A stretch of DNA of 64,000 nucleotides from Epibacterium sp. Ofav1-8 (lineage in GTDB: Bacteria; Pseudomonadota; Alphaproteobacteria; Rhodobacterales; Rhodobacteraceae), in NCBI RefSeq assembly GCF_022348185.1, contig NZ_JAKRFD010000002.1, forward strand, positions 310,001-374,000. The letters run 5' to 3'. The notes under the pieces are model-generated. The model searched no databases and was not told where the DNA came from. It saw nothing but the letters and a program-made list of their open reading frames with translations. Shown piece after piece: positions 1 to 64,000 of this stretch; position 1 is the stretch's first letter, and each line of letters starts with the position of its first letter. A program made the translations under genes and the position numbers.

Positions 1-116
1 TGATGCTGGTCTCGGCGTTGATGGGGCAGGAACGGATGCGGCGGGTCTATGAACATGCGGTGTCCGAGCGCTATCGGTTCTTTTCCTACGGCGATGCCTC
101 GCTGCTGATCCCCTAG
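1..116 (+). CDS. queA: S-adenosylmethionine:tRNA ribosyltransferase-isomerase, 3' end only
   Basis: Only the last 37 codons lie in the window; the reading frame enters at base 3 and stops at 114-116. The visible tail contains LVSALMG, then an [14 protein letters not shown] segment, which matches the C-terminal signature of QueA ([10 protein letters not shown]-type endings). QueA makes epoxyqueuosine from preQ1-tRNA in the queuosine pathway, in the cytoplasm. The rest of the gene is upstream of the window, so the start and active site cannot be judged. The identification rests on this short but distinctive motif. Confidence 0.8.
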
Positions 117-420
117 GCCGCGCGCGAGGGCCCGCGGGCCCGTTCCGATGATCCGCTCCACCACAGCCGGCCACAGACAGGGCAGGCGGGGGGTTGACCG
201 GTCCGGTCACTGTGGGAAGGTCGCCACAAGACCAGTGCGAGTCGGATTTGCCGGGCCATGGCGCGTCAAAACGGATCATAACTGACCCTTTGCGGCGCCG
301 ATCGCGCCGCATTTTTCGATTGCCCCGCCTGATGGCCGCGTGCCGGGGTTTCCTAACAATCTCTCTCGCCCGGCGCTGTGCCGGCGGGCTCCTGACAAAG
401 ACCGAAGGAGACGAAACGAC
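117..420. other. Intergenic region between queA and an MFS gene, with two palindromes
   Basis: These 304 bases carry no convincing gene. Two perfect inverted repeats are visible: a 14-bp GC-only palindrome at 128-141 just after queA, without a following T-run, and TGACCG-GTC-CGGTCA at 195-209, which has the geometry of a repressor operator. The region ends in AAGGAG, a ribosome binding site for the MFS gene at 421. Confidence 0.5.
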
Positions 421-1695
421 ATGTTTCAAGTTCTGTCGAGCGCCTGGGCGCTGCTGCTGGGTATCGGATTGCTCATGCTGGGCAACGGCCTTCAGGGGAC
501 GCTCCTGGGGGTGCGGGGGGACATCGAGGGCTATAGCGAGTTCATGATGTCCCTGATCGTCGCGGGCTACTTCGTGGGCCTGCTGATCGGGTCCTGGATG
601 GCGCCGGGCATGATCCGCCGCGTCGGCCATGTGCGGGTGTTCGCCGCGCTGGCCTCGCTGATTTCGGCGGTGATGGTGATCTATCCGGCGATCCCCAACC
701 CGATCGTCTGGATCATTGGCCGGATCGTGGTGGGGTTCTGCTTCTCGGGCGTGTATGTGACCGCCGAAAGCTGGCTCAACAATGCTGCCGACAACCAGAA
801 CCGGGGCAAGGCGCTCTCGCTCTATATGGTGGTGATGACGCTGGGGCTGGTGGCGGCACAGGGCTTCATCCTGATTGGTGATCCGGCGGGCTATCTGCCC
901 TTTGTCATCGCCTCGATCGCGGTTTCGATCTCCTTTGCCCCCATTCTGCTGTCGATCTCGCCGACCCCGGCCTTTGATACCGCCAAGCGGATGACCCTGC
1001 GCGAGCTGATGGAGGCCTCGCCGCTGGGCTGTGTCGGCATGTTCCTGCTGGGCGGCGTGTTCTCGGCCCAGTTCGGCATGGCGGCGGTTTACGCCACCTC
1101 GGTGGGGCTGGAGACCTATCAGATCTCCATGTTCACGGCGAGCTTCTTTGTCGGCGCGCTGTTCCTGCAATTCCCGCTGGGCTGGATCTCGGACCGGATG
1201 GAACGCCGGGTGCTGATCATCTTTGTCGCCGGCACCGCCAGCGCGGCCTCGATCATGGCGATGATCCTCGGCGGCTCCTTTGTGTTGCTGCTGACATCGG
1301 CCTTTGTCATCGGCGGGCTGGTCAATCCGCTCTACTCGCTGCTGCTGGCGCATACCAACGACTACCTGGAGCATGACGACATGGCGGCGGCCTCCGGCGG
1401 GCTGGTGTTCATCAACGGTCTGGGCGCATCCTCCGGCCCACTGATCATCGGTTGGCTGATGTCGGATTCGGTGATCGGCCCCAACGGCTTCTTCCTGTTC
1501 ATGGCGGTGCTGCTGGGCGCGCTGGTGTTCTATGCCGCCTACCGCTCGACGCAGCGGGCAACCGTCCCGGTCGAAGAGACTGGCGTGATGCCGGTGATGA
1601 GCCCGACGGCGACTTCGGTCGCGGTCGAGTTCGCCCAGGAGTACGCCATCGAAACCGAGCTGGAAGAGCAAGAAAACGCCGCTTCCACAGGCTGA
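421..1695 (+). CDS. MFS transporter, 12-TM
   Basis: A 424-residue polytopic inner-membrane protein of the major facilitator superfamily. Hydrophobic segments run through the chain from LLLGIGLLMLGNGLQGTL near residue 7. A loop motif of the GWISDRMERR type lies in the second half, and the C-terminal 40 residues are acidic and cytoplasmic-looking. An upstream in-frame ATG at 340 exists, but the start at 421 is preferred because AAGGAG precedes it and the earlier codons encode an Arg-rich non-family extension. It resembles the YcaD-type MFS group; the substrate cannot be told. A strong hairpin follows at 1718-1752. Confidence 0.88.
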   Translation: MFQVLSSAWALLLGIGLLMLGNGLQGTLLGVRGDIEGYSEFMMSLIVAGYFVGLLIGSWMAPGMIRRVGHVRVFAALASLISAVMVIYPAIPNPIVWIIGRIVVGFCFSGVYVTAESWLNNAADNQNRGKALSLYMVVMTLGLVAAQGFILIGDPAGYLPFVIASIAVSISFAPILLSISPTPAFDTAKRMTLRELMEASPLGCVGMFLLGGVFSAQFGMAAVYATSVGLETYQISMFTASFFVGALFLQFPLGWISDRMERRVLIIFVAGTASAASIMAMILGGSFVLLLTSAFVIGGLVNPLYSLLLAHTNDYLEHDDMAAASGGLVFINGLGASSGPLIIGWLMSDSVIGPNGFFLFMAVLLGALVFYAAYRSTQRATVPVEETGVMPVMSPTATSVAVEFAQEYAIETELEEQENAASTG

Positions 1696-1717
1696 TAGCG
1701 CCACCATGCCCAAAATG

Positions 1718-1752
1718 CGGCCTTCAGATCACAAAAGTGACTCTGAAGGTCG
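1718..1752 (+). terminator. Long hairpin downstream of the MFS gene
   Basis: CCTTCAGA-TCAC-AAAA-GTGA-C-TCTGAAGG forms a stem of about 15 bp with a one-base bulge and an AAAA loop, 25 bases after the MFS stop. It is followed by TCGTATTTGT rather than a clean T-run, so it may be a weak terminator, an mRNA-stabilising hairpin or an operator for the next gene. Confidence 0.5.
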
Positions 1753-1843
1753 TATTTGTAACCTAACGTCACTTGTGCTCGACCGGTGAATCAGGCTCAT
1801 CATGGGGTGTTACGTTATTTTTACAGCCGGTGGAGAAAGACCA

Positions 1844-2422
1844 ATGGCACGCCCTGAAGAGATACTGGAATTCTGGCTCGACGATGTCGGCGAGCAGGGC
1901 TGGTATCGCCAAGACGACGCGCTGGATGCACAGATCCGCGAGCGGTTCGAGGACAGCTGGACCAAGGCCTGCGAGGGCAGCTACTCGTTCTGGCTGACCT
2001 ATCCCAGCGGCGCGCTGGCCTATATCATCCTGATGGACCAGTTCCCGCGCAACATGTTCCGGGGCGAGGGCAAGGCGTTCTCCTCCGATCAGGCGGCGCT
2101 GGCTGCGGCCAAGGCGGCTGTGGACCGCAAGTGGGATCTCAAGATCGACGAACCGGCGCGCCAGTTCTTCTACCTGCCGATGATGCATTCCGAGAGCCTG
2201 TGCGATCAGGAGCGTTGCGTGCGGCTGATCCACGAGCGACTGGAGAAGACCGGCGCCGAAAACCTGCTGCATGCCCGCGCGCATCGCGAGGTGATCCGCC
2301 TGTTTGGCCGCTTCCCCTATCGCAACGAGGCGCTGCACCGCCCCAGCACCGCGCCGGAACTGGATTATGTCAGCGCCGGGGGCTATGGCTCCACCGTGCG
2401 CGACATGCAGGCCATGGCCTGA
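1844..2422 (+). CDS. DUF924 family protein
   Basis: A 192-residue soluble protein that fits DUF924: an opening EEILEFWLDDVG followed by DDALDAQIRERF, a central ILMDQFPRNMFRG, and a tail with GRFPYRNEALHR. The family is predicted to be an all-helical TPR-like fold and has no assigned biochemical role. An in-frame ATG at 1802 would add 14 residues; ATG 1844 matches the family's usual N-terminus and has GGAGAAAG upstream. It is a single gene between the MFS hairpin and its own terminator. Confidence 0.88.
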   Translation: MARPEEILEFWLDDVGEQGWYRQDDALDAQIRERFEDSWTKACEGSYSFWLTYPSGALAYIILMDQFPRNMFRGEGKAFSSDQAALAAAKAAVDRKWDLKIDEPARQFFYLPMMHSESLCDQERCVRLIHERLEKTGAENLLHARAHREVIRLFGRFPYRNEALHRPSTAPELDYVSAGGYGSTVRDMQAMA

Positions 2423-2460
2423 CACGTACCGCGACCGCACAGTGCCGCGCGACGTCCCAG

Positions 2461-2490
2461 GGCCCTGCCAGATTGGCGGGGCCTTTTTTG
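2461..2490 (+). terminator. Rho-independent terminator of the DUF924 gene
   Basis: GGCCCTGCC pairs with GGCGGGGCC (one G-U) across a short loop, immediately followed by TTTTTT. Confidence 0.85.
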
Positions 2491-2545
2491 TGCGGCGCCT
2501 GCCGTCATGACCGGGTGCCGGGCCACAGTGCCAGGGGGCGGCGGG

Positions 2546-3004
2546 TCACTCCGACAGGGGGCGCACCCCATAGGTGCGATGGGCATCCGCGCGCAGCTCG
2601 GCTTCGCTGCGGTCGGGATGGAACAGGTAACTCGGCGCCAGGATCGGCGTGCGGCGGGTGACACTGACCGAGATCACATGACGGATCGGAAATGCATCGC
2701 CTGTCATCGCCAGCAAGGGCGCTGCCAGTTCGGCAAAGCCGGGCGCTTCGGGGGCGAGGACCTCTGCCGTGCCCTCGATCTTGTGACCCCGTTGCAGGAA
2801 TACGTCGATCAGGCTGACGCAGACCGCCGGATTGGCGCGGATGTTGCGCACGCTGCCACCCGAGGCGATGTCGGCGATGACCAGCCGGTCCGGGTCCAGA
2901 TCGGCGTAGATTTCCTTGGGCGAGACATTGGGGCGATTGTCGGCCCCCACCGTGGCCAGCCAGCACAGGACGGCGTGTTCTGCTTCCTTGAAATCTCGGG
3001 TCAT
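2546..3004 (-). CDS. Pyridoxamine 5'-phosphate oxidase-like flavin split-barrel protein
   Basis: A 152-residue cytoplasmic protein. The order of elements is that of small split-barrel FMN/F420-binding proteins: an N-terminal helix with VLCWLATVG, a strand pair ending NVSPKEIYAD, a VRNIRANPAVCVSLID segment, then GTAEVL and a C-terminal helical/strand tail. The enzyme substrate is unknown; members range from PNPOx-like oxidases to heme or flavin reductases. The start at 3004 has AGGAGACC upstream. It is transcribed away from lpd, so the 3005-3323 region is a shared divergent promoter region. Confidence 0.82.
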   Translation of the reverse strand: MTRDFKEAEHAVLCWLATVGADNRPNVSPKEIYADLDPDRLVIADIASGGSVRNIRANPAVCVSLIDVFLQRGHKIEGTAEVLAPEAPGFAELAAPLLAMTGDAFPIRHVISVSVTRRTPILAPSYLFHPDRSEAELRADAHRTYGVRPLSE

Positions 3005-3323
3005 GGCGGTCTCCTGTGTTTGAACCTATCTGATCCCCTCAGCCTAGGCGCCAGGATCGCGCGCACCAAGCACCGCCCGCGACCGGCTGGGTCCGTCTTG
3101 CGACGCCCCGGCACCGGGGAAGAGCCCCGCCTGGCCAAGCGACAGAGCAGATGCGCCGGTCGGGGATTTTTCTGTTGCCCACCTGTCAGCGCTTGTTAGG
3201 GTCGGGGCGGTTTTGCGCGATCCTCCGCGCCGCGTCCGGACGGGGCGGCTTCGGTTGTTGCAGCGCGCGGAAAATTAGTTTAACGGTAAACTAGTTTTGG
3301 ATCTTTGTTCATGAGGGAACACA
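3005..3323. other. Divergent intergenic region upstream of lpd
   Basis: These 319 bases hold no supported gene. The notable structure is the 18-bp inverted repeat at 3276-3293, listed separately, about 30 bases before the lpd start. The rest is GC-rich without obvious repeats. Confidence 0.5.
3276..3293. promoter_or_regulatory. Operator-like palindrome upstream of lpd
   Basis: TAGTTTA-ACGG-TAAACTA is a perfect 7+4+7 inverted repeat in an AT-rich patch within GC-rich DNA. Its core GTTTAACGGTAAAC is CG-centred like the three boxes upstream of gap (22678-22734), suggesting a LacI-family-type site. Which protein binds is inference. Confidence 0.55.
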
Positions 3324-4718
<1,395 letters not shown>

Positions 4719-4739
4719 TTTCACCAGCATTGGTTTATG

Positions 4740-4769
4740 AAAGGCCGGGTCTCATGCCCGGCCTTTTTT
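4740..4769 (+). terminator. Rho-independent terminator of lpd
   Basis: AAAGGCCGGG pairs with CCCGGCCTTT and continues into a T6 run, 22 bases after the lpd stop. Confidence 0.93.
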
Positions 4770-4870
4770 ATGCGTTTTGTGTGGGTACAAAATAGCTGTC
4801 CTGTTGTCTGGCGTCCCGGCGGGCGCAGGCATAGGGTGGCGGTTCATTTGCAGCGGGCGAGGGCGACGGG

Positions 4871-6055
4871 ATGCAGCAGCAGGAGCGTGGGACAAATTGG
4901 GTCATGGTGCTGCTGATCTGGGCTGCGGGCCTCGGTGCCGCGGCGCAATACGGCAAGATCGCGGTGACCTTTGATCGGTTGCCCGCGCTCTATCCCGATG
5001 TGGGTACGGCGATGGGCTGGACGGTATCGCTGGTCGGTGTGCTGGGGATCGTCTTTGGTGTGGTGGCAGGGCTGTTTGTCTCGGCCTTTGGGTATCGGCG
5101 CACGCTGGTCTGTTCGCTCCTGCTTGGCGCGGCGATGTCGGCCTTGCAGGCGCTGCATCTGCCCTTTGGTCCGTTTCTTCTGACGCGGGTGGTCGAGGGA
5201 ATCTCGCATCTGGGCGTAGTGGTGGCCGCGCCGACGCTGTTGGCGATCCTAGCACATGGCCCGGCGCGCGGATTGGCGCTGACGATCTGGAGCACTTTTT
5301 TTGGCGTCGCCTTTGCGATCCTGAGCTGGGCCGGGCTGCCCTTGGTCGATGCTTATGGCGTGCTGGCGCTGTTTGGCGTGCATGCGGCGATCATGGCGGT
5401 GCTTGCGGTGATCCTGCATCTGGCGCTGCGCGATCTGCCAGTGCCTGTGCGCACGCGCTATCCGGACCTCAGCGCCTTGCCCGCGCTGCACCTCAACATC
5501 TACCGCTCGCCCTATAAAACCGCACCTGCGGCGGGGTGGCTGTTTTACACCTGCTGTTTTGTGGCGGTGCTGACGGTGCTGCCGCCCTTTATCGACGAGA
5601 GCATCCGCCTGCATGTGATGGGCGCGATGCCGCTGGTCTCTATTGCGGTGTCTTTGACGCTGGGGGCGGCTTTGCTGCGGCAGATACCCGGCGTGGCCGT
5701 GGTGCAGTTGGGATTTCTGATCGGCGCGGCGGCGATGCTGTGGCTCTGGGCCATGCCGGGGCATTGGCTGGCCTGTATGGCGCTGGCGGCGGGGTTCGGG
5801 CTGGTGCAGGGCGCAAGCTTTGCCGCCGTGCCGCAGCTCAATCACATCGCCGCCGCGCAATCAGAGGCCAATGGCGCCATGGCGCAGGCGGGCAATCTGG
5901 GCAATGCCATCGGTACGCCGCTGTTTGTCGCGGTGATTGCATTTGGCGGCTATGGCGCGTTGATGCTGACGGTGGCGCTGTTGCTTATCTGTGGCGCGGT
6001 GGTGCATCATAGCCTCGCTTCTCAGCGCCGCCGCTGGGCCGCTGACAGTTTCTGA
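4871..6055 (+). CDS. MFS transporter
   Basis: A 394-residue polytopic membrane protein with about 12 hydrophobic segments. The first half contains FGYRRTL, equivalent to the cytoplasmic loop motif between helices 2 and 3 of MFS carriers, and RVVEGISHLG as the helix-4 arginine motif. The substrate is not predictable. The stop at 6053-6055 lies only 16 bases before the SOS box of uvrA, so read-through transcription could reach uvrA, though uvrA has its own control site. Confidence 0.85.
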   Translation: MQQQERGTNWVMVLLIWAAGLGAAAQYGKIAVTFDRLPALYPDVGTAMGWTVSLVGVLGIVFGVVAGLFVSAFGYRRTLVCSLLLGAAMSALQALHLPFGPFLLTRVVEGISHLGVVVAAPTLLAILAHGPARGLALTIWSTFFGVAFAILSWAGLPLVDAYGVLALFGVHAAIMAVLAVILHLALRDLPVPVRTRYPDLSALPALHLNIYRSPYKTAPAAGWLFYTCCFVAVLTVLPPFIDESIRLHVMGAMPLVSIAVSLTLGAALLRQIPGVAVVQLGFLIGAAAMLWLWAMPGHWLACMALAAGFGLVQGASFAAVPQLNHIAAAQSEANGAMAQAGNLGNAIGTPLFVAVIAFGGYGALMLTVALLLICGAVVHHSLASQRRRWAADSF

Positions 6056-6071
6056 CAGCACAGCGCGCGTC

Positions 6072-6086
6072 GTTCCCTGTCTGTTC
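6072..6086 (+). promoter_or_regulatory. LexA (SOS) box of uvrA
   Basis: GTTC-CCTGTCT-GTTC matches the alphaproteobacterial SOS operator GTTC-N7-GTTC exactly. It lies 63 bases upstream of the preferred uvrA start. The same motif stands upstream of lexA at 52060-52074 in this window. Confidence 0.9.
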
Positions 6087-6148
6087 CGCATTTTCTCTTG
6101 GAGACTCGGGGCGGCTCACCTATGTGTATTGCAAAGTTTGGGGGCGAT

Positions 6149-9040
<2,892 letters not shown>

Positions 9041-9092
9041 GCGGCGTCCATCGGCGCCGGTGCAGCACGCGCGGGGCGCACGACCTTTGGTT

Positions 9093-9114
9093 GGGTGGGC
9101 AGAAAAACCCACCC
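9093..9114. terminator. Hairpin after uvrA
   Basis: GGGTGGG and CCCACCC form a perfect 7-bp stem around an A-rich loop, 53 bases after the uvrA stop. There is no T-run behind it, so intrinsic termination is uncertain. Confidence 0.4.
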
Positions 9115-9184
9115 GCGCCTCTTGAATGTTATCCCTCTTAACATCACGTGTCAGTGAACGGGATAAACATGTGAGGATGCCACC

Positions 9185-9910
9185 ATGTCATCGAGGGTCA
9201 TTGCCGCGTTGGGGTCCATCGCCATTGCGGGGGGCGCCTATATCGGGGCCAGCGCCATGGTCCAGGCGGAACAAAGCGCGTTCGGGTTCGAGGCGTTCCA
9301 CACCATCCAGCTGTCCGAAGGGATCGAGCTGTCCGTGGTGTCCGGGGCGGAGCGCTATCTGGTTACGGCGGAGGCCTCGGGCCTGACCGGCACGGATCGC
9401 TTGCAGATCACGCAGGACGGGCAGGTGCTGGCGATTGATCGCACCGATCGCTGGTCGCCGATGGGCGGGCTGCTGGACGGGCCACTGCGGGTGACGGTGC
9501 ATCTGCCGGAACTGCGCAGCCTGTCGGTGCACGAAGGCGCCATCGCCGAGGTGACCGGAGCGGTGGCGCAAGAGGTCGAATTCGACGTCACCAGCGGCAG
9601 CCGGTTGCGCATCTCGGATCTGGATGCGGCGCAGGTCTATCTGGAGGCCAGTTCCGGCGGCGATCTGGAGGTTTCGGGGCGCTGCGTGAAGCTGGATGTC
9701 ACCGCCTCCAGCGGCGGCGATATCGACGCGGAGGACTTGCACTGCAAGACGGTCCGCGCCTCTGCCTCCAGCGGGGCGGATGTGGATCTGACCGCGACCG
9801 GCCAATTGCGCGCCAAGGCGTCGAGCGGCGGCGATATCTCGGTCGAGGGCAACCCGGCGACACAGGACGTCAGCCATTCGGTCGGCGGCTCGGTGCGGAT
9901 CAAGGGCTGA
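9185..9910 (+). CDS. Exported GIN-domain (DUF2807) protein
   Basis: A 241-residue protein with an N-terminal hydrophobic segment (about residues 4-26) that looks like a signal peptide or anchor. The rest is a repetitive beta-rich domain with recurring ASSGGD(L/I) turns near residues 157, 175 and 215, typical of the GIN/DUF2807 beta-helix found in envelope proteins. The family has no established enzymatic function. The start at 9185 has GAGGATG upstream. Its 3' end overlaps the convergent membrane-protein gene by 11 bases. Confidence 0.8.
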   Translation: MSSRVIAALGSIAIAGGAYIGASAMVQAEQSAFGFEAFHTIQLSEGIELSVVSGAERYLVTAEASGLTGTDRLQITQDGQVLAIDRTDRWSPMGGLLDGPLRVTVHLPELRSLSVHEGAIAEVTGAVAQEVEFDVTSGSRLRISDLDAAQVYLEASSGGDLEVSGRCVKLDVTASSGGDIDAEDLHCKTVRASASSGADVDLTATGQLRAKASSGGDISVEGNPATQDVSHSVGGSVRIKG

Positions 9911-10343
9911 CCCGCGGGCGCGCGGCGGGGCGGGCCAGCAGCAGCGGCACAAGGAACAGCGCAAGAAAGGCGCTGTTCATCACCAGGTTGAACCCCGCCC
10001 CCGATAGGGCGGAGCCAAAGCAATCGGTCACATACCAGCCCAGCAGGGCCGGGATCAGAAGCCGCCGCGCCAGAACCGGATCGCGGGGATGGATCAGCGC
10101 GGCGACCTGCCAGATCAGCACCGCAAGCCCGACCATCAGCCCGCCTGAAATCGCAAACATCAGATGCGCAACCGGCGGCCCCAGGTCGGGGGCCTGATCC
10201 GAGGTCAGGAACGCCAGATCGACAAACAGGCGTCCGATCGGACGCAGCAGCGCCACATGCGGCGCCAGGATGAGGGTAAGGCCAAACAGCAGCGTCAGCA
10301 CCGCGGCGGTTTTCAGGGTACGGGCAGCGTGATCGGGGGACAT
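9900..10343 (-). CDS. Small polytopic membrane protein, function unknown
   Basis: A 147-residue protein with about four hydrophobic helices (near residues 8-30, 56-78, 89-106 and 115-137) and a short Arg/Pro tail. I do not recognise the family. ATG 10343 is preferred over the in-frame ATG at 10400 because GGAG lies just upstream and the extra codons encode a Cys/Arg-rich non-hydrophobic stretch. It is divergent from the XRE/MmyB regulator with a palindrome between them, a layout often seen when a regulator controls its neighbour; that link is inference. Confidence 0.7.
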   Translation of the reverse strand: MSPDHAARTLKTAAVLTLLFGLTLILAPHVALLRPIGRLFVDLAFLTSDQAPDLGPPVAHLMFAISGGLMVGLAVLIWQVAALIHPRDPVLARRLLIPALLGWYVTDCFGSALSGAGFNLVMNSAFLALFLVPLLLARPAARPRVSP

Positions 10344-10405
10344 GGCAGATCTCCGGTGGCGGGACAGTTCGGCACCACATGCGCAGGCGCAGCGCTGCAT
10401 TTCAA

Positions 10406-10420
10406 TTACCTATGAGGTAA
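10406..10420. promoter_or_regulatory. Palindrome between the membrane protein and XRE regulator genes
   Basis: TTACCT-ATG-AGGTAA is a perfect 6+3+6 inverted repeat midway between the two divergent genes. It is a candidate operator for the adjacent XRE regulator, or for any regulator of either gene. Confidence 0.5.
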
Positions 10421-10478
10421 GTGTGTGCGCGATCAAAATCTGCCACAACGGCAGTCGACCGCAAAAGGGGCATATCGG

Positions 10479-11255
10479 ATGGGCACGTTCGGCGCAGCGT
10501 TGAAAGACTGGCGGCAGATCCGGCGCCGCAGCCAGCTGGATCTGGCCATGGCGGCTGGCGTGTCCGCCCGGCACCTGTCGTTTCTGGAAACCGGACGCGC
10601 CCAACCCAGCCGCGCCATGGTGCTGCGATTGGCGGCAGAGCTGGCAGTGCCCCAGGCGGGCGTCAACACGCTGTTGCAGGCGGCGGGGCTGGCGCCGGCC
10701 TATGGCGCACGCCGCCTGACGGATGCGGAGATGGCGCCGCTGCGGGATGCGGTGGAGTGGATGCTGACCCGGCATGCGCCCTATCCGGCGATGGCCCTGG
10801 ATCGCCATTGGCGGATCTGTGCGCTCAATGCCCCGGCCCGGAGCCTGCTGGCACCGGTGGGCCTGGGCGAGGGGGCCGATATGCTGTCGGAGCTGATGCA
10901 GAACCAGCGGCTGCGGGACAGCCTGATCAACCTGGCGGAAATCGAGCGCCTGACCCTGCATCGTCTGCGCAGCGAGCTTGCTCATTTTGGCCGCGAACCG
11001 GTGCTCGAAGACGCGATCCGCAGGCTGGAGGCACATGTGGTGGCGGCCCCGGATACGGGACCGGCAGAAGGGCTGCCGCCGGTCATCCCCGCTCGCTATC
11101 GGCTGGGCGGTCAGGAGTTGTCGTTCTTCTCGGCCATTTCGCAATTTGGCACGGTGGAGGACATCGCCCTGTCGGAGTTGAAAATCGAATGCCTGTTCCC
11201 GGCGGATGAGCCCACGCGCGCGGCGCTGATCGCACTGACGGATGCGCAACCTTGA
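10479..11255 (+). CDS. XRE-family regulator with MmyB-like ligand-binding domain
   Basis: A 258-residue DNA-binding protein. Residues 5-60 form an XRE helix-turn-helix (GAALKDWRQIRRRSQLDLA, then GVSARHLSFLETGRAQPS), and the remaining part matches the MmyB-like domain, including WRICALNAPA and a late LSFFSAISQFGT motif. The family is proposed to sense small hydrophobic ligands such as fatty acids; the ligand here is unknown. A GTG at 10425 gives an 18-residue longer form; ATG 10479 is preferred because MGTFGAALK is the usual beginning and AAGGGG precedes it. Confidence 0.85.
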   Translation: MGTFGAALKDWRQIRRRSQLDLAMAAGVSARHLSFLETGRAQPSRAMVLRLAAELAVPQAGVNTLLQAAGLAPAYGARRLTDAEMAPLRDAVEWMLTRHAPYPAMALDRHWRICALNAPARSLLAPVGLGEGADMLSELMQNQRLRDSLINLAEIERLTLHRLRSELAHFGREPVLEDAIRRLEAHVVAAPDTGPAEGLPPVIPARYRLGGQELSFFSAISQFGTVEDIALSELKIECLFPADEPTRAALIALTDAQP

Positions 11256-11434
11256 CGTTGGCGCTGATCTGTCGCCGCATGTCACACAGGTGGCGATCCC
11301 GCCCGGCCATGTCCTGATCCATGCGGGGCGCAGCACGCCGTCGTTCAGGGACATGCTGGTGCAGCGGGCGACAGGCCCGCAGGTCGCGGATCTGTCGGAT
11401 CTGTCGGGGGATGAGCCGCCTCCGGTGGCCTCGA

Positions 11435-12307
11435 TCAGCTGCGGTTGCGGCCTTCGAAGCGCGGCAGCATGGCGGAGAAATCCTTGCCGGTGCCATCCTC
11501 CTGCTCGACAAAGGCGGTGTAGAGCGCCTCGGCCAGTTTGCCCATCGGGGTATCGGCGTCGGCGCTGTGGGCGGCCTGTTGGCTGAGGCGCAGGTCCTTC
11601 AGCATCAGATCGGCGGCAAAACCGGGCTGGTAGCCATTGTCCGCAGGCGACTGCGGGCCGACGCCCGGCGCCGGGCAATAGGCATTCATCGACCAGCTGT
11701 AGCCCGAGGAGGTGGAGACCACATCGAACATCTTCTGGCGGTCGAGGCCAAGCTTATCGGCCAGGGCAAAGGCCTCGCAGGTGGCGATCATGGTGACGCC
11801 GAGGATCATGTTGTTGCAGATCTTGGCGGCCTGACCGGCGCCGGCCTCGCCGCAATGCACCGCCTTCTGGCCCATGATGTCAAACAGCGGTTCCGCCTTG
11901 GCAAAGGCCTCGGCGGATCCGCCGGCCATGAAGGTCAACGTGCCCCCCGCGGCGCCGCCGATGCCACCGGAGACCGGCGCATCCACCGCCAGAAGCCCGG
12001 CGTCATGGGCCTGTTCCGCCACGGCGCGGGCGCTGTCCACATCGACGGTGGAACAGTCGACAAAGGCTGCGCCCGCCGCCATCGCGGGGATGATCTCTGT
12101 TGCCACATGGCGCAGGATGTCGCCGTTGGGCAGCATGGTGATGACCACATCCGCGCCCGTCGCGGCGGCGGCGGCGCTGTCGGCCAGGGTGACACCGTCG
12201 ACGCTGACCTCCGCCATGTCGAAGCCGGTGACCTCATGCCCGGCCTTGGCCAGGTTTGCCGCCATCGGGCCGCCCATGTTGCCCAGTCCGATAAATCCGA
12301 TCTTCAT
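11435..12307 (-). CDS. mmsB: 3-hydroxyisobutyrate dehydrogenase
   Basis: A 290-residue NAD-dependent enzyme that oxidises 3-hydroxyisobutyrate to methylmalonate semialdehyde in valine catabolism. It starts with the Rossmann signature GFIGLGNMGGPMAANL, followed by the substrate-binding DAPVSGGIGGAAGGTL and the catalytic-lysine region GEAGAGQAAKICNN. ATG 12307 is chosen because MKIGFIGLG is the family start, with GGAGGAGG lying inside the tail of the upstream gene; seven upstream in-frame codons are discarded. It is the last gene of an isobutyryl-CoA dehydrogenase / hydrolase / mmsB operon, with 4 bases between it and the hydrolase gene. Confidence 0.94.
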   Translation of the reverse strand: MKIGFIGLGNMGGPMAANLAKAGHEVTGFDMAEVSVDGVTLADSAAAAATGADVVITMLPNGDILRHVATEIIPAMAAGAAFVDCSTVDVDSARAVAEQAHDAGLLAVDAPVSGGIGGAAGGTLTFMAGGSAEAFAKAEPLFDIMGQKAVHCGEAGAGQAAKICNNMILGVTMIATCEAFALADKLGLDRQKMFDVVSTSSGYSWSMNAYCPAPGVGPQSPADNGYQPGFAADLMLKDLRLSQQAAHSADADTPMGKLAEALYTAFVEQEDGTGKDFSAMLPRFEGRNRS

Positions 12308-12311
12308 CTGT

Positions 12312-13355
12312 TCACTCCTCCTCCTCAAAGGTCAGCGCATCCGGGCCCAGCGGCATCAGCATCTGGCTGACGGCCACCGCGGGCACCGGGGCCTCTGCAT
12401 ATTGCCACTTGGGCGATTTGTCCTTGTCGATGATGAGGGCGCGCACCCCTTCCAGCAAGTCACCCTGTTCCATCGCGCGATGGGTGAACCGATACTCCAG
12501 GTCCAGGGCGCGGCGCATGGTGGTATTGGTGGCGCGCAGGCGGTGAACCATCTCCACCGTGCAGGCCAGCGACAGTGGCGCATGGCGCGACAGGGTCTTG
12601 AGCGTACTGCGGGCAAACGCGTCGTCCCGCGCCGTCAGAACGGTGAGGATGTCGGCGAGGGTTTCGCCCGCAAAACAGGCGTCGATCTCTGCGCGCATGG
12701 CCTCGAGCTGCCCCTCGGGGGGTGTTTCCGCCATTTGTGCCAGCAGGTTCAGGTCGCCGGTGCGTTGCAGGTCGGCGATCAGGCCGGGCCATTGCGCCTG
12801 CGGGATGAAATGATCGGCAAAGCCGGCAAGGATCGCATCCGCAGCGCCCATCCGGTGCCCCGTGGTGCCGAGGTATTCACCGAGCCGCCCCGGCGCCAGC
12901 GCCAGCAGCAGCGAGCCGCCCACGTCCGGCACCAGCCCGATGCCGCATTCCGGCATCGAGATCCTGGAGCTTTCGCAGACGATGCGATGGGTGCCGTGAC
13001 AGCCGATGCCGACACCGCCCCCCATGGTAAAGCCCTGGAGGAAGCTGACCACCGGTTTGGGATACTCGAAAATACGCGCGTTCATGCGGTATTCGTCGCG
13101 CCAGAAATTGCGGCCATAGGCAAAATCGCCCTTGGTGCCGGTCTCGTAGAGTTCGGCAATGTCGCCGCCCGCACAGAAGGCCTTGTCGCCCGCGGCATCA
13201 AGGATCACCAGCGCGACGCTGTCGTCGGTGGCCCAGTCCCTGAGTGCCGCATCGATCGCAAGGCACATGTCATAGGACAGCGCATTCAGCGCCTTTTCGC
13301 GGGTCAGGGTGATCCGGCCCGCGCGGCCTTCGATGCGGATATGGATGTCGCTCAT
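12312..13355 (-). CDS. 3-hydroxyisobutyryl-CoA hydrolase (crotonase superfamily)
   Basis: A 347-residue crotonase-fold thioesterase that releases 3-hydroxyisobutyrate from its CoA ester in the valine pathway. The long form (over 330 residues), AFCAGGDIAELYE for CoA binding, the oxyanion-hole motif GFTMGGGVGIGCHGTHRI and the SMPECGIGLVPDVGG segment distinguish it from ordinary enoyl-CoA hydratases of about 260 residues. It lies 24 bases after the acyl-CoA dehydrogenase and 4 bases before mmsB, which supports the valine role. A methacrylyl-CoA hydratase is not encoded next to it. Confidence 0.9.
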   Translation of the reverse strand: MSDIHIRIEGRAGRITLTREKALNALSYDMCLAIDAALRDWATDDSVALVILDAAGDKAFCAGGDIAELYETGTKGDFAYGRNFWRDEYRMNARIFEYPKPVVSFLQGFTMGGGVGIGCHGTHRIVCESSRISMPECGIGLVPDVGGSLLLALAPGRLGEYLGTTGHRMGAADAILAGFADHFIPQAQWPGLIADLQRTGDLNLLAQMAETPPEGQLEAMRAEIDACFAGETLADILTVLTARDDAFARSTLKTLSRHAPLSLACTVEMVHRLRATNTTMRRALDLEYRFTHRAMEQGDLLEGVRALIIDKDKSPKWQYAEAPVPAVAVSQMLMPLGPDALTFEEEE

Positions 13356-13379
13356 GGCGGCTGTTTCCCCTCCCGGAGC

Positions 13380-14525
13380 TTAGTGGTTTTCCGCCAGCAG
13401 GTGGCGGGCGACGATCACGCGCATGATTTCATTGGTGCCTTCGAGGATCTGATGCACGCGCAGGTCGCGGACCAGTTTCTCGATACCGTAATCGGCGAGA
13501 TAGCCATAGCCACCGTGCAATTGCAGGCATTGGTCCACAACCTTCGATCCGGTCTCGGTAACAAATTTCTTGGCCATGGCACAGAACTTGGAGGCATCGG
13601 GTTCGCCCTGATCGAGCTTCCACGCCGCCTGACGCAGGAAGGTGCGTGCGGCCTGCAATTCGATCTCCATGTCGGCGAGGCGGAATTGCAGCCCCTGGAA
13701 CTGGTCGATGGATTTCCCAAACGCCTTGCGCTCGGACATATATTGCAGCGTGGCGCTGAGGCCGGTCTGTGCCGCGCCGAGCGAGCAGGCGGCGATGTTC
13801 AGGCGGCCGCCATCGAGACCTTTCATGGCGTATTTGAACCCGTGGCCCTCTTCGCCCACCAGGTTGGCGGCGGGCACGCGGCAGTCGTCGAATTGCACCT
13901 GCGCGGTCGGCTGGCTCTTCCAGCCCATCTTGTCCTCAAGCCCGCCAAAGGACAGACCCGGGGTGCCATCCTCGACATAGAGGGTGGAGATCCCCTTGGG
14001 GCCGTCCTCGCCGGTGCGCACCATGCAGACATAGGCATCGGAATAGCCGCCACCAGAGATGAACGCCTTGGTGCCATTGAGCACATAGCCGTCGGCGTCG
14101 CGGGTGGCGCGGGTTTTCAGCGCCGCCGCATCGGAGCCGGAACCCGGCTCGGTGAGGCAATAGCTCAGCACCGTGTTGAGGCTCAGGACATCCGGCATGA
14201 CGCGCGCCTTCAACTCCTCGCTGGCGAACATGTCCAGCATCTTGGCGCACATGTTGTGGATCGACAGAAACGCCGCCACCGACGGGCACGCCATCGACAG
14301 CGCCTCAAACACCAAGGTTGCATCAAGCCGCGACAGGCCGGAGCCGCCAGAGTCCTCGCTGACATAAAGCGCCCCGAATCCCAGCTCGCCCACCTTGGGC
14401 CACAGATCCTTGGGGATGGTGCCCTCCGCTTCCCATTGACGGGCAAAGGGCGCGATATGCTCCTGTGCAAATCCATGGGCCATATCAAAGATGGCTGTCT
14501 GCTCTTCTGTTATTGCGAAGTCCAT
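13380..14525 (-). CDS. Acyl-CoA dehydrogenase, probably isobutyryl-CoA dehydrogenase
   Basis: A 381-residue FAD enzyme. Hallmarks are CLTEPGSGSDAAALKT (flavin/substrate region), GTKAFISGGG, and a C-terminal QLHGGYGYLADY, then QILEGTNEIMR, a segment of the short-chain acyl-CoA dehydrogenase family. The catalytic Glu is expected in that last segment. The start at 14525 follows GGGGGAGGAG; a longer in-frame start at 14696 encodes an Arg/Pro-rich non-family extension. Being first in an operon with the hydroxyisobutyryl-CoA hydrolase and mmsB points to isobutyryl-CoA as substrate; chain-length specificity is inferred from context. Confidence 0.88.
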   Translation of the reverse strand: MDFAITEEQTAIFDMAHGFAQEHIAPFARQWEAEGTIPKDLWPKVGELGFGALYVSEDSGGSGLSRLDATLVFEALSMACPSVAAFLSIHNMCAKMLDMFASEELKARVMPDVLSLNTVLSYCLTEPGSGSDAAALKTRATRDADGYVLNGTKAFISGGGYSDAYVCMVRTGEDGPKGISTLYVEDGTPGLSFGGLEDKMGWKSQPTAQVQFDDCRVPAANLVGEEGHGFKYAMKGLDGGRLNIAACSLGAAQTGLSATLQYMSERKAFGKSIDQFQGLQFRLADMEIELQAARTFLRQAAWKLDQGEPDASKFCAMAKKFVTETGSKVVDQCLQLHGGYGYLADYGIEKLVRDLRVHQILEGTNEIMRVIVARHLLAENH

Positions 14526-14815
14526 GGGCTCTCCTCCCCCTTGCTGCCGGCGCCCTCGCTGGGGCTGGCAGGAATTGAACAACTGTTTATTTAATACGCG
14601 TGACCGGGCGCGACTGCAACCTGCGGATCTGCAAGCCGGTCTTGCATTGCTGCGGCAGACGGGTCGTTGCGGTGGGCGCGGCGGGATGATTTCCAAGAAT
14701 TCTCAGCGGATTTGAGGGATTTTTTAACATCTCATTGGCACAACTTTCGGCAAAGCGTGCCTATGTTCCAGAAGGAGAGGGCACCAAACGCAGTTTCAGA
14801 AGGAGTGTGATCACC

Positions 14816-16663
14816 GTGTCGCAGCCCAGTCAAACCAGCAAACTCGCCGTGACCCTGAACGGGAAGCCGGAGTTCCCGGAATTCGAGAAGTTCGCCACCT
14901 CCATCAAATCGCAGGAACGGGCGAAATTCGCCTATGAGATGAAGAACGGGCTGCGCAACGGTATCGCGCCGGGGGACAAACCCCAGGACAGCGCGAAGAA
15001 ACTGCTGAAACGGGCGCGGGCCGAAATCCTGAAACACCACAACCAGCGCGCGGAAACGCTGCTGCGCCAGGCGATCTCGCTGGACGAGAACAACGCCACC
15101 CTGCACGCGCAACTGGGCGAAGTGCTGATGAAGGACATGCAGCGCCTGGTCGATGCGCTGGCGTGCTTCATGAGGGCGGTGAAGCTGGAGCCGACCAATG
15201 GCGGCCACTATGGTCTGATCGGCACGCTCCTGATGCGGATGCAGCGCTATGACGAGGCGATCGACTATTTCCAGATCGCGGTCAAATTCGACCCCAAGAA
15301 CTATATCGCGCTGTCCCGGATGATGCACATGAAGGCGCACCGGCTGCGTTGGGACGAGTTCGAGAAGCTGCCGAACTACCTGAAGGCGTTCAACGACAAA
15401 CGGGTGGTCTCCGATCCCTTTGCCTTCCTGTCGCTCTGCGATGACGGGTCGTTCCAGCGGCTGCGCTCCGAGGCGCATGTGCGTGCCAAGCACCGCAACC
15501 CGGTGAAGGCCTGGAAGCCGGTGGCCGCACGGCCCAGAGAGCAGAAGATCCGGATCGGGTATTTCTCCAACGACTTCTACAACCACGCGACCATGCACCT
15601 GATGGCGGGTTTGCTGGAGCGGCATGACCGCGAGCGTTTTGAGATCTTCATCTACGACTATGGCTCCAAGCGGCAGGACCACGAACACCAGCGGGCGCGC
15701 AGGAACGCTGATCAGTTCTATGACGTGCGGGCCATGGATACCACGGAACTGGTGGAACTGGCGCGTGCGGATGGGATCGACATCGGCGTCGACCTGAAGG
15801 GCTATACCGAGGGCGGCCGGCTCGATATTTTCAACGACCGCGTGGCGCCGGTCCAGGTCGCCTATCTGGGCTATCCGGGCACCACCGGTCTGAAATCCAT
15901 GGATTATATGGTGGCCGACCGCATCACCATCCCGTCGCATCTGCGTAAGCACTACAGCGAGCATATCCTGTACATGCCGCATTGCTACCAGCCCAACGAC
16001 GAGAACCGCTATATCGCAACCAGCTATGCCAGCCGGGCCACCTATGGGTTGCCGGCCGAGGGGTTTGTGTTCTCCTCCTTCAACAACCCCTACAAGGTCA
16101 CGCCGCGCGAATTCGACATCTGGATGAACCTGCTGAAGGAGGTGCCCGACAGCGTGCTGTGGTTCTATACCTCCAAGAACGAGGCCAGCGATGTGATCCG
16201 CAAGGAGGCCGAGAGCCGCGGCGTCGATGGCGCCCGCATCATCACCGCCGGCCGGTTGCAGCCGGAAGAGCACCTGGCGCGCCTGCGGTTTGCGGATCTG
16301 TTCCTGGATACGTTCAACGTCAACGCCCACACCACCGCCAGTGACGCGCTCTGGGCCGGGCTGCCGGTTGTGACCAAGACCGGCGAGCAGTTCGCCGCAC
16401 GGGTGGCCGGCAGTGTCCTGACCGCCGCCGGGCTGTCGGATCTGGTGACCAGCACCGAGAAGAAATACCACGATGTGGCGCTGCGCGTGGCGCAGGACCC
16501 GGACTATCACGCCGACATCAAGGCGCGGATCGCGGAGAGTCACTCCGGCGCGCCGCTGTTTGATACCAGCGGGTACACTAGGGATTTCGAGCAGCTGCTG
16601 GAAAAGGCGTTCCAGAACTACCTCGACGGCAACGGCCCGCGCCATATGGGTCTGTCGGCCTGA
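14816..16663 (+). CDS. TPR-containing O-GlcNAc transferase of the SPINDLY/GT41 type
   Basis: A protein of about 615 residues. The N-terminal third is helical with TPR-like repeats (LRQAISLDENNATLHAQLGE, then YDEAIDYFQIAVKFDPKNY). The C-terminal half is a GT41 catalytic region: RIGYFSNDFYNHATMHLM, VAYLGYPGTTGLKSMDYMVAD, FSSFNNPYKVTP and DTFNVNAHTTASDALWAGLP. Such enzymes transfer a sugar from a nucleotide donor to Ser/Thr of proteins; the target here is unknown. I prefer GTG 14816, preceded by AGAAGGAG, over ATG 14735, which has no clear ribosome binding site. It is divergent from the isobutyryl-CoA dehydrogenase gene and followed by a hairpin. Confidence 0.82.
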   Translation: MSQPSQTSKLAVTLNGKPEFPEFEKFATSIKSQERAKFAYEMKNGLRNGIAPGDKPQDSAKKLLKRARAEILKHHNQRAETLLRQAISLDENNATLHAQLGEVLMKDMQRLVDALACFMRAVKLEPTNGGHYGLIGTLLMRMQRYDEAIDYFQIAVKFDPKNYIALSRMMHMKAHRLRWDEFEKLPNYLKAFNDKRVVSDPFAFLSLCDDGSFQRLRSEAHVRAKHRNPVKAWKPVAARPREQKIRIGYFSNDFYNHATMHLMAGLLERHDRERFEIFIYDYGSKRQDHEHQRARRNADQFYDVRAMDTTELVELARADGIDIGVDLKGYTEGGRLDIFNDRVAPVQVAYLGYPGTTGLKSMDYMVADRITIPSHLRKHYSEHILYMPHCYQPNDENRYIATSYASRATYGLPAEGFVFSSFNNPYKVTPREFDIWMNLLKEVPDSVLWFYTSKNEASDVIRKEAESRGVDGARIITAGRLQPEEHLARLRFADLFLDTFNVNAHTTASDALWAGLPVVTKTGEQFAARVAGSVLTAAGLSDLVTSTEKKYHDVALRVAQDPDYHADIKARIAESHSGAPLFDTSGYTRDFEQLLEKAFQNYLDGNGPRHMGLSA

Positions 16664-16700
16664 TCCGGGCCGGGGCCGCGGTTCTTCCTCAAACGTAAAA

Positions 16701-16729
16701 CAGCCGCGTCCCTCTGGGGGCGCGGCTGT
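16701..16729 (+). terminator. Hairpin between the glycosyltransferase and L,D-transpeptidase genes
   Basis: CAGCCGCG pairs with CGCGGCTG around a 13-base C/T/G-rich loop, between two convergent genes. The following TAGTGTTT is only weakly T-rich on the plus strand; on the minus strand the hairpin is followed by TTTTACG, so it may serve both directions. Confidence 0.6.
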
Positions 16730-16815
16730 AGTGTTTCAAACGGCTCTAGGTTGGCGCAGAGCATCCTGTCGAAGCAGAGCGCCGGCGGGGGCACCAAGCG
16801 TCCTGCGCCGATGGG

Positions 16816-17433
16816 TCAGAGCAGACGCACCTGGGTGCCGACCTTGACCAGCGGATAGAGTTTTTCCACGTGCTGGTTATAGAGCCCGATGCAGCCGGAG
16901 GAGCTTTGACGTCCGATCTTGCGGGTGTCATGGGTGCCATGCACGAGATAGGCCGGCCAGTCCAGATACATGGCCCGGGTGCCCAGCGGGTTGCCCGGAA
17001 CGCCGCCCTCGATCCGCTGCGGCAGCGACGGGTCGCGCTCGCGCATGTTGGCGGTCGGGGTCCAGCTGGGGTTCTCGCGCTTGCGCACGATTTTTGAATA
17101 ACCGCGCCGGGTCAGCTCCTCGCTCATCGGCACGGAGGAGGGAAACAGCAGATAGGTTTCGCCGTCGCCGCCCCAGTAGTGCAGGGCGCGGCTTTCGATG
17201 TCGGCCAGCAGGCAGCCCACGCCCAGGGTGTCAAAATGGTCCTGCCAATGCTGCTGCTGGAAGGACGACACGTTGCGCTGGACCGGAATTTCCTCGCGGA
17301 TCGCGGGTTCGTCCTGCGGGAAGGCATCGGTGGATTGCGCGCGCAGCAGGCTCGGCGCGGCAAGGGTCGCAGCGGCGCCGGACAGCAGCGCGCGGCGGGA
17401 CAGAAAACGGTTGGTTTTTGTGACGTCGGACAT
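16816..17433 (-). CDS. L,D-transpeptidase (YkuD), Tat-exported
   Basis: A 205-residue periplasmic enzyme expected to make 3-3 peptidoglycan cross-links or attach lipoproteins. The N-terminus has a twin-arginine signal (SRRALLSGAAATLAA, residues 12-26) with a likely cleavage after LLRAQ. The YkuD signature is present: H165 in VHGTHD and catalytic C181 in SSSGCIGLYN. A DUF-like N-terminal stretch with YWGGDGETYLLFPSS precedes it. The start at 17433 is the only one that preserves the signal. Neighbours are unrelated metabolic genes. Confidence 0.9.
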   Translation of the reverse strand: MSDVTKTNRFLSRRALLSGAAATLAAPSLLRAQSTDAFPQDEPAIREEIPVQRNVSSFQQQHWQDHFDTLGVGCLLADIESRALHYWGGDGETYLLFPSSVPMSEELTRRGYSKIVRKRENPSWTPTANMRERDPSLPQRIEGGVPGNPLGTRAMYLDWPAYLVHGTHDTRKIGRQSSSGCIGLYNQHVEKLYPLVKVGTQVRLL

Positions 17434-17623
17434 GGGCCCTTCCTCATGCGTTGCAATGCTCGATTGTTTGATCGCACATTACGGGCGCCCTACGGACAAG
17501 GCCAGAGGGGGGCGGGGTGACATTTGCGTGAACCCGCGGGCCGGGCAAAACCCCGCGCAGCGGGGGCCCATGCAAAAAGGCCGCCCACGATGTGGACGGC
17601 CCGGGCTCAAGGCATTTCGGGGA

Positions 17624-19123
17624 TCAATCCATGGCCTTGAAGTTGAACTCGCCGCCTTCCTTGATGCCGGAGAACCAGCGCGCGGTGACGGTCTTGGTGC
17701 GGGTGTAGAACCGGAAGGCGTCGGGGCCGTATTGGTTCAGGTCGCCAAAGGCCGATTTCTTCCAGCCGCCGAAGGTGTGATAGCTCAGCGGCACCGGGAT
17801 CGGGAAGTTGATGCCGACCATGCCCACGTTGACGCGGTTGGCAAAGTCACGCGCGGTGTCACCATCGGCGGTGTAGATCGCGGTGCCGTTGCCGTAGGCG
17901 TTGTCACGCACCAGGTTCAGCGCGTCCTCGTAATTGTCCATGCGGACGGTGGACAGAACCGGGCCAAAGACCTCTTCCTTGTAGATGTCCATCTCGGCGG
18001 TGACATTGTCGAACAGGGTCGGGCCGACGAAATAGCCGTTCTCATAACCTTGCAGCGTCAGGCCACGGCCATCGGTCACCAGCTTTGCGCCTTGCTCCAC
18101 GCCGCTGTCGATCAGACCTTCGATGCGGGCCTTGGCCTGCGGGGTGATGACGGGACCGTAGTCGATGTCCTCACCGGCGGTGTAGGGGCCGACCTTGAGT
18201 TTCTCGATGCGGGGCACCAGACGTTCGATCAGGCCATCGGCGGTTTCTTTGCCGACCGGCACCGCAACGGAGATCGCCATGCAGCGTTCGCCCGCCGCGC
18301 CAAACCCGGCACCGACCAGCGCGTCCGCAGCCTTGTCGAGATCCGCATCGGGCATGATCAGCATGTGGTTCTTGGCACCGCCAAAGCACTGCGCGCGCTT
18401 GCCGTTGGTTGCCGCGCGGCCATAGATATACTGTGCGATCGGGGTGGAGCCGACAAAGCCGACGGCCTGAATGGTCTCATTGTCGAGGATCGCGTCGACC
18501 GCTTCTTTATCGCCATTCACAACCTGCAGCACGCCATCGGGCAGACCGGCTTCTTTCAGAAGCTCCGCCAGATAGAGCGAAGTGGAGGGCACGCGCTCGG
18601 AAGGTTTCAGGATCATGGCGTTGCCGCAGGACAGGGCAGGGGCCATTTTCCACAGCGGGATCATCGCCGGGAAGTTGAAGGGCGTGATGCCCGCAACCAC
18701 ACCCAGAGGCTGACGCATGGAGTAAAGATCGATGCCCGGTCCGCCGCTGTCGGTGAACTCGCCTTTCAGCATGTGCGGCGCGCCCATGCAGACCTCGACA
18801 ACCTCAAGGCCACGCTGCACGTCGCCGCGTGCGTCGGGCAGGGTCTTGCCGTGTTCACGGGCAACCAGTTCCGCGAGCGTGTCCATATGCTCGTTGATGA
18901 GTTGGCCGAACTTCATCATCACGCGGGCGCGTTTCTGCGGGTTGGTGGCGGCCCAGCCAACCTGCGCTTCGGCAGCTTTGGCGATCACCGCGTCCATTTC
19001 GGCTTTGGTTGCGAGCGGCACCTTGGCCTGCACTTCGCCGGTGGCGGGGTTCAGAACATCAGCAAAACGGCCGGAGGTTCCGGCAACTTTCTCGCCATTC
19101 ACATAGTGGGTCAGTTCCTGCAT
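17624..19123 (-). CDS. mmsA: Methylmalonate-semialdehyde dehydrogenase (CoA-acylating)
   Basis: A 499-residue aldehyde dehydrogenase family enzyme converting methylmalonate semialdehyde to propionyl-CoA and CO2. Visible features include PFNFPAMIPLWK, the NAD-binding GFVGSTPIAQYIY, the Glu-less QCFGGAKNH motif that sets MMSDH apart from hydrolytic aldehyde dehydrogenases, and catalytic C281 in GERCMAIS. ATG 19123, after AGGAGG, is chosen over an 18-residue N-terminal extension that has no ribosome binding site. A LysR-type gene is divergent, with a LysR-like palindrome between them, suggesting local control. It completes the valine end-pathway begun by the 11.4-14.5 kb operon. Confidence 0.95.
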   Translation of the reverse strand: MQELTHYVNGEKVAGTSGRFADVLNPATGEVQAKVPLATKAEMDAVIAKAAEAQVGWAATNPQKRARVMMKFGQLINEHMDTLAELVAREHGKTLPDARGDVQRGLEVVEVCMGAPHMLKGEFTDSGGPGIDLYSMRQPLGVVAGITPFNFPAMIPLWKMAPALSCGNAMILKPSERVPSTSLYLAELLKEAGLPDGVLQVVNGDKEAVDAILDNETIQAVGFVGSTPIAQYIYGRAATNGKRAQCFGGAKNHMLIMPDADLDKAADALVGAGFGAAGERCMAISVAVPVGKETADGLIERLVPRIEKLKVGPYTAGEDIDYGPVITPQAKARIEGLIDSGVEQGAKLVTDGRGLTLQGYENGYFVGPTLFDNVTAEMDIYKEEVFGPVLSTVRMDNYEDALNLVRDNAYGNGTAIYTADGDTARDFANRVNVGMVGINFPIPVPLSYHTFGGWKKSAFGDLNQYGPDAFRFYTRTKTVTARWFSGIKEGGEFNFKAMD

Positions 19124-19205
19124 GTGCAGTCCTCCTGTGATCATGTGTCCCGCATATCCTAGGATTGCAAAAAACACGGGGAAAGAGGAAAGGTTTCAAA
19201 AAGGC

Positions 19206-19221
19206 TTTGCAGGAACGCAAA
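19206..19221. promoter_or_regulatory. LysR-type operator candidate between mmsA and its divergent regulator
   Basis: TTTGC-AGGAAC-GCAAA is an inverted repeat that contains a T-N11-A core, the usual recognition form of LysR regulators. A second perfect palindrome, ATCCTAGGAT, lies at 19156-19165 nearer to mmsA. Confidence 0.5.
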
Positions 19222-19278
19222 TGGGTGCTCTAACCTGCATGTGTCGGATTTTAGTAAAAGACTGGAGGATTCCAAGAA

Positions 19279-20175
19279 ATGGAACCCCAATGGGACGATA
19301 TGAAGGTGTTCCTGGCCGTGGCGCGGGAAAGCAGCCTCTCCGGTGCGGGGCGGGTCCTGAAGATGGACCCGGCCACGGTGGGCCGCCGGGTGGCGCGGTT
19401 CGAGGCGGCGCTGAAGACATCGCTGTTTGTAAAATCGCCACAGGGCTACGCGCTGAGTGCGGCCGGAGACCGACTCCTCGGTCATGCCGAGGCGGCAGAG
19501 CTGGCCATGCGCGCCGGCGAAGAGGCGCTGACCGGTCCCAGTGATACGCTGTCGGGGCAGATCCGCATTGGCGCGCCGGACGGCTGCGCCAACTACATCC
19601 TGCCGCAGGTCTGCGCGGCGATCTCCAAGGACAACCCGGATCTGGACATTCAGGTGGTGGCGCTGCCGCGGGTCATCAACCTGTCACGGCGCGAGGCCGA
19701 TATGGCAGTGACCGTGAGCGCGCCCACCGCCGGCAAGCTGCTGGTGCAGAAGATTACCGATTATCACCTGCATCTGGCCGCGTCGCGCTATTACCTGCGC
19801 GACCATCACCCGATCGAAAAACTAGAACACCTGCGGGATCACCGGATGATCGGCTATATCCCCGACATGATCTTTGACCGCGAGTTGGATTACCTCAATG
19901 ACCTCGGCGTGGAGCGGGTGTCGCTCGCATCCAATTCGGTGTCCGTGCAGATCAAGATGCTGGCGGAGGGGAGCGCGGTTGGCGTCGTGCATGATTTCTC
20001 GCTGCCCAGCCACCGGGCCCTGCGCAAGGTGCTGAAGGATGAATTCAGCCTGACCCGCAGTTTCTACCTGGTGCGCCATCAGGGCGATCAGCGCAGCGAC
20101 CGGCTCAACCGCTTTGCCGAGGCGCTGTCAAAGGGAATTCGCGAAGAGGTCGAGCGGCTGGAAGGCTTGACTTGA
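19279..20175 (+). CDS. LysR-family transcriptional regulator
   Basis: A 298-residue regulator: N-terminal winged helix-turn-helix (residues about 5-65, with VFLAVARESSLSGAGRVL and TVGRRVARFEAAL) and a periplasmic-binding-protein-like effector domain (about 90-295, beginning SGQIRIGAPDGC). ATG 19279 has TGGAGG upstream. It is divergent from mmsA with an operator-like palindrome between them, so control of mmsA in response to a valine-pathway intermediate is a reasonable inference; the effector is unknown. Confidence 0.88.
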   Translation: MEPQWDDMKVFLAVARESSLSGAGRVLKMDPATVGRRVARFEAALKTSLFVKSPQGYALSAAGDRLLGHAEAAELAMRAGEEALTGPSDTLSGQIRIGAPDGCANYILPQVCAAISKDNPDLDIQVVALPRVINLSRREADMAVTVSAPTAGKLLVQKITDYHLHLAASRYYLRDHHPIEKLEHLRDHRMIGYIPDMIFDRELDYLNDLGVERVSLASNSVSVQIKMLAEGSAVGVVHDFSLPSHRALRKVLKDEFSLTRSFYLVRHQGDQRSDRLNRFAEALSKGIREEVERLEGLT

Positions 20176-20231
20176 TCCAATCTTGCGGCAAACTCTTGAG
20201 AGAGTGAAAGAAAATTTCAAGGGTGCGCAAA

Positions 20232-20666
20232 ATGCTCGTAAAGTCGATTCTGAAGTCCAAGGACATTACCGATGTGGTCACGATCGGTCCCGAGGCGACG
20301 ATCGAGGCGGCGGCACAGCTGCTGTCGGATCGCGGGATCGGCACCGTTGTGGTCTCGGCCGATCAGGCCACGCCGCTGGGCATCCTGTCAGAGCGTGACA
20401 TCGTGCGCCAGCTGGCAAAGACCGGATCGGTCTGTCTGGGGCACAAGGTTGAGGATTACATGACCCGGGAACTGGTGACTTGTGTGCAGGACACCAATGT
20501 CGAAGAGGCGCTGACCAAGATGACCGAAGGCCGGTTTCGCCACATGCCGGTGGTCGAGGAGGGCGTGCTGATCGGCATTATCTCGCTTGGCGATGTGGTG
20601 AAGGCCCAGCTGACCGAAGTGGCGATGGAAAAATCCGCACTCGAAGGCATGATCATGGGCCATTAG
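20232..20666 (+). CDS. CBS-domain pair protein
   Basis: A 144-residue cytoplasmic protein consisting almost only of two CBS motifs: residues about 10-65 (IEAAAQLLSDRGIGTVVVS, then ILSERDIVRQL) and about 75-135 (VEEALTKMTEGRFRHMPVV, then GIISLGDVV). CBS pairs bind adenosyl nucleotides and act as energy sensors; the partner here is unknown. A GTG at 20223 gives three more residues; ATG 20232 fits the common MLVKSILK beginning. It lies downstream of the LysR gene in the same direction and 119 bases before coaD. Confidence 0.87.
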   Translation: MLVKSILKSKDITDVVTIGPEATIEAAAQLLSDRGIGTVVVSADQATPLGILSERDIVRQLAKTGSVCLGHKVEDYMTRELVTCVQDTNVEEALTKMTEGRFRHMPVVEEGVLIGIISLGDVVKAQLTEVAMEKSALEGMIMGH

Positions 20667-20785
20667 GCCGGTCCCTGGCGCAGCGGCAGATCCGGGGCAG
20701 GAAGATTCAGTATTCTCACGGACTTGCATTGCGGGGCGCAACATGATTGCGTGCCCGCAGAATGTGACGCAGGCAGGAGGGGCCC

Positions 20786-21277
20786 ATGCGCATTGGCTTG
20801 TATCCCGGAACCTTTGACCCGATTACGCTCGGGCATATCGACATCATCCGCCGGGCGGCCATGCTGGTGGATCGGCTGGTGATCGGCGTGGCGATCAACC
20901 GCGACAAGGGGCCGTTGTTCGACCTCGAGGAGCGCGTCGCCATGATCGAGGCGGAATGTGCCAAGCTGACCGAACAGACCGGCACCGAGATTATCGCCCA
21001 TCCGTTCGAGAATCTGCTTATTGACTGTGCCCGCGATGTGGGCGCGCAGGTGATCGTGCGCGGGCTGCGCGCGGTGGCGGATTTCGAGTATGAGTTCCAG
21101 ATGGTTGGCATGAACCGTGCGCTGGATGACAGTATCGAGACGGTGTTCCTGATGGCCGAGGCACGGCATCAGGCGATCGCCAGCAAACTTGTCAAAGAGA
21201 TTGCGCGGTTGGAGGGCGACGTCAGCAAATTTGTCACCCCCCTGGTGCGTGAAAAGCTGATGCAGCGCCTGGGCTGA
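20786..21277 (+). CDS. coaD: Phosphopantetheine adenylyltransferase
   Basis: A 163-residue nucleotidyltransferase that makes dephospho-CoA from 4'-phosphopantetheine and ATP, the penultimate step of CoA synthesis. The N-terminal GTFDPITLGH contains the (T/H)xGH nucleotide-binding motif (residues 14-17), and RGLRAVADFEYEFQM is the typical substrate-binding segment. Length and start (GGAGG upstream) are standard. It is followed by its own terminator at 21313-21344. Confidence 0.96.
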   Translation: MRIGLYPGTFDPITLGHIDIIRRAAMLVDRLVIGVAINRDKGPLFDLEERVAMIEAECAKLTEQTGTEIIAHPFENLLIDCARDVGAQVIVRGLRAVADFEYEFQMVGMNRALDDSIETVFLMAEARHQAIASKLVKEIARLEGDVSKFVTPLVREKLMQRLG

Positions 21278-21312
21278 GCCCGACGGGCCGCCCTCCCACG
21301 GTGACCCAGAAG

Positions 21313-21344
21313 ACCCGGCGCGCAGCAGGCAGTGCCGGGTTTTT
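21313..21344 (+). terminator. Rho-independent terminator of coaD
   Basis: ACCCGGC pairs with GCCGGGT across a 14-base loop and is followed by TTTT. Confidence 0.8.
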
Positions 21345-21361
21345 GCATTTGTCGGGATGGA

Positions 21362-21505
21362 TCAGCGCCAGAACGCCAGCCATTCGATCAGATCGAACAG
21401 CTTCTTTCCGAGAAACAGCAGATGTTCGGTGCCAAAAAAGACTGTATCCACCGCCAGCGCGGTGAGCAGAAACAGGCCAAGGGTGATGGCGACGGTATTG
21501 GACAT
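21362..21505 (-). CDS. Small single-pass membrane protein downstream of gap
   Basis: A 47-residue peptide: MSNTVAITLGLFLLTALAVD forms one hydrophobic helix, followed by an amphipathic, aromatic-rich tail ending LIEWLAFWR. ATG 21505 is the first start that omits the non-hydrophobic sequence overlapping the gap terminator hairpin. No strong Shine-Dalgarno is visible (only CAGCCCC). A tidy helix-plus-aromatic-tail layout in a gap-coaD spacer, on the strand of gap, supports a real gene. I do not know a function. Confidence 0.6.
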   Translation of the reverse strand: MSNTVAITLGLFLLTALAVDTVFFGTEHLLFLGKKLFDLIEWLAFWR

Positions 21506-21520
21506 AGGGGCTGCTCGTGC

Positions 21521-21555
21521 AAAAAACGCCCGGTCAGCTATGCCTGACCGGGCGT
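21521..21555 (-). terminator. Rho-independent terminator of gap
   Basis: A 12-bp perfect stem (21526-21537 with 21544-21555, core CGCCCGGTCAG) with a 6-base loop is followed on the minus strand by a T6 run. It sits 30 bases past the gap stop and upstream of the 47-residue gene, which therefore may need its own promoter or read-through. Confidence 0.92.
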
Positions 21556-21585
21556 GAAATCTCAACCCTCATGCGGGAGGGGGCC

Positions 21586-22587
21586 TCAGTTCAGACGGCC
21601 CATGGCGGTGGCGACATCGGCCATCCGCACCGAGAAGCCCCACTCGTTGTCATACCACGCCAGCACGCGCACCATGCGACCGTCGACCACGCGGGTCTGA
21701 TCCGGCGCAAAGATGGAGCTTTCTTCGGTGTGGTTGAAATCGGTCGACACCAGCGGTGCAGGCTCATAGCCCAGAACGCGCGACATGTGCCCCTTGGAAG
21801 CCTCTTCCACCGCAGCGTTCACCTCTTCGCCGCTCACCTCGCGACCGGCGCGGAAGGTCAGATCCACGGCAGAGACATTTGGTGTCGGCACGCGGATCGC
21901 GGAGCCATCCAGACGGCCCTTCAGGTTGGGCAGCACTTCGCCCAGAGCCTTGGCGGCGCCGGTGGAGGTCGGGATCATCGACATCGCGGCGGCGCGGGCC
22001 CGGTAGAGATCATCGTGACGGCGATCCAGCGTCGGCTGATCGCCGGTATAGGCGTGGATCGTGGTCATGATGCCGTGTTCGATGCCAAAGGCCTCGTCCA
22101 GCACTTTGGCCAGCGGTGCGAGGCAGTTGGTGGTGCAGGAGCCGTTGGAGACCATCTTGTCGGTGACCAGCAGATCCTCGTCATTGACGCCGTAAACCAC
22201 GGTGCGGTCGACGTTCTTGCCCGGTGCGGACAGCAGCACCTTGCCCGCGCCGCGCTCCAGGTGCTTTTTCGCCTTCAGACCGTCGTTGAACTTGCCGGTG
22301 CATTCCAGCACCACGTCGCAGCCTTCCCAGTCCAGCGTGTCCATGTCGTAGGTGGAGTAGACCTGCATGTCGCCACGACCGAGGTTCAGGCGGCCTTCGC
22401 TGAAATCGACCTGGCCGGGAAAGCGGCCATGGATGCTGTCGTATTTGATGAGATGCGCGGCGGTCTCGATCGGGCCGGTCGCGTTGACCTTGATCACCTC
22501 GATGTCATTGCGAAAGCTGCCCGCGATATGGGCGAGGGTGCAGCGGCCAATGCGTCCGAAGCCGTTGATTCCAACTTTGATGGTCAT
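21586..22587 (-). CDS. gap: Glyceraldehyde-3-phosphate dehydrogenase, type I
   Basis: A 333-residue glycolytic/gluconeogenic enzyme. GINGFGRIGR opens the Rossmann domain at residues 6-15; the catalytic cysteine is C151 in SNGSCTTNCLAP (the usual motif reads SNASCTTN), and the phosphate-binding TSTGAAKA follows. The segment around residues 34-39 reads VNATGP where NAD-specific enzymes carry an Asp (ND), hinting at relaxed or NADP use; that is inference. ATG 22587 is preferred over an in-frame ATG five codons upstream. Three operator-like boxes lie 90-150 bases upstream. Confidence 0.95.
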   Translation of the reverse strand: MTIKVGINGFGRIGRCTLAHIAGSFRNDIEVIKVNATGPIETAAHLIKYDSIHGRFPGQVDFSEGRLNLGRGDMQVYSTYDMDTLDWEGCDVVLECTGKFNDGLKAKKHLERGAGKVLLSAPGKNVDRTVVYGVNDEDLLVTDKMVSNGSCTTNCLAPLAKVLDEAFGIEHGIMTTIHAYTGDQPTLDRRHDDLYRARAAAMSMIPTSTGAAKALGEVLPNLKGRLDGSAIRVPTPNVSAVDLTFRAGREVSGEEVNAAVEEASKGHMSRVLGYEPAPLVSTDFNHTEESSIFAPDQTRVVDGRMVRVLAWYDNEWGFSVRMADVATAMGRLN

Positions 22588-22677
22588 CTCTGTCGTCTCC
22601 ACGAGAAGGCTGTCTTAGGGGCAGCCTATAGCGGGCATTAACCTCGGGAAAAAGAAGAAATTAGAGTAAACACAGAC

Positions 22678-22691
22678 TGTTAGCGCAAAAC
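22678..22691. promoter_or_regulatory. Operator-like box 1 upstream of gap
   Basis: TGTTAGCGCAAAAC is an imperfect CG-centred palindrome of LacI-family form (consensus of the three boxes: nGTTAnCGCAAnC). Its CG centre is 19 bases from that of box 2. Confidence 0.55.
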
Positions 22692-22696
22692 CTTGG

Positions 22697-22710
22697 TGGT
22701 TGCGTTAACA
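22697..22710. promoter_or_regulatory. Operator-like box 2 upstream of gap
   Basis: On the minus strand this reads TGTTAACGCAACCA, matching boxes 1 and 3 in the GTTAnCGCAA core. Confidence 0.55.
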
Positions 22711-22720
22711 GCTGCAACAC

Positions 22721-22734
22721 CGTTTGCGGTAACT
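22721..22734. promoter_or_regulatory. Operator-like box 3 upstream of gap
   Basis: On the minus strand this reads AGTTACCGCAAACG, again with the GTTAnCGCAA core. Its centre is 24 bases from that of box 2. The box lies between gap and the divergent DUF808 gene, so either could be the controlled gene. Confidence 0.5.
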
Positions 22735-22841
22735 GTCCGCGCCGGGCTTTCTGCTTATGCCGCAACGCGGCACGCTTGAATGCCGACCCGGCCGCGGGCT
22801 ACACATGACGCAATGAATGCCACTGCGCAAAGAGGTGAGTT

Positions 22842-23792
22842 ATGAGCGGTCTTCTGGCCTTGTTGGATGATGTCGCGGGGATTGCCAAGGTCGCCGCCGC
22901 CTCGGTGGATGATGTGGCGACCCAGTCGATGAAGGCGGGGTCCAAGGCGGCGGGGATCGTGATCGACGATGCCGCCGTGACGCCGAAATACGTGACCGGC
23001 TTTCAGCCCGCACGCGAGCTGCCGATGATCTGGCGCATCGCGCGCGGCTCCTTCATCAACAAGCTGGTGTTCCTGCTGCCCGTCGCGCTGTTGATGTCGC
23101 AGTTTGCCCCCTGGCTGATCCCGCCCTTGCTGATCCTCGGCGGCTGTTACCTGTGCTTTGAGGGCGCGGAAAAGATCGTGCATGTGCTGATGCCCCATGA
23201 CGATCAGTCCGGTGGACCAGATGGTAGCCACGCCGTGGGGGATCCCACCCATCTGGAGGAACAAAAGGTCAAGGGCGCGATCAAGACCGATTTCATCCTC
23301 TCGGCCGAGATCATGACAATTTCGCTGTCGACGATCGAGAGCGACGTGCTGTGGATTCAGGCGGCGACACTGGCCGTGGTGGGCATCATGATCACCATCG
23401 TGGTCTATGGCGTGGTTGCCATCATCGTGAAGATGGATGATGTGGGACTCTGGCTCACAGAGGTGGGCCGTACCAGCGGCACCCGCGCGCTTGGTCGTGG
23501 CATTGTCGCCTTTATGCCGTGGTTCCTGAAAATGCTGACCGTGGTTGGCACTGCCGCCATGCTCTGGGTCGGCGGGTCGATCATCGTGCATTCCGCGCAT
23601 CAGATGGGCTGGCACTGGCCCGAAGACACGATCTACAGCTTTGCCAAGAGCATCGCCCAAGGGGACGGATTGGTGGAATGGCTGGTCAAAGCGGTGATTG
23701 ACGGCATCTTGGGTTTTGTCGTGGGGCTAATCCTGATCCCCATCGCCACCAAGCTGATCGCACCGCTCTTTGGCGCAAAAGCTGCGCATTAA
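22842..23792 (+). CDS. DUF808 family inner-membrane protein (YedI-like)
   Basis: A 316-residue protein. The N-terminus MSGLLALLDDVAGIAKVAAASVDD, split by short helices, and KYVTGFQPARELPMIWRI are typical of DUF808/YedI. Several membrane segments follow: about residues 68-105, 175-205, 225-255 and 285-310. The family's role is unknown, though a transport or envelope role has been proposed for relatives. It is divergent from gap and convergent with tkt, ending at a bidirectional terminator. Start at 22842 with GAGGTGAGTT upstream. Confidence 0.88.
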   Translation: MSGLLALLDDVAGIAKVAAASVDDVATQSMKAGSKAAGIVIDDAAVTPKYVTGFQPARELPMIWRIARGSFINKLVFLLPVALLMSQFAPWLIPPLLILGGCYLCFEGAEKIVHVLMPHDDQSGGPDGSHAVGDPTHLEEQKVKGAIKTDFILSAEIMTISLSTIESDVLWIQAATLAVVGIMITIVVYGVVAIIVKMDDVGLWLTEVGRTSGTRALGRGIVAFMPWFLKMLTVVGTAAMLWVGGSIIVHSAHQMGWHWPEDTIYSFAKSIAQGDGLVEWLVKAVIDGILGFVVGLILIPIATKLIAPLFGAKAAH

Positions 23793-23810
23793 ACCAAACC
23801 TAAGACGTTA

Positions 23811-23839
23811 AAAGGGCGCCCCAGATCGGAGCGCCCTTT
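23811..23839. terminator. Bidirectional terminator between DUF808 gene and tkt
   Basis: AAAGGGCGC pairs with GCGCCCTTT across an 11-base loop between two convergent genes. A/T-rich flanks on both sides allow it to work in both directions. Confidence 0.8.
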
Positions 23840-23859
23840 CATCTTCTAACTCAAAATAT

Positions 23860-23899
23860 CCCGGGGGAGACCCGAAAGGGTCGGGGGCAGCGCCCCCAA
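23860..23899. repeat. Double-hairpin GC-rich intergenic repeat
   Basis: Two adjacent perfect hairpins: GACCC-GAAA-GGGTC (23869-23882, GNRA-type loop) and GGGGGC-AGC-GCCCCC (23883-23897), 14 bases beyond the tkt stop. This arrangement looks like an interspersed REP-type element or mRNA 3'-end stabiliser. I recall similar GGGGGCAGCGCCCCC elements in roseobacter intergenic regions, but genome copy number cannot be checked here. Confidence 0.55.
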
Positions 23900-23913
23900 A
23901 CCCGGTGTGCCTC

Positions 23914-25935
23914 TTAGCCCAACAGCTCTTTGACCTTGGCAACGGTGCCCTCGGCGGTGATGCCGAATTTTTCAAACAGCTCGCCCGCCGGGGCGGAGGC
24001 ACCAAAGCCCTGCATGCCGACAAAGCCCGCTTTTTTCTCCTGACCCCGTTCGCCCAGCAGCAAACGATCCCAGCCGCCATCGCGTACGGCGGCTTCGATG
24101 GCCACGCGCACCGGACCTGCGGGCAGAACCTTGCGGCGGTAGCTCTCGTCCTGCGCGTGGAACAGCTCCATGCAGGGCACAGAGACAACACGAGTGCCGA
24201 TGCCCTGACCTTCGAGGATGTCTTTTGCGGCCATCGCGGTAGAGACTTCGGAACCCGACGCCATCAGGATCACCTGACGCTTGCTCTCGGCCTCGGCCAG
24301 CACATAGGCGCCTTTCTCGGTGAGGTTCGACAGCTTGTGCTCGGTGCGCACGGTGGGCAGTCCCTGACGGGTCAGGGCGATCACCGACGGGGTCTCTTTC
24401 GAGGTCAGCGCGATTTCCCAGGCTTCGGCGGTTTCCACCGCATCCGCCGGGCGGAACGTATAGGTGTTCGGGGTCGCGCGGCAGATTGCCAGGTGTTCGA
24501 CCGGCTGGTGGGTCGGACCATCTTCGCCCACACCAATCGAGTCATGGGTCATGACAAACACGGTGGGGATCTTCGACAGCGCGGCCAGACGCATCGCGGG
24601 GCGGGCATAATCGGTAAAGCAGAAGAAGGTGCCGCCATAGGGGCGGATGCCACCATGCAGCGCCATGCCGTTCATCGCCGCCGCCATACCGTGCTCGCGG
24701 ATGCCCCAGTAGACATAGCGGCCCTTGCGATTATCCGTGTCGAACATGCCCAGATCGCCGGTCTTGGTGTTGTTGGATCCGGTGAGGTCCGCAGAGCCCC
24801 CCATGGTTTCCGGCATGATCGGGTTGATGACTTCCAGCGCCATTTCCGACGCCTTGCGGGTGGCGACCTTGGGTTGGGCCTCAGACACCTGCTTTTTCAG
24901 CGCCTTGATCGTGGCGGAGAGCTTTTTCGGGGCTTCCAGCGCAAAGACGCGGTTGAACCGGTCCTGTTTCTGCTGCGACAGTTCCGCAAAGCGACCTTCC
25001 CATTCCGCACGCGCCGCGGCGCCGCGTTTGCCGATCTCTTCCCACTGGGATTTGATCTCGGCGGGCACCTGATAAGCGCCACCGGTCCAGCCATAGGCGT
25101 CTTTGGCGGCTTTCAGCTGATCGGCGTCGGTCAGCGCGCCGTGACCCTTGGAGGTATCCTGTGCGGCGTGACCCAGCGCGATATGGGTCTTGCAGGCGAT
25201 CATCGAGGGTTTCTTGGTCTTTTTCGCGGCGGTGATGGCAGCGTCGATCTCGGCCGGGTTGTGGCCGTCGACTTCCTGCACATGCCAGCCGGAGGCCTTG
25301 AACCGCTGCACCTGGTTGGTGCGGTCCGAGAGGTCGACCTGACCGTCGATGGTGATGTTGTTGTTGTCCCAGAACACCATCAGCTTGCCCAGTTGGTGAC
25401 GCCCGGCAAGGCCGATGGCCTCCTGGCTGACGCCCTCCATCAGGCAGCCGTCGCCGGCGATGACATAGGTGTGGTGATCAACGACCTTCTTGCCGTAATG
25501 GGCGCGCAGGCTCTCTTCGGCCATGGCAAACCCCACGGCGTTGGAAATCCCCTGACCCAGCGGGCCGGTGGTGACCTCGACCGCATCGAGCAGGAAGTTC
25601 TCCGGGTGGCCCGCGGTCAGCGCGCCGGACTGGCGGAAGTTCTTGATCTGATCCAGCGTCACCTGCGCGTCGCCCATGAGATACAGAAGCGAATAGATCA
25701 GCATGGAGCCATGGCCCGCCGACAGGATGAAGCGATCCCGGTCGGCCCATTTGGGGGCGCTCACATCGAACTTCATGTGCTTTTCAAACAGCACGGTTGC
25801 AACATCAGCCATGCCGATCGGCATGCCGGAGTGACCGGAGTTTGCACCGGCGACCGCATCCAGCGTCAGGGCGCGGATGGCGGCGGCTTTGTTCCAATGA
25901 TCGGGGTTTTCAGAGCGCAGGGCTGTCAGATCCAC
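23914..25935 (-). CDS. tkt: Transketolase
   Basis: A 673-residue thiamine-diphosphate enzyme that moves two-carbon units in the pentose phosphate pathway. Landmarks are [13 protein letters not shown] near the N-terminus, the ThDP/metal-binding [13 protein letters not shown] and [10 protein letters not shown], and the Pyr-domain [17 protein letters not shown] 25935 is chosen as start: [18 protein letters not shown] is the usual N-terminus, and AGAGGA lies just upstream; an ATG at 25992 would add 19 atypical residues. Single transcription unit, convergent with the DUF808 gene. Confidence 0.95.
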
Positions 25936-26260
25936 TGAACTGTTCCTCTTTGGGTTCAAGGGGTTTGTCGCTGGATAGCAGCTAAGGTGCAAAGATCAAG
26001 CGCTGAGGGCCTATTTTACTGGGTTTCGCGCGAAGGTCCGCGCGCAAGTGGTTGAAAGCAAAGGGGGGGTGTTTTACCCCATCATGCGATAAGCTGACCG
26101 GAGCCGATGGCTCTCACGTTGATTCGTCCCCGCGCCAGCCCGGCCGGGCGCATCGGCTGGCGGGATGCATGGCGACAAACGGCAAAAGACCGGCCCGCGG
26201 TCGGATGGCAGAAGCAGGCTCTGCCCGTATCGCGGCACCGGAGGAGGCGAAGAGGAACGC
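25936..26260. other. Divergent intergenic region between tkt and the coiled-coil gene
   Basis: These 325 bases hold the two divergent promoter regions. I see short palindromes (TTCGCGCGAA near 26025 and GGGGT-GTTTT-ACCCC at 26066-26080) but no copy of the GTTAnCGCAA boxes found at gap, and no small gene I can support. Confidence 0.4.
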
Positions 26261-27166
26261 ATGGAGCAGTTAGAAGAATTGCAGGGCCGCATCCAGACTG
26301 CGCTGCACCGTATTTATGGCGGCGTCGCGGCGCTGGAACAGAAGCATGCCAACCGGCCGGTGCCGACGCTGGAAGAGCTGGACATGCAAAAGCATGCAGA
26401 GCTGTTGGCCGATCTCGAAGACGAGCGGATGGCAAATGCGCAGCTCGAAGAGCGGCTGAAGCTGCTGCACGGCCGTCTTGAAGACATGGAAAAGAAGGTG
26501 GCCGCCGTCGACGGCGCCGAGGACATGATCGCGCTGCATGCAGAGCTGGAGCTGCTGCGCGGTGCGGCTGGCAGCTCGGTTGAGACCGACGCGCTCAAGG
26601 CCGAAGTCGCTCGGTTGAAGCAGGACCTGGAAGTGGCCCGCAACCAGGCCGCCAGCGAACACGAAAAGCTTGAGGACGACCTGACGGAGGCCACCGCCCA
26701 GAACGAGGCCTTGCAGGCACAGATCGACGCGCTGTCCGCCGGGGCAGGCGCTGAGCTGGCGCCGGCGGTCGATACCGCAGCATTGGACGCCGAACTGGAC
26801 ACGCTGCGCATCGAACTGGAGGCCATGCGGGCCCGCGCCGAAGCGGCGGAGGCGGCTTCTGGCGCCGATGCGTCGGTCGACGAAGGGGGCAGCGCCGAAC
26901 TGGACCAGCGTCTGGGAGAGCTGGACGGAGAATTGCAGAACCTTCGGGCCAGCAACGATCAGCTGCGCCAGTCCAATGCCGCCCTGCGCGCGGCCAATGC
27001 CGAAGGGGTCGGTGATCCGACATTGATAAATGCAGGATTGGAAGCCGAGGTCGAAGGGCTGAAAGCGGCCCGCGCCACTGACCAGGCCGAGGTCAACGCG
27101 GTGCTGGCCCGATTGGAGCCCCTGCTGGCGACCGCGCCCAACCTGCCGGAAGGAGAAGAAGCCTGA
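26261..27166 (+). CDS. Coiled-coil protein coupled to zapA
   Basis: A 301-residue soluble protein that is acidic and almost entirely predicted coiled coil (heptad-like Leu/Ala/Glu patterns from residue 1 to about 275, e.g. LEQKHANRPVPTLEELDMQ, EVARLKQDLEVARNQA). There are no membrane segments and no enzyme motif. It overlaps zapA by one base (TGATG), so the two are probably translated together. A role in the division apparatus as a ZapA/FtsZ partner, like gammaproteobacterial ZapB, is inferred from context only. ATG 26261 follows GAAGAGGAA; a longer in-frame start encodes Arg/Gly-rich junk. Confidence 0.78.
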   Translation: MEQLEELQGRIQTALHRIYGGVAALEQKHANRPVPTLEELDMQKHAELLADLEDERMANAQLEERLKLLHGRLEDMEKKVAAVDGAEDMIALHAELELLRGAAGSSVETDALKAEVARLKQDLEVARNQAASEHEKLEDDLTEATAQNEALQAQIDALSAGAGAELAPAVDTAALDAELDTLRIELEAMRARAEAAEAASGADASVDEGGSAELDQRLGELDGELQNLRASNDQLRQSNAALRAANAEGVGDPTLINAGLEAEVEGLKAARATDQAEVNAVLARLEPLLATAPNLPEGEEA

Positions 27167-27672
27167 TGCCGGAAGTGACCATTCACATCGGAGGCCGCGA
27201 TTTTGTGGTGTCCTGTCAGGAAGGCGAACAGAGCTTTCTGGAGATGGCGGCCGGGATGCTCGACGATGAGGCCCAGGTGCTGTCGGATCAGATCGGGCGC
27301 ATGCCCGAGGCGCGCATGCTGTTGATGGCGGGCCTGATGCTGGCGGACAAGACAGCCGCAGTCGAGGACCGGATCAAGGAAGTCGAAGCGGTGCTGGCGG
27401 AAAAGGATGCCGAGATCGCCCAGAAGGTTGCCGAGCTGGAAGAGCTGCGCAATGCGCCGCCGCCGGAACCGGAACAGGTCGAGGTGCCGGTCGTGCCGCC
27501 ACAGGTGGCCGATGCCTTGGCAGACCTTGCGGCGCGCGCGGAAGCGCTGGCCGGCGAGATCGAACAAAAGGCCGCGCCTGACGATGACGACGAAGACACG
27601 GAGGAGGCGGAACTATCCGATGCCTCCGCCGCCGAAAGTGTCACCGAGGGCGAAGAAACCGCACAGGCCTGA
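27166..27672 (+). CDS. zapA: Cell division protein ZapA, long C-terminal form
   Basis: A 168-residue protein. Residues 1-45 are the ZapA globular domain (VTIHIGGRDFVVSCQEGEQ, then MLDDEAQVLSDQIG), followed by a helix likely to form the dimer coiled coil up to about residue 95. The last 70 residues are an unusual Pro- and Asp/Glu-rich acidic tail; many ZapA proteins are only about 100-130 residues. ZapA promotes FtsZ bundling at the Z-ring. It is translationally coupled to the coiled-coil gene and ends in a terminator. Confidence 0.85.
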   Translation: MPEVTIHIGGRDFVVSCQEGEQSFLEMAAGMLDDEAQVLSDQIGRMPEARMLLMAGLMLADKTAAVEDRIKEVEAVLAEKDAEIAQKVAELEELRNAPPPEPEQVEVPVVPPQVADALADLAARAEALAGEIEQKAAPDDDDEDTEEAELSDASAAESVTEGEETAQA

Positions 27673-27700
27673 CCGGTCTTCTGCCGCTCAAACAGATAAA

Positions 27701-27736
27701 AAGCCCGCCGAACCATCAGGTTGGCGGGCTTTCTTG
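27701..27736 (+). terminator. Terminator of the coiled-coil / zapA operon
   Basis: AAGCCCGCC pairs with GGCGGGCTT (extended inward by AACC/GGTT past a mismatch), followed by TTCTTG. On the minus strand an AT-rich TTTTTATC flank lets it also end the grxD operon. Confidence 0.85.
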
Positions 27737-27777
27737 TGAGGGATCGGATCCCGGATCAGACCCGGATCAGGCCCAGA

Positions 27778-28140
27778 TCAGGCGTTGGCTTCGCGGATCT
27801 TGTCGGCAGCATCCTTGTTAAAGCTGATGCCGTTTTGCTCAAACATGCCGTCGAGTTCGCCGGAGAGGGTCATCTCGGTGATGATGTCGCAGCCGCCGAC
27901 AAACTCGCCCTTGATGTAGAGTTGCGGGATGGTCGGCCAGTCGGAATAGTCCTTGATGCCCTGACGGATGTCCTCATCTGCCAGCACGTTGACGTCGGTG
28001 TAGTCGACGCCGATATAGTTCAGCACGCCCGCCACGCGGGAGGAAAAGCCACATTGCGGCATTTCCTTGGTGCCTTTCATGTAAAGCACAACATCGTTGG
28101 CTTTGACGGTTTCGTCGATGCGGGTCTTTGCGTCGGTCAT
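27778..28140 (-). CDS. grxD: Monothiol glutaredoxin, CGFS type
   Basis: A 120-residue glutaredoxin with active-site C30 in PQCGFSSRV, the [18 protein letters not shown] glutathione-binding segment, and an extended C-terminal helix. CGFS glutaredoxins carry a glutathione-ligated [2Fe-2S] cluster and work in Fe-S trafficking, often as a complex with BolA. Here bolA lies in the same operon two genes upstream, which supports that partnership. Start 28140 is preceded by AAAGGACC. Confidence 0.95.
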
Positions 28141-28176
28141 GGTATTGGTCCTTTGTCGTGGCGCCGGGATGCGCGC

Positions 28177-28425
28177 TTAACGCGATAGTTTCCGGCTGAT
28201 CGAACGGTTGTAATCTTGCGCCTGTGCGTTGGCGGTATGAGCCTGTTCTAGGATCTCCAGATCAGTGGCTTCCATACCCAGTGGTACGTCAGAAGGCTTG
28301 GTCGTGATCTTGTCTGGCTGAGCATCAATCAGTCGTCGGCGTGGCCGTGATCGCCGTATTGCGTTCGTGAAGATGGCGACACCCGCAATGGACAGACCGA
28401 TAAGGAGCCAGACGTTCCAAATCAT
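28177..28425 (-). CDS. Small single-pass membrane protein between bolA and grxD
   Basis: An 82-residue protein with one N-terminal transmembrane helix (about residues 3-22, VWLLIGLSIAGVAIF), an Arg-rich stop-transfer stretch (RRSRPRRR) and a hydrophilic cytoplasmic tail with LEILEQAHTANAQAQDY. The start codon overlaps the bolA stop as ATGA, so it is translationally coupled to bolA, and grxD follows 36 bases later. I do not recognise a named family. Sitting between the two halves of the BolA-glutaredoxin pair, a role as membrane tether or regulator is an attractive but untested inference. Confidence 0.78.
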   Translation of the reverse strand: MIWNVWLLIGLSIAGVAIFTNAIRRSRPRRRLIDAQPDKITTKPSDVPLGMEATDLEILEQAHTANAQAQDYNRSISRKLSR

Positions 28426-28658
28426 TCCGGTGCTTTGGTGGTCAGGGCGAGGGCGTGCAGATCGCCGTCGGGACCATCCATCTTGCCTTTGAGCGCGGCA
28501 TAGACGGCGCGTTGCTGCTGCACACGGTTCTTGCCGCGAAAGCTCTCGTCGACGACCATGGCGGACATGTGAACGCCATCGCTGCCGCCCACCTGAATTT
28601 GCGCATCCGGGAAGGTTTCGCGCAGGAGGGCTTCGATTTCATGGGCCTGCATTGGCAT
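28422..28658 (-). CDS. bolA: BolA family protein
   Basis: A 78-residue protein of the class II KH-like BolA fold: IEALLRETFPDAQIQVGGSDGVHMSAMVV, split, then RVQQQRAVYAALKGKMDG. The conserved His after the variable loop (H in LHALALTT) is present as expected for cluster-sharing with CGFS glutaredoxin. ATG 28658 is chosen (AAGGAT upstream); ATG 28652 is two codons later and cannot be excluded. First gene of the bolA / membrane protein / grxD operon. Confidence 0.9.
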   Translation of the reverse strand: MPMQAHEIEALLRETFPDAQIQVGGSDGVHMSAMVVDESFRGKNRVQQQRAVYAALKGKMDGPDGDLHALALTTKAPE

Positions 28659-28776
28659 GGGGCGCATCCTTGCTGTGGTGTTCTTGTGCCAAAATGTAGG
28701 GCTGCAATGCGGGGGACGCAAGCAACTCTACCGTGATTGTAAGGTCTGTTTTATCGCGACCGATGTGAAACAGGAC

Positions 28777-28924
28777 GGGGGCGCTCCCGCCTGCTTATGG
28801 ACCGGCCCCAAAGGGGCCCGCCCAACACAGTTGGGCCCGGCACCGCGCAGGCGCGGTGCCGGGCCCAAGGCCGCCAAGGGGGCTTAGCATCTGCTAAGGC
28901 ACCTGCGGGCGCGGGAGTTTCCCC
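28777..28924. repeat. Compound inverted-repeat element between bolA and purL
   Basis: About 148 bases of nested palindromes. Outer arms GGGG-N3-CTCCCGC (28777-28790) and GCGGGAG-N3-CCCC (28911-28924) enclose GGCCCC-AAA-GGGGCC (28804-28818), a GCCCAAC-ACA-GTTGGGC alternative stem (28820-28836), a perfect 18-bp inverted repeat with a 2-base loop (28831-28848 / 28851-28868) and CTTAGC-ATCT-GCTAAG (28883-28898). It has no coding potential I can support and lies 12 bases from the purL stop. The form suggests a non-autonomous repeat or complex 3' UTR structure. Confidence 0.7.
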
Positions 28925-28935
28925 GCCTTTTATGC

Positions 28936-31101
28936 TCAGGCGACCGCTTCGGCAAAGCTTGCGCGGAAGATCTGGCTCAACTCTTCCAGTGTCGCCTCGG
29001 AGCCGCCGATCTTGACGGTATCGCCGGTAAAACGGCCGACGGTCAGGAGCGGTACACCAGCCTGGCCGGAGGCAATCATCAAGGCCTCCGCCTGATCAAA
29101 GTTGCAGGCGACGAGGTAGCGGGCCTGATCCTCGCCAAAGAGGGTCGGCGTATCGCTGATATCGATCTGCACGCCGACACCGGCGGCCTCGGCCATTTCA
29201 AACGCTGCCAGCACCAGACCACCATCGCTGATGTCGGTGCAGGCCTTGATGAAATCGCGGTTGTTGCGGATGAATTCGCCGTTGCGCTTTTCGGCCTCCA
29301 GATCCACCGCAGGTGCATCGCCGTCTTCGCGGTTGAAGACCTCGTGCAGGAGCGCCGACTGGCCGAGGTGACCGGTGGTTTCGCCCACCAGCAGCAGCAC
29401 GTGACCGTCGCGGGCCTCGCCCAGGATCGGCTCTTCATCCGCCGCAACCAGACCCACCGCACCGATGGTGGGGGTGGGCAGGATCGCCTGACCGTCGGTC
29501 TCGTTATAAAGAGAGACGTTGCCGGAGACGATCGGCATATCCAGCGCCGACACCGCCTCGCCGATGCCTTTGAGTGCGCCGACAAACTGGCCCATGATCT
29601 CGGGCTTTTCGGGGTTGCCGAAATTGAGGTTGTCGGTGGTCGCCAGCGGTTTTGCCCCCACGGCAGAGAGGTTGCGATAGGCTTCGGCCACGGCCTGCTT
29701 GCCGCCCTCAATCGGGTTCGCCTTGACGTAGCGCGGGGTCACATCAGAGGTGAACGCGAGCTTCTTGTCGGTGCCATGCACGCGCACCACGCCGCCACCC
29801 AGGCCCGGACGACGGGCGGTGTCGCCCATCACGGTGGTGTCATATTGCTCATAGACCCACTGTTTGCCGGCGTAGTTGGGGCTGGAGATCAGCGCCTTCA
29901 GACCATCGATCGGGTCAATGGTCGGCACATCCGCATCCGTCAGCGCCTCTGGGGCTTCGACCTCGATCCACGGGCGGTCATATTCCGGCGCGGAGGAGGA
30001 GAGTTTCGACAGCGGCAGGTCGGCCTTGACCTCGCCGTTGTGCATGATGAGGAAGCGGTCTTCGGCAATGGTCTCACCCACGATGGCAAAATCGAGGTCC
30101 CATTTCTCAAAGACGGCTTTGGCCTCGGCCTCCAGCTCGGGCTTCAGCACCATCAGCATGCGCTCTTGCGATTCCGAGAGCATCATCTCGTAGGCGGTCA
30201 TGTGCTCTTCACGCTGCGGAACCTTTTCCAGATCCAGACGCACGCCAAGGCCGCCTTTGTCGCCCATCTCAACAGCAGAGCAGGTCAGACCCGCCGCACC
30301 CATGTCCTGAATCGAGATCACGGCACCGGTCTGCATCAGCTCCAGCGTCGCTTCCATCAGGCGTTTTTCGGTGAAGGGGTCGCCAACCTGCACGGTGGGG
30401 CGCTTTTCCTCGATGGTGTCGTCGAATTCGGCCGACGCCATGGTCGCACCGCCCACACCGTCGCGGCCGGTCTTGGCGCCGAGGTACACAACCGGCATGC
30501 CCACACCAGAGGCGGCGGAGTAGAAGATCATGTCGGTCTTCACAAGGCCCGCGGCAAAGGCATTCACCAGACAGTTGCCGTTGTAGGCCGGGTGAAAGCG
30601 CACTTCGCCGCCGACGCAAGGCACACCAAAACAGTTGCCGTAGCCGCCGACGCCCTCAACCACGCCGTTTACCAGCTGGCGGGTCTTGTGATGCGCAGGC
30701 TCGCCAAAGGACAGCGAGTTCATCGAGGCGATCGGCCGCGCGCCCATGGTGAAGACATCACGCAAAATGCCGCCAACACCAGTGGCGGCACCTTGGTAGG
30801 GTTCGATGTAGGAAGGGTGGTTGTGGCTTTCCATCTTGAAGACGACCGCGTCGCCATCGCCAATGTCCACGATACCGGCGTTTTCGCCCGGACCACAGAT
30901 CACCTGCGGGCCGGAGGTCGGCAGGGTGCGCAGCCATTTCTTGGAGGATTTATAGGAACAATGCTCGTTCCACATGGCGGAGAAAATGCCGAGCTCGGTA
31001 AAGGTCGGCTCCCGGCCGATGATCTCCAGGATCAGATCGTACTCATCGGGTTTCAGTCCGTGGTTTTCGATCACTTCAGTCGTAATGGCTGGTTCCTGCA
31101 T
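28936..31101 (-). CDS. purL: Phosphoribosylformylglycinamidine synthase II
   Basis: A 721-residue ATP-dependent enzyme of de novo purine synthesis, working with PurS and PurQ. Landmarks are the N-terminal [37 protein letters not shown] (binding and catalytic region, split here), and [13 protein letters not shown] in the second half. The length is that of the small PurL form that needs separate PurS/PurQ, neither of which is in the window. It ends just before the compound repeat at 28777-28924. Confidence 0.97.
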
Positions 31102-31406
31102 GGCGCTTAGATGGCCCCCCGGGTCGCTTCATGTTGTCGGCCTTTTAGAGCAAGGCCAACGGCGGGGAAAGGGGGCATGATACAGCATCGTGCCGATGCA
31201 AGCTGTGCCCGGAAATTGGGCAGGCGGGCCGTTGCCTGCCTGTCGGCACATCACATGGGGCGCGCGTCGTCTTATTGCGTCGGAAAAGCGATATTTTGTC
31301 TGGCCCCATCGGCGTGCCGCGGCCTAGATCATGTCCAACACCACGCGACAGCCGATTGCGGCACATGCGGCGCGCGGGAAAAATTTGGGCAAGATCCTCT
31401 GCGGCC

Positions 31407-31435
31407 AAAAAAAAGGCCGAGCACTAAGCTCGGCC
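31407..31435 (-). terminator. Rho-independent terminator of the small RNA / LysR transcript
   Basis: A perfect 8-bp stem (GGCCGAGC with GCTCGGCC) with a 5-base loop, followed on the minus strand by eight T residues. Confidence 0.93.
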
Positions 31436-31483
31436 GTAGTCCAACAGGGAGGTATGAAGTGCGGCGTGTGCCGCGTCTTCATG
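31407..31483 (-). ncRNA. Candidate small RNA with anti-Shine-Dalgarno loop
   Basis: Read on the minus strand, the region holds in order: a 5' hairpin (ATGAAG-AC-GCGGC-ACAC-GCCGC-A-CTTCAT, 31482 to 31454), a single-stranded ACCTCCCTGTTGG segment carrying CCUCCC, and a strong terminator (GGCCGAGC-TTAGT-GCTCGGCC-T8, 31435 to 31407). A promoter-like TTGCGG-N16-CTAAAT ends about 7 bases before the expected 5' end. This gives a compact RNA of about 77 nt. It could instead be the 3' UTR of the LysR mRNA, whose stop is at 31602. Expression is not shown. Confidence 0.6.
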
Positions 31484-31489
31484 AGGGTC

Positions 31490-31517
31490 ATTTAGGGTGC
31501 CTGCCGCGATGCCGCAA
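31490..31517 (-). promoter_or_regulatory. Promoter-like elements of the candidate small RNA
   Basis: On the minus strand TTGCGG (31517-31512) and CTAAAT (31495-31490) are separated by 16 bases, a plausible sigma-70 type promoter for an alphaproteobacterium. The match is moderate and such pairs occur by chance. Confidence 0.4.
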
Positions 31518-31601
31518 GGGTTTTGAAACACTTGTTAAATCAAGCCTGCCATGCGCTATGTGCATAGCTGGGCGGCTGCATGCATGCCGCCACGGCAGGT
31601 A

Positions 31602-32507
31602 TCAGATTTTTCCAAGTTCTTTCATGTGTTTACGGTGTGCGATGATCTCATTCTGCACAAAGTCCCGAAAGGCGGAAACACGCTGCGAATGGCGCAACTC
31701 TTCCGGGTAGGCGAGGTAGACGGGCACACCATTGGTGTCCTCATTTGGCAACACCTGCACCAGATCGGGGAAATCCTCGGTCACATAGTCCGGCAGCACC
31801 CCGATGCCGAGATCCTGCAACACCCCCTGCAACACGCCGAAATAGTTGTTCACGGTCAAAAGCGACTTGGGGTTATGGGTCATCAGCTTCTGCACCATGA
31901 CGGTGGCAGAACCCACCTGCGCCGAGCGCAGGCTCTGGCAGATCAGGCGGTGGTCGCAGATTTCCTCGATCGTTTCCGGCCAGCCGAACTTGTCGATATA
32001 GCCCCGCGACGCATAAAGCCGCATCTGCACCGTCATCAGCCGTTTGCGGATCAGGTCGGCCTGGCTGGGTTCCTTCATGCGAATGGCGACATCGGCCTCC
32101 CGCATCGGCAGGTCGAGCACCCGTTCCTCCAGCATCAGGTCGATCTTGAGGTTGGGATATTGTTCGTAGAGCTTCGCCAGACGCGGCGCCAGCCAGAGCG
32201 TGCCGAACCCGGTGGTGGTGGTCACCCGCAATTCGCCGAACACGCCTTCTTCGCTGTCTCGGATTCGCGCCGAGGCGGTTTCCAGGCGTTTGGCCATGGT
32301 GCGGGTGGCATCAAACAGCAACTCGCCCTGTTCGGTGAGAATCAGCCCCCGCGCGTGGCGGTGAAACAATGTTGCGTTCAGGCTCTCTTCGAGACCCCGG
32401 ATCTGCCGCGACACCGCAGATTGGGACAGATTGAGGCGATCCCCCGCATGGGTCAGGCTGCCCGCGTCCGCAACTGCATGAAAGATCCTGAGTTTGTCCC
32501 AATCCAT
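31602..32507 (-). CDS. LysR-family transcriptional regulator
   Basis: A 301-residue regulator: N-terminal helix-turn-helix (FHAVADAGSLTHAGDRLNLS, then SAVSRQIRGLEESL) and an effector-binding domain starting near GELRVTTTTGFG. It is divergent from the indolepyruvate:ferredoxin oxidoreductase gene, with a LysR-type palindrome (32544-32560) in the shared promoter region, so it probably controls that gene and itself. The effector is unknown. Confidence 0.9.
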   Translation of the reverse strand: MDWDKLRIFHAVADAGSLTHAGDRLNLSQSAVSRQIRGLEESLNATLFHRHARGLILTEQGELLFDATRTMAKRLETASARIRDSEEGVFGELRVTTTTGFGTLWLAPRLAKLYEQYPNLKIDLMLEERVLDLPMREADVAIRMKEPSQADLIRKRLMTVQMRLYASRGYIDKFGWPETIEEICDHRLICQSLRSAQVGSATVMVQKLMTHNPKSLLTVNNYFGVLQGVLQDLGIGVLPDYVTEDFPDLVQVLPNEDTNGVPVYLAYPEELRHSQRVSAFRDFVQNEIIAHRKHMKELGKI

Positions 32508-32543
32508 TGATTTTACTCTTTCTGCCTCTTTTAGACAAACTAC

Positions 32544-32560
32544 CTTAGGAACAGCCTAAG
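32544..32560. promoter_or_regulatory. LysR-type operator between the LysR gene and the oxidoreductase
   Basis: CTTAGG-AACAG-CCTAAG is a perfect 6+5+6 inverted repeat containing T-N11-A, located 36 bases from the LysR start and 115 bases from the oxidoreductase start. Confidence 0.65.
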
Positions 32561-32675
32561 TTTCAAACCTTACCGGAGTTTGACACGGATTCTTTCAAAT
32601 ACGGCTATACAGGTCAGCATCTATGACCTATTATTGGATCCAAAATGCAAGCAAGTCATGGTTGAGGAGGACCGG

Positions 32676-35600
32676 ATGAGCACGCAAAAGATCTCGCTCA
32701 ATGACCGTTACGATCTTGAAAAATCGCCGATTCTGCTGAATGGCACCCAGGCGCTGGTGCGTCTGATGCTGATGCAGAAGGCGCGCGACGTGGCCGCCGG
32801 CCTGAACACCGCCGGTCTGGTGACTGGCTATCGCGGCTCGCCGCTTGGCGCTGTCGACATGCAGATGAAGCGCGCGGAAAAGCTGCTGACGCAATCTGAC
32901 GTGACGTTCCAATATGGTCTCAACGAGGATCTTGCCGTCACCGCGCTCTGGGGCGCGCAACAGGCAGAGATCCGTGGCGAGGGCAAATACGACGGTGTCT
33001 TTGGCCTGTGGTACGGCAAGGGGCCGGGGGTCGACCGCTCCGGCGATGCGCTGCGCCATGCCAATATGGCGGGGTCTTCGAAACATGGCGGGGTTTTGGT
33101 CGCCATGGGCGATGACCACACCGGCGAAAGCTCCACCGTGCTGCATCAGTCGGAATGGTCCCTGCTGGATTGCTACCTGCCGATCGTCAGCCCGGCAGGG
33201 GTGCAGGAAATCCTCGACTACGGCATCTATGGCTATGCGCTGTCACGGTTTTCCGGCCTCTGGGTGGGGCTCAAGACGATGAAGGACACCATCGAGGTGA
33301 CCTCGGTTGTCGACGGCGATCCCGACCGGATGCAACTGGCCGTGCCGCAGTTCGACATGCCGGCGGATGGTCTGAACATCCGGCTGGATGATGACCGCTT
33401 CCGTCAGGAAGACCGTATCATCGACTACAAACGCTTTGCCGCCGAGGCCTTCAGCCATGCCAACAAGATGGACAAGCGCATGTGGGGCAAGCCCGGCGCC
33501 AAGATCGGTTTTGTCGCTGCGGGCAAGAACTGGCTGGATCTGGTTCACGCGCTAAGTCTCTTGAATGTCGACGAAAACATGGCCGAACGCCTCGGGATCA
33601 CCACCTACAAGGTGGGTCAGACCTGGCCGATGGACATGAAAGGGTTCCACGACTGGGCCGAAGGGCTCGATCTGATCGTGGTGGTCGAGGAAAAGCGTAA
33701 GCTGATCGAGATCCAGATCAAGGAAGCGATCTTTGACGACCGGCGCGGGCGTCGGGTCTACGGCTGGTACAAGGGCGGTGCGGGCACCATGCACCGCGAG
33801 GAGCTGTTCCCGACCAAATATGCACTCGACCCCATCATGATCGCCGAGAAACTGGGCAATATCCTGATCGAGGAGGGCCGCGATACCGAGGCGATCCGCG
33901 CCGGTCTGGCCCAGCTCGATGATGCGAAACGGGCCGACAATGCCGAGGAAATCGCCGCGCGCCTGCCGTATTTCTGTTCCGGCTGCCCGCATAACTCCTC
34001 CACCAAACTGCCGGATGGCTCCCGCGCCTATGCGGGGATCGGCTGTCACTTCATGGTGCAGTGGATGGACCGCGAAACCGTCGGGTTCACCCATATGGGT
34101 GGCGAGGGGGCGAACTGGATCGGCGAGGCGCCGTTTTCCAAGAGAAACCATGTATTTCAGAACCTTGGCGACGGAACTTACAACCACTCCGGGGTGATGG
34201 CGATCCGCGCGGCACTCGCCGAGGGCACCAATATCACCTACAAGATCCTCTATAATGACGCGGTGGCGATGACCGGCGGCCAGCAGGCTGAAGGCGGCCT
34301 CACCGCGCCGCAGATCGCCCATGAGCTGACCGCCATGGGGGTCAAGACCATCGCCGTGGTCTATGACGAAAAAGAGGACGTGGTCGCCAGCCAATTCCCC
34401 TCCGGCATGCGGATGCATGAGCGGGGCGAGCTGATGAAGGTCCAGCGCGAGTTCGAGGAGGTGGGCGGCGTCTCCGCCATCATCTACATCCAGACCTGCG
34501 CGGCCGAAAAACGCCGTCGCCGCAAGAAGGGCCTGTTCCCGGATCCGGATCAGCGCGTGTTCATCAACTCTGATGTCTGCGAGGGCTGCGGCGATTGCGG
34601 GGTGCAGTCGAACTGCGTGTCGATCGTGCCGAAAGAGACCGAACTGGGCCGCAAGCGCGCGATTGACCAGTCCAGCTGCAACAAGGATTTCTCTTGTCTC
34701 AACGGGTTTTGCCCGTCGTTCCTCACCGTCGAGGGCGCCAAGATCAAGAAGAGCGCAACCGCCAGCCTGGAGCTGCCGGAACTGCCCGACCCGCAACTGC
34801 CCGCGATCGACGGCACCCATAACGTGGTGATCACCGGCGTTGGCGGCACCGGCGTGGTGACCATCGGTGCGGTGCTGGCGCAGGCCGCGCAAATCGACGG
34901 CAAGGGCGCGGGCATGATGGAAATGGCCGGCCTCGCGCAAAAGGGCGGCGCGGTGCATATCCATTGCCGCATCGCCGAGCAGCCTTCGGACATCAGCGCC
35001 ATCCGCGTGGCCACCGGTGAGGCGCACGCGCTGATCGGCGGCGATCTGGTGGTGAGCGCGGGGGCCAAGACCCTTGGCCTGACCTCCACCGGGCGCACGG
35101 GCGCGGTTGTGAACAGCCACGAGATCATCACCGGGGAATTCACCCGCAACACCGATTTTGCGTTGCCAAGCGACAGGTTGCAGGTCGCGCTTCAGGCGCG
35201 ATTGCGGGACCGGGTGGATCTGTTTGATGCCTCCGAACTGGCGCGCATCAGCATGGGAGATTCGATCTTTTCCAACATGATGGTCTTTGGCGCCGCCTGG
35301 CAGCGGGGGCTGATCCCGGTGTCCTATGAGGCGCTGAAACAGGCGATCGAGCTGAATGGCGCTGCGGTAGAGAAAAACCTCCGCGCCTTTGATATCGGAC
35401 GCTGGGCGGTGCTCTATCCCGAGGACGCTGCCAAACTGCTGGCGCCGAGCGTCGTTGCGCTGCCCAAGACGCTTGATGAGAAAATCGCCTATCGCCGGGC
35501 GCAGCTGGTGGACTACCAGGGCGAGCGGCTGGCGAAACGCTACGAGAAACTGGTGGCGGGTGTCTCCGATCCGCGGCTCAAGGAAGCGGTGGCAAAAGGC

Positions 35601-36095
35601 TATCATAAGCTCCTGTCCTACAAGGATGAATACGAGGTTGCCCGCCTGCTGCTGAGCAGCCGGGAAAAGGCGGCGGCGGAGTTTGATGGCGATCTGAAGA
35701 TCTCTTACAACCTCGCGCCGCCGATCCTGGGCGGCAAGGATGCCAATGGTCGTCCGAAAAAGCGCAAGTTTGGCCCCGGTACGGAACGGTTGTTGCGGAT
35801 CCTGGCCAAGCTGAAGGGACTGCGCGGCACGCCGCTGGATGTCTTTGGCTATACTGCCGAGCGCAAGATGGAGCGGGCGCTGATCAAGCAATATGAGACC
35901 GATATGAAGGAATGGCTCGCCCAATCCGACGCGGTGGACATGGATGCGCTGGTGGCGCTGGCGGAGCTGCCGTTGCAGATCCGTGGCTTTGGCCCTGTCA
36001 AAATGAAGAGCGAACAGCAGGCTGCCAAGCGGCGCGAGGAACTGCTGGTGGCGCTGAAACAGGGGCCTGCGCCGCTGAAGGCTGCCGCCGAATAG
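32676..36095 (+). CDS. Indolepyruvate:ferredoxin oxidoreductase, fused alpha/beta subunits
   Basis: A 1139-residue fusion of the IorA and IorB modules, which oxidatively decarboxylates aryl pyruvates to acyl-CoA using ferredoxin. The N-terminal part has GYRGSPLGAVDMQM, a ThDP-binding segment with CSGCPHNSSTKLPDG and GAGIGCHFM-like residues, and two cysteine-rich Fe-S motifs near residue 634 (VCEGCGDCGVQSNC) and after (CNKDFSCLNGFCPSF). The C-terminal part contains the gamma-type GVGGTGVVTIGAVLAQAA. ATG 32676, preceded by GAGGAGG, is preferred to an in-frame ATG 32 codons upstream. Divergent LysR gene is the likely regulator. Confidence 0.92.
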   Translation: MSTQKISLNDRYDLEKSPILLNGTQALVRLMLMQKARDVAAGLNTAGLVTGYRGSPLGAVDMQMKRAEKLLTQSDVTFQYGLNEDLAVTALWGAQQAEIRGEGKYDGVFGLWYGKGPGVDRSGDALRHANMAGSSKHGGVLVAMGDDHTGESSTVLHQSEWSLLDCYLPIVSPAGVQEILDYGIYGYALSRFSGLWVGLKTMKDTIEVTSVVDGDPDRMQLAVPQFDMPADGLNIRLDDDRFRQEDRIIDYKRFAAEAFSHANKMDKRMWGKPGAKIGFVAAGKNWLDLVHALSLLNVDENMAERLGITTYKVGQTWPMDMKGFHDWAEGLDLIVVVEEKRKLIEIQIKEAIFDDRRGRRVYGWYKGGAGTMHREELFPTKYALDPIMIAEKLGNILIEEGRDTEAIRAGLAQLDDAKRADNAEEIAARLPYFCSGCPHNSSTKLPDGSRAYAGIGCHFMVQWMDRETVGFTHMGGEGANWIGEAPFSKRNHVFQNLGDGTYNHSGVMAIRAALAEGTNITYKILYNDAVAMTGGQQAEGGLTAPQIAHELTAMGVKTIAVVYDEKEDVVASQFPSGMRMHERGELMKVQREFEEVGGVSAIIYIQTCAAEKRRRRKKGLFPDPDQRVFINSDVCEGCGDCGVQSNCVSIVPKETELGRKRAIDQSSCNKDFSCLNGFCPSFLTVEGAKIKKSATASLELPELPDPQLPAIDGTHNVVITGVGGTGVVTIGAVLAQAAQIDGKGAGMMEMAGLAQKGGAVHIHCRIAEQPSDISAIRVATGEAHALIGGDLVVSAGAKTLGLTSTGRTGAVVNSHEIITGEFTRNTDFALPSDRLQVALQARLRDRVDLFDASELARISMGDSIFSNMMVFGAAWQRGLIPVSYEALKQAIELNGAAVEKNLRAFDIGRWAVLYPEDAAKLLAPSVVALPKTLDEKIAYRRAQLVDYQGERLAKRYEKLVAGVSDPRLKEAVAKGYHKLLSYKDEYEVARLLLSSREKAAAEFDGDLKISYNLAPPILGGKDANGRPKKRKFGPGTERLLRILAKLKGLRGTPLDVFGYTAERKMERALIKQYETDMKEWLAQSDAVDMDALVALAELPLQIRGFGPVKMKSEQQAAKRREELLVALKQGPAPLKAAAE

Positions 36096-36235
36096 TGGCC
36101 CCCACGCCACTGTGTCTTGGGGATGGCGTCATGAATGTGTTACCAAGGCTGGGCAATATGCGCGCCCGGCCTTAGGTAGCCGGGCACCTGCACCGCAGGC
36201 AGCGCATTCCCTGTCTTTACGGAGACCTCAAAGAC

Positions 36236-37114
36236 ATGCTTGAGCGTCGTCATATCGCTCGCGATATTTCCTATTCGCACTCGGCCGAGACACGGCCGGG
36301 TCGGATCATGATCCGCCTGATGGAAAACACCACCGGTCGTTTGCGGCTGATAAAGCGCGCCCGGGGCTATGATTCCGAGGTCGCCTCCGGGCGCAGTTTC
36401 TGGGACGTGATCGTCGAACGCTACGGTCTCAGCCTTGATGTGGTGGGCGGCAGTCTCGACAATATCCCGCGCGACAAGCCGGTGATCCTGATTGCAAATC
36501 ATCCCTACGGTATCCTGGACGGGCTAATGATGGGGCACATCCTGTCGCGCACGCGGGGGGATTTCCGCATTCTGGCGCATCAGGTGTTTCGCAAGGCCGA
36601 GGATCTGAACAAGGTCATCCTGCCGATCGATTTTGCCGAGACCAAGGAGGCGATGAAGGCCAACCTCGAGACCCGGCGCGAGGCGCTGTCGTATCTGGGG
36701 CAGGGCGGTGCCATCGGGATCTTCCCCGGCGGGACGGTGTCCACCGCGGCGAAACCCTTTGCCCATCCGATGGATCCGGGCTGGCGCGGCTTTACCGCGC
36801 GGATGGTGGCCAAATCCGATGCGGTTGTGGTGCCCTTGTACTTCGACGGGCACACCTCGCGGCTGTTCCAGATTGCCTCGCATCTGCATTACACCCTGCG
36901 CATGGGCCTCCTGATCAAGGAGTTCAAGAAACGCGTCGGCACCCCGGTCCGGGTGGTGGTCGGCGATCCGATCGGCCGCGATGTGCTGGACCCGCTGGCC
37001 AAGGACTCCAAAGCAATGATGGATTTCCTGCGCAAAGCCACGTATGAGCTGTCTCCAACACCGCTCAAATCCTATGACTACGGGTTCGAGTTCGAAGAAA
37101 AACACCGGGCCTGA
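36236..37114 (+). CDS. Lysophospholipid acyltransferase (PlsC-like)
   Basis: A 292-residue membrane-associated acyltransferase. The catalytic motif appears as NHPYGILDG near residue 85, where His and Asp are separated by five residues instead of the four of classical PlsC (HX4D); this variant typifies a divergent lysophospholipid acyltransferase subgroup. IFPGGTVS follows as the substrate-binding motif, and VVPLYFDG later. It probably acylates a lysophospholipid or related lipid; the exact substrate is unknown. It is followed 30 bases later by murI. Confidence 0.85.
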   Translation: MLERRHIARDISYSHSAETRPGRIMIRLMENTTGRLRLIKRARGYDSEVASGRSFWDVIVERYGLSLDVVGGSLDNIPRDKPVILIANHPYGILDGLMMGHILSRTRGDFRILAHQVFRKAEDLNKVILPIDFAETKEAMKANLETRREALSYLGQGGAIGIFPGGTVSTAAKPFAHPMDPGWRGFTARMVAKSDAVVVPLYFDGHTSRLFQIASHLHYTLRMGLLIKEFKKRVGTPVRVVVGDPIGRDVLDPLAKDSKAMMDFLRKATYELSPTPLKSYDYGFEFEEKHRA

Positions 37115-37144
37115 ACGGGTCCGCACACCCAAAGGCAGTGTGAC

Positions 37145-37954
37145 ATGGCAGTTGGTATTTTTGATTCCGGTCTTGGTGGTCTGACGGTTCTGGACGCGGC
37201 GCAAAAGCGCCTGCCGGATGTGGATTTCCTCTACTATGGCGACAACAGCCACGCGCCTTATGGGGTGCGCGATGCCGAAGACATCTATCAGCTGACCCAC
37301 AAGGCCGTGCACGACATGTGGGATCGCGGCTGCAATCTGGTGATCCTGGCCTGCAACACCGCCTCGGCGGCGGCCCTGCGGCGCATGCAGGAGGCGGGCG
37401 TGCCCGAGGGCAAGCGGGTGCTTGGCGTGTTTGTGCCCTTGATCGAGGCGCTGACCGAACGCCAGTGGGGCGACAATTCGCCCCCGCGTGAGGTGGCCGT
37501 GAAACATGTGGCGCTGTTTGCAACCCCCGCCACCGTGGCAAGCCGCGCGTTTCAGCGCGAGCTGGCGTTTCGCGCCATTGGCGTCGATGTGGAGGCGCAG
37601 GCCTGCGGTGGCGTGGTCGATGCCATTGAAGAGGGCGACATGATCCTGGCTGAGGCGCTGGTCAAAAGCCATGTCGACGCGCTGTTGCGCAAGATGCCCC
37701 GTCCCGAGGCGGCGATTCTGGGCTGTACCCATTATCCGCTGATGGAGGACATCTTTCAAAAGGCGCTGGGGCCGGATGTGCAGGTGTTCAGCCAAGGCCG
37801 TCTGGTGGCCGACAGCCTCGCGCATTATCTTGAGCGTCGCCCCGATATGATCGGCGGCGGTGCCGCAGGCTATGTGACCACGGGCGATGCCGGACGTGTC
37901 AGCAGCCGCGCGACGCAGTTCTTGCGACGAGAAATCACTTTTGACGCGGCCTGA
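37145..37954 (+). CDS. murI: Glutamate racemase
   Basis: A 269-residue enzyme that makes D-glutamate for peptidoglycan. [12 protein letters not shown] at residues 5-16 opens the fold; the two catalytic cysteines are C70 in LACNTASA and C194 in LGCTHYPL. The start at 37145 has AAAGGCAGTG upstream. It follows the acyltransferase closely; a TGAGGG-GTTATA-CCCTCA hairpin (37952-37969) spans its stop codon. Confidence 0.95.
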
Positions 37955-38039
37955 GGGGTTATACCCTCACGTCCAACCTGATTTCCTGTCTGCGACTGAC
38001 GCAGGCCCTCCTGATACATGAACAATTCGAGGTCTCGAC

Positions 38040-39068
38040 ATGACCCATAACGTGGCAATCCTTGGTGCGTCCGGCTACACCGGCGCAGAGCTGATCCGGC
38101 TGATCTCTCAGCACCCGAACATCACCATCAAAGCCCTCGCCGCCGAGCGCAAGGCAGGCATGGAGATGGCAGATGTGTTCCCGCACCTGCGTCATCTTTC
38201 TCTGCCAACCCTTTGCAAAATCGAGGAAATCAACTTTTCGCAGATCGATCTGTGCTTCTGCGCGCTGCCGCATAAGACCAGCCAGGAGGTGATCGCCAAA
38301 CTGCCGGGCGATCTGAAAATCGTCGATCTTTCGGCGGATTTCCGGCTGCGCGATCCTGACGCCTATCAGAAATGGTACGGCAACCCGCATGCGGCGCGGG
38401 AGCAGCAAAAAGAGGCGGTCTATGGCCTCACCGAATTCTACCGCGACGAGATCAGATCGGCGCGGCTGGTGGCGGGCACCGGCTGCAACGCCGCAACCGG
38501 GCAGTTCGCCTTGCGGCCGCTGATCGCAGCGGGCGTCATCGATCTGGATGAGATCATTCTCGATATGAAATGCGCGGTCTCCGGCGCCGGGCGGGCGCTC
38601 AAGGAAAACCTGCTGCACGCGGAACTGAGCGAGGGCTACAACGCCTATGCCATTGGCGGCACCCACCGGCATCAGGGCGAGTTCGATCAGGAATTCTCTC
38701 TGCTGGCGGGGCGTCCCGTGCAGGTTCAGTTCACACCGCATCTGCTGCCCGTGAACCGGGGGATCTTGGCGACCACATACGTCAAAGGCGATGCGCAAAA
38801 GATCCACGAGACCTTTGCCAAGGCCTATGCCGACGAGCCCTTTATCGAGCTTCTGCCCTTCGGCGAGGCCCCTTCGACCCACCATGTGCGCGGCTCGAAC
38901 TTCGTTCATATTGGGGTGACAGGGGATCGCATCGACGGTCGGGCGATTGTCATCGTGGCGCTTGATAACCTGACAAAAGGTAGCAGCGGTCAGGCCTTGC
39001 AGAATGCGAACCTGATGTTAGGTGAAGAGGAAACAGCTGGGCTGATGATGGCACCGCTGTTCCCCTGA
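38040..39068 (+). CDS. argC: N-acetyl-gamma-glutamyl-phosphate reductase
   Basis: A 342-residue NADPH enzyme of arginine biosynthesis. [14 protein letters not shown] (residues 9-22) is the nucleotide-binding motif. The catalytic cysteine is C149 in [14 protein letters not shown], the GTGCN-type active site rather than the PGCYPT form. [13 protein letters not shown] carries the substrate-binding histidine. ccmE starts 13 bases after its stop, so argC and ccmE are likely cotranscribed. Confidence 0.93.
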
Positions 39069-39081
39069 ACAAGAGGTCCAG

Positions 39082-39525
39082 ATGAAGTCCCTGAAGAAGC
39101 AGCGGCGAATCCAGATCATAGCGCTTGCGACCGCGGCCCTGATCGGGTCCACGGCGCTCATCGGATATGCGATGCGCGATGGTATCAACTACTTCCGCTC
39201 GCCCAGTCAGGTGATGGAGACGCCGCCCGAACCGACCGAGACCTTCCGCATCGGCGGTTTGGTCGAAGAAGGCAGCCTGCAACGCGGCCAAGGCGAGGCG
39301 GTTCTGTTTTCCGTGACCGATGGCGGGGCCAGCGTGCCGGTGACATTCACCGGGGTGTTGCCGGATCTGTTTGAGGAAAATCAGGGCATGGTGGGCACCG
39401 GGCGTTATATCAACGGTGTCTTTGAAGCCTCTGAAATTCTTGCAAAACATGATGAGACCTACATGCCCAAAGAAGTGGTGGATGCCCTGAAGGAACAGGG
39501 TGTCTACCGCGAGGACGAGAGCTGA
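39082..39525 (+). CDS. ccmE: Cytochrome c maturation protein CcmE (heme chaperone)
   Basis: A 147-residue inner-membrane protein with an N-terminal transmembrane anchor (about residues 10-30) and a periplasmic OB-fold domain. It carries heme covalently on H123, seen in LAKHDETYMP with Y127 as the axial ligand, and hands it to CcmF. The gene lies 13 bases after argC. The next ccm gene, ccmF, is 1.4 kb away, beyond a muramidase and a holin, with a hairpin at 39554-39585 in between. Confidence 0.95.
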   Translation: MKSLKKQRRIQIIALATAALIGSTALIGYAMRDGINYFRSPSQVMETPPEPTETFRIGGLVEEGSLQRGQGEAVLFSVTDGGASVPVTFTGVLPDLFEENQGMVGTGRYINGVFEASEILAKHDETYMPKEVVDALKEQGVYREDES

Positions 39526-39553
39526 TTTTCTCTCGGCATGCCTCTGGTTTTAC

Positions 39554-39585
39554 AACGCGCCCGGCGGTCTTCGCACGGGCGCGTT
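39554..39585 (+). terminator. Hairpin after ccmE
   Basis: AACGCGCCCG and CGGGCGCGTT form a perfect 10-bp stem around a 12-base loop, 28 bases after the ccmE stop. No T-run follows (GCGTATCT), so it may attenuate or only stabilise the ccmE transcript. Confidence 0.55.
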
Positions 39586-39668
39586 GCGTATCTGGCGCAC
39601 GCCGCGCCCACCTGATCTCAAGGCCCGAACGCTAGTCTTCCTGCCAGTTCCCGATTGGAGGATCTGGC

Positions 39669-40277
39669 ATGGATGTCGCAAAAATCGCCCGAGAGATTGT
39701 CGCCCGTGAAGGGGGCTATGTGAATGACCCCGACGATCCCGGCGGGGCGACCAAACATGGCGTCACCATTCACACGCTGCGCCGGCTTGGCCTTGATCTG
39801 ACCGGTGACGGCGCGGTGGATCGGCGCGACGTCAAGGCGCTGGATCGCGCGCAGGCCGAAGAGATTTTCCTGCGCGAATACTTCCGCCGCCCACGTCTGC
39901 ATCTGCTGCCAGAGCCGCTTCAGGCCAGCGTCTTTGACATGCATGTCAACGCAGGTGCTAACGCGGTGCGCATCCTTCAGCGGCTATTGTGCGACATGGG
40001 GTATGACGTTGCGGTCGACGGGGCGATGGGGCCGCAGACGGCCAAGGCGGCGCAGGCCGCAGGGCAGGTCAATATGGAGGCGCTGGTCAACGCTTATGGG
40101 ATTGCGCGTCGGAACTACTACTTCGACCTTGCCGATCGTCGCCCGCGCAGCCGCAAATATGCCCGCACTCGCGCAGGCGGCAAGGGCGGCTGGATTCGCC
40201 GCGCCGAAGACTTCATCGCGCCGCGCTATCACATGACCCCGGCAGAGTTTCAGTCCCGCACAGCGCATTGGTCGTGA
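39669..40277 (+). CDS. Holin-associated N-acetylmuramidase (GH108)
   Basis: A 202-residue peptidoglycan hydrolase. The N-terminal GH108 domain carries the catalytic E14 in AREGGYVNDPDDPGGATKHG, and a C-terminal peptidoglycan-binding domain (VDGAMGPQTAKAAQAAG and onwards) follows. There is no signal peptide, so export would need the adjacent holin. The start has TGGAGG upstream and the holin gene begins 10 bases after its stop. Such a phage-lysis pair inside a ccm cluster is known in Rhodobacteraceae, to my recollection, but its role there is undefined. Confidence 0.9.
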   Translation: MDVAKIAREIVAREGGYVNDPDDPGGATKHGVTIHTLRRLGLDLTGDGAVDRRDVKALDRAQAEEIFLREYFRRPRLHLLPEPLQASVFDMHVNAGANAVRILQRLLCDMGYDVAVDGAMGPQTAKAAQAAGQVNMEALVNAYGIARRNYYFDLADRRPRSRKYARTRAGGKGGWIRRAEDFIAPRYHMTPAEFQSRTAHWS

Positions 40278-40287
40278 AGGAGGTTCC

Positions 40288-40824
40288 ATGTTTTCAACGC
40301 TTTGGGAGATGCTCTTTGGCAATCGGCGCAATGTGATCCGCGAGACCGCAGAGGTCTTTCGCGAAAACAGCGAACAGGCGGCGGTGCGGGCGCATGACCT
40401 GCAAGGCGCGGCACTGGCGCAGTTTGCAGCCGAATTTGCGGGCGAGAAAAGCGGCTTTGATCGCTTCATGGATGGGGTCAACCGTCTGCCGCGCCCGATG
40501 CTGGCGCTGGGGACGCTGGGGCTGATGGTGGCGGCGATGGTGGACCCGCTGTGGTTTGCGGCCCGCATGCAGGGCGTAGCCCTCGTGCCCGAACCCCTGT
40601 GGTGGCTCTTGGGGATCGTTGTGTCGTTTTACTTTGGCGCGCGCAGTCAGGCCAAGACACAAGCCTTTCAGGAAGGCATCGCACGCAGCCTGGCACGGGT
40701 GCCGCAGGCGGTTGAGAATATCGAACAGCTGAACACAGCCGCGCAATCTTCTGATAAAAAACGAGAAAACGACAGCGCGGATAATCCGGCGCTTGCGGAC
40801 TGGCATCGCGCGCGCGGGGATTGA
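40288..40824 (+). CDS. Holin family protein (3TM-type)
   Basis: A 178-residue membrane protein with two clear hydrophobic helices (about residues 70-88 and 104-122) flanked by long charged N- and C-terminal regions, like the phage 3TM holin family. It is preceded by AAGGAGG and lies 10 bases after the GH108 muramidase gene. A holin would let the signal-less muramidase reach the periplasm. 72 bases separate it from ccmF. Confidence 0.82.
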   Translation: MFSTLWEMLFGNRRNVIRETAEVFRENSEQAAVRAHDLQGAALAQFAAEFAGEKSGFDRFMDGVNRLPRPMLALGTLGLMVAAMVDPLWFAARMQGVALVPEPLWWLLGIVVSFYFGARSQAKTQAFQEGIARSLARVPQAVENIEQLNTAAQSSDKKRENDSADNPALADWHRARGD

Positions 40825-40896
40825 AGACCCCCTGCGGCGCGGGGACGCGGGCGAATGTGATTGGCGCTGATCTGCGAGACCGATATAGAAGCAGGT

Positions 40897-42861
40897 ATGA
40901 TTACAGAGCTCGGTCACTTCGCCCTTATCCTAGCCTTCATGATCGCCATTGTTCAGATGGTTGTGCCCCTGATTGGTGCGCACAAACGCTGGCCCGGATG
41001 GATGGCTGTGGCGGAACCCGCCGCGCAGGCGCAGTTCCTGTTTACCGCCTTTGCCTTTGGCGCGTTGACCTGGGCCTTTGTGACCTCGGACTTCTCGGTG
41101 CGGCTGGTGACGCTCAACAGCCATTCCGCAAAGCCGATGATCTACAAGATTTCCGGCACCTGGGGCAATCACGAGGGCTCCATGCTGCTGTGGGTGCTGA
41201 TCGTGAGCCTCTTTGGCGCAACGGCCTCGGTGTTTGGTGGTGGCTTGCCGCCGACACTCAAGGCGCGCGTGCTAAGCGTGCAGGCGGCGATCGGGGTGGC
41301 GTTCTTCGCATTTATCCTCTTTACCTCCAACCCCTTTCTGCGGCTGGCAAATCCGCCGTTTGACGGGCAGGATCTGAACCCGCTGTTGCAGGATCCGGGC
41401 CTCGCCTTCCATCCGCCGTTTCTGTACCTGGGCTATGTGGGTCTCTCGATGGCGTTTTCCTTCGCGGTGGCGGCCTTGATCGAGGGGCGCGTTGATGCGG
41501 CCTGGGGACGCTGGGTGCGCCCCTGGACCCTGGCGGCGTGGATTTTCCTGACCATCGGCATCGCGCTTGGGTCGTGGTGGGCCTATTACGAGCTCGGCTG
41601 GGGCGGTTTCTGGTTCTGGGATCCGGTCGAAAACGCCTCCTTCATGCCGTGGCTCCTCTCGGCGGCGCTGCTGCATTCGGCGATCGTGGTGGAAAAGCGC
41701 GAGAGCCTGAAGAGCTGGACCATCCTTTTGGCGATCCTCGCCTTCGGGTTCTCGCTGATTGGGACATTTATCGTCCGCTCCGGTCTGCTCACCTCGGTGC
41801 ATGCCTTCGCCAATGATCCGGAGCGCGGCGTGGTGATCCTGGCGATCCTCGCGGTGTTTACCGGCGGCGCGCTCTTGCTCTTTGCGCTGCGGGCGCAGGC
41901 GATGGAGGCCAAGGGCGTGTTTTCCATGGTCAGCCGCGAAAGCGCGCTGGTGGCCAACAACCTGCTTCTGGCGGTGAGCTGCTTTGTGGTCTTTGTTGGC
42001 ACGCTTTGGCCAGTGGTGGCCGAGATGGCGTTTGACCGCAAACTCTCGGTCGGGGCGCCGTTCTTTGATGCGGCCTTTCCGCCCTTCATGGTGGCGCTGG
42101 GTCTGTTGCTGCCGATCGGGTCGGTGCTGCCGTGGAAACGGGGCAAGGGCGCAAAGACCCTCTGGGCGCTGCGGTATGCCATGGTGCTGGCGCTGGCGAT
42201 CGCGGGTCTCACCTGGGCCGTTCAGTCCGGCGACAGCCTGCTGGGGCCGGTCGGGGCCATGCTCGGGGCCTGGGTGGTCAGCGGTGCGGCGCTGGATCTG
42301 TGGAACCGCGCCGGGCGCAAGGACAAGCTGGCCCGCCTGATGCGCCTGCCGCGCGCCGATTGGGGCAAGTCGGTGGCGCATGCCGGGCTTGGGGTCACGA
42401 TCTTTGCGATTGCGGGCCTCACCGCCTGGCAGGTCGAGGACATTCGCGTCGCCAATATCGACGAGCCCTTCCGCGTCGGCCCCTATGACATGGTCCTCAG
42501 GGCGGTCGAAGAGGGGCGCGGCCCGAACTATTTCACCACCATGGGCGTGGTCGAGGTGACCCGCAACGGGCGCGAGATCGCCACCCTGCGGCCTGAAAAG
42601 CGCGTCTACCCGGTGGCGCAGATGCCCACCACCGAAGCGGCGATCGACTACCGGTTCACCCGTGATCTCTATGTGGTGATCGGTGATGCGCAGGCGGGCG
42701 GCGGCTTTACCATGCGGACCTATATCAAGCCCTTTGCCAACTGGATCTGGGGCGGCTGCCTGCTGATGGCCCTTGGCGGGCTGCTGAGCCTGTCGGACCG
42801 CCGGTTCCGCGTTGCCGCCGGGGCGCGCAAGACGACCGCAGAAGGGGTGCCGGCAGAATGA
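40897..42861 (+). CDS. ccmF: Cytochrome c heme lyase subunit CcmF
   Basis: A 654-residue inner-membrane protein with about 15 hydrophobic helices that joins heme to apocytochrome c. The tryptophan-rich WWD heme-handling motif reads GGFWFWDPVENASFMPWL near residue 235, and conserved histidines lie in HSAKPMIYK, HEGSMLLW and HSAIVVEKRE. ATG 40897 starts the usual MITELGHFAL; 12 in-frame codons upstream are discarded. The last four bases overlap the ccmH start (ATGA). Confidence 0.96.
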   Translation: MITELGHFALILAFMIAIVQMVVPLIGAHKRWPGWMAVAEPAAQAQFLFTAFAFGALTWAFVTSDFSVRLVTLNSHSAKPMIYKISGTWGNHEGSMLLWVLIVSLFGATASVFGGGLPPTLKARVLSVQAAIGVAFFAFILFTSNPFLRLANPPFDGQDLNPLLQDPGLAFHPPFLYLGYVGLSMAFSFAVAALIEGRVDAAWGRWVRPWTLAAWIFLTIGIALGSWWAYYELGWGGFWFWDPVENASFMPWLLSAALLHSAIVVEKRESLKSWTILLAILAFGFSLIGTFIVRSGLLTSVHAFANDPERGVVILAILAVFTGGALLLFALRAQAMEAKGVFSMVSRESALVANNLLLAVSCFVVFVGTLWPVVAEMAFDRKLSVGAPFFDAAFPPFMVALGLLLPIGSVLPWKRGKGAKTLWALRYAMVLALAIAGLTWAVQSGDSLLGPVGAMLGAWVVSGAALDLWNRAGRKDKLARLMRLPRADWGKSVAHAGLGVTIFAIAGLTAWQVEDIRVANIDEPFRVGPYDMVLRAVEEGRGPNYFTTMGVVEVTRNGREIATLRPEKRVYPVAQMPTTEAAIDYRFTRDLYVVIGDAQAGGGFTMRTYIKPFANWIWGGCLLMALGGLLSLSDRRFRVAAGARKTTAEGVPAE

Positions 42862-43325
42862 TACGTCTGATCAAAGCCCTGGCGGCGGTTCTGCTCCTGT
42901 CGGTCACGCCGGCCTTTGCCGTGCAGCCGGACGAGGTTCTGGACGACCCGAAACTGGAACAACGCGCCCGCGACCTGTCCAAGGGGCTGCGCTGTCTGGT
43001 GTGCCGCAACGAGAGCATTGACGAGTCCAACGCCGATCTGGCCCGCGACCTGCGCCTGTTGGTGCGCGAGCGTCTGGTGGCGGGGGACAGCAACGAAGAG
43101 GCGATCGACTTCATCGTGGATCGCTACGGCGAATATGTGCTGCTGAAACCGACGGTGCGCGGGGCCAACTGGATTCTCTGGGCGGCGGGGCCGATGATGC
43201 TGGTGCTGGCACTGCTGGTTGCGCTTTTGTATCTGCGCAAACGCGCCACGGCGGCGGGCGGGGCCGAGACTGACGACCTGTCAGCCGATGAACAGGCGCG
43301 CCTCAAGGAAATCCTCAAGGACTGA
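42858..43325 (+). CDS. ccmH: Cytochrome c maturation protein CcmH
   Basis: A 155-residue thiol-reductase subunit that keeps the apocytochrome CXXCH cysteines reduced for heme ligation. A signal-like N-terminus (residues 1-21) precedes the motif LRCLVCRN at about residue 45, a variant of the LRCxxCQ consensus in which the glutamine is Arg, then a C-terminal anchor helix (about 112-130). It is translationally coupled to ccmF through an ATGA overlap. Confidence 0.94.
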   Translation: MIRLIKALAAVLLLSVTPAFAVQPDEVLDDPKLEQRARDLSKGLRCLVCRNESIDESNADLARDLRLLVRERLVAGDSNEEAIDFIVDRYGEYVLLKPTVRGANWILWAAGPMMLVLALLVALLYLRKRATAAGGAETDDLSADEQARLKEILKD

Positions 43326-43531
43326 CGCGTGATGCCGGGACGCGGGCGGATTGCCTGATCCGGTACATTTTGCTAAAGAGGCCTTGGTCCGCAGTTCACC
43401 AAGGCTCCGCCACGCGCTAAACCTGCGTTATACATCATGTCATCGGACTCCTGATCGGGGTGCCTCTGGACAAGGGCGGACATCCGTATGGCCTGAGCCA
43501 TGCCCGGCATCCTGCATAAATGGAGGACATG

Positions 43532-44059
43532 ATGTCCAAGGATGTGATCCGTCTGACCATTCCCGATGTGTCGGATTTCGCCAAACAGCTGCGCAACGCC
43601 CTCAGCGAGGCACCAGGCCATGTGGAGATGCTGAACCATGTGGCCCGCGCCGCAGGGTATCGCAATTTCCAGCACCTGCGCAGCCAGAACCCGCCCACGC
43701 CAGAGATTGACCACAAGCGCATCGCGCGGGCGGCGCGCTATTTCGACGGTCGTGGACGTTGGGAAAGCTGGCCAACAAAACGCGGGGTGCGCGAGCTGTG
43801 CCTCTGGGTGATCTGGGCGCGACTGCCGGCCCGCGAACGCTGGAGCGAGCGGCAAATCTCGGCGCTGATTGACGAGCACTGCAGCTTTCACGATGCGGCC
43901 CAGATCCGGCGCAGCCTGATCGAGATGCAGCTTTTGACCCGCAATCGCGATGGGTCGGACTATGCGCGGGTTGAAACACCGATGGATGCACATGGCGCGG
44001 CGCTGCTGTCCTTGCTCGCAGAGCGGCAGAAAACGCAAGAAAAGCCAAAGATTGGCTGA
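43532..44059 (+). CDS. DUF2087 domain-containing protein
   Basis: A 175-residue soluble protein. The C-terminal half matches DUF2087, an ArsR-like winged-helix module: RYFDGRGRWESWPTKRG, RWSERQISALIDEH, then AQIRRSLIEMQLL. The N-terminal LRNALSEAPGHVEMLNHVARAAGY, split by the domain boundary, resembles a glyoxalase-like fragment. A DNA-binding role is possible but unproven. ATG 43532 is chosen because GGAGG ends 5 bases upstream; ATG 43520 overlaps that site. Confidence 0.7.
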   Translation: MSKDVIRLTIPDVSDFAKQLRNALSEAPGHVEMLNHVARAAGYRNFQHLRSQNPPTPEIDHKRIARAARYFDGRGRWESWPTKRGVRELCLWVIWARLPARERWSERQISALIDEHCSFHDAAQIRRSLIEMQLLTRNRDGSDYARVETPMDAHGAALLSLLAERQKTQEKPKIG

Positions 44060-44131
44060 CGCGGCGTTTGTCTTTTCGCAGGCGGATGCTTAGGTCAACA
44101 TGCGCATAACTCGAACAGGGATATTTCACGC

Positions 44132-44911
44132 ATGGACTACCGCGACATTCAGTATTCGCTTGCAGACGGGCTTGCGACCGTGACCTTGAACCGCCCGCAG
44201 AGCATGAATGCGCTCACCAGCCAGATGCGGGCGGAAATCACCCATGCGATGAAAGCGGCCGCAGCCGAGGCGCGTGCGGTGGTGCTGACCGGGGCGGGCA
44301 ATGCGTTTTGCACCGGTCAGGATCTCAAGGACGCCTCCACCGGTGGCAACCAGATCGATCTGGAGCGCACGCTGCGCGATGAATATGTGCCGATGCTGGA
44401 GGCGATCTACAACTGCCCGGTGCCGACGCTCTCTGCGGTGAACGGTCCGGCGGCCGGGGCCGGGGCCAATCTGGCGCTGGCCGCCGATGTGGTGATTGCC
44501 ACCGAGAGCGCCTATTTCCTGCAGGCCTTTGCCAAGATCGGGCTGATGCCGGATGCGGGCGGCACGTGGTTCCTGCCGCGCCAGATGGGGCTGGCCAAGG
44601 CGATGGGCGCGGCGCTGTTTGCCGACAGGATCTCGGCGCGTCAGGCCAGTGACTGGGGCATGATCTGGGAAGCGGTGCCGGACGCGGAGTTCGAGACCCA
44701 TTGGAACGCGCGTGCGGCCTATCTGGCCAGCGGCCCGTCCAAGGCCTTTGGCGCCATCAAACAGGCGCTGCGCGACTCCACCACCAACAGCCTGTCCGAC
44801 CAGCTGTCGCTGGAGGCGCATTTGCAGGGGGAGCTGGGCCGCAGCCGCGATTTCATGGAGGGCGTTACCGCATTTATGGAAAAGCGCAAACCGGGGTTTG
44901 AAGGGCGCTGA
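44132..44911 (+). CDS. Enoyl-CoA hydratase/isomerase, PaaG-like
   Basis: A 259-residue crotonase-fold enzyme. CTGQDLKD and GPAAGAGANLALAADVVIA form the CoA pocket and oxyanion hole, and GLMPDAGGTWFLPR matches the active-site loop of PaaG (ring 1,2-epoxyphenylacetyl-CoA isomerase), with the Asp in MPD as expected catalytic residue. No other paa genes are nearby, so the substrate is uncertain; it could also act on another enoyl-CoA. It ends in a bidirectional terminator. Confidence 0.88.
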   Translation: MDYRDIQYSLADGLATVTLNRPQSMNALTSQMRAEITHAMKAAAAEARAVVLTGAGNAFCTGQDLKDASTGGNQIDLERTLRDEYVPMLEAIYNCPVPTLSAVNGPAAGAGANLALAADVVIATESAYFLQAFAKIGLMPDAGGTWFLPRQMGLAKAMGAALFADRISARQASDWGMIWEAVPDAEFETHWNARAAYLASGPSKAFGAIKQALRDSTTNSLSDQLSLEAHLQGELGRSRDFMEGVTAFMEKRKPGFEGR

Positions 44912-44932
44912 CCGCGCGCAAGCCACTCTGTT

Positions 44933-44968
44933 ACCAAAAAAAAGCCGCCCGATCCGGGGCGGCTTTTT
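44933..44968. terminator. Bidirectional terminator between the crotonase and RTX genes
   Basis: GCCGCCC pairs with GGGCGGC, with A8 before and T5 after the stem, serving the convergent crotonase and RTX-protein genes. Confidence 0.92.
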
Positions 44969-44994
44969 CATAGGTTGGTCCGTCTGGCGCAGCG

Positions 44995-46044
44995 TTAGGC
45001 GTTGGCCTGAAGCAGCTGCACATGGGTGGCGGGATCAAATCCGTCGCCCGCGTTTTCCAGATAGGCGATGACCTCACCTCCGACCAGAATCTCCACATCG
45101 GCGCTGCCATCGGAGTTGGTGACGGTTTCATAGCTCAGATCCGGCGGGGTCAGACCGTCGTAGCGGTAGACAATGCTGTCATCCCCGACGTTGAAGTCGC
45201 GAATAACCGCAGCCTCTCCGGCGTCCATCCAGTCGCCGATCCCAAAGACATCGAGCCCCTCGCCGCCGGTCAGATCATCTCCGGCCCCGGCAAGCAGGAC
45301 GTCATTGCCATCCCCACCCCTCAGCACATCGGCGGTGCCATCATCGACGACATCCAGACCAAAGGTGCTGGGAGTGGATTCGTTTTCAAGAAAGACCTGC
45401 CGCAGCGTGATCGGCGAGGACAGCGACGGACCGGTGACCAGCGTGCCCCCATTCAGCGCATCATCCCCGGCGCCACCGTCGAGCGTATCGGCGCCGATAC
45501 CCCCATGCAGCCCGTCACTGCCATAGCCGCCAGAGAGGCTGTCGTCGCCGGAATCGCCCGACATGTAGTCCTGACCGAGGCTGCCGCTCATGGTGTCGTC
45601 GCCCGAACCGCCGACCATCACATCAAGGCCACCGCCCCCGGTCATGCGGTCATCACCGAAGCCGCCTTCGAGGATGTCGGCATCAGCGCCACCGGAGATG
45701 AAATCATCGCCGTCGCCACCATAGAGATCGTCGGTCCCAGCATCGCCGTAGAGCGCATCATCGCCGGTTTCGCCACGCAGATCGTCCGCGCCTGCGTCGC
45801 CATTGATGGTGTCGTCGCCTTCACCGCCTTCGCTGCGATCATCGCCGTCGCCCAGGGAAATCAGATCGTGCCCGTCGGTCCCGATCAGCAGGTCGCTGAG
45901 CGACGAGCCTTCCAGCGTGCTGTCCGGCACCCGTTCGTTGGCGGCGGTGTCTTCGGTGTTGTCATCGCTGTCGTCACCGTCACCATCCAGGGCCACAAAG
46001 GCGCCAACGGCTGCCAGGGTTCCCATCATCGCAAGTAGAAACAT
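44995..46044 (-). CDS. RTX (Ca2+-binding repeat) protein with N-terminal membrane anchor
   Basis: A 349-residue acidic protein. Residues 1-20 (MFLLAMMGTLAAVGAF) are a hydrophobic signal-anchor, followed by a Asp/Ser/Glu-rich spacer. From about residue 60 to 210 come about fifteen degenerate GGxGxDxLx nonapeptides (e.g. LYGGDGDDFISGGADADIL), then a shorter RTX block near 255-285. Calcium would fold the repeats outside the cytoplasm. No ABC secretion genes are nearby. ATG 46044 follows GAGGGC. Confidence 0.85.
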   Translation of the reverse strand: MFLLAMMGTLAAVGAFVALDGDGDDSDDNTEDTAANERVPDSTLEGSSLSDLLIGTDGHDLISLGDGDDRSEGGEGDDTINGDAGADDLRGETGDDALYGDAGTDDLYGGDGDDFISGGADADILEGGFGDDRMTGGGGLDVMVGGSGDDTMSGSLGQDYMSGDSGDDSLSGGYGSDGLHGGIGADTLDGGAGDDALNGGTLVTGPSLSSPITLRQVFLENESTPSTFGLDVVDDGTADVLRGGDGNDVLLAGAGDDLTGGEGLDVFGIGDWMDAGEAAVIRDFNVGDDSIVYRYDGLTPPDLSYETVTNSDGSADVEILVGGEVIAYLENAGDGFDPATHVQLLQANA

Positions 46045-46267
46045 TCCATGCCCTCGTTCGGTAATCACAGGTCAGCGCATTGCTCGCCATTCTTGAATGC
46101 GGCAAACACATGGCAACCTGCGGGTATATGGTCCGTTTTAAGGCCGGAATTTGAAAAGTAACGTATTTAATTGAAGATTGGTTAAAACTGTCTGTTTCGG
46201 CATCCGCGACAATAGTCCCGGATGCGATCTCTGTTCTCTGCGAGATTTGCATGCCACTGAAAACAAT

Positions 46268-46301
46268 AAAAAAACCGCCCGGCAACTGCGGGCGGTTTTT
46301 T
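46268..46301 (-). terminator. Rho-independent terminator of gltA
   Basis: AAAACCGCCC pairs with GGGCGGTTTT around a 9-base loop; on the minus strand the stem runs into seven T residues. It is 20 bases beyond the gltA stop. Confidence 0.93.
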
Positions 46302-46321
46302 AAGGTTTCTTTTGCTACGGC

Positions 46322-47617
46322 TCAGCGGTTTTCGATATCGACGTAATCGCGCTGTGTCTCACCCAGATACAATTGGCGCGGACGGCCGATTTTGTTCTGC
46401 GGATCGCCGATCATTTCCTTCCACTGCGAGATCCAGCCAACGGTGCGCGACAGCGCAAAGATCGGCGTGAACATGGAGGTCGGGAAGCCCATCGCCTCGA
46501 GGATGATGCCCGAGTAGAAGTCGACGTTCGGGAACAGCTTCTTCTCGATGAAGTAAGGATCGTTGAGCGCGGTCTGCTCCAGCTCCTTGGCCACCTGCAG
46601 CAGCGGGTTGTTCTCGACGCCCAGAAGCTCCAGCACCTCGTCGGCGGATTGCTTCAGCACCTTGGCGCGCGGGTCGGTGTTCTTGTAGACGCGGTGGCCA
46701 AAGCCCATCAGGCGGAACGGATCGTTCTTGTCCTTGGCGCGTTCGATGAACTCCGGGATACGGTCGACGGAGCCGATTTCCTTCAGCATCTCGAGGCAGG
46801 CCTGGTTGGCGCCGCCATGTGCGGGCCCCCAGAGGCAGGCGATGCCGGCCGCGATACAGGCAAACGGGTTGGCCCCGGAGGACGACGCCAGACGCACGGT
46901 CGAGGTCGAGGCGTTCTGTTCGTGATCCGCATGCAGGGTAAAGATGCGGTCCATCGCCCGACTCAGGATCGGATCGACCTCGTAATTCTCTGCCGGAACA
47001 GAGAAACACATGTGCAGGAAGTTGGCCGCGTAATCCAGGTCGTTGCGCGGATACACAAACGGCTGGCCGATGGAATACTTGTAGGCCATCGCCGCAATGG
47101 TCGGCAGCTTTGCGATCAGGCGGATGGCCGCCACTTCGCGCTGCCACGGATCGGAGATGTCGGTGGAATCGTGGTAGAAGGCCGACATTGCGCCCACAAC
47201 ACCCACAAGGGTCGCCATCGGGTGCGCATCGCGACGGAAGCCACGGAAGAAGTTGTGCATCTGCTCGTGGACCATGGTGTGACGGGTCACACGGGTCTCG
47301 AAATCCTCAAGCTGGGTCGCGGTCGGCAGCTCACCATAGAGCAGCAGATAGCAGACCTCCAGATAGTGGGATTTTCCCGCCAGCTGGTCGATCGGATAGC
47401 CACGGTGCAGCAACACGCCTTCGTTGCCGTCGATATAGGTGATGGTGCTGTCACAGCTCGCGGTGGAGGTGAAGCCCGGGTCATAGGTGAAGACGCCCGC
47501 CTGAGCGTAGAGTTTGCGGATGTCCAGAACATCCGGCCCGGCGGTGGGCTTGAAAATGGGCAGATCGTAGGTCTCACCATTCAGGCTCAGCTGGGCCGTT
47601 TTTTGTGAATCTGTCAT
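46322..47617 (-). CDS. gltA: Citrate synthase
   Basis: A 431-residue type II (hexameric) citrate synthase, the entry enzyme of the TCA cycle. Catalytic His and Asp are seen in [30 protein letters not shown] and [10 protein letters not shown]. Its start is 140 bases from gltX. Both genes are on the minus strand, and a hairpin is not visible between them. Single copy with its own terminator. Confidence 0.96.
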
Positions 47618-47757
47618 AGATGTCCCTTCCTGTTACAGGCGCAGAGAGGGCGGGTGGCCCGTTCCGCGCAGCGGGGCGCCGACGTCGACTGGCGACGCAG
47701 GCGGAATCCTATCCGAACGGGCTTACCCGGATCTGACCATCAGATCCCATCGGGCAA

Positions 47758-49158
47758 TCAGCCTGTTACGTCCTTGAGCCGGGCCAGCGTTTCATCCCGG
47801 CCCAGGCAGATCATCATGTCGAAGACCGAAGGCGTTACCGCGCGGCCTGCAAGCACAGCCCGCAGCGGGCCGGCCAATTTGCCAAACTTCGTGTCCTTGG
47901 CCGCGGCAAATTCATTCAGGGCGGCCTCAAGTTCGTCTCGCGACCAGCTAGCATTTTGCAGATGCGGCGTCAATTCTCCCAGTATACCAAGGGATACTGA
48001 ATCAAGCGCTTTTTCCGCCTTCGCATCCCGGTCCAGCGGACGTGAAGCCAGCACAAAATGGGCTTTTTCAAGGAGTTCCGGAAAGGTCTTTGCCCGGTCC
48101 TTGAGGCAATGCATCGCCGCTTCAAGCCCGCGTGACTGTGCGTCACTCAGGGCGGGTTTACCGGCGGCCTCCAGATAGGCTTCGATTTCCTGCCGCAGCG
48201 CAGCATCCTCAGCGATTGCAATATGTTGGCCGCAGAGGTTCTCCAGCTTCTTGGTGTCAAACCGGGCCGGGCTCTTGCCGATTCCGCTCAGGTCGAACCA
48301 CTCTTTGGCCTGCGCGTCGGTGAAGAATTCGTCATCGCCATGCGCCCAGCCGAGCCGCGCCAGGTAGTTGCGCATGCCCGCCGCCGGATAGCCCATCGCC
48401 TGGTATTCCTGCGCGCCGAGCGCCCCGTGGCGTTTCGACAATTTTTTACCATCCGGTCCATGAATGAGCGGGATATGCGCCCAGACCGGCACCTGCCAGC
48501 CCATGGCCTCGTAGATCATCATCTGGCGGGCGGCGTTCATCAGGTGGTCATCGCCGCGGATCACATGGGTCACGCCCATGTCGTGATCGTCGACGACAAC
48601 GGCCAGCATATAGACCGGCGTGCCGTCGGAGCGCAGAAGGATCATGTCATCCAGTTGCGCATTTTTGAGGGTCACATCGCCCTGAACCTCGTCGCGAATG
48701 ACGGTCTCGCCGTCCTTGGGCGCCTTGATGCGGATCGCAAAGGGGGCGTCCGGATGTTCGGATTCGGCGGCGTCGCGCCAGGGCGAGCGGAACAGGGTGG
48801 ATTTGCCCTCGGCCTTGGCGGCCTCGCGGAAGGCGGCGATTTCGTCCTGCGTGGAGAAACACTTGTACGCCTTGCCCTCGGCCAGAAGCTGATGCGCGAC
48901 CTCTGCGTGACGCGCCGCGCCCGCGGCCTGGCTCACCACCTCGCCGTCGTGATCAAGCCCGAGCCAGCGCATGCCTTGCAGGATGGCGGCGGTGGCCTCC
49001 GGGGTGGAACGCTCCCGGTCGGTGTCCTCGATCCGCAACAGGAACTTGCCGCCACGCCCGCGTGCATAGAGCCAGTTGAACAGCGCGGTGCGCGCGCCGC
49101 CGATGTGCAAAAAGCCGGTGGGCGAGGGGGCGAAACGGGTGACGACCGGTTGGGACAT
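47758..49158 (-). CDS. gltX: Glutamate--tRNA ligase
   Basis: A 466-residue class I aminoacyl-tRNA synthetase. The HIGH motif reads HIGG at residues 18-21 in [19 protein letters not shown], and the KMSKS motif reads KLSKR in [15 protein letters not shown]. Alphaproteobacteria often have two GltX paralogues (one charging tRNA-Gln); this alone does not show which one this is. It is divergent from comEC, 79 bases apart. Confidence 0.95.
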
Positions 49159-49237
49159 GTGGGGTATTTACCTTTTGGAAACCTTGAGGGTTCAACGTTT
49201 GACGCCTGTGTACCGAGCCAGAAGGCAGGGAGCAAGC

Positions 49238-51259
49238 GTGCGCATTCTCGGCGCCCTTGATACAATGCTACAGCTCCAGCGGGGACATCTGTTTCCCTGG
49301 GTGCCGGTGTGTTTTGGCCTTGGCATCGGGCTCTATTTCCGCCTCGCACAGGAACCCTCCGTGTCGATCTATGCGGGCGTGCTTGGCGTCTCGCTGGGGC
49401 TGGGTCTGTGCGCGCGGCGCGGCGATGGGCTGGGACTGCTGGCGGCGGCGCTGGTTCTGGTCGGCCTCGGCTTTTGCTACATGGGCGCGCGCGCGCATCA
49501 GGTCGGCGCGCCGGTACTGTCGTTTCGCTATTACGGCGCGGTGGAGGGGCAGGTGCTCAAGGTCGACAGATCCGCCTCTGACGCCATGCGGATCACGCTG
49601 GGACATGTGCGGCTGGATGATGTGTCGCCTGCGCGCACGCCGGGACGGGTGCGGATTTCGCTGTTTGATGGCACCGCGCCGGAGCCCGGGTCCTGGGTGA
49701 TGACCACCGCGCATCTGTCGCCGCCGCAAGGCCCGGCCGAGCCCGGCGGCTTTGATTTTCGGCGTCACGCCTGGTTTCTGGGGCTCGGGGCGGTGGGCTA
49801 CAGCCGCGTGCCCGTATTGCGCAGCGCCCCGCCGGAGATGCTCCCGATCGCCAGCCTGCGCGTCCGGGTGTCAGACTGGGTGCGCGCCGCACTGCCAGAG
49901 CGCACCGGCGGCGTAGCAGCCGCCCTTGTTACCGGTGATCGCGCCCATGTGCCGCGCCAGGTGACCGAAGACTTGCGCGCCAGCAATCTGGCGCATCTGC
50001 TGGCCATATCCGGTTTGCACATGGGGCTGTTTGCCGGCGTGATCTTTGCCAGCCTGCGGCGGGCGTTTGCGCTGTGGCCCTCTGTTGCGCTGCGGTGGCC
50101 CGTCAAGAAGATCTCCGCTGCCGTCGCCCTGCTGGCGAGCTTTGGCTATCTGCTCTTGTCGGGGGCCAATGTCGCCACCGAACGGGCGTTCCTGATGGTG
50201 GCGGTGATGCTGGTGGCGGTGCTTCTGGACCGGCGGGCCATTTCCGTGCGCGCGGTCGCCTTTGCGGCGGTGCTGGTGTTGCTGCGCCGCCCCGAAAGCC
50301 TGCTGAGCGCCGGGTTCCAGATGAGCTTTGCCGCCACATTGGCCCTGGTGGTGGTGTTTCAGGCGGTGCAGCCGGTGTTTCGTCCCGGGCGCGGGGGCGC
50401 GTTGGGCAGTGCCGCACGCTGGATTGCCGCGCTGGTTGTCTCCTCGCTGGTAGCGGGGTTGGCGACGGCCCCCTTTGGAGCGGCGCATTTCAACATGATC
50501 TCGCATTACGGGCTGATTGCGAATCTCGCGGCCGTACCTGTGATGGGCGCGGTGGTGGTGCCGGGCGCGGTGCTGGCGATCTGCCTGGCGCCGTTTGGAG
50601 CCGGCGCAGTTGGATTCTGGATCATGTCGCAGGGGATCAGCTGGATTTTGACCGTCGCTGACACCGTTGCCGGCTGGCCCGGTGCCCGCGGGCAGGTGGT
50701 TGCGCCAGAGCCGTGGATGTTGCCGGTGCTGGTCATGGGCGCATTGCTGGTGCTCTTGTGGCAGGGGCGGTTGCGCTGGGTTGGACTTGCGCCCATCGGC
50801 GTGGCGCTGTTCTTCTGGCCCTCTTCGCCGCGCCCCGCGGTTCTGATCTCGGCCGATGGCGGTCTGGTCGGCGTGATGACATCCGAGGGGCGCGCCCTGT
50901 CGCGCCCGCGTGGCAAGAGTTTCGTCGCCGGGATCTGGCTGGAAAACGACGGCGATGGTGCGGATCAGGCGCAGGCCTTTGCCCGGATGGCGTCCGGGCA
51001 GACGGAGAAGGTACTTGAGTTTCAAGCGGTTGGGCGCCGGTTTGTGCATGTCCTGGGCAAAACCGGCCTCAGCCAATGGCAAAAGAGTTGCGCGCCGGAG
51101 GAGGTGATCGTGCTCTCGGTCGAGGCGGAGCCCCCGGAGGGGGAATGCCTGTGGCTCACGCCCCGGGCCCTGCGCGACACCGGCAGCATCGCCTATACTC
51201 AAGACGGCGAGAGGATCACGGCCAATGCAGGCGTGCATCGGTTATGGTCCGCGCGGTAA
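49238..51259 (+). CDS. comEC: ComEC/Rec2-type DNA uptake channel
   Basis: A 673-residue polytopic inner-membrane protein that moves single-stranded DNA into the cytoplasm in natural transformation. It has N-terminal membrane helices, a DUF4131-like region (GQVLKVDR, FRRHAWFLGLGAVGYSR) and the Competence domain from about residue 220 (HLLAISGLHMGLFAGVIF, then LLSGANVATERAFLMV). No C-terminal metallo-hydrolase domain is complete. GTG 49238, after AGGGAG, is preferred; ATG 49265 is later and an open frame also continues upstream antisense to gltX. Confidence 0.88.
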   Translation: MRILGALDTMLQLQRGHLFPWVPVCFGLGIGLYFRLAQEPSVSIYAGVLGVSLGLGLCARRGDGLGLLAAALVLVGLGFCYMGARAHQVGAPVLSFRYYGAVEGQVLKVDRSASDAMRITLGHVRLDDVSPARTPGRVRISLFDGTAPEPGSWVMTTAHLSPPQGPAEPGGFDFRRHAWFLGLGAVGYSRVPVLRSAPPEMLPIASLRVRVSDWVRAALPERTGGVAAALVTGDRAHVPRQVTEDLRASNLAHLLAISGLHMGLFAGVIFASLRRAFALWPSVALRWPVKKISAAVALLASFGYLLLSGANVATERAFLMVAVMLVAVLLDRRAISVRAVAFAAVLVLLRRPESLLSAGFQMSFAATLALVVVFQAVQPVFRPGRGGALGSAARWIAALVVSSLVAGLATAPFGAAHFNMISHYGLIANLAAVPVMGAVVVPGAVLAICLAPFGAGAVGFWIMSQGISWILTVADTVAGWPGARGQVVAPEPWMLPVLVMGALLVLLWQGRLRWVGLAPIGVALFFWPSSPRPAVLISADGGLVGVMTSEGRALSRPRGKSFVAGIWLENDGDGADQAQAFARMASGQTEKVLEFQAVGRRFVHVLGKTGLSQWQKSCAPEEVIVLSVEAEPPEGECLWLTPRALRDTGSIAYTQDGERITANAGVHRLWSAR

Positions 51260-51260
51260 C

Positions 51261-51299
51261 AAAAAACGCCCGGCAGCAAGGCATGCAACCGGGCGTTTT
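51261..51299. terminator. Bidirectional terminator between comEC and lexA
   Basis: AAAACGCCCGG pairs with CCGGGCGTTTT around a 15-base loop between the convergent comEC and lexA genes. Confidence 0.9.
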
Positions 51300-51327
51300 C
51301 AAGCCTGTTTGAGCGGGTGTGCCCCGA

Positions 51328-52026
51328 TCAATAGGTGCGGATCAGACCCACAAGGCGCCCCTGGACCTTCACCTGATCCTCCGCATAGCTGCGGGTCGGA
51401 TAGGCCGGGTTGGCGGCGTGCAGTTCGATCATGCCGCCCTTGCGCTCATAGCGTTTGAGCGTCGCCTCATGCCCTTCGACAAGGGCCACGATAATATCGC
51501 CATTATCGGCCGCATCGGTTTCGCGGATCACAACCACATCGCCATCGTTGATGCCCGCATCAATCATGGAATCGCCGCGCACCTCCAATGCGTAATGCTG
51601 ACCGGCGCTGGACAGCATCGCATTGGGCACCGCCACATGGGCCGCGGCCTGGCTGATCGCCTCGATCGGCACACCGGCGGCGATGCGCCCCATCACGGCG
51701 AGTTCCGTGGCGCCGGAATCCGCCACCGGTTTCAGCTCCGCTTGTGGCGCGTCCTGATCCTTGCCCCCCTCGATCACCGTGGGCTGGAACCCGTCTGCGC
51801 TGCCACCGAGGCTGTCGGGCAGGCGGATCACCTCGATCGCGCGGGCGCGGTGGGCGAGGCGACGGATAAAGCCGCGTTCCTCCAGCGCCGTGATCAGGCG
51901 GTGAATGCCGGATTTGGAGCGCAGATCCAGCGCGGTTTTCATCTCGTCAAAACTGGGCGGGACGCCGTCCTTTTGCAGACGGTTGTGAATAAACTCCAAA
52001 AGCTGAAGCTGCTTTTTCGTCAGCAT
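51328..52026 (-). CDS. lexA: LexA repressor
   Basis: A 232-residue SOS repressor. Residues 1-65 form the winged helix DNA-binding domain ([20 protein letters not shown], split, then [10 protein letters not shown]). Self-cleavage elements are intact: A117-G118 in [11 protein letters not shown], catalytic S153 in GDSMIDAG and K191 in EATLKRY. Its own GTTC-N7-GTTC box lies 34 bases upstream at 52060-52074. It follows moeA on the same strand. Confidence 0.96.
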
Positions 52027-52059
52027 AGCTGTCCCCTCTGCACGATGCCTTTTGTTTAT

Positions 52060-52074
52060 GTTCTATTCATGTTC
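52060..52074 (-). promoter_or_regulatory. LexA (SOS) box of lexA
   Basis: GTTC-TATTCAT-GTTC (read on the plus strand; GAAC-N7-GAAC toward lexA) is an exact SOS box 34 bases before the lexA start, indicating autoregulation. Confidence 0.9.
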
Positions 52075-52112
52075 CCGTTTTGTGTCAACCGCTCGGGTCA
52101 TAACGGGAACAT
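52069..52112. promoter_or_regulatory. Inverted repeat overlapping the lexA SOS box
   Basis: ATGTTCCCGTT (52069-52079) is repeated in inverse orientation as AACGGGAACAT (52102-52112), 22 bases apart. The left arm contains the distal SOS half-site GTTC, so the second arm supplies an extra GAAC half-site on the moeA side. Confidence 0.6.
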
Positions 52113-52172
52113 AAAAAGCTCAGGTAAGCTGCGATACAGACAGGGATTTCGCCTGAAGCCCTGAGCCGCGCG

Positions 52173-53345
52173 TCAGAGGGAGAGGAAATCGACAGGCTCA
52201 CCGATTTCGCGGGCCGGGTCATGCGGCGGGCGCACGATCAGGGCTTCGGCCTGGGCCAGAACCGAGAGCAGAGAGCTGTCCTGACTGTCAAAGGCCTGCA
52301 GGCCCGTGTCCTGCCATGTGGCGCGCATATAGTGCTGACGGGGTCCGTTGGCGGGCAGGGCCGCTGCCAGTGGCGCGGTGGAGAGCTTCTCTGCCGCTGT
52401 TGGCAGGCCCAGCATGGCCTGCAGCATCGGCACCACAAAGACCCGACCGCAGATCATGGCGGAGACCGGATTGCCCGGCAGCCCCACCATCGCGCCCGCC
52501 CCCATGCGCCCCGCCATCAGCGGTTTGCCGGGGCGCATCGCAACCTTGTAGAACGCACGCTCCATGCCGAGGCTTTCGGCCACCCCCGCAACCAGATCAT
52601 GATCACCGACCGAGGCTCCACCGATGGTCACGATCAGATCTGCATCTTGCGCCAACCCAAAGGCGGTACGCAGCGAGGCATCGGTGTCGCGCGCGATCGG
52701 CAGCATACGCACCTCGGCGCCGTGCTCTTCGAGCATCGCCTTAAGGCCAAAGGTGTTGGAGACGATGATCTGATCCGGGCCAGGCACCTCGCCGGGCATC
52801 ACCAGCTCATCCCCGGTGGACATCAGCGCCACCACGGGGCGACGGCGCACCGGCACCTCGGCAATGTTCATCGCCGCCAGGAGCGCGATATCAGCAGGGC
52901 GCAACAAGCGCGGGGCGTCGACGGTCTGACCGGTGCGAAAATCACGGCCCCGATCGCGGATATTGGCATTGCCCCCCGGATCATCGGTGATGGTGATGAG
53001 ATCGCCCTTACGGTCCACATCTTCCTGAATGACCACAAAACTTGCGCCGTCCGGCACCGGCGCTCCGGTAAAGATCCGCACCGCCTGACCCGCACCGACC
53101 CGGCCCTGAAACCCATGTCCGGCAGCGGCCTCGCCGATCACCTTGAACATCGCATGCAGCTCCACCTCGGCGGCATTCACCGCATAGCCATCCATGGCGG
53201 AGGCATCAAAGGGCGGCTGATCGCGCCCTGCGGTGACGGACTGTGCCAGCACACGGCCCGCCGCTTGCGCCAAGGGGACGGTCTCGACATCTACGGCAGA
53301 GACAAGATCAAGCAGCGCGGCGCGGGCCTCGGAGACGGAGATCAT
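52173..53345 (-). CDS. moeA: Molybdopterin molybdotransferase
   Basis: A 390-residue enzyme that inserts molybdate into molybdopterin. Visible segments are the AMDGYAV motif, PVPDGASFVVIQEDV, MSTGDELVMPG and GGASVGDHDLV near the molybdate-binding site. It starts 3 bases after the moaC stop and precedes lexA by 146 bases. The link of Mo-cofactor genes to the trp genes is positional. Confidence 0.93.
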   Translation of the reverse strand: MISVSEARAALLDLVSAVDVETVPLAQAAGRVLAQSVTAGRDQPPFDASAMDGYAVNAAEVELHAMFKVIGEAAAGHGFQGRVGAGQAVRIFTGAPVPDGASFVVIQEDVDRKGDLITITDDPGGNANIRDRGRDFRTGQTVDAPRLLRPADIALLAAMNIAEVPVRRRPVVALMSTGDELVMPGEVPGPDQIIVSNTFGLKAMLEEHGAEVRMLPIARDTDASLRTAFGLAQDADLIVTIGGASVGDHDLVAGVAESLGMERAFYKVAMRPGKPLMAGRMGAGAMVGLPGNPVSAMICGRVFVVPMLQAMLGLPTAAEKLSTAPLAAALPANGPRQHYMRATWQDTGLQAFDSQDSSLLSVLAQAEALIVRPPHDPAREIGEPVDFLSL

Positions 53346-53348
53346 CGG

Positions 53349-53819
53349 TTACGCCTCGTAACGGCCGGATTTGCCGCCGTCTTTCAGCAGCACGCGGATG
53401 CCGCCGATTTCCATTGCCTTGTCCACCGCCTTGGCCATGTCATAGACCGTGAGGCAGGCGGTGGAGACGGCTGTCAGGGCCTCCATCTCGACACCGGTCT
53501 GGCCGGTGGTCTTGACGGTGCCCTCAACCCGCACGCCCGGAAGGTCGGGGTCGAGGGTCAGCTCCACTGTGACCTTGGTGATCGGCAGCGGATGGCAGAG
53601 CGGGATCAGCTCGGCTGTTTTCTTGGCCCCCATGATCCCGGCAAGACGCGCAACCGACAGCACATCGCCCTTCTTGGCGCGGCCTTCGGCGATGATGTCA
53701 TAGGTCTCCTGCGCCATGCGAATATGGCCCTCGGCAACGGCGATGCGGGCGGTCACATCCTTGTCGGAGACATCCACCATATGGGCGTCGCCCTTCTGGT
53801 CAAAATGGGTCAGGGACAT
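53349..53819 (-). CDS. moaC: Cyclic pyranopterin monophosphate synthase
   Basis: A 156-residue enzyme of the first step of molybdenum cofactor synthesis, acting with Moa[21 protein letters not shown] and [10 protein letters not shown] are the family's active-site signatures. It starts 12 bases after trpC (ribosome binding site GAGGAGCTC) and ends 3 bases before moeA, so it belongs to the trp-moa-moe run. Confidence 0.94.
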
Positions 53820-53831
53820 GGGCAGAGCTCC

Positions 53832-54641
53832 TCAGACGCCGGGCACAAGCGGGTTGGCGAGCAGTTCTCGGGTGGCGGCGGCCACGTCCTCCCGCCGCAT
53901 CAGGCTCTCACCAATCAGGAAGCTGCGCGCGCCGTAGCGGGCCATATCCGAGAGATCCTCGGGCGTGGACAGGCCGCTTTCGCAGACGATGGACCGTTCC
54001 GGCGGCACCAGACGCGACAGGTGGCGGGTGGTGTCGAGCGTGGTCTCAAAGGTCTTGAGGTTGCGGTTGTTGATGCCCATCAGACGCGATTTCAGATGGC
54101 AGGCGCGTTCCAGCTCCTCTTCGTTATGGACCTCCAGCAGCACATCCATGCCCCAGTCAAAGGCGCAGGCTTCCAGTTCTGCCGCCTGGGCGTCGCTCAC
54201 CGATGCAAGGATGATCAGGATGCAGTCGGCCCCCAGCGCGCGGGCCTCGGCGACCTGATAGGTGTCATACATGAAATCCTTGCGCAAACAGGGCAGGTCG
54301 CAGGCGGCGCGGGCCTCCACCAGATAGTCCTTGCCACCCTGAAAGCTCGGCGTGTCCGTCAGCACCGACAGGCAGGCGGCACCGCCATCGGCATAGGCTT
54401 TGGCAAGCGTGGCAGGGTCGAAGTCGGCGCGGATCAACCCTTTGGAGGGGCTGGCTTTCTTGATCTCGGCAATCAGCCCGTAGCCCTCGTGGGTGGCCTG
54501 GATCAGACGGTCCGCAAAGCCGCGCACCGGATCGGCACTGCGGGCCTCGGCCTCCACATCGGCAAGCGGTTTGGCGGCCTTGTCGGCGGCCACTTCTTCG
54601 AGTTTGTAGGCTTTGATTTTATCGAGGATGGTCTCAGACAT
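53832..54641 (-). CDS. trpC: Indole-3-glycerol-phosphate synthase
   Basis: A 269-residue beta/alpha-barrel enzyme of tryptophan synthesis. [19 protein letters not shown] carries the catalytic lysine, [12 protein letters not shown] and [11 protein letters not shown] follow, and the barrel ends [12 protein letters not shown] 54641 lies inside the last codons of ung, with an 8-base overlap, and is preceded by GGGAG, so it is translationally coupled to ung. Confidence 0.95.
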
Positions 54642-55338
54642 CGAAGAGGCTCCCTTGAGAACTGCGTGGGGCGGCCCACGAAATAGGCTGCTCGCCGCGG
54701 GCGGAGAGCCAGTCATTGATCCGTGTAAACGGACGCGATCCAAAAAAGCCGCGCCGCGCCGACAGGGGCGAAGGATGGGCCGTCTTCAGGATCAGGTGAT
54801 CGCCGGGACGGATGTGTTTTGCTAGCGCCTGCGCCTGGTTGCCCCAGAGGACATAGGCCGTCGGGCGGCGAGAGCTATGATCCAGCACCTGATGTGCAAG
54901 CTCCTGCCAGCCGAGTTTCTTGTGGCCATTGGCGTCGCCCGCAGGCACCGAGAGCACCGTATTGAGCAAAAGCACGCCCTGCGCGGCCCAAGGGCGCAGA
55001 TCGCCGGTGTCTGGGCAGCAGCCGATGTCGTCGCGCATCTCCTGATAGATATTGCGCAACGATCGGGGCAGGGGTGTCACATCGGGTTCGACCGAAAAGG
55101 ACAGCCCATGGGCGTGACCCGGCGTGGGATAGGGGTCCTGACCGAGGATCACCACGCGGGTGGCCTCTGGCGGGGTCAGTTCAAGGGCGGCAAACCGCTG
55201 ATGCGCAGGCGGCAGGATCTGCCGCGTGTCTTCCGCCAGCTTTACCTCGATCAAGGGCCACTGGGTCTGAAAGAACGGCAAGTCCGCCCAGCCCCCGACC
55301 GCAGGTCGCAGGGCTGAGGCGTGGTCTTGCGGGGCCAT
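54634..55338 (-). CDS. ung: Uracil-DNA glycosylase, family 1
   Basis: A 234-residue repair enzyme that removes uracil from DNA. The water-activating motif reads GQDPYP (residues 66-71, Asp 68), where most UDGs have GQDPYH, and [17 protein letters not shown] (His 188) is the minor-groove motif. Its start overlaps the trpD stop by one base (TGATG) and its stop overlaps trpC by 8 bases, so it is fully embedded in the trp operon. The His-to-Pro change is a variant in the motif end, not in the catalytic Asp. Confidence 0.93.
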
Positions 55339-56360
55339 CAGGCGGCCTCCGAGGTGATCCGTGCAACCGCCGTGACCTTGCCGAGGGCGGCACCGCTGTC
55401 GATGCTTTCGGCGGCACGTTCCGCGCCTTCCTTGAGCGAGGACACCGTGCCCGCAACCACCTGCGCGGCGGCGGAGTTGAGCAGCACCGCGTCACGATAG
55501 GCCGAGGGCGCACCGTTCAAAAGCGCGCGAAACGCCTCGGCATTCTCGGCGGGGGTGCCACCCACGATCGCCTCAAAGGGATGTTCGGGCAGACCGGCTT
55601 CTTCGGGGTGGATCTCGAATTCGGAAATGCTGCCGTCTTCACCAAGCCCCGCAACCCAGCTGACGCCGGTGATGGTCAGCTCGTCGGTGCCGTCCGATCC
55701 ATGCACCAGCCATGCCTTTTCAGAGCCGAGCTGTTGCAGGGTTTCCGCCATCGGGCGGATCAGGTCGCGGCTGAAGGCCCCGGTGAGCTGGCGTTTGACA
55801 CCCGCCGGATTGGTCAGCGGGCCGAGGATGTTGAAAATCGTCCGCGTGCCCAGTTCCTGACGGGTGGGCATCACATGGGCAATCGCCGGGTGATGCATAG
55901 GCGCCATCATGAAACAGATGCCTGCTTCTTTCAGTGATTTTTCAACCACTTTCGGGCCGACCATGACCTGTATACCCATTTCGGTCAGCGCATCTGCCGC
56001 ACCGGATTTCGAAGACAGATTGCGATTGCCGTGTTTGGCCACAGGCACGCCGGTGCCCGCCACCACAAAGGCCGTCGCGGTGGAGATATTAAGCGTGCCC
56101 TTGCCATCGCCACCGGTGCCGACAATGTCCATCGCCCCCGCAGGCGCGGTGACCTTGTTGCATTTGGCGCGCATCACGGCGGCAGCGGCGGCATATTCAT
56201 CCACCGTCTCGCCCCGGGTGCGCAGGGCCATCAGCAGGCCGCCGATCTGGCTTGGGGTGGCCTCGCCATTGAACAGCGCGGCAAAGGCGGTTTCGGCTTC
56301 GGTACGGGTCAGGGCGCGATCTGCGGCCAGACCGATCAGAGGTTTCAGCGCATCACTCAT
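55338..56360 (-). CDS. trpD: Anthranilate phosphoribosyltransferase
   Basis: A 340-residue enzyme transferring phosphoribose to anthranilate. [17 protein letters not shown] binds the phosphoribosyl group, and [17 protein letters not shown] follows. ATG 56360 overlaps the trpG stop by 4 bases (ATGA), and its own stop overlaps ung by 1. Confidence 0.96.
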
Positions 56361-56938
56361 GCCGGGACCTTCATCTCATTCAGGAAATTCTGCAGGAGCG
56401 CATGCCCATGCTCGGAGGCGATGGATTCCGGGTGGAACTGAACGCCGTGGATGGGCAGCTCTTTGTGCTGCAGGCCCATGATGGTGCCGTCTTCCAGCTC
56501 TGCGGTGATTTCCAGACAGTCCGGAAAGCTCTCGCGCTCCACCACCAGCGAGTGATAGCGGGTGGCATCGAACGGCGACGGCAGCCCCTTAAAGAGACCC
56601 GTGTCGGTGTGATGCATCTTGCCCATCTTGCCATGCACGATCTCATGACAGCGCACCACCTTGCCCCCAAAGGACTGACCGATGGTCTGATGACCAAGGC
56701 AGACGCCCAACAGCGGCGTGCGGGTTTCGGCGGCGGCTTCGGTCAACGCGAGGCAGATGCCCGCCTGATCGGGGTCGCAGGGGCCGGGGCTCAGCAGGAT
56801 GCCGGCGGGCTTCATCGCCATGGCGTGCTGCACATCCAACGCATCGTTTCGCCAGACCTCGATCTCGGCGCCCAACTCGCCAAGATAATGCACGAGGTTG
56901 TAGGTGAAGGAGTCGTAGTTGTCGATAAGCAGCAACAT
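56357..56938 (-). CDS. trpG: Anthranilate synthase component II (glutamine amidotransferase)
   Basis: A 193-residue class I amidotransferase giving ammonia to TrpE. The catalytic triad is visible: Cys in [15 protein letters not shown] and His/Glu in [12 protein letters not shown] 56938 opens the standard [15 protein letters not shown]; in-frame codons upstream are not family-like. It heads the trpG-trpD-ung-trpC-moaC-moeA run. trpE lies 1.8 kb away beyond an opposite-strand gene. Confidence 0.95.
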
Positions 56939-57132
56939 CTTGGGACGCTCTTTTAAGGGTGGCGGGCGGGGGCCGCGCCGAGATATAGTGAACGGAACCA
57001 TACATGTTCAGGGATGCGCGGCAGCGTCAAGAGCACATCCGAAATGCCGACGGGCATGAGGAGCAGGTGCCAACTGCCGAGGCCCCGGCATAAGGGCAAA
57101 AGAACGGGCACAGGCGAGAGGGCGAAACAGGC

Positions 57133-58689
57133 ATGCGAGGATTTCTGGGAGGCGTGAGCGTTGGGGCGCTGGTCGCAACGGCAGGAGCAGCCGTGTGGTC
57201 GCTGTCGACCCCCTTGCCCCCGGGCGTGGACGTCTCCGGCGACACGCCAGCACCCATTCTGGCCCCGCGGGACAACGGCACCGTGCCCCAGGAGACGCCC
57301 GGGTCCGATGCGGATCTGGTGGAGACCGCCCCGGCCGCTCCCGATCAGGGGCAGGCGACCGAATCCGAAACGGCGGTCGAAATCGATACCGAATCTGCCG
57401 ATCAGCCGGATGTGTCGACCGAGGTCACCGGACCCGACGCCTCTGATCCCGCGCCACAGGACGCAGAACCGCCCGCCGTGCAACCGGAACAGGATGCGCC
57501 GGTGACCGGCAGCGAGGGGGCCGTGGCCCTGGCGCCGCCCGTCGCCGATACCGATCCGCAGCCCGACACAGGCACCGCAGCCGCACCGCCGTCATCGGAT
57601 GAAGTGGGCGCTCCGTCTCTGGATACGCCGGACGCGGAGACCGGCCTGCCGGGTCTCGATGCGGGGACAGCGGATGTGGCGCCGCAGATCGAAACGGCGA
57701 CGCCCTCGGTACAGAGCCCGGACATCGGCACCAGCCCCGGCCTGACCCCGCCTGATAGTTTTTCCGGGACAGCGCCGGTGCCGCCCGTTCCGGCGCCGGG
57801 CACAACCGCTGATGCGGACGAGGCTGCGGGTGAGGCACAGCGCATCGCCGATCTGCCGCAGGCCTCTGACGCGGCCGAACCCGCGGATGATGAGACCTCC
57901 GGCGCAGCCAGCAGGCCCCGGATCGGCACGCCGGTGGTGCCGCTGACAGAACGGGATGCAGCGACCACGGCAGAAGCCGACACCGCCGCGCCGGAGGCAG
58001 ATGCGCCGCCGTTTGTCCGCAACGGCGAACCCGCAACCCCGGCGCCGGGGCTGCCATTGATGTCGATCATCCTGGTCGAGGAAGAAGGCGCGGTCGGGGC
58101 CGAAGCGCTGGCCGAGTTCCCCTATCCGCTGACTTTTGCCATCGACCCGGCCGACCCGGAAGCCGCCGCGCGGATGCAGGCGCGCCGGGCCGCCGGTTTC
58201 GAGGTGATGGTACTGGCCGATCTGCCGCGCGATGCCGGGCCACAGGATGCGGAAACCGCGCTGCCGATCTGGTTCGACCGACTGCCAGAGTCGGTTGGGC
58301 TGCTCGAAGGCGTGGACAGCGGGGTTCAGGGCAACCGGCCGCTGGCGGATCAGGTCTCGGCCATTGCGGCGGATCTTGGCTATGGGCTGGTGTTGCAGGA
58401 CAATGGCCTGAACACGGTGCAGAAAATGGCGTTGCGGGACGGGGTGCCCGCGGGTGTGGTGTTCCGCGACTTTGACGGCGCCGGGCAGGATCCGCGCGCG
58501 ATGCGGCGGTTCCTGGATCAGGCCGCCTTCCGTGCCGGGCAGGAGGGCGCGGTCATCATGCTGGGCCGTCTGAAGCCGGACACGATCTCGGCCCTGCTGA
58601 TCTGGGGCCTGCAGGATCGGGCCAGCCGGGTCGAACTGGTACCGGTCTCCGCCAGCCTCAAACGCCTGCTGGAGCCGGTTTCGCAATAA
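57133..58689 (+). CDS. Divergent polysaccharide deacetylase family protein
   Basis: A 518-residue protein. Residues 1-24 form a signal or anchor; about residues 30-300 are an Ala/Pro/Asp/Glu-rich disordered linker, and about 305-515 form the deacetylase-like domain (LPLMSIILVEEEGAVGAEA, FPYPLTFAIDPADPEAAARM, then GLVLQDNGLNTVQKMA). The family belongs to the carbohydrate-deacetylase fold but lacks part of the usual metal set, so activity is uncertain. It is opposite in strand to trpE and trpG, between them. Confidence 0.85.
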   Translation: MRGFLGGVSVGALVATAGAAVWSLSTPLPPGVDVSGDTPAPILAPRDNGTVPQETPGSDADLVETAPAAPDQGQATESETAVEIDTESADQPDVSTEVTGPDASDPAPQDAEPPAVQPEQDAPVTGSEGAVALAPPVADTDPQPDTGTAAAPPSSDEVGAPSLDTPDAETGLPGLDAGTADVAPQIETATPSVQSPDIGTSPGLTPPDSFSGTAPVPPVPAPGTTADADEAAGEAQRIADLPQASDAAEPADDETSGAASRPRIGTPVVPLTERDAATTAEADTAAPEADAPPFVRNGEPATPAPGLPLMSIILVEEEGAVGAEALAEFPYPLTFAIDPADPEAAARMQARRAAGFEVMVLADLPRDAGPQDAETALPIWFDRLPESVGLLEGVDSGVQGNRPLADQVSAIAADLGYGLVLQDNGLNTVQKMALRDGVPAGVVFRDFDGAGQDPRAMRRFLDQAAFRAGQEGAVIMLGRLKPDTISALLIWGLQDRASRVELVPVSASLKRLLEPVSQ

Positions 58690-58713
58690 GCCGTCCCTCA
58701 GATGGTATAAAAC

Positions 58714-58750
58714 AAAACGCGCTCCTCGATCATCTCGGGAGCGCGTTTTT
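58714..58750. terminator. Bidirectional terminator between the deacetylase gene and trpE
   Basis: ACGCGCTCC pairs with GGAGCGCGT, flanked by AAAA before and TTTTT after, between two convergent genes. Confidence 0.92.
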
Positions 58751-58771
58751 CATTTTGCAGCCCTGGTTTTT

Positions 58772-60283
58772 TCAGCGGTTGCCGTCGCCGGTGAAACGTG
58801 CAGCATCTGCCGCCGCGCGGCGGATTGCGTTGGATTTATGCACGGTCTCCATATACTCCGCCTCCGGATCGCTGTCGTAGACAACGCCGCCCCCGGCCTG
58901 AATATAGAGCTTCTGATCCTGCACGATCGCGGTGCGCAGCGCGATGCACATATCCATGTCGCCCCCGGCACTGAAATAGCCGACACCGCCACCATAGATG
59001 CCGCGTTTTTCCGGTTCCAGCTCGTCGATGATCTCCATCGCGCGTACCTTGGGCGCACCGGACACCGTGCCCGCAGGCATGCCCGCAAAAAATGCATCCA
59101 GCGCGTCCTTGTCCTCGTGCAGCTCTCCGACCACGTTGGAGACGATATGCATCACGTGGCTGTAACGCTCGATGATGAACTCTTCGGTGGGGCGCACGGT
59201 GCCGATCTTGGCGACGCGGCCCACATCGTTGCGGCCCAGATCCAGGAGCATCAGATGCTCGGCCAGCTCTTTCTTGTCCGCGAGCAGATCCTGTTCCAGC
59301 GCCTTGTCCTCTTCGGGGGTGGCCCCGCGCGGACGGGTGCCAGCGATGGGGCGAATGGTGACCTCGTTGCCAAAGACCCGCACGAGGATCTCGGGGCTGG
59401 CGCCGATCACCTGAAAGCCGCCGAAGTTGAAATAGAACATGAACGGCGAGGGGTTGGTGCGCCGGAGCGAGCGATACAGCGCAAAAGGCGGCTGCGGAAA
59501 CTCCTGCGTCCAGCGCTGTGCGGGCACCACCTGAAAGATGTCCCCGGCGCGGATGTAGTCCTTGGCCTTCTCGACGGCGGCCATGTAGCCGTCCTTGGTA
59601 AAGTTAGAGACCGGCGGGGCCACCTCGCGCGCCTCGCCCAGATCGCGGGTCTCGGCGGGCATGGCGCGTTCGAGATCGCGCACCGCATCCATCACGCGCT
59701 CTGCCGCTTGTGCATAGGCCGCACGCGCCGATTGCCCGTCGCTGACCCACGCGGGAGACACCACCGTGACCTCGCCTTTGACGCCGTCCAGAACTGCCAC
59801 CGCAGAGGGCCGGATCATTACCGCATCGGGCAGGCCCAGCGGGTCCGGGTTCACATGGGGCAGATGCTCCACATGGCGGATCATGTCATAGCCCAGATAG
59901 CCAAACAGCCCCGCTGCCGCCTGTGGCAGATCATCGGGCAGGTCGATGCGGCTTTCGGCCAGCAGCGCGCGCAGCGTGTCGAGCGGATTGCCCTCGACCG
60001 GGGTAAACCCGTCGGGGTCAAAGCGGGCGGCGCGGTTGATTTCGGCCTGTTCGCCCCGGGAGCGCCAGATCAGGTCTGGCTTCATGCCGATGATGGAATA
60101 ACGCCCGCGCACCTCGCCGCCGGTCACCGATTCCAGCATGAAGGCATCCTTCTGCGCGCCGGTGAGTTTCAGCATCAAGGAGACGGGCGTATCCAGATCG
60201 GCGGCAAGCCGCGTGTAGACCACCTGGTTTTCGCCGGTCTCATAGGCTTTGGCGAAGGTCTCGAAATCGGGGATCAGGGCCAT
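58772..60283 (-). CDS. trpE: Anthranilate synthase component I
   Basis: A 503-residue chorismate-using enzyme, first in tryptophan synthesis. The N-terminal MLES (in DAFMLESVTGG) corresponds to the LLES feedback site for tryptophan, and the C-terminal chorismate-binding domain is marked by IAGTRPRGATPEED and YSHVMHIVSNVVGELHED. It begins 21 bases after the PpiD-like gene, with no leader peptide or attenuator visible, so it may be cotranscribed with that gene. Confidence 0.95.
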   Translation of the reverse strand: MALIPDFETFAKAYETGENQVVYTRLAADLDTPVSLMLKLTGAQKDAFMLESVTGGEVRGRYSIIGMKPDLIWRSRGEQAEINRAARFDPDGFTPVEGNPLDTLRALLAESRIDLPDDLPQAAAGLFGYLGYDMIRHVEHLPHVNPDPLGLPDAVMIRPSAVAVLDGVKGEVTVVSPAWVSDGQSARAAYAQAAERVMDAVRDLERAMPAETRDLGEAREVAPPVSNFTKDGYMAAVEKAKDYIRAGDIFQVVPAQRWTQEFPQPPFALYRSLRRTNPSPFMFYFNFGGFQVIGASPEILVRVFGNEVTIRPIAGTRPRGATPEEDKALEQDLLADKKELAEHLMLLDLGRNDVGRVAKIGTVRPTEEFIIERYSHVMHIVSNVVGELHEDKDALDAFFAGMPAGTVSGAPKVRAMEIIDELEPEKRGIYGGGVGYFSAGGDMDMCIALRTAIVQDQKLYIQAGGGVVYDSDPEAEYMETVHKSNAIRRAAADAARFTGDGNR

Positions 60284-60304
60284 CAGAGCGCGCGCCTCTC
60301 GAAG

Positions 60305-62140
60305 TTATTGAAAGCTGGCGTGAACGGAATTCACGGCCTGCTGGTTGACCTGGGGCTGGGCGCGCGTCTGCACCGCCTGCATGTAGATCTGGAAGATCTC
60401 GTTGGACAGCGACTGGTCCAGCTGCTCGCTCAGGGCCTGCGACAGGAACTGCATGTCCTCGCTGTCATCCGGCGGCAGTGTGTCATCCAGGCGCACGACC
60501 ACGGTGCCCTCGGCATCGGAGACCACGCGCAGCTCTCCCGCTTCCATCTCGAACACCTGGTTCATGAGATCAACCGGGGTTTGATCGAGGTAGGCCGTGC
60601 GGGTCAGGCCGGTCTGTTCGATCACCTCGCGCTCCTCGGGGAACTGACCGTCGGCTGCCTCGGTTGCGGCCATGATCTCTTCGGCCTGGGTGCGCAGCGC
60701 CTGCGCGATCCGGTCCTGCTTGAAGGCCTCGGCAACTGCCGGACGCGCGGCGTCGAACGGTTGCGGACGCGGGGCCAGAACCTCGTTAAGGCGCAGGGCA
60801 AACAGGCTGCCGTCCTCCAGGAAGCCAACCTCCGGGAAATCCTCCAGCGTCACCGCCTCTGCCGCGTTACGGAAGGTGTCATAGGCGGCGATGTCGTCGG
60901 TGGTGTCGGTGGTCCAGTCGATCTGTCCCAGAACCAGGCCGGTTTCCTCTTCGGCCAGCTCTTCCAGCGTGGCACCGCCGGCAAGCGCGTCGTCGATCCC
61001 TTCGGACCGGGTCTCGATCACGCGGCGGGCGCGGTCCAGTGCCAATTCTTCGCGCAGCACCGGCAGCGCATCTTCAAAGCTGGTGTATTTTGCCTCCAGC
61101 ATGCCGTTCACGCGATAGAGCGCGGGACCGAGGTCGGAGGGCAGGGGGCCGGCGACATCGCCGATCTCGACCGCAAACACGCCTTCACCCGCGTCCCCCA
61201 GATCGCTTTCTGCCACGTCACCCATGTCGATGTCCGACAGCGACAGGCCCCGGTCCTCGACCAGGGATTCGAAAGTGGTGCCGCCAATGTCCAGTTGCGC
61301 CTTTGCGGTCTCCGCGGCGTCTTGATCGGCAAACACGAGACGTTCGACCAGGCGGCGTTCGGGAACGTTGAATTCGGCGTCGCGTTCTTCGTACAGCGCG
61401 CGCAGGGCGGTTTCATCCACCTCGACCTCGTCCACCAGCGCATCGGGGCGCAGGGCGACATAGGTGATGACCTTGGTGCGCGGCAGGGTGAAATCCTCGA
61501 TATTGCTCTCGTAAAAGGCTTTGAGTTCCGCCTCGGTGGGTTCCACCGTGGTCAGGACCACATCGGCCTCGGTCAATTGCACGTAGGAGAAGCTGCGGCG
61601 CGCGCCGATGTAATCGGTGAGGGTCTCGCCCAGAACAGCGGGCATGCGGGTGCCGCCGACGATCGCGCCCTGCAACAGGGTGCGGGCGGTTTCGGCACGC
61701 ATGTCCTCTTCGAATTCGGTTTCGGACAGGCCGGCATTGTCCAGCGCAAAGCTGTAATTGTCGCGGCTGAAGCTGCCGTCGGAGCCCTGGAACGCGCCAA
61801 TCTGCGTGATTTCCTGAAGCAGCACCTCATCGCCGACCGACAGGCCGAGGGTCTGGAGCTCATTGTCGAGCGCGGCCGAGGCCACCAGACCGGAGAGAAC
61901 ACCGCGATCAACGCCCATGGAGATCAGCTGCGACAGCGGGATGGACTGGCCCGACTGGGCCTGAATGGCGCGCTGTTCCTGCTGCAGCGCACGGGCGTAA
62001 TCATCGACGCTGACCTTGGCCTCGCCAACGGTGGCCAGCGTGCGGGTGGTGCCGGATACGTTGATCGCGCCAAAGCCGGCAAGCCCCACGAACAACAGAC
62101 CCATGAGGATCCAAACGAAGGTCTTTGAAAGGTTTTTCAT
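60305..62140 (-). CDS. Peptidylprolyl isomerase / periplasmic chaperone (PpiD/SurA type)
   Basis: A 611-residue membrane-anchored protein. One N-terminal helix (about residues 8-28) precedes a SurA_N-like helical domain (about 35-180) and a parvulin-like rotamase region (about 240-370, with VFADQDAAETAKAQLDIGGT and VGEVAGPLP-type turns). PpiD helps outer-membrane and periplasmic proteins leave the translocon. The rotamase core is degenerate, so it may be chaperone only. It starts 158 bases from the aminotransferase gene and runs into trpE. Confidence 0.82.
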   Translation of the reverse strand: MKNLSKTFVWILMGLLFVGLAGFGAINVSGTTRTLATVGEAKVSVDDYARALQQEQRAIQAQSGQSIPLSQLISMGVDRGVLSGLVASAALDNELQTLGLSVGDEVLLQEITQIGAFQGSDGSFSRDNYSFALDNAGLSETEFEEDMRAETARTLLQGAIVGGTRMPAVLGETLTDYIGARRSFSYVQLTEADVVLTTVEPTEAELKAFYESNIEDFTLPRTKVITYVALRPDALVDEVEVDETALRALYEERDAEFNVPERRLVERLVFADQDAAETAKAQLDIGGTTFESLVEDRGLSLSDIDMGDVAESDLGDAGEGVFAVEIGDVAGPLPSDLGPALYRVNGMLEAKYTSFEDALPVLREELALDRARRVIETRSEGIDDALAGGATLEELAEEETGLVLGQIDWTTDTTDDIAAYDTFRNAAEAVTLEDFPEVGFLEDGSLFALRLNEVLAPRPQPFDAARPAVAEAFKQDRIAQALRTQAEEIMAATEAADGQFPEEREVIEQTGLTRTAYLDQTPVDLMNQVFEMEAGELRVVSDAEGTVVVRLDDTLPPDDSEDMQFLSQALSEQLDQSLSNEIFQIYMQAVQTRAQPQVNQQAVNSVHASFQ

Positions 62141-62298
62141 GCCTGCGGCCCTTTATGTCGTCTTTTGGCGGCGCGCTGCGGCATCGCATGCCGGGCGGCC
62201 TTTAGGTCTGCCGAGCGGATCGGCTCTTGTCTGTTGCGGCCCTGAATACGCGTCTGCCCGCTGAGGAGCAAGCATGCATGGCGCCGCGCGGATCGCAC

Positions 62299-63474
62299 TT
62301 AGCCGGAGAACCCGGCAAGGCGATCAATCACCTCGGATATGCCGCTGCGATCCACATTGGCAAAGGCGATGCGGAACTGACGCTGCCCCTCTGGTGAGCC
62401 GTCCGGGGTGAACATGCTGCCCGGCAGCATCAGAACGCCGATCTCCTGCAACATCTTTTGCGCGAGCTGGTCCGAGGTGGTGTCGAACGGGTGCTGCACA
62501 TAGGCAAAATAAGCGCCCAGTCCCAACAACTGCCAACCCTGCGCGGCCAGGGGCGCGAATCCCTCTGCGATGGCGGCGCGGCGGTCGAGGATCTCTTCCC
62601 GCTCCGCCGCCAGCCACGGGGCGAGGTTCTCGATCCCCCAGGCCGCGCCGATCTGACCGACCTGAGCGGGGCAGATGGTGACGGTGTCGAGGAATTTCTC
62701 CATCTCCAGCAGTCGTGCGGGGCTGGTGGCAATGGCGCCGACGCGGTGTCCGGTCAGGCGATAGGCCTTGGAGAAGGAATAGAGATGCACCAGCGTGTCC
62801 GGCCAGTCCGGGCGCTGAAACAGCCCGTGCGGCGCGCCGGTGCGGCTGTCGAAATCACGGTAGGTTTCATCCACGATCAGCGTCAGCCCGTGCCGCTGTG
62901 CCAGGTCGTAGAAGGCATCGAGCAGCTCTGCCGGATATTCCACGCCACAGGGATTGTTGGGCGTCACCAGCGCGATGGCGCGGGTGCGATCCGTGATCAG
63001 CGTCTCGGCCCGGGCGACATCGGGCAGCATGCCCGTCCCGACCGGCAAGGGCTGGGTCTCCACCCCCTGCATATCAAGCCACATCTTGTGGTTGAAGTAC
63101 CAGGGCGTCGGCAGGATCACCGCGTCGCCCTCGGCGCAGAGACTCTGAATGGTAGCGGCAAAGGCCTGGTTGCAGCCGGAGGTGATTGCGACCTCCTCGG
63201 CGCTGACCTGCGCCGCGTAGTGGCGGCTGATCTGCGCCGCCAGCGCCACGCGCAGATCCGGGTTGCCCAGCACCGGACCATAAAGATGGGCGCTGTCCTG
63301 ATTCAGGACGGCCTCTGCCATGGCGCGGCGCAACCCCTCCGGCGGCGGATCCGCGGGCGCGGCCTGGCTGAGGTTCAACAAAGGTTGGTCGTCCGAGAAC
63401 TCCACCCCCGACAGCCAGCGGCGGGACTCCACGATCGGCGAGACGAAAGTGGCGGCGGTTCTGGCCAGCGGCAT
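62299..63474 (-). CDS. PLP-dependent aminotransferase, class I/II
   Basis: A 391-residue fold-type I aminotransferase. Conserved elements are TPNNPCG (after residue 170), VDETYRDFD and the PLP lysine K236 in YSFSKAYRLTGHRVG. The substrate is unknown; aspartate, aromatic or related amino acids are possible. ATG 63474, after AAGGAT, is preferred over an ATG seven codons upstream. The nearest neighbours are gpt and the PpiD-like gene. Confidence 0.88.
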   Translation of the reverse strand: MPLARTAATFVSPIVESRRWLSGVEFSDDQPLLNLSQAAPADPPPEGLRRAMAEAVLNQDSAHLYGPVLGNPDLRVALAAQISRHYAAQVSAEEVAITSGCNQAFAATIQSLCAEGDAVILPTPWYFNHKMWLDMQGVETQPLPVGTGMLPDVARAETLITDRTRAIALVTPNNPCGVEYPAELLDAFYDLAQRHGLTLIVDETYRDFDSRTGAPHGLFQRPDWPDTLVHLYSFSKAYRLTGHRVGAIATSPARLLEMEKFLDTVTICPAQVGQIGAAWGIENLAPWLAAEREEILDRRAAIAEGFAPLAAQGWQLLGLGAYFAYVQHPFDTTSDQLAQKMLQEIGVLMLPGSMFTPDGSPEGQRQFRIAFANVDRSGISEVIDRLAGFSG

Positions 63475-63562
63475 GGGATCATCCTTCACAGTCAAAACGT
63501 TCGCGGCATTAGCGCGATTTCGCAGGGCAGTTGCAAGGGGTGGGCAGAGGTCGGCACCAAAG

Positions 63563-63590
63563 AAAAAACGCGCCCCGAAAGGCGCGCTTT
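63563..63590 (-). terminator. Rho-independent terminator of gpt
   Basis: GCGCGCC and GGGGCGCG form a stem with a TTTC loop and are followed on the minus strand by TTTTTT. It lies 35 bases beyond the gpt stop. Confidence 0.88.
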
Positions 63591-63624
63591 GTCAACAGTG
63601 GCGGGGCCGCCTGGATCAACCGGA

Positions 63625-64000
63625 TCAATCGGTGCCGCGATAGGGCTCGACATATTGCAGCGCCATATCCCACGGGAAAAAGATCCAGGTGTCCTGGCTG
63701 ACGCCGGTGATGAAGGTATCGACCTGCGGCTCGCCCTGCGGTTTTGCATAGACGGTTGCCAGATGCGCCATGGGATAACGGCTGCGCACCAGTTCCAGAG
63801 TTTTGCCGGAATCAACCAGATCGTCGACGATCAGGATGCCGGTACCATCGCCCATGATGTCGGGATCCGGGCTCTTCAGCACTTCGGCCTCGCGGCGCTG
63901 ATCGGCCTTGCCGCCGCCGGAGTGATAGGATTTGACGCTGATGGTATCGACGGTGCGAATGTCGAGTTCGCGCGCCACGATCATCGCCGGCGCCATGCCG
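63625..64000 (-). CDS. gpt: Xanthine-guanine phosphoribosyltransferase, 3' part
   Basis: The last 124 codons of a purine-salvage enzyme that makes XMP/GMP from xanthine or guanine and PRPP; the 5' end lies beyond the window. The PRPP-binding motif reads [13 protein letters not shown] and the C-terminal [13 protein letters not shown] matches the Gpt active-site loop. The internal ATG at 63996 is not the start. Followed by a clear terminator. Confidence 0.93.

Follow-up and report, generated by a model that had tools for sequence, protein, structure and literature searches.

A probable SorY orthologue beside an LsrB-like regulator in a roseobacter, with a predicted LysR-type operator in its promoter

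What does the short stretch between purL and a LysR-type regulator gene encode in this genome? An earlier note on the window (the whole 64-kb stretch of DNA that was analyzed) had proposed a small RNA there and had assigned it to no named family. We find that it matches SorY from R. sphaeroides in its sequence, its predicted structure, its promoter, and its synteny. It is highly probable, in our judgment, that the element is a SorY orthologue in a non-phototrophic roseobacter, that it would be transcribed from an RpoH-type promoter and block ribosome-binding sites, and that it would form a module with the neighboring LysR protein. What the earlier note observed is confirmed, and its interpretation as a whole is partly supported.

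The predicted 77-nt RNA occupies 31407–31483 on the minus strand. It consists of a 5' hairpin of 6 bp plus 5 bp (31454–31482), the single-stranded anti-Shine-Dalgarno seed ACCTCCCTGTTGGAC (31439–31453), and an intrinsic terminator with an 8-bp stem and T8 (31407–31435), and our folds place all three where they had been drawn before. Region 31490–31400 has a minimum free energy (MFE) of -34.4 kcal/mol (z = -4.3), and none of 200 dinucleotide shuffles was equally stable. In the MFE structure the seed takes part in a single weak 2-bp pairing, and in the centroid it is unpaired. Allowing up to two mismatches, we found ACCTCCCTGTTGGAC at one place in the window, and because 15 of 100 shuffles hold at least one copy, the motif alone proves nothing.

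The 5' hairpin is supported by the sequences of relatives, with modest covariation. We folded the 40-nt segments upstream of the seed singly in 72 rows (71 relatives and the window), with 100 mononucleotide shuffles per row; the median z was -3.5, and z was below -2 in 66 of the 72, including the window. RNAalifold found no common 5' stem in the full 72-row MAFFT alignment, because stem lengths differ among the rows. We therefore counted pairs in a 21-row subset in the same register, picked from the single-row folds, a choice that leans towards structure. Here, 79.0% of the outer-stem cells are paired, versus 76.2% in shuffles (2/500 as high) and 34–52% when slid. Two of the six outer-stem pairs show double changes (7/500 shuffles reach that), and no shuffle of 500 reached the covariation score. 

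By its sequence, the promoter is of the RpoH type, which the earlier note had missed, although it had read the two boxes correctly. At 31490–31517 (minus strand), TTGCGG (31517–31512, preceded by a C to give CTTG) is separated by 16 nt from CTAAAT (31495–31490), which ends 7 nt before the hairpin. Promoters for RpoHI and RpoHII in R. sphaeroides are reported to carry TTG at -35 together with TAT at -12 (PMC10673084). Pairs resembling CTTGA-(15-17)-CTAAAT reach a score of 6 or more out of 7 in 69/72 rows, versus 0–2 of 71 random windows (20 draws); this score was composed after inspecting the same sequences. A simple sigma-70 scan did not report this promoter; the same simple scan did report the terminator. 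We predict transcription to start at 31483, because the mapped start in R. sphaeroides also lies 7 nt after a CTAAAT -10 box.

To locate the R. sphaeroides counterparts, we relied on published positions: a transcription start at 1,632,642 for SorY and an RNase E site at 2,598,224 for SorX (PMC6238624). In one genome of our collection (G051), the SorY match starts at 1,632,645 and the SorX match at 2,598,225. As these agree within 3 and 1 bases, we take G051 to be R. sphaeroides 2.4.1. There, SorY lies between purL and a LysR gene whose product is 72.9% identical to the window's LysR, and the window has the same LysR–SorY–purL arrangement. The shared LysR gene, purL, and promoter spacing argue for orthology. 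The two elements have in common the locus, the type and spacing of the promoter, the 5' hairpin, the seed CAUACCUCCCUGUUGGACU, and the terminator. They differ in that the window element has a shorter 5' hairpin and scores below the cutoff of 111 bits for the SorY model (RF02651), and in that its host has neither a PF00124 match nor a takP orthologue. The cutoff is a poor guide: just 1 of 394 family genomes passes it, so it hides syntenic orthologues. SorY of R. sphaeroides is reported to be unprocessed and controlled by RpoHI and RpoHII (PMC8307010), and to bind Hfq and act on takP (PMC6238624, PMC8307010, PMC5036791). By acting on the mRNA of takP, which belongs to a TRAP transporter, it is described as limiting malate import in the oxidative stress response.

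Could the element instead be a processed 3' UTR of the LysR mRNA? SorX is reported to arise in this way from ompR-1 (PMC6238624), and the element is located 3' of LysR and oriented like it, with 119–228 nt between the end of the LysR match and the seed across the loci. But the RpoH-type promoter is conserved at near-fixed spacing in 69/72 rows, and SorY in R. sphaeroides has a mapped start (PMC6238624) and is unprocessed (PMC8307010). On the promoter evidence we rejected a 3' UTR origin, which we rate as very unlikely. These data fit an sRNA that is transcribed independently, from a promoter of its own and with a start near 31483, as the earlier note had it, and the position of the terminator agrees with its estimate of about 77 nt and a 3' end near 31407.

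Rfam alone would label the element SorX (RF02784): at the gathering threshold it scores 53.8 bits (cutoff 46.6), and the layout of seed and terminator is alike. In a permissive search, SorY scored 52.4 bits, while Hrs12 (22.9 bits), suhB/MmgR (21.4 bits), and two weaker families were all far below their cutoffs. However, half of the SorY loci that we scanned (8/16) also pass the SorX cutoff, so this label does not discriminate. SorX is reported to be 3'-UTR derived and to lie behind ompR-1 in R. sphaeroides (PMC6238624), and the window element is not in such a position. The window's genome has three matches to the SorX model at E ≤ 0.001: C5 (91.7 bits), the window copy, and C22:436737 (37 bits). 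The C5 copy lies behind an OmpR-type regulator, which is the SorX position. Since the copy at the ompR-1-type position (locus L001) is another one, synteny excludes SorX, and we rate this identity as extremely unlikely. The element thus does have a place in a named family: we assign it to SorY, and SorX is its sibling.

SorX shares the CCUCCCUGUUGGAC seed, the terminator, and the size with SorY, but differs in its 3'-UTR origin behind ompR-1, in its 5' hairpin, and in being a separate copy in the window's genome. AlphaR8/MmgR/SisA-D (RF00519, suhB) are Hfq-type sRNAs with sibling copies per genome, and like SorY they have a CCUCCCU anti-Shine-Dalgarno core that is flanked by a 5' hairpin and a terminator. 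However, SorY has ACCUCCCU instead of the 10-mer UUUCCUCCCU, and the locus differs; the window element's 21.4 bits are below the RF00519 score of 41. TTTCCTCCCT is found in 0/72 SorY rows versus 4/15 alphaR8-type rows. CCTCCCTGT is present in 29 of the 30 SorX loci examined (we did not find it at L009); the 72 SorY and 15 alphaR8-type sequences all contain it because rows were chosen that way. Thirteen of the 15 alphaR8-type sequences are beside a HerA-like gene, and we found no motif at four other HerA-like loci (L188, L203, L205, and L206). One alphaR8-type locus reaches the suhB/MmgR cutoff and another reaches the SorX cutoff; together with the SorY loci that pass the SorX cutoff, this indicates that the Rfam families overlap.

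A third sibling in the window's genome lies at L003:1491-1588 (minus strand), beside a HerA_C (PF05872) gene, and scores 41.1 bits for suhB/MmgR (cutoff 41.0); similar sequences adjoin the same HerA-like gene in other relatives. Another genome has a tandem sibling, L101:1142-1203 (minus strand), which consists of CATCTCCCTGTTGGACT and a terminator, follows SorY at a distance of about 160 nt, and scores above the SorX cutoff. We disregarded two weak SorX-model matches from R. sphaeroides (L065 and L066), which lack the seed–terminator layout. In its main text, a 2025 study of alphaR8 siblings in Caulobacter mentions neither SorX nor Rhodobacter (PMC12559287), and the passages searched in publications on sRNAs of Ruegeria and Paracoccus had no usable match.

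To examine how widespread SorY is, we searched the region that precedes purL (at most 6 kb) in 80 Rhodobacteraceae genomes, one per genus, out of the 145 of 149 genomes with a PurL match. The motif CCTCCCTGTTG[GAT]ACT followed by a T-run terminator is present in 71 of the 80, which goes beyond chance. One more locus (L156) has a one-base seed variant, CTTCCC, behind LysR, and in G018 and G035 the LysR–SorY pair has been relocated away from purL. Two regions (L149 and L177) are ended by contig ends. An exact-motif scan of the fetched regions found no SorY near purL in L141, L147, L152, and L171; three of these genomes have candidate SorY-model matches elsewhere, and G054 has no SorY-model match anywhere in the genome. 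L127 has the sRNA and the predicted operator (see below), but the region fetched there contains no match to LysR. We also noticed a second SorY-like copy (L183) with an operator-like site (score 15), again with no match to LysR in the region fetched. A 45-nt segment of the sRNA is found identically in 27 named contigs, of which 21 are labeled Ruegeria, and this places the window in the roseobacter group.

Although purL does adjoin the element, as the earlier note had emphasized, the seed lies anywhere from about 120 to 4140 nt from purL. The distance to LysR is tight and the distance to purL is wide, so the durable genetic partner is LysR. We rejected a purL-linked cis element because the purL distance varies by thousands of bases. 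On its other side, LysR is divergent from an indolepyruvate ferredoxin oxidoreductase gene (32580–36095, plus strand), and a similar oxidoreductase N-terminus also adjoins LysR in R. sphaeroides. Elsewhere in the window, Rfam reports a COG3860 RNA (RF02940) at 43385–43428 on the plus strand (49.8 bits, cutoff 42.5).

Masking of ribosome-binding sites by the seed, as proposed before, fits what we predict for R. sphaeroides, where the SorY seed would pair with the Shine-Dalgarno sequence of takP (identified by its identity to 2hzk) at -22.8 kcal/mol. We identified takP orthologues (at least 54% identity) in 19 of the 149 genomes, and 11 of these 19 have GGGAGG ahead of the start, versus 1/80 for purL and 0/69 for lysR. 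The mean predicted pairing is -17.8 for takP orthologues versus -12.6 (purL) and -11.4 (lysR), but the controls are only two gene types and a generally strong Shine-Dalgarno sequence could explain part of the pairing. None of 300 shuffled seeds does as well with the takP orthologues. Among TakP-like paralogues, 4/11 have GGGAGG and the mean pairing is -15.8.

The window's genome has no takP orthologue (the best match is 36% identical). Because takP orthologues are absent here and present in just 19/149 genomes, SorY must have other targets. A scan of the 64-kb window gave six candidates and no clear one. For one TRAP binding protein of the window's genome, we predict a strong match (-25.3 kcal/mol). 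Across 31 orthologous or same-family starts (L287-L316 and L224), pairing averages -15.1, versus -12.0 for purL and lysR together, and 0/300 shuffled seeds do as well. We do not claim a conserved TRAP binding-protein target, as a plain Shine-Dalgarno sequence could give such pairing. The window's genome also contains a TRAP binding-protein gene with a GGGAGG start site and an interrupted reading frame (L229, L226).

If LysR is the durable partner, which regulator is it? The window's LysR (31602–32507, minus strand; 301 aa) is LsrB/VtlR-like by sequence comparison. Among solved structures, it is most similar to 9HH1 (245 bits; the next LysR-type regulator scores 104), which is LsrB of A. tumefaciens (PMC11975290). 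LsrB has a redox cysteine pair, C144/C273 (PMC11975290), whereas the window's LysR has Cys184 and Cys190 only. Cys190 recurs in 55 of 71 SorY-linked LysR proteins and is the only cysteine that does so.

In A. tumefaciens and S. meliloti, the LsrB/VtlR genes adjoin the genes for AbcR sRNAs, and in S. meliloti AbcR1 is reported to be driven by LsrB and AbcR2 by RpoH1 (PMC7486931, PMC8844928). As in these Rhizobiales, the LysR gene in the window is directly upstream of a CUCCC sRNA; the AbcR sRNAs silence transporter mRNAs. AbcR RNAs are 114–121 nt long with CUCCCA and GUUCCC motifs (PMC5461406, PMC8844928), but SorY is 77 nt and has neither motif, and there is no AbcR family among the six Rfam families with E up to 1 for the element. 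Other differences are that the SorY-linked LysR lacks the cysteine pair, that the window's neighbors are purL and the indolepyruvate oxidoreductase gene instead of trxB, and that the predicted operator and the RpoH-type promoter of SorY are combined at one promoter.

Upstream of the SorY promoter we found a predicted LysR-type operator, GCTATGCACATAGCGCATGGCAG (31546–31568, minus strand), which is new. In 70 of 72 rows, at least 13 of the 20 scored positions of GCTATGCACNNNACGCATAGCGG are matched upstream of the -35 box, versus 0–3 of 71 random windows and 0–3 of 72 shuffles (10 draws each). The best match starts 51 nt (54 rows) or 50 nt (14 rows) before the TTG of the -35 box, that is, in 68/72 rows. 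Because the consensus was drawn from the scored sequences themselves, we consider this near-fixed spacing to be the stronger evidence. The logo of the 70 reads G-N2-ATGC-N7-GCAT-R-N-C-N-G.

This predicted site resembles the box of VtlR/LsrB, reported for VtlR as GCAT-N3-TG-N3-T (PMC7486931). A relaxed form, GCAT-N3-NG-N3-T, is found in 63/72 SorY rows (mean in controls, 1.2/71) and can be read on the other strand as well in 34/72; the strict box is found in 6/72 (mean in controls, 0.2/71). Operator scores were 9–11 at one SorX locus and three alphaR8-type loci, and 10–11 between LysR and the oxidoreductase gene, both in the window and in R. sphaeroides.

We searched the window's genome and R. 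sphaeroides for the exact operator pattern and found 12 strand matches, at nine distinct sites, while the reversed pattern gave none. Two of the nine are the SorY sites. Three lie 134–145 nt upstream of DUF1127 genes (L318 and L326 in the window's genome, L321 in R. sphaeroides), and another precedes an Oxidored_FMN gene by 83 nt. The sites at L317, L320, and L328 are within open frames, but so are L318 and the SorY sites, so overlap with a frame is not decisive. Targets of VtlR are reported to include small proteins. The likeness to LsrB/VtlR–AbcR may extend to the relaxed box and to small-protein co-targets. The small proteins among the VtlR targets are DUF1127 proteins.

It is possible, though we think it unlikely, that the site serves another regulator or is no operator, and that LysR is a mere neighbor. 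The rarity of the strict VtlR box and the missing cysteine pair would fit this, as would L127, where SorY and the operator occur but the region fetched shows no match to LysR, and L183, which is similar. On the other hand, 70/72 rows have the site as a LysR-type T-N11-A palindrome whose distance hardly varies, LysR and SorY stay together even when moved (L191 and L199, although the operator of L199 is weak, with a score of 12), and in two genomes DUF1127 genes are preceded by the same pattern, which recalls the small-protein targets of VtlR. Together, these patterns suggest that the overlooked LysR gene beside SorY controls it, much as in the plant-associated relatives.

We propose the following model. 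After stress, an RpoH-type holoenzyme would transcribe the 77-nt RNA from 31483. Its exposed CCUCCCUGUUGGAC would pair with GGGAGG-type ribosome-binding sites and block translation, mainly of mRNAs for the binding proteins of solute transporters. The new part of the model is that the LsrB-like LysR would bind the palindromic operator at 31546–31568 and set the output of SorY, so that the two would form one module working like LsrB/VtlR–AbcR of the Rhizobiales. We also favor, with less confidence, a broader view: that the Rhodobacteraceae have an overlooked LsrB/VtlR-like regulator with a conserved regulon made up of SorY and DUF1127 small proteins, that SorY is the functional counterpart of AbcR with both LysR and RpoH as inputs at one promoter, and that a single anti-Shine-Dalgarno seed is common to SorX, SorY, and alphaR8/MmgR as siblings.

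In the literature that we drew on, SorY is portrayed as an oxidative-stress RNA of one phototroph. Reaction-centre genes (PF00124) are found in just 60 of 149 genomes, so SorY is not tied to phototrophy. SorY is present in at least 74 of the 80 sampled genera, including genomes without reaction-centre genes, which implies that its job is broader. LsrB was called unique to the Rhizobiales in 2025 (PMC11975290), and among the papers listed in our literature searches we saw none that links SorY to LsrB or VtlR; a close homologue of LsrB beside SorY calls the Rhizobiales-only claim into question. The proposed operator would give SorY a second input, and it would link three sRNA stories that, in the sources we drew on, have been treated separately: SorX/SorY, MmgR/SisA, and AbcR.
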